This document shows, in pieces, positions 1 to 17,700 of a stretch of DNA of 17,700 nucleotides. The notes beneath the pieces were generated by a model, which had not been told where the DNA came from, did no database searches, and saw only the letters and a list, made by a program, of their open reading frames with translations. Location: positions 1 through 17,700 of the forward strand of contig JAHFAK010000038.1 of NCBI GenBank assembly GCA_023250585.1, written 5' to 3'. Source of the DNA: Deltaproteobacteria bacterium (lineage in GTDB: Bacteria; Bdellovibrionota_F; JAHFAK01). How positions within the stretch are numbered: the first letter of the stretch is position 1; every line of letters begins with the position of its first letter. Made by a program: the position numbers and the translations under genes.

Positions 1-1084
1 AAGGAATATCAGCTTCAGCCAGAAGAACATTCATATGCCCGGGCATTCGTCCCGCAACCGGATGAATCGCAAATTTGACGGTAATTCCTTTTTTGGTTAA
101 TTCATCGTAAAGTTCTCGTACTGCATGCTGTGCCTGCGCAACTGCCATTCCGTATCCTGGAACTATGACGATACGATTTGCCTGTTCCATAATCTGTGCA
201 GCGTCTTCTGGAGTGGCACTTTTAACAGTTTTTTCTATAGTTCCTGCTTTGGTTGTTTGAACCTGTCCAAAAGCTCCGAAAAGAACATTCATAAAACTGC
301 GATTCATTGCTCTGCACATAATAATCGAAAGAATCAAACCTGAAGATCCATCGAGCGCACCTGCGGTGATGAGCAGTTTATTGTTCATGACAAAACCCAT
401 GGCAACAGCAGAAAGACCGGCGTATGAATTTAATATGGAAATAACAGTGGGCATATCAGCGCCGCCAATAGGAATTATTAAAAGCACACCAAAGAGCAAT
501 GCGAGAAAAATTATCACAGGAAAAATAAAAGTGTACTGAGGATTAATCGTAAGCACTCCGCACATGATGAGCGCAAGTATAAGAAAAAAGAGATTTACAA
601 AATTTTGTCCCTTATAGGTAATTGGCCGCGTGGGAATGATTTCTTGTAATTTTCCAGCTGCCATCAAGCTACCGGTAAAAGTTAGAAAGCCAAGAAGCAC
701 TTCGGCACAGAGAGCTGCGGTGCGAAAGGTGTTTAATTCTAAACCGTGTTCGGTGAGTCCTATATAAAATTCAGATACGCCAACAAGTCCAGTAGCTAAT
801 CCGCCAAATGCATGGGATAATGCTGTTCGTTGTGGAACTGCGGTGAGTGGCACCCACGATAGAGGAACGCCAATTGCGGCACCCACTATAATTGCAAGAA
901 TTATCCATGTATAGTTTGAAGCCATTATTGCAGGATCTGCCATAGTGCCTAAAATTGCCAGCAGCATGGCGCTTACGCCTGCTAGGATAGCACGACGTGC
1001 TGTCTTGGGATCATTCATCCATTTTAAAGAAAAAATAAAAAGCGCTGTAGCAATAAGATAAGCTAATTGTATATATGTTGCCAT
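1..1084 (-). CDS. pntB: NAD(P) transhydrogenase subunit beta, 3' end beyond window
   Basis: Membrane subunit of the proton-translocating transhydrogenase, which moves hydride from NADH to NADP+ using the proton gradient. The first 361 residues are present. Residues 1-260 are strongly hydrophobic with many membrane helices. A short linker then leads into the NADP(H)-binding domain III, recognised by GYGMAVAQAQH (310-320) and HPVAGRMPGHMNVLLAEA (341-358). The family is usually about 460 residues, so roughly 100 are missing past base 1; this is a window-edge cut, not a broken gene. The ATG is one base after the pntA2 stop codon, which implies translational coupling and fixes the start. Identification is secure from the motifs and from the gene order. 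Confidence 0.96.
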   Translation of the reverse strand, partial: MATYIQLAYLIATALFIFSLKWMNDPKTARRAILAGVSAMLLAILGTMADPAIMASNYTWIILAIIVGAAIGVPLSWVPLTAVPQRTALSHAFGGLATGLVGVSEFYIGLTEHGLELNTFRTAALCAEVLLGFLTFTGSLMAAGKLQEIIPTRPITYKGQNFVNLFFLILALIMCGVLTINPQYTFIFPVIIFLALLFGVLLIIPIGGADMPTVISILNSYAGLSAVAMGFVMNNKLLITAGALDGSSGLILSIIMCRAMNRSFMNVLFGAFGQVQTTKAGTIEKTVKSATPEDAAQIMEQANRIVIVPGYGMAVAQAQHAVRELYDELTKKGITVKFAIHPVAGRMPGHMNVLLAEADIP

Positions 1085-1085
1085 G

Positions 1086-1373
1086 TTATTTGCTCTCTTT
1101 TTTCTTGAACATTTTTAACATTCTATCGGTAATCAAAAATCCACTGACAATATTGCTCACCGATGCAGCAATGGCAATGAGGCCAAGAATATTAAACGTA
1201 TAATCCGAATGTTGTGAGCCTGCTATTAGTATCGAACCAACGACGGCAATCGCGGAAATGGCATTGGTTAAAGACATCAGTGGTGTGTGTAAAAGACGGG
1301 ATACTCGGCGTATAACATCAAGCCCTACAAATGTTGCAAGCATAAATACAAAAAATGTCGAAAGATAATCCAT
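1086..1373 (-). CDS. pntA2: NAD(P) transhydrogenase subunit alpha part 2 (membrane)
   Basis: Small membrane subunit (95 aa) that corresponds to the C-terminal membrane part of the fused PntA of E. coli. It has about three hydrophobic helices. Conserved family features include the early segment VRRVSRLLHTPLMSLTNAIS-like stretch (here residues 21-39) and the GSILIAG and GFLITDRML segments. It ends in a short lysine-rich tail. It sits 11 bases after pntA1 and one base before pntB, so the three genes form one operon. Having this domain as a separate gene is the three-subunit arrangement known from Rhodospirillum rubrum. A GAGAG stretch seven bases before the ATG is a plausible ribosome site. Confidence 0.95.
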   Translation of the reverse strand: MDYLSTFFVFMLATFVGLDVIRRVSRLLHTPLMSLTNAISAIAVVGSILIAGSQHSDYTFNILGLIAIAASVSNIVSGFLITDRMLKMFKKKESK

Positions 1374-1384
1374 AAATGCACTCT

Positions 1385-2509
1385 CTATTTTTTAATTGCG
1401 GGATTAATAATTTGTCCATTATGTGTAATAAGGCATCCACGAATAATTTCATCTTCAAGATTGAGGACAAATTTTTTTGTTTCTTTATTCCAAAATTCTT
1501 CAAGTAGACTTATGAGATTAGTCGAATAAACCTTACTTGCGGCTATAGGAACACGAGTTGCAAGATTTGGAAACGCAATAATTTTAACCCCATTTTTTTC
1601 GGTAATGTGATCAATTACTGAGCCTTCGACATTGCCACCACTTTCAATAGGAAGATCAATAATAACGGAACCTTTTTTCATCGTTCGTATCATATCAGCC
1701 GTGATAATAACCGGGGCTTTTTTCCCAAATACTTGTGCGGTAGTGATTACTATATCCGAAGTAGAGCAAACTTTTTGTATGCCTTCTCGTTGTTTTGCTA
1801 GTTGTGCTTCAGTTAGAGCTTTAGCATAACCGCCTTTAGTTTCACCTGTTTCGCCAATATCTATTTTAACACATTTTGCTCCGAGTGATTGAATTTGTTC
1901 TGCTACAGCTGGCCGAGTATCAAAAGCCTCGACACTGGCTCCAAGACGTTTGGCTGTTGCAATCGCCTGAAGACCTGCTACTCCAGCACCAATTACAAAA
2001 ACTTTTGCTGGCATAATTGTTCCTGCGGCGGTCGTCATCATAGGTAAAATGCGATTGAGATTATCAGCCGCGAGAATAACGGCAACATAACCGGCAAGAT
2101 TAGCTTGGGACGAAAGAGCGTCCATTTTTTGTGCACGAGTAGTACGAGGAATCATTTCCATACTGATTGTACTGATTCCGTGTTCTGTTAATTTCGCGAT
2201 CAGATTATAATCATTAAATGGATCAAGAAAACTGATATGTATCGCTCCCTTTTTCATCAAACTTATTTCTTCGGCCGGTGGCTTACGAAGTCTCAGCACG
2301 ATATCTGCTGACGACAAAAGAGCCTTACGATCGTGAGTAATTTCTGCGCCGCTTTTACTATATTCCTCATCGCTGTAGCCGCATCCACTGCCAACAGCAC
2401 TTTCAACGCTTACTTCAGCGCCATGCTTAATTAATTTCACGACATTTTCTGGTATGAGCGCTGTGCGTGTTTCGTTATGCGACGATTCTTTTGGTATGCA
2501 AATTTTCAT
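1385..2509 (-). CDS. pntA1: NAD(P) transhydrogenase subunit alpha part 1 (NAD-binding)
   Basis: Soluble NAD(H)-binding domain I of the transhydrogenase (374 aa), homologous to alanine dehydrogenase. The N-terminal half opens with MKICIPKES and contains SSQANLAGY (133-141), the conserved loop near the nicotinamide. The Rossmann fold follows, with GAGVAG at 174-179 and the acidic end of the second strand in EAFDTRP (194-200). Length matches stand-alone PntAA proteins. It is the first gene of the pntA1-pntA2-pntB operon, and a candidate sigma-70 promoter is 38 bases upstream. Alanine dehydrogenase is excluded by the membrane-subunit genes that follow directly. Confidence 0.96.
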   Translation of the reverse strand: MKICIPKESSHNETRTALIPENVVKLIKHGAEVSVESAVGSGCGYSDEEYSKSGAEITHDRKALLSSADIVLRLRKPPAEEISLMKKGAIHISFLDPFNDYNLIAKLTEHGISTISMEMIPRTTRAQKMDALSSQANLAGYVAVILAADNLNRILPMMTTAAGTIMPAKVFVIGAGVAGLQAIATAKRLGASVEAFDTRPAVAEQIQSLGAKCVKIDIGETGETKGGYAKALTEAQLAKQREGIQKVCSTSDIVITTAQVFGKKAPVIITADMIRTMKKGSVIIDLPIESGGNVEGSVIDHITEKNGVKIIAFPNLATRVPIAASKVYSTNLISLLEEFWNKETKKFVLNLEDEIIRGCLITHNGQIINPAIKK

Positions 2510-2546
2510 ATATTGATTCCCACTTTTTGAGATCTTGTGAGATTTT

Positions 2547-2574
2547 CATATATCATTAATTACACGTTTATCAA
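2547..2574 (-). promoter_or_regulatory. Candidate sigma-70 promoter of the pnt operon
   Basis: Read on the minus strand, TTGATA and TATATG are separated by 16 bases, and the predicted transcript starts about 30 bases before the pntA1 ATG. The -35 is a good match and the -10 only fair. It lies in the short gap between the first ATPase gene and pntA1, where a promoter is expected. Confidence 0.35.
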
Positions 2575-2637
2575 TGGTTTTTTGAAACATTCCTTCTCCC
2601 TAATTCCCCCCCATTAATTGAGCCATTATAAATAGTA

Positions 2638-3879
2638 TTAGGGAATGCTCGATAAAAATCTATCAGCAGAAATGATTAATCCAGTATGAATTTTTTTAAA
2701 CACATTTTTTTCATGGAGTATTTGAAAAATAGGAATGTTTCCTAACAATTTTGAAGTTTCTAGAAGGTGATTTGAAATTTCCTGATTATGTAATTTCGCT
2801 TCAAAAAGGGCAAATGGTTCGCCGTTCACGAGTAAGAGAAAATCAATTTCTTTTTTATCAATGGTTCTAATATAACAAAGCTTTGTATTAAATAATCCCA
2901 TTTGTTGCCATATGAGTGAGGCGCGTAAGAGCATACAAGCAACAAGGTTTTCAAACTTTGCTGCATTATCTTTGACCCTTGTCCAATCATAAAAATACCA
3001 TTTCTTTTCTTTTTTAATCGAACGTTCTATTGTTTTTGCGTACGGATCTACTGAGAATGTTAAATATAATTTTTCAAATATTTTAATCCAATTACTTATT
3101 GTTTTGTGTGATACCTGTAAATCTTCTCTTAATGAATTTATACTCAACGGTGATCCAACTTTATTTGGGAGTAGTTCAAATAACAGTAAAAGATTATCGA
3201 GGTCACTGACATTGGTTAAGTCTCGTATATCTTGGCTAAAAATTAGATCGACATAATTATTTTGCCATTTATGTAAAAATGTTTCTTCCCCTTTTGTCAG
3301 TGGTTCAGGAAATCCACTTAATGTATATAAGAGATCATATGCTTCGCGCTCTTGATTTTTTTGGCACAGATCATACATTGAAAGTAAGGGATTATTCTTT
3401 GATCCGCTGGTCATGAGCCACAACGTTTTTAAATCGGTATTTAAAAATTCACTCAGTGAAAATGGAAGTAACGTATAGAGCAGAAACCTTCCTGATAAGC
3501 TATCCCCTTTTTTTCGTAATAAATCTAATCGAGCGCTTCCTGTTACTATAAATTTAAATTCATGCTCAAACTGATCGAAATACCCTTTTAATTTGTTTTT
3601 CCAATGAGTACTTTTATGTAATTCATCAAAGGCAATATATATTTTTTTTCGTTTTAATCCCCGCGCGATACTTTCAAAAAATACTGAATCCTTCCTGAAA
3701 AACTGTCTTGTTTGAGGGGTGTCCCAGTTAAAATATAAATCCCCACACTTATTTTTATCGAGAAACTGTTTGACTGATGTTGTTTTCCCGCTTTGTCGAG
3801 GACCTACTATGAATAGCATTTGGCGGTGCTTATCAATTTCTCGCAATGCGTATTGTTCTATATATCTTGTAGCCTTCAT
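2638..3879 (-). CDS. AAA_14/DUF4143 family ATPase (first copy)
   Basis: Predicted cytoplasmic P-loop ATPase of 413 aa. Domains in order: an AAA_14-type ATPase with Walker A GPRQSGKT (26-33), Walker B ending in FDELHK (84-89), TGSARLD (113-119) and GDSLSGR (125-131); then a winged-helix-like segment (about 243-275, around QVSHKTISNWIKIFEKL); then a C-terminal DUF4143 region with a PD-(D/E)XK-like pattern, EIDF (344-347) and FEAK (359-362). The family is widespread, often multi-copy, and of unknown function. A paralogue with the same motifs lies at 12232-13356. The start sits a few bases after a predicted promoter and has no Shine-Dalgarno sequence. Direct repeats lie just upstream. Nuclease activity is possible from the motif but unproven. 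Confidence 0.9.
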   Translation of the reverse strand: MKATRYIEQYALREIDKHRQMLFIVGPRQSGKTTSVKQFLDKNKCGDLYFNWDTPQTRQFFRKDSVFFESIARGLKRKKIYIAFDELHKSTHWKNKLKGYFDQFEHEFKFIVTGSARLDLLRKKGDSLSGRFLLYTLLPFSLSEFLNTDLKTLWLMTSGSKNNPLLSMYDLCQKNQEREAYDLLYTLSGFPEPLTKGEETFLHKWQNNYVDLIFSQDIRDLTNVSDLDNLLLLFELLPNKVGSPLSINSLREDLQVSHKTISNWIKIFEKLYLTFSVDPYAKTIERSIKKEKKWYFYDWTRVKDNAAKFENLVACMLLRASLIWQQMGLFNTKLCYIRTIDKKEIDFLLLVNGEPFALFEAKLHNQEISNHLLETSKLLGNIPIFQILHEKNVFKKIHTGLIISADRFLSSIP

Positions 3880-3887
3880 GATTATAT

Positions 3888-3950
3888 GATAATTTTATCT
3901 ATATATCCAAAAAAATCAAGATAATTTTATCTATATATCCAAAAAAATCA
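3888..3950. repeat. Two-copy tandem repeat upstream of ATPase 1 (31-bp unit, 32-bp period)
   Basis: Two identical 31-base copies lie at 3888-3918 and 3920-3950, separated by one base. Each contains the dyad GATAATTTTATC. The proximal copy overlaps the -35, spacer and -10 of the ATPase promoter. The 32-bp period is about three helical turns, so bound proteins would sit on one face of the DNA. A regulatory (operator) role is inferred; with only two units and no spacers this is not a CRISPR array. Confidence 0.85.
3892..3919 (-). promoter_or_regulatory. Promoter of the first AAA_14/DUF4143 ATPase
   Basis: On the minus strand TTGATT (3914-3919) and TAAAAT (3892-3897) are 16 bases apart. The predicted start of transcription is about six bases before the ATG at 3879, too close for a Shine-Dalgarno site, so translation would be leaderless or nearly so. 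The element lies within the proximal copy of the tandem repeat. The upstream copy has CTGATT instead of TTGATT, so only the proximal one looks like a working promoter. Confidence 0.55.
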
Positions 3951-3972
3951 GGTAACAAAAACGTCTTTCTCG

Positions 3973-4734
3973 TTACACTTCAATTAAACCCAATTCACCG
4001 TTACGTTTTTTGTAGACTATATTAAGATTTTCAGACGTGCGATTTTTAAAAACAATAAAGCTTGAATTCTTTTTATTGATTGCATCAATTGATTCATCAA
4101 CAGTGAGGCTGGATTCATAGAGATCCTTTTGAGGAATAACTTTGCGTTCATTTCCTTGCAGATCTTTAACAAACGTATTTTTAGGATTACCTGTAGGCTC
4201 CATAATCCCATAATCTCCATTTTGTAGTTTATAGAGAATCGTAAGATTGCTATTCTGTGGATTATTAAAAACTACAAAAGTTTTGTTCTTTTTTTCAATA
4301 GCAAGCACTGCATCTTCAAGTGTCATAGGATTAAAATCATAGCGTTTGGTATTGATTATGTTTGGAGTCCCATGACCAAAGGCAATAGTTGAATCTTCTT
4401 CTTTTTCATAAATGATCTGACTTACTTCTTTAACACTTGCATGAGCTTTATGATGCTTTATCTTTTCTTTTTGTTTTTTGAGTTGTCGTTCAAGTTTGCC
4501 AACAGCACTATCGATTGAAGCATGCATGTCATTGGTTCCTTCTTTTACATTGATAGTAGTGCCTTTTGCTATGATGGTAATATCAGCAATGTGATTAAAT
4601 CGCTCTTCAGAGAGAACGATATTTACCTGTATGGTATCGTGAAAGTAACGTTCGAGCTTTTCGATTTTTTCAATCGCATAGCTTCTCACTGCGTCGCTTG
4701 TTTCTAAATGTTTAAAGGTAATATGTATATCCAT
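3973..4734 (-). CDS. hpf: Long ribosome hibernation promoting factor with two C-terminal domains
   Basis: HPF/YfiA-type protein (253 aa) expected to bind the 30S subunit in stationary phase and pair ribosomes into inactive dimers. Residues 1-100 form the ribosome-binding domain (MDIHITFKHLETSDAVRSYA at the start, a lysine-rich helix at 80-97). The dimerisation domain appears twice: about 132-180 (KTFVVFNN, ILYKLQNGDYGIMEP) and about 206-253 (SSFIVFKN, IVYKKRNGELGLIEV). Ordinary long HPFs have one such domain and about 180-190 residues. The gene follows rpoN by 20 bases, the classical arrangement, and has an AGGAG-type ribosome site. Family assignment is secure; the effect of the extra domain is unknown. 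Confidence 0.95.
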   Translation of the reverse strand: MDIHITFKHLETSDAVRSYAIEKIEKLERYFHDTIQVNIVLSEERFNHIADITIIAKGTTINVKEGTNDMHASIDSAVGKLERQLKKQKEKIKHHKAHASVKEVSQIIYEKEEDSTIAFGHGTPNIINTKRYDFNPMTLEDAVLAIEKKNKTFVVFNNPQNSNLTILYKLQNGDYGIMEPTGNPKNTFVKDLQGNERKVIPQKDLYESSLTVDESIDAINKKNSSFIVFKNRTSENLNIVYKKRNGELGLIEV

Positions 4735-4754
4735 AGATTCTCCTTTCTCCTCTG

Positions 4755-6185
4755 TTAAATAAGTTTTTTTCTTTTTGATGACGGAAGATAGCCCAACATC
4801 TCGCGATACTTTGCGATGGTTCTCCGGGCGATTTGAATATTCGCTTTTTCAAGAAACTCTAATATCTCTTGATCACTAAACGGTTTTTTTATGTTTTCGC
4901 TTTCGATAATTTCTTTGATTTTTTCTTTCACCGTTTCCGAAGCAACATTCTTGCCTTCAATTTTTTTGATACCCGAATTAAAGAAAAATTTCAGTTCAAA
5001 AATCCCTTGGGGTGTGTGCATATATTTATTGGAAGTGACACGGCTGATTGTTGATTCATGCATATCAATATCATCCGCAACTTCTTTAAGAATCATAGGT
5101 TTTAAATAGTTGATGCCTTTTTCAAAAAAATCTCGCTGAAATTTAACAATGCTCTCCGCTACTCGATAGATTGTTCTTTGGCGTTGATGAATGCTGCGAA
5201 TAAGCCACATCGCTGATTTCAATTTATCATTGATATAGTCTTTTTCATTATTCGAAGCGTGGTGCTTTGAAAGCAGATTTTTATAGGTTTGACTAATGCG
5301 TAAACGGGGGAGCCCATCTTCATTCAATACAATAATAAATTCTTCTCCAACTTTATAAATATAAATATCAGGTGTAATGTATTGGTCACTCGTTTCATAA
5401 AATGGTCGTCCAGGTTTTGGATCAAATTCGGAAATCAGCTTTACTGCCTCAATAATTTTACGCATCGGTATAGTGAGTTTTTTCTGGATAGCCTTGTAAT
5501 TTTTTATTTCAAGATCATGAAGATGGTTTCCTATAATCTGTTCGATTAACTCCTGATTTGGAAGATGTTTGCTTTGCAGGAGCAAACATTCTTTGAGATC
5601 ACGTGCTCCAACACCAATAGGATCAAAGGTTTGAATTTTTTTAAGAATTTTTTCTATTTCTTCAAGAGGCTTTTCCATTTTTTCAGAAATGTCCTCAAGG
5701 GTTGTTTTTAAATACCCGTTATCATCAATATTCCCGATAAGCGTCATACCAATCGAACGTTCTTCATCATTACGTGCGGTCATTCGTAATTGCCATAACA
5801 GATGCTGCGACAAAGTCATCTTGTTTTGTACAGTACTTTCGTACGAGGGAAGATCTGGATTTGTATTATTTATATATGATTCATTCGTGGGAGATGAATA
5901 ATTTTGGATGTAATTTTCCCAGTCGAAATCTTCTTTGCCTTCGCCTTCGCCTTTGACCTCTGCCATTTCTTTTGACTCAGCTTTTTCCTCTTTGTCCTTT
6001 TCCTCATCTTCAAGTTTTTCCTCTTCTAACTCCTCTTCAAGAACAGGATTTTCTAAAAGCTCAGCGCGGAGTAATTCAGCTAATTCAAGACGATTGAGTT
6101 GCAACAGCCGGATTGCTTGCTGCAACTGAGGAGTCATTACTAACTGTTGGCCCAATTTGAGTGTCTGTTTGAGGTCGAATCCCAT
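4755..6185 (-). CDS. rpoN: RNA polymerase sigma-54 factor
   Basis: Alternative sigma factor that directs RNA polymerase to -24/-12 promoters and needs an AAA+ activator to open DNA. Region I is present at residues 1-50 (Gln/Leu-rich, with LVMTPQLQQAIRLLQL). A very acidic Glu/Lys low-complexity region II follows (about 50-90), then the core-binding region. Near the C-terminus are the helix-turn-helix (around MHESTISRVTSNKYMHTPQG) and the RpoN box ARRTIAKYRE (453-462). At 476 aa it is full length. An in-frame stop nine bases upstream fixes the start, and no Shine-Dalgarno site precedes it. hpf follows. No sigma-54 activator is seen in the window, but a strong sigma-54 promoter is present at 17497-17512. 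Confidence 0.98.
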   Translation of the reverse strand: MGFDLKQTLKLGQQLVMTPQLQQAIRLLQLNRLELAELLRAELLENPVLEEELEEEKLEDEEKDKEEKAESKEMAEVKGEGEGKEDFDWENYIQNYSSPTNESYINNTNPDLPSYESTVQNKMTLSQHLLWQLRMTARNDEERSIGMTLIGNIDDNGYLKTTLEDISEKMEKPLEEIEKILKKIQTFDPIGVGARDLKECLLLQSKHLPNQELIEQIIGNHLHDLEIKNYKAIQKKLTIPMRKIIEAVKLISEFDPKPGRPFYETSDQYITPDIYIYKVGEEFIIVLNEDGLPRLRISQTYKNLLSKHHASNNEKDYINDKLKSAMWLIRSIHQRQRTIYRVAESIVKFQRDFFEKGINYLKPMILKEVADDIDMHESTISRVTSNKYMHTPQGIFELKFFFNSGIKKIEGKNVASETVKEKIKEIIESENIKKPFSDQEILEFLEKANIQIARRTIAKYREMLGYLPSSKRKKLI

Positions 6186-6210
6186 AATTAATTAATGTAA
6201 CTAAAATATA

Positions 6211-6237
6211 CTATATAGCAAGTAAAAATACCTGCAT
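6211..6237 (-). other. Possible short leader ORF upstream of rpoN
   Basis: An eight-codon ORF (MQVFLLAI) with a GGAGG four bases before its ATG begins close to the predicted 5' end of the rpoN transcript and stops 25 bases before the rpoN start. rpoN itself lacks a visible ribosome site, so translation of this mini-ORF could affect rpoN expression. It may equally be a chance reading frame. Confidence 0.3.
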
Positions 6238-6254
6238 AATACCTCCATTAATAC

Positions 6255-6283
6255 AGTATAGCATTTAGTGTGCATAAAAGCAA
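6255..6283 (-). promoter_or_regulatory. Candidate sigma-70 promoter of rpoN-hpf
   Basis: On the minus strand TTGCTT and TATACT are 17 bases apart. Transcription would start near 6248, giving a leader of about 63 bases before the rpoN ATG. Spacing and -10 match the consensus well. Confidence 0.55.
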
Positions 6284-6374
6284 AATAATAGGGTACACTG
6301 AAAATAGACATAAAAAAGGTCATTGCAAGGCAAAACAGTATCAAGTAAAGCAGTTTATAAATTTAATAGAAAGA

Positions 6375-6394
6375 TATAATTTATACATGGAGGA
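6375..6394 (+). promoter_or_regulatory. -10 element and ribosome binding site of the HicB-like gene
   Basis: TATAAT (6375-6380) is followed by GGAGGA (6389-6394), which ends six bases before the ATG at 6401. No good -35 is found at 16-18 bases. The ribosome site clearly supports the chosen start. Confidence 0.45.
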
Positions 6395-6400
6395 ATAAGT

Positions 6401-6619
6401 ATGAAAGACTACCATATTAATGTATTTTATAGTGAAGAAGATGAAGGTTATATTGCTGATATTCCTGATTTAAAACATTGTTCTGCTTTTGGGAAGACAC
6501 CGCAAGATGCTTTATCTGAAGTACTTAAGGCAAAAGAAGCATGGCTTACAGTAGCTCGTGCAAAGAAAAAAACAATACCAAAGCCATCCTATCGGCCTAT
6601 CATTTATCAAGTTGCATGA
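6401..6619 (+). CDS. HicB-like antitoxin family protein, orphan
   Basis: Small protein (72 aa) with the HicB partial RNase H-like fold signature: YHINVFYSEEDEGYIADIPDLKHCSAFGKT-type N-terminus (residues 4-32) followed by a helix rich in Ala and Glu (DALSEVLKAKEAWL) and a proline-containing tail. In type II hicAB modules HicB neutralises the mRNA-cleaving HicA. No HicA-like ORF was seen on either side, and the protein has no added C-terminal DNA-binding domain. It may therefore be an orphan antitoxin or a remnant. It is the only plus-strand gene in the window, diverging from rpoN and converging on sulP. Ribosome site GGAGGA is well placed. Confidence 0.8.
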   Translation: MKDYHINVFYSEEDEGYIADIPDLKHCSAFGKTPQDALSEVLKAKEAWLTVARAKKKTIPKPSYRPIIYQVA

Positions 6620-6678
6620 CTATACACGACGCAATTAATTAAGTTGTAGCTGAGTGTGTAAGATTTCTTTAATTCTGA

Positions 6679-8349
6679 TTATTTCAATAACTCCTGTGCT
6701 CTTTTTACCGCTGATTCAATGGAGGCTAGGACATTATCTTTTCCGATTTTATCGAGTAATCCAGAATCCTTAAGTATGCTTTTTGGAAGGGCGCGAATGC
6801 CGGCAAGAAGAATGATTGTATGTTCATGGTGACATTTATCGACGATATCTTCGAGAGCGCGCAGGCCGCTTGCATCAATTGTTGGAACATGACGCATACG
6901 TATGATAAGAATCTTGCATTTTTTAACCGTATCATGAAGAACGGTTTTGAATTTATCTGCAGCGCCAAAAAAGAATGGACCATTAATCTCAAATATTTCG
7001 ACGCCTTTCGGAATGTCTAATTTCGTTCTTGTTATTTCATCATCTTCTTCGGTGTTAAGAGTTTGGAATGCTTCTTTGAGTGGACCGATCTCGGTTACCG
7101 TCATCATTCGTTTCATAAATAAGAAAGCGGCAAGCACAACGCCCACTTCGATTGCAACCGTCAGATCGACGAGTACGGTAAGAAAATAAGTAGTTAATAA
7201 AACAACAATATCGCTTTTGGGGCTACGAAAGAGTTTTAAAAATATTCGCCATTCACTCATATGGTATGCAACAATTACCAAAATTGCAGCTAATGTAGCG
7301 AGCGGAATTAATCCGGCCCATTTACCAAAAAGGAGTAAAATGCAGAGTAGGGTAGCAGCATGAATGATACCCGCAACAGGAGTTCTCCCTCCATTTTTAA
7401 TATTGGTTGCTGTCCGCGCGATAGCGCCAGTTGCAGGAATTCCTCCAAAAAAAACCGATCCAATATTGGCAACCCCTTGAGCAATAAGTTCCATATTGGG
7501 CCGATGCCGGTATCCAGTCATTCCATCAGCAACAATAGCTGACAAAAGAGATTCGAGCCCTGCTAAAAGAGCAATGGTTGTCGCGGGTCGTATGAGATTT
7601 TTAAGTATATCCCACGAAACAAAGGGTAGGTGTGGAGTGGGTAGTGACGTGGGAATGCTTCCAAATCGTTCTGCAATAGTTTCGACATTAAGATGCAAAA
7701 GCTGAACAGCGAGTGTTGTAACAATAATAGCGACTAATGATCCGGGAATACGTTTTACATACTTTGGCCATTCATGAATGATAAGTATGCTTATAAGGCC
7801 AATGCCAACCGCGATAATGTTAAGAGAGGGAAGCTCACGAATAATGATTGGTAGTGAATCTAAAAGATGTGAAGGGAGTTTTTGTATCTTTAGTCCAAAA
7901 AAATCTTTAAGCTGTGTGGTCAATATGATGGTCGCAATTCCTGTAGTAAAGCCAATGGTGACGGGGTAGGGAATAAACTCAATAATTTGTCCAAAACGTG
8001 CGAATCCCATGATGATTAAAATTACCCCTGCCATGAGCGTTGCAACCGCAAGGCCTTCATAACCGTATTGTGTGACGATACCATATACGGTTATGATAAA
8101 AGCCCCCGTTGGACCACCAATTTGAACGCGGCTGCCACTTAAAGCAGAAATGAGAAATCCGGCAATTATTGCCGTGAATAATCCTTGTTCGGGCTTAACT
8201 CCTGAAGCTATTGCAAAGGCAATCGCAAGTGGGAGTGCTACAATACCCACAACTACTCCGGCGCTTGCATCTTTAAAGAATGTTTGGAAAGAATAGCCTT
8301 CACGTATTACAGTCCATAATTTTGGAATAATAAGCTCTTTATGTTTCAT
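6679..8349 (-). CDS. SulP (SLC26) family anion transporter with STAS domain
   Basis: Inner-membrane anion transporter of 556 aa. The membrane domain (about 25-415) carries the SulP hallmark DASAGVVVGIVALPLAIAFA (27-46), then GLFTAIIAGFLISALSGSR and IGGPTGAF (56-84), with a dozen or so hydrophobic helices. A cytoplasmic STAS domain occupies about 445-553, with IDASGLRALEDI (491-502) at its conserved loop. Family members carry sulfate, bicarbonate, dicarboxylates or other anions by proton or sodium coupling, and the substrate cannot be read from sequence here. AGAAGG nine bases before the ATG supports the start. A long inverted repeat lies directly upstream. Downstream it converges on the HicB-like gene with no clear terminator. 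Confidence 0.93.
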   Translation of the reverse strand: MKHKELIIPKLWTVIREGYSFQTFFKDASAGVVVGIVALPLAIAFAIASGVKPEQGLFTAIIAGFLISALSGSRVQIGGPTGAFIITVYGIVTQYGYEGLAVATLMAGVILIIMGFARFGQIIEFIPYPVTIGFTTGIATIILTTQLKDFFGLKIQKLPSHLLDSLPIIIRELPSLNIIAVGIGLISILIIHEWPKYVKRIPGSLVAIIVTTLAVQLLHLNVETIAERFGSIPTSLPTPHLPFVSWDILKNLIRPATTIALLAGLESLLSAIVADGMTGYRHRPNMELIAQGVANIGSVFFGGIPATGAIARTATNIKNGGRTPVAGIIHAATLLCILLLFGKWAGLIPLATLAAILVIVAYHMSEWRIFLKLFRSPKSDIVVLLTTYFLTVLVDLTVAIEVGVVLAAFLFMKRMMTVTEIGPLKEAFQTLNTEEDDEITRTKLDIPKGVEIFEINGPFFFGAADKFKTVLHDTVKKCKILIIRMRHVPTIDASGLRALEDIVDKCHHEHTIILLAGIRALPKSILKDSGLLDKIGKDNVLASIESAVKRAQELLK

Positions 8350-8368
8350 CGTAAAACCTTCTAACCGT

Positions 8369-8459
8369 TTGTCATTGCGAGCAAGCTCTGCTTGTGAAGC
8401 AACCTTTTAAATTAATCAGAAGAGATTGCTTCACAAGCAGAGCTTGCTCGCAATGACAA
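8369..8459. repeat. Perfect 34-bp inverted repeat between pyrG and sulP
   Basis: Arms at 8369-8402 and 8426-8459 are fully complementary around a 23-base loop. The outer ends read TTGTCATTGCGAGC and its complement. No T-run follows on either strand, so it is not a standard intrinsic terminator; it looks like a palindromic intergenic repeat or MITE-like element. RNA through it would form a very stable hairpin between pyrG and sulP. Confidence 0.9.
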
Positions 8460-8478
8460 CAGACGAATTTATATTCTT

Positions 8479-10206
<1,728 letters not shown>

Positions 10207-10704
10207 TTATGGTGTTAATTCAGGTAATTCAGTAATACTTGCAAGTCCTACTAATTCTAAGAAATAATCAGTCGTTCCATATAAAAGCGGTTTGCCTAAA
10301 ACCTCTTTCTTTCCCACAATACGAATAAGCCTTTTTTCAATAAGTGTTTTGAGGAGAAAATATGACTCTACTCCACGAATTTCTTCGATCTCAGCTTTGG
10401 TCATTGGTTGTTTATATGCGACGATTGCTAATGTATCCATTGCTTGGGAAGAAAGTCTTTCAGGTTTTTCTTCAAGATACTTGATGATGAGTTCTTTAAA
10501 ATCGGGTTTTGTTCTCAGTTGATATCCATCAGCAATAAACTCCAAAGAGAAGCTGTACTTTGGATCAAGGTACTCCATTTTCATTTCACCCAGCGCTGTT
10601 ATGATTTCATCTTGGGTTGCAGGGGATAAGAGTGCAGTGAGCTTATCCAGCAGTATTGGCGTGTCACTGACAAAAAGTAATGATTCAATCTTTGTTTTTA
10701 GCAT
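10207..10704 (-). CDS. scpB: Segregation and condensation protein B
   Basis: ScpB (165 aa) forms the SMC-ScpA-ScpB condensin complex used in chromosome folding and segregation, and consists of two winged-helix domains. Visible family features are the opening LKTKIESLLFVSDTPI, the central LSSQAMDTLAIVAYKQPMTKAEIEEIRG (residues 84-111) and the later GKPLLYGTTDYFL. Length is typical. The start overlaps the end of scpA by seven bases, showing coupled translation. Its stop codon is immediately followed by a palindromic repeat element, which may end or stabilise the operon transcript. Confidence 0.94.
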   Translation of the reverse strand: MLKTKIESLLFVSDTPILLDKLTALLSPATQDEIITALGEMKMEYLDPKYSFSLEFIADGYQLRTKPDFKELIIKYLEEKPERLSSQAMDTLAIVAYKQPMTKAEIEEIRGVESYFLLKTLIEKRLIRIVGKKEVLGKPLLYGTTDYFLELVGLASITELPELTP

Positions 10705-11402
10705 CCTATAACTCGAATTGGTCCAAAAAGTTCTGTTTGTTCAATACGTACTTTTCCCGTTTTGACAAGTTCTAAAAGCGCAAGAAATTTTAGGATTAAA
10801 ATAATCTTTTCTTTAATAACTGTAATCATATCTCTAAAGCATAGTTCGGATCGATTTTCAACTTCCTTTTTTAATTCTTTGAGTGCTTCTTCGATGGTGT
10901 ATTTTTCAAGTTTTACCATCATGGGCGCTTCATCTTTTCGTGCATCTAAAAATTTCATGTATGCAGAAATAATATCATATTTTTCGAGTGTTACTTTTCT
11001 TTCTTCAACTAAATCTTGAAGATTGATAGTGCGAGAAAAAATATCTCGGCCAAGCATAGGTCTTCCAAAAAGTATTTTCCCCGCTTCTCGGAACTTTTTA
11101 TATTCGAGGAGTTTTGTAACGAGTTCTTTTCGAGGATCCTCGCCTTCGTCGCTTTCTTCTTTTCGCTTGAGAAGCATTTGCGATTTGATAAATATCAGCT
11201 CGGCAGCGAGTAACAAAAACTCTCCAATATTTTCTTGGTTATATGACGTTGTTGTTTCAATGAAAGCAATATATTGATTGAGCATGTGGCTGATTGGAAT
11301 ATTGTAGATATCGATTTCTTCTTTACTGATCAAGTAGAGCAGAAGATCGAGTGGTCCTTCGAATGCGTCTAACTTTATTCTATAATCCTCTTCTGTATTC
11401 AT
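10698..11402 (-). CDS. scpA: Segregation and condensation protein A
   Basis: ScpA (234 aa), the kleisin bridging subunit of the bacterial SMC condensin. The N-terminal signature YRIKLDAFEGPLDLLLYLI is at about residues 6-24, followed by SKEEIDIYNIPIS and FLLLAAELIFIKSQMLL. The C-terminal winged helix that binds the SMC head is recognisable by FLALLELVKTGKVRIEQ. Length is a little short but within the family range. The start overlaps the stop of the M50 protease gene by one base (TAATG) and the end overlaps scpB, so the three genes are one operon. Confidence 0.95.
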   Translation of the reverse strand: MNTEEDYRIKLDAFEGPLDLLLYLISKEEIDIYNIPISHMLNQYIAFIETTTSYNQENIGEFLLLAAELIFIKSQMLLKRKEESDEGEDPRKELVTKLLEYKKFREAGKILFGRPMLGRDIFSRTINLQDLVEERKVTLEKYDIISAYMKFLDARKDEAPMMVKLEKYTIEEALKELKKEVENRSELCFRDMITVIKEKIILILKFLALLELVKTGKVRIEQTELFGPIRVIGC

Positions 11403-12070
11403 TAAATACCTGCTTTCAGAAGATTACTAACAAAAGATATAGGTACTGCCATAAATCTACCCATCATTATTAATATAATAACCAAAAAAAATCCTAGGTT
11501 TTGAAGCGCATAGATTTTATCAGCATAGCGATCTGGTAATATCCCTGCAAGAATTTTACTGCCATCGAGTGGAGGAATGGGAATAAAATTAAAAAGAGCA
11601 AGCGCAACATTAATAGTAATTAAAAAATCCACTATTTTAAAAAGTGGTTCAATAATTTTGATTCCAGGAGTTTCGTGAATTAGTCCATGAGTAAATAAAT
11701 AAATGACCGTATGAAAAATTATTGCCGAGAAAATGGCGAGGATAATATTTGCTCCAGGCCCTGCAAGAGCGATCCATAAAAAATCTCGTTTTGGGTTTTT
11801 TAAATTTCGTCCATTAATAGGGACCGGTTTACCCCAGCCAAACAGAAACGATGTGTTGGGAAAAATAATTGCCATGAGGGGAAATATAAAAGTTCCCAAA
11901 AGATCAGCATGGGCAAATGGATTTAATGTTATTCGACCTAAAAATTTAGCTGTAGGATCACCGAGTTTATTTGCCACATACGCATGTCCTGCTTCATGGA
12001 TGGAGAGAGAAATTAAGAATGGAATAAAGAAAAAAACCGCCTGACGTATAATAGTAGCAAGGTTTTCCAT
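11402..12070 (-). CDS. Site-2-type membrane metalloprotease (M50)
   Basis: Polytopic membrane zinc protease of 222 aa, a compact site-2 protease of the YwhC-like type. Zinc ligands are HEAGH (25-29) in the first helix and Asp169 in NFIPIPPLDG (161-170). SLSIHEAGHAYVANKLGDPT and the FLGRITLNPFAHAD segment match the family, and there are four to six hydrophobic helices. No PDZ domain is present. Substrate unknown. It is commonly found just upstream of scpA-scpB, as here (TAATG overlap with scpA). No Shine-Dalgarno is visible; a promoter places the transcript start about three bases before the ATG. Confidence 0.93.
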   Translation of the reverse strand: MENLATIIRQAVFFFIPFLISLSIHEAGHAYVANKLGDPTAKFLGRITLNPFAHADLLGTFIFPLMAIIFPNTSFLFGWGKPVPINGRNLKNPKRDFLWIALAGPGANIILAIFSAIIFHTVIYLFTHGLIHETPGIKIIEPLFKIVDFLITINVALALFNFIPIPPLDGSKILAGILPDRYADKIYALQNLGFFLVIILIMMGRFMAVPISFVSNLLKAGI

Positions 12071-12079
12071 AAAGGCGTG

Positions 12080-12109
12080 ATACTAAGATGGGAAGCTGCC
12101 AAAAGTCAA
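12080..12109 (-). promoter_or_regulatory. Candidate sigma-70 promoter of the M50-scpA-scpB operon
   Basis: On the minus strand TTGACT and TAGTAT are 18 bases apart. The predicted transcript starts about three bases before the ATG at 12070, implying leaderless translation, which fits the absence of a ribosome site. Confidence 0.45.
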
Positions 12110-12149
12110 GCGACCGAAACGTGCCCGAAACGTGCGACTGAAACGTGCC
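12110..12149. repeat. Three GAAACGTGC repeats upstream of the M50 promoter
   Basis: GAAACGTGC occurs at 12116-12124, 12127-12135 and 12140-12148. A 16-base unit GCGACYGAAACGTGCC occurs at 12110 and 12134, one mismatch and 24 bases apart. The block is G+C-richer than its surroundings and directly precedes the -35 of the M50 operon. It may be regulatory or part of a repeat element. Confidence 0.75.
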
Positions 12150-12155
12150 CGGCAA

Positions 12156-12181
12156 CTTTTGGTCGAAAAAGCGACCAAAAG
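12156..12181. repeat. 10-bp stem hairpin between ATPase 2 and the M50 operon
   Basis: CTTTTGGTCG (12156-12165) and CGACCAAAAG (12172-12181) form a perfect stem with a six-base loop. No T-run follows on the minus strand, so a terminator for the ATPase gene is not supported by sequence. Confidence 0.7.
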
Positions 12182-12193
12182 GTACAGACATAT
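12177..12193. repeat. Left 17-bp direct repeat flanking ATPase 2
   Basis: AAAAGGTACAGACATAT matches 15 of 17 positions with 13456-13472 in the same orientation. The pair encloses ATPase 2 and its promoter. It could be a target-site or attachment-site trace. Confidence 0.55.
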
Positions 12194-12231
12194 AGGATGA
12201 TACCCCTTATTTTCCACACAAAGATTCTTCA

Positions 12232-13356
12232 TTACATTTGTTTAAAGTAAGAAATTGGATCAATGACTTTGATATTGTTCATATCATAAGGTCGTCTGAG
12301 GTTTGCAACAATTTGAGTCGCTTTTTTTGGCATTAATTTTTGAGCATAATAAACTAATGATTTTGAAATAGATTCATCTCCATATTTGACTTCAATGATT
12401 TCTTCTAACTGATTGTCTTTAACTATTGCAAAATCTACTTCTCTGCCCTCTTTATCTCTAATGTATTTTAATTCATATCGATACCCATCTCTGTCTTCCA
12501 AAAAGTGAAGTTTTTTAATTAAAGCCGCTGCTACAAGGTTTTCAAATATAGCTCCTTCATCTCCAATGACATCGCCATTATCAAAAAAATAAACCTTTGG
12601 TGGTTTTTGGATTGCTCGAGGAAGTGATTTTGTATATGGTCTTACAATAAAAATCAGATACATTCTTTCTAATAATTCCAACCATGCTTTTGCAGTTTTT
12701 GCAGCTATTTGAATATCATTCGCAATATTGGTTAACGTAATAAGACTAGAAACTCTTTGCCGTAATAAATCCAAAAATAAATTGAGAAGCTGAATGTTTT
12801 GTATCGATTCTAAATCTCGTATGTCTTCTTTGAGTATTCTATCGTATCGTTCTCTCCTCCATCTTCTGGCTTCTTTTTCATTGCCACTCATGAATGATTC
12901 TGGAAATCCTCCAACGGTCATTAATCTTTTTAAAGCATCTTTCGATGAAATACCTGAAGGAATTTCGTCTAAAGAAAATGGATGGAGCCTCCAATAATGA
13001 TACCTACCCATTAAAGAATCGCCCCCGCGTCTATAAACATCTAAACGAGCAGATCCCGTAACAATTATTGAATGTTTATCACCCACAACATCATAAATTC
13101 CTTTAATCCACGATTTCCATTTTGGATATTTATGTAATTCGTCAAAAATAATTACTTTGTCTTCCTCCTGCCATTTTTTCTTAATAATATCTCTTCTGTT
13201 TTCATCAAAATCCCAATTCAAATATATACCTTTTGAAAAATGATCTGATAATAGTGATTTGGCAAGAGTTGTTTTTCCTACTTGTCGTGGTCCACCAATA
13301 AATACCATTTTTTTCTTTAGGTCTTTTAGTACCTCATTCATAATGTATCTCTTCAT
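12232..13356 (-). CDS. AAA_14/DUF4143 family ATPase (second copy)
   Basis: A 374-aa paralogue of the protein at 2638-3879. Walker A GPRQVGKT (22-29), Walker B with FDELHK (71-76), TGSARLD (100-106), GDSLMGR (112-118), a winged-helix-like segment (about 205-235) and the PD-(D/E)XK-like pair REVDFAI (305-311) and IEVK (321-324) occur in the same order. Shared stretches include PFSL, GFPE, DIRDL and the PYxK region before a YFFD segment. The family has no agreed function. The first ATG coincides with the predicted transcription start; Met6, with AAGAG seven bases before it, is an alternative start. Short direct repeats flank the gene, which suggests it arrived as a cassette. Confidence 0.9.
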   Translation of the reverse strand: MKRYIMNEVLKDLKKKMVFIGGPRQVGKTTLAKSLLSDHFSKGIYLNWDFDENRRDIIKKKWQEEDKVIIFDELHKYPKWKSWIKGIYDVVGDKHSIIVTGSARLDVYRRGGDSLMGRYHYWRLHPFSLDEIPSGISSKDALKRLMTVGGFPESFMSGNEKEARRWRRERYDRILKEDIRDLESIQNIQLLNLFLDLLRQRVSSLITLTNIANDIQIAAKTAKAWLELLERMYLIFIVRPYTKSLPRAIQKPPKVYFFDNGDVIGDEGAIFENLVAAALIKKLHFLEDRDGYRYELKYIRDKEGREVDFAIVKDNQLEEIIEVKYGDESISKSLVYYAQKLMPKKATQIVANLRRPYDMNNIKVIDPISYFKQM

Positions 13357-13362
13357 ATGACT

Positions 13363-13390
13363 ATTATAACCTATAGTCCATTTTAGTCAA
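13363..13390 (-). promoter_or_regulatory. Promoter of the second AAA_14/DUF4143 ATPase
   Basis: On the minus strand TTGACT and a perfect TATAAT are 16 bases apart. Six bases separate the -10 from the ATG at 13356, so the predicted first transcribed base is the A of that ATG. It matches the promoter of the first ATPase in spacing and in much of its sequence. Confidence 0.65.
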
Positions 13391-13421
13391 GTCTATTATG
13401 GAGCTAAGTCCATTTTAGCCA
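13375..13421. repeat. Repeated 15-bp operator-like site, 32-bp period
   Basis: AGTCCATTTTAGTCA (13375-13389) and AGTCCATTTTAGCCA (13407-13421) differ at one base and are 32 bases apart. The proximal copy overlaps the -35 and spacer of the ATPase promoter. The same 32-bp spacing occurs before the first ATPase gene. Confidence 0.75.
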
Positions 13422-13455
13422 TAGGGGAAAATAGATGCCTCCACGCAACCGACAG

Positions 13456-13472
13456 AAATGGTACGGACATAT
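13456..13472. repeat. Right 17-bp direct repeat flanking ATPase 2
   Basis: AAATGGTACGGACATAT is the partner of 12177-12193 (two mismatches, same orientation). It lies just beyond the 3' end of the exported-protein gene at 13479. Confidence 0.55.
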
Positions 13473-13478
13473 TTCTTT

Positions 13479-14033
13479 TTACAACACATTAAAATCAATT
13501 TTAAATCCTAGATTGAGATTCATATCGTTGAGATTTGAGGTGTGGATATCTCCGAAGAAAAGATAGTAATGATTTTGGAATCGTAAAAATACAATATAGA
13601 GCCCAACGTCCATTTCAAAAGTAATAAACGGAGACCCATTGAATCCCACACCAACTTCTTGTGTAGCCCCACTCTCAGGAGCAAATGAAAAACCACCAAG
13701 AAGTCCCGTATGAATTGAGTATTTTTTTTCTGGCATAAAATTATAATCAAAGCCTAAATCTGCATTAATAGTCTGAAATGAACTTACTCGGGCATTTGTT
13801 TTGGTAGAAAAAAGCGAACCATCAAATTCAGCCAAATAGGCAAGCTTTTGCATCGGATTAAGTTTTTCAGTCGGAAAGTATAGTGTTGCTTGCCCAATAA
13901 ATCCTAAGTCAGTTGATAGTTGACTTGTATCATTATAGAGCCGACGCGTGCCAAATTCGAAACTACCATTGAGAGCAAAAGAAGTTTCTGCGAAGAGAAA
14001 GAAAAGAATAATACAATACCAGAATTTTTTCAT
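13479..14033 (-). CDS. Exported protein, probable small outer-membrane beta-barrel
   Basis: A 184-aa protein not assigned to a named family. It begins MKKFWYCIILFFLFAETSFA, a clear Sec signal peptide with likely cleavage after SFA. The rest alternates polar and aromatic/hydrophobic residues in strand-like runs (for example FEFGTRRLYN, ATLYFPTE, YSIHTGLLGGFSF, LYIVFLRFQNHYYLFFGDI) and ends in LNLGFKIDFNVL, resembling a final barrel strand although the last residue is Leu rather than Phe. An upstream in-frame TTG exists, but AGGAGG (14040-14045), six bases before the ATG at 14033, decides the start. It follows two other exported-protein genes in the same direction. Barrel fold is inferred from pattern only. 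Confidence 0.72.
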   Translation of the reverse strand: MKKFWYCIILFFLFAETSFALNGSFEFGTRRLYNDTSQLSTDLGFIGQATLYFPTEKLNPMQKLAYLAEFDGSLFSTKTNARVSSFQTINADLGFDYNFMPEKKYSIHTGLLGGFSFAPESGATQEVGVGFNGSPFITFEMDVGLYIVFLRFQNHYYLFFGDIHTSNLNDMNLNLGFKIDFNVL

Positions 14034-14153
14034 GTGATTCCTCCTCAAATAATGTTATCTTTTAATGAGCATATTAAAAACAAATGTATGACAGAATAGA
14101 CAAAGTTAATAAGTAAATAAGAATGATAACTATTAGATGAGGTAAGATAAAGA

Positions 14154-15512
14154 TTATTTGTGAGTTTTTTCTGCTTCGCGGGCAGCCTTTGCTGCTTCTA
14201 CCTTTGCGGTAAACTCTATTTTAGATGCTTTTACTGCTTCTAATTGAGCTCTCCATATATTAATTTCTAATTTAATGACTTGTTGTTGACTGTCAGGAGC
14301 TCTTATTACTTGTTTTTCTAAATCCGCAAGCTTTTCATTAATTTCACGTTCTCGGGCATACAATTTTTCTTCGATTGATCTAATCTGTGAAGCTTCGAGT
14401 GGAACGGCAGTTTTTTCAGCTACTTCGGCAGTAACTTTTGGTCCTTTCATCTTTTCAATGACCTTTCCTCTTTCTAGCGTACGTTTTATCACATAAGATC
14501 GATCTGAAGTCATTTTTTCTCGGATAAATTGTTCTATAGTACCTTGATCCACTGCTTCCCATGTGGCAGTACCTTTACCTTCCGTAATTTTGGTGACAAT
14601 TGTTTCTTGATTTCTAACCGCTGTTTCAAGGTTTGCACGAGCAGATTCAATAATACTCTGAGATGTTTCTAGGGGCGTCTTAGTGATTTCTTCTAATGCA
14701 AAAGCCATCATGTGTAAGCGCCTTTTGATAACAGTACTCTTCGTATGTTCTCTATCTCCAGTGTCAAAGGCTGAGAAAGATCCACGAGATTCAGTAGATG
14801 TTGCAATTTCACGGGAGGCTTCTAAGAGGATTTGATGGATTATTTCAGTTCTTGACTGTTTCGTTCCAGAGTTCTCGGTATATATCTCAATAGCCTCGGT
14901 AAATCTTCGAGCAAAGTCATTATCAAGATGTCCATCGGTAATATATCTGATCATAACCCTCCACATATCTTGTGGATCTTTACCTTCAATTGGTTCATTA
15001 TATTTTTCGGCAAGAGCATAGAGAAATAGTATACGGTGTAAAAGAATTTCTCCTGTTCGTTTGATATTGGAAACATCCCTCCCTGCATAACCAAGCATGA
15101 ATCGTTTAAGAGAATTGTAAATACTCGAAGCTTTAGCAACCTCTTCTGTAGGGGATTTTGCTTCTTTAAGATAAGAACCAATCTCTTCTGAATGACTACC
15201 AACATAGTCATTGAGAGGACCCACAAATGTTTCACCTCTACTAAAGAGTTTCCATGCTTCCGAGTTCAATTCTGCATCTCGGAGGTTTACATAATTATCT
15301 ATAACTCTAGGTATTTTGTCAGCATCGCTCGAAAAATGAGAATCTAGGTTTCTTAACAGTTCTTCTGAATCACTAGATGCATTATAGATTACTGTTGCTT
15401 CCTCAGAAATTGGTGTTTCTGTTGGAGGCGCAAAGCTTTTTTCGCTCCACACCGTCATTCCAATCGATACTATGAAGGTGTAGATGAATACATGTTGTGA
15501 AAATTTTTTCAT
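14154..15512 (-). CDS. Exported alpha-helical protein of unknown function
   Basis: A 452-aa protein I do not recognise. Residues 1-28 are a Sec signal peptide (two lysines, hydrophobic core, ending KSFA before PPTE). The mature part is mostly helical and charged. A C-terminal coiled coil runs from about 375 to 450 and ends in an Ala/Glu/Lys-rich tail. No second membrane segment, lipobox or enzymatic motif is seen, so a soluble periplasmic or secreted protein is likely. The start is set by AAGGAG (15519-15524), six bases before the ATG. It lies 19 bases after the 629-aa exported protein gene, so the two are very probably co-transcribed. Confidence 0.75.
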   Translation of the reverse strand: MKKFSQHVFIYTFIVSIGMTVWSEKSFAPPTETPISEEATVIYNASSDSEELLRNLDSHFSSDADKIPRVIDNYVNLRDAELNSEAWKLFSRGETFVGPLNDYVGSHSEEIGSYLKEAKSPTEEVAKASSIYNSLKRFMLGYAGRDVSNIKRTGEILLHRILFLYALAEKYNEPIEGKDPQDMWRVMIRYITDGHLDNDFARRFTEAIEIYTENSGTKQSRTEIIHQILLEASREIATSTESRGSFSAFDTGDREHTKSTVIKRRLHMMAFALEEITKTPLETSQSIIESARANLETAVRNQETIVTKITEGKGTATWEAVDQGTIEQFIREKMTSDRSYVIKRTLERGKVIEKMKGPKVTAEVAEKTAVPLEASQIRSIEEKLYAREREINEKLADLEKQVIRAPDSQQQVIKLEINIWRAQLEAVKASKIEFTAKVEAAKAAREAEKTHK

Positions 15513-15531
15513 ACAGGACTCCTTTCTTACA

Positions 15532-17421
15532 TTACGTTTTTTTACTTTTTTCTTCGATATCAGTTAACATATGTTCTAGTACTGTTACTAGAAACTCGTC
15601 TTTTTCCTTATCTGAATTAAACTCAAGCTTTTTGAAATCTTCATCATTCTCCACAGCAGTAAGATAGTGGCTCATTGTTTTATTTTCAGAAAATACGCGA
15701 AGATAATAAGTATCTAAAATTCCGAGAGCATCTTCGTTACCTTGGTGAGCAAAATAAAAAACTGAAGAGAATGCGTATTTAAGAACTAAGAAATCTTTAA
15801 GGATTGTGGTTGTAATAAACTCCTGTGCAATCTGGGTTCCATAGCGATTACTATTTCCCTCATCTGCCTTTTTCAGCAGCGTAGAGAGAATTTCTTTTTC
15901 TTTTTCATAGAAAGTCAGTACACTATTTTCTAGTACTTCAATTGCATGATGTTCTTCGTCAAGTGTCTTTTTAAGTTTTCCTATAGTTCCAATAAGGGTT
16001 TCCGTATGTTCTTCTTGCTCTATTTGTGTGGGAGCTTTACCTGATTCGGTAGCAAAGCTTAATTCTCCAATAACAGCGAGTTTGGCGATGCCATCTAAAT
16101 TTTTGGTATCTTTTTTAAGTAATGCTAAAGAGTATTCTGCATTTTTTAGTTTACTTGCGTATTCATGTACATGTGCCATATGAATATAGTGACTTTCGAG
16201 AAAAATATTCATCACATCATCTCGAATTTTTCCCCTTTCCTGTAAGCGTGAACTAATGCTCTCAGAGAGGCTCTCTTTTGTTCTTTCATTATGTTTTGTA
16301 TCAAGATCAGGATTATTTTTTGTAAAATGAATAGGTGTTTCGAGCGTTTGTTCTAAATACTGGAGATTAGTATCAAGTTGCATAGAATTTGCAAAAAGCC
16401 GGGGATGTTTGAGTGCGAGTGTAATATCATCTTTAATAGGTTTTGGTATAAATTGGACCCCAACTCCGGCGACTAATCCAAAAGCACTTCCTATGGCAGT
16501 TCCCAAACCAGGTGCAAGTGTACTACCTAGTTCGGTTCCTCCGACCATTGAGCCAACGATTGCCGAAACATTGATACAAAATTCACCGGTAAGAATTTTT
16601 TTGGAGAAAAAATTATACCATAAATTACTTCTCAACTCATGATTGAAAAGTAAAATTATTCCCATATTTTGAGCTGTTTGTATGAAAACTCGTCGATCTT
16701 CCTGTGCTTCTTTTGAATCAGGATTTATCAATGATTTAAAAGTACCCCACGTTAAACTCCCAATACCAAATGAGCGAGCATAATCTTCTTTAGATAATTG
16801 AAGACGAGCTTCTTCCCAGAGTTGATAACCAAAATCAAAAAGGGCGAATTTGATTGCCATGTCTATTCCCGAACTCAATAGTGATACCAATAATTTTTTT
16901 GCAATTGTATTATTGAGCATGACGCTGAGATAACTCACCGGCTTCTCAAAAATATAGCCAACTATTCCTTGGCTTGCGAGGCCCGACCATATCCCTCCGC
17001 TATCTAAAACTTTTAGTAAAACTCTTTCGATGTATTCGATTCTTTCGGCTGTATTTATTTTTTCAATTGATTGGCCAGATTTTTGAACTTCCTTAATAAC
17101 TAAAGTGATAGTGGTGACTGCCAATATGAAAAACATGGATTGAAAAGCGCTGGCAGCTAATTCTTTGGGTTTTGCTGATTTCTCCTTGAGTTGTTCCAAT
17201 GATTTGCTATTTATTTTTTTCGCAATAAGAGCATGAAATGATTGAGAGAGCGAAGCTACCTTTTGTAAAGTCCTTGTATGAATATTGGGAGTGATTTCTT
17301 GAATAGGGACAGTCTCTTGGGCAGAAGCTATAAAATAAAATGGCCCAATCGAACTATTGAGAAATATAATGAGTATAAACACATGAATAATTTTCATAGT
17401 AGAGAATGTCTTATAGTTCAT
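15532..17421 (-). CDS. Exported membrane-associated protein with glycine-rich hydrophobic segment, unknown function
   Basis: A 629-aa protein with no family I recognise. An N-terminal signal or anchor covers about 10-34 (ends IASAQE). A hydrophobic helix lies at about 92-110. Residues 284-324 form a long Gly/Ala-rich hydrophobic stretch with GxxxG-like spacing (SMVGGTELGSTLAPGLGTAI within it), resembling glycine-zipper membrane segments. The C-terminal third is helical, with likely coiled coils near 415-440 and 466-520. Neither the first ATG nor Met9 (base 17397) has a clear Shine-Dalgarno; Met9 would give a more standard signal peptide. A strong sigma-54 promoter is 76 bases upstream. It is the first gene of the exported cluster. 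Host-interaction or pore roles are speculation. Confidence 0.75.
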   Translation of the reverse strand: MNYKTFSTMKIIHVFILIIFLNSSIGPFYFIASAQETVPIQEITPNIHTRTLQKVASLSQSFHALIAKKINSKSLEQLKEKSAKPKELAASAFQSMFFILAVTTITLVIKEVQKSGQSIEKINTAERIEYIERVLLKVLDSGGIWSGLASQGIVGYIFEKPVSYLSVMLNNTIAKKLLVSLLSSGIDMAIKFALFDFGYQLWEEARLQLSKEDYARSFGIGSLTWGTFKSLINPDSKEAQEDRRVFIQTAQNMGIILLFNHELRSNLWYNFFSKKILTGEFCINVSAIVGSMVGGTELGSTLAPGLGTAIGSAFGLVAGVGVQFIPKPIKDDITLALKHPRLFANSMQLDTNLQYLEQTLETPIHFTKNNPDLDTKHNERTKESLSESISSRLQERGKIRDDVMNIFLESHYIHMAHVHEYASKLKNAEYSLALLKKDTKNLDGIAKLAVIGELSFATESGKAPTQIEQEEHTETLIGTIGKLKKTLDEEHHAIEVLENSVLTFYEKEKEILSTLLKKADEGNSNRYGTQIAQEFITTTILKDFLVLKYAFSSVFYFAHQGNEDALGILDTYYLRVFSENKTMSHYLTAVENDEDFKKLEFNSDKEKDEFLVTVLEHMLTDIEEKSKKT

Positions 17422-17496
17422 ATTTTACTAATATTAATTAAATTTTTGTTATCTTTAGGAAATTAGTTTCATAATAACCCAACTAATATAATGCTA

Positions 17497-17512
17497 TGCA
17501 ATATATGTGCCA
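17497..17512 (-). promoter_or_regulatory. Sigma-54 (-24/-12) promoter upstream of the exported-protein cluster
   Basis: On the minus strand the site reads TGGCACATATATTGCA, which fits the sigma-54 consensus TGGCACG-N4-TTGC(A/T) at every defined position except the G after TGGCAC. The invariant GG and GC are exactly 10 bases apart. Transcription would start near 17486, about 65 bases before the 629-aa gene. Sigma-54 itself (rpoN) is encoded at 4755-6185. No activator binding site was identified upstream. Confidence 0.75.
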
Positions 17513-17581
17513 CATTAACAACTAAATATAAGTGTATCAAGGGAAAGTTATAATCTGTATATTAATGGGAATGTTGTTTTT

Positions 17582-17700
17582 TCATGCAAAATGACAGCTT
17601 ACTTCTCGATTCTCGACAATTCGTTTGATAGGTTTTTCTTTCTGACATCGTTCTTCGGCAAAAGGACATCGTGTGCGATACACGCATCCGCTTGGAGGGT
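17582..17700 (-). CDS. Oligopeptide/dipeptide ABC transporter ATP-binding protein, C-terminal end
   Basis: Only the last 38 codons are in the window; the rest lies beyond base 17700. The visible sequence has [18 protein letters not shown] and later REVSCHFA before the stop, which matches the cysteine-containing C-terminal extension (oligo_HPY type) of OppD/OppF/DppD/DppF ATPases. These power uptake of peptides through an inner-membrane permease. Which of the paired ATPases it is cannot be told. The gene ends about 70 bases before the sigma-54 promoter of the next cluster, in the same direction. Confidence 0.88.

Follow-up and report, generated by a model that had tools for sequence, protein, structure and literature searches.

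Sigma-54 promoters have an upstream enhancer, often together with an IHF site, and IHF is not strictly required. The aid that IHF gives to DNA looping at these promoters is well established (PMC7057263). Functions of the envelope, of lipoproteins and of the cell exterior have been linked to sigma-54 promoters, among which the distance to the gene start separates true sites from the others (PMC3162934). A further study (PMC12316311) describes sigma-54 regulons that vary in content from lineage to lineage, with uncharacterised periplasmic proteins and lipoproteins among their members.

The genome considered here (2.24 Mb in 164 contigs) shares with the -24/-12 promoters that work with enhancer-binding proteins (EBPs) and IHF (PMC7057263) the TGGCAY-N5-TTGCW core, its position ahead of genes, rpoN and the EBPs themselves, and an IHF-like site precedes the -24 box in many of its promoters. 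The promoter of the window (the whole 17.7-kb stretch of DNA that was analysed, which is contig C92 in its entirety) differs from this mechanism in having neither an IHF-like site nor an identified enhancer. As in the exterior theme of PMC3162934, the sites of this genome precede genes for exported proteins, but in this case many of the target genes encode exported proteins with no known domains, and the sites are about twice as dense as in any other of the 98 genomes scanned. Uncharacterised exported proteins and lipoproteins are also what connects these targets with the lineage-specific regulons of PMC12316311. The kind of control and the promoter class are known; the heaviness of sigma-54 use in this organism is not ordinary, and the site density and exported bias in a small genome are the more interesting result. 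The single window site matters little, being one more plausible case of a promoter class that is well understood. What matters more is that, in a small genome whose phylum has been poorly sampled, a large share of the exported proteins appears to depend on sigma-54 and its activators, an IHF-like element recurring at the promoters. This pattern makes a strong case for the published idea of exterior control by sigma-54 (PMC3162934), and supplies about 70 promoters, with their genes, ready for study.

A sigma-54 core upstream of an exported-protein gene

The minus strand of the window contains TGGCACATATATTGCA (letters 17512-17497), a GG-N10-GC site in which TGGCAC and TTGCA are both intact. It satisfies the TGGCAY-N5-TTGCW pattern, with the -24 GG and the -12 GC ten bases apart, and a pattern scan showed that it is the only exact core in the window. 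From base composition, chance should yield 0.02 exact matches to this pattern in the window, counting both strands; for the 160-bp gap that holds the site (Table 1), coding strand only, the figure drops to about 3e-5. The predicted +1 is at about 17486, which is 65 nt from the ATG at 17421, and the leader would measure about 89 nt if translation starts at the ATG at 17397. The -12 element lies about 77 nt ahead of the ATG, on the same strand as the 629-aa gene, and both distance and orientation agree with the gene-start rule of PMC3162934. Sigma-70-like sites in the gap were no commoner than in shuffled sequences. The original prediction had placed a sigma-54-type site about 65 bases before a gene devoid of a convincing sigma-70 promoter, with rpoN in the same window, and it holds on each of these points.

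The gene upstream of the gap ends in a sequence that resembles an oligopeptide ABC transporter ATPase at its C-terminus. The contig ends 188 bp upstream of the site, and no enhancer was recognised within those 188 bp. A CGTGT-N5-ACACG dyad (17670-17684) was considered as an enhancer and rejected, given that such dyads are expected by chance according to a rough count over the arm lengths and gaps tried.

Table 1. Coordinates of the features discussed (window positions, unless a contig or locus is named).
Feature	Position	Strand	Remarks
Sigma-54 promoter core TGGCAC-ATATA-TTGCA (-24/-12)	17497..17512	-	exact match
Intergenic region, 160 bp, 23% G+C	17422..17581	-	holds the window sigma-54 site
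3' end of upstream gene	17583..17700	-	sequence read
629-aa protein, signal peptide, glycine-rich hydrophobic stretch	15532..17421	-	likely start 17397
452-aa exported protein, own Shine-Dalgarno AAGGAG	14154..15512	-	19 bp after the 629-aa gene
184-aa exported protein, strong Shine-Dalgarno GAGGAGG	13479..14033	-	outer-membrane-barrel-like by eye
rpoN; AID, CBD and DBD all present	4755..6185	-	Pfam
Near-identical gene starts, MKRAFITEHGPLVRRLSELRKLKGSTITIHIYGESG	G000 C14 end (L048), C91 end (L077), C64 end (L064), C75 start (L068), C54 end (L062)
ACAAAATGT and TGTA-N10-TACA dyads	L070, L085, L090, L101 (~-75); L052, L076, L081, L184, L193

Downstream genes

The cluster consists of three consecutive genes whose products, of 629, 452 and 184-189 aa, each carry a signal peptide. 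The ATG at 17397 opens a typical signal peptide (MKIIHVFILIIF...) and may be the true start of the first gene. The short gap between the first two genes suggests a single transcript, and they are probably co-transcribed. Co-transcription of the third is uncertain, because a gap of 120 bp precedes it. No Shine-Dalgarno sequence was found at either candidate start of the 629-aa gene (17421 and 17397), as the original prediction had noted. By the same test, one is also absent from about 62% of background genes and from rpoN. Since most genes of this genome do without it, the missing ribosome site is uninformative, and we rejected it as evidence for the promoter.

Homologues outside the own genome were found neither for the 629-aa protein (59 genomes, GTDB contigs and IMG/VR viral contigs) nor for the 452-aa protein (41 genomes), and none of the three proteins gave a match in NCBIfam or a convincing one in Pfam. 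AlphaFold2 without an alignment yielded unusable models of the 629-aa and 184-aa proteins (pLDDT 36 and 35, respectively). For the suggested link of the cluster to host interaction, nothing was found in favour. The same contig also contains two ATPase genes with AAA_14 and DUF4143 domains, at window positions 2638-3879 and 12232-13356 (minus).

Genome-wide sites and the bias of their targets

The exact pattern occurs 71 times in the 2.24 Mb, as compared to 2 occurrences of a reversed-pattern control; when up to one mismatch is allowed, 283 sites are obtained against 61, an excess of roughly 220. Nearly every exact site is immediately followed by a gene in the same orientation. Both their number and their density (32 per Mb) are the highest among 98 genomes scanned alike, and the runner-up, G043, reaches about 15 per Mb with 53 sites in 3.6 Mb. 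The one further genome of the phylum that was compared, G001, contains 16 exact sites vs. 11 for the control, which is hardly any excess; therefore, it does not share the expansion.

The genes behind the sites are predominantly those of exported proteins. In fact, a signal peptide or a lipobox was assigned to 49 of the 61 scorable downstream genes, as compared to 40 out of 141 background genes taken from 20 stretches (28%; Fisher p = 6e-12) and to 19 of the 71 background genes with an upstream gap of at least 80 bp (p = 5e-10), the calls being made by a simple home-made heuristic under the same rule for both gene sets. The bias is not a quirk of this genome alone, since 9 of the 16 genes scored behind sites in G043 are exported too, and the exterior-control theme (PMC3162934) therefore fits. 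These data point to a large regulon, with about 70 strong promoters and perhaps 220 altogether, that mainly serves exported proteins and lipoproteins.

Many of the downstream proteins have no Pfam family. Those that could be assigned include proteins with thrombospondin type 3 repeats, MopE-like metal-binding repeats, PKD, lamin-tail and TPR domains, proteases of the papain, S41 and trypsin-like types, a type II secretion secretin, ComEC-like and ComM-like competence proteins, and a protein kinase. The ComEC-like gene (Competence and DUF4131 domains) follows the exact site at L055:196-211 and the ComM-like gene (Mg_chelatase) that of L184 at 501, on the reverse strand. The presence of an exact site before each suggests that DNA uptake may be under sigma-54 control in this genome.

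RpoN and its activators

The rpoN product scores 454.8 bits against TIGR02395 (cut-off 277), and its closest named relatives are RpoN proteins of the deltaproteobacterial type. AAA+ EBPs with a GAFTGA-type loop are encoded in the genome, where 11 strong activator domains were detected; most of the EBPs whose domains were read by eye have a response-regulator receiver, and one has an FHA domain. Sigma-54, together with an activator encoded elsewhere, had been proposed to switch on exported proteins of unknown function. Considering the excess of exact sites over the control, the 11 EBPs and the overwhelming position of the sites before exported-protein genes, this is very likely in general and likely for the window site.

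The NtrC-type activator at L068:239-1561 (minus) has GAYTDA in place of the usual GAFTGA loop, and for this reason may not open sigma-54 promoters. Five contig ends carry near-identical starts of one gene (MKRAFITEHGPLVRRLSELRKLKGSTITIHIYGESG...), each behind an exact sigma-54 site; the assembly lacks the remainder of the gene, and four of the five copies adjoin an NtrC-type activator gene. The gene apparently encodes an activator devoid of a receiver domain, and seems to be present in several copies that are controlled by sigma-54.

An IHF-like element at the sister promoters

A model restricted by position, for which a motif spotted by eye served as the seed, described a TAAC-N3-TTRAAATTAT element some 33-51 nt ahead of the -24 box, with a log-likelihood of 172 as compared to 50-71 for shuffled sequences; unrestricted motif discovery returned AT-rich noise only. 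In cross-validation, half of the sites other than that of the window had the element at p < 0.05, and strong matches cluster at -50 to -31. Background sequence gave 0.7 strong matches per 10 kb, several of which again precede a degenerate sigma-54 box. The element agrees with the IHF consensus. An IHF-beta-like gene, just below the NCBIfam cut-off, is present in the genome, and the two together fit sigma-54 promoters of standard architecture.

The window site has no such element (score p = 0.66). The element is common in the regulon and not universal, and 22% of the other sites score as low as that of the window. The flanks of the window site, scored at the non-core positions, look more like background than like the regulon model (log2 -3.1), which puts it in place 62 of 65; with the full matrix it comes 65th of 70. 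The exact core followed by the gene of an exported protein is, on the other hand, the regular arrangement of the regulon. The site had been called near-perfect, and this is right for the core and wrong for the full context, in which it is among the weaker members. The window promoter is therefore a somewhat atypical member of the regulon.

How the window promoter may work

We consider it very probable that the window site works as a sigma-54 promoter of the 629-aa gene, and probable that it also serves the 452-aa gene. RNA polymerase with RpoN would bind its -24/-12 box as a closed complex and wait there until an AAA+ EBP encoded elsewhere, most likely a phosphorylated NtrC-type response regulator, opens the promoter upon a signal, leading to expression of the first one or two genes of the cluster.

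The main alternative is that the match is accidental, or is the remnant of a sigma-54 promoter that has decayed, and that the gene is driven by an AT-rich promoter of the sigma-70 type in the same gap. The weak flanks and the missing IHF-like element would be in keeping with it, as would the expectation that about 2-3 of the 71 exact sites are accidental, at least one of them (L073, inside a gene) looking false. Few of such accidental sites, however, should fall in a correctly oriented 5' gap, where the chance expectation for an exact core is minute; moreover, the downstream gene is typical of the regulon and the gap is not enriched in sigma-70-like sites. When all this is put together in rough odds (71 sites vs. 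2-3, place, strand, flanks and IHF-like element), the window site is clearly more likely to be real than to be accidental, and we regard chance or decay as unlikely. That sigma-54 acts at the site as a repressor or roadblock, or sits poised with no cognate activator so that the gene is not driven, might explain the lack of an IHF-like element and of a recognisable enhancer, but is highly improbable, because other promoters of the set also have no IHF-like element and enhancers may sit beyond the contig end.

Taking the functional promoter as the preferred reading, a broader picture can be proposed tentatively, and we would put it somewhat below an even chance: in this deep lineage sigma-54 may have become the main sigma factor for exported proteins, with some 220 promoters in a 2.2-Mb genome, many of them having a built-in bend of the IHF type, and about 12 activators, including the multicopy, near-identical activator gene under its own sigma-54 promoters. 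The operon of the window would then be an IHF-independent member.

A second promoter class

In a smaller class of promoters, ACAAAATGT is found at -74 to -76, together with TGTA-N10-TACA dyads (Table 1). Upstream of this subset of sites, both are about 16-22 times denser than in background stretches, the latter being mostly coding. These sequences are a candidate binding site of one activator, on account of their shared position and palindrome and not of their score, since shuffled sequences gave dyads that scored similarly. The leaders in L101 (downstream of the site at 302, reverse strand), L090 and L070 contain GAGRCTGTTGYGMAAT, and in L101 an inverted copy, ATTTCGCAACAGTCTC, is found about 230 nt beyond it, like the putative ends of a small mobile element inserted beside the promoter.
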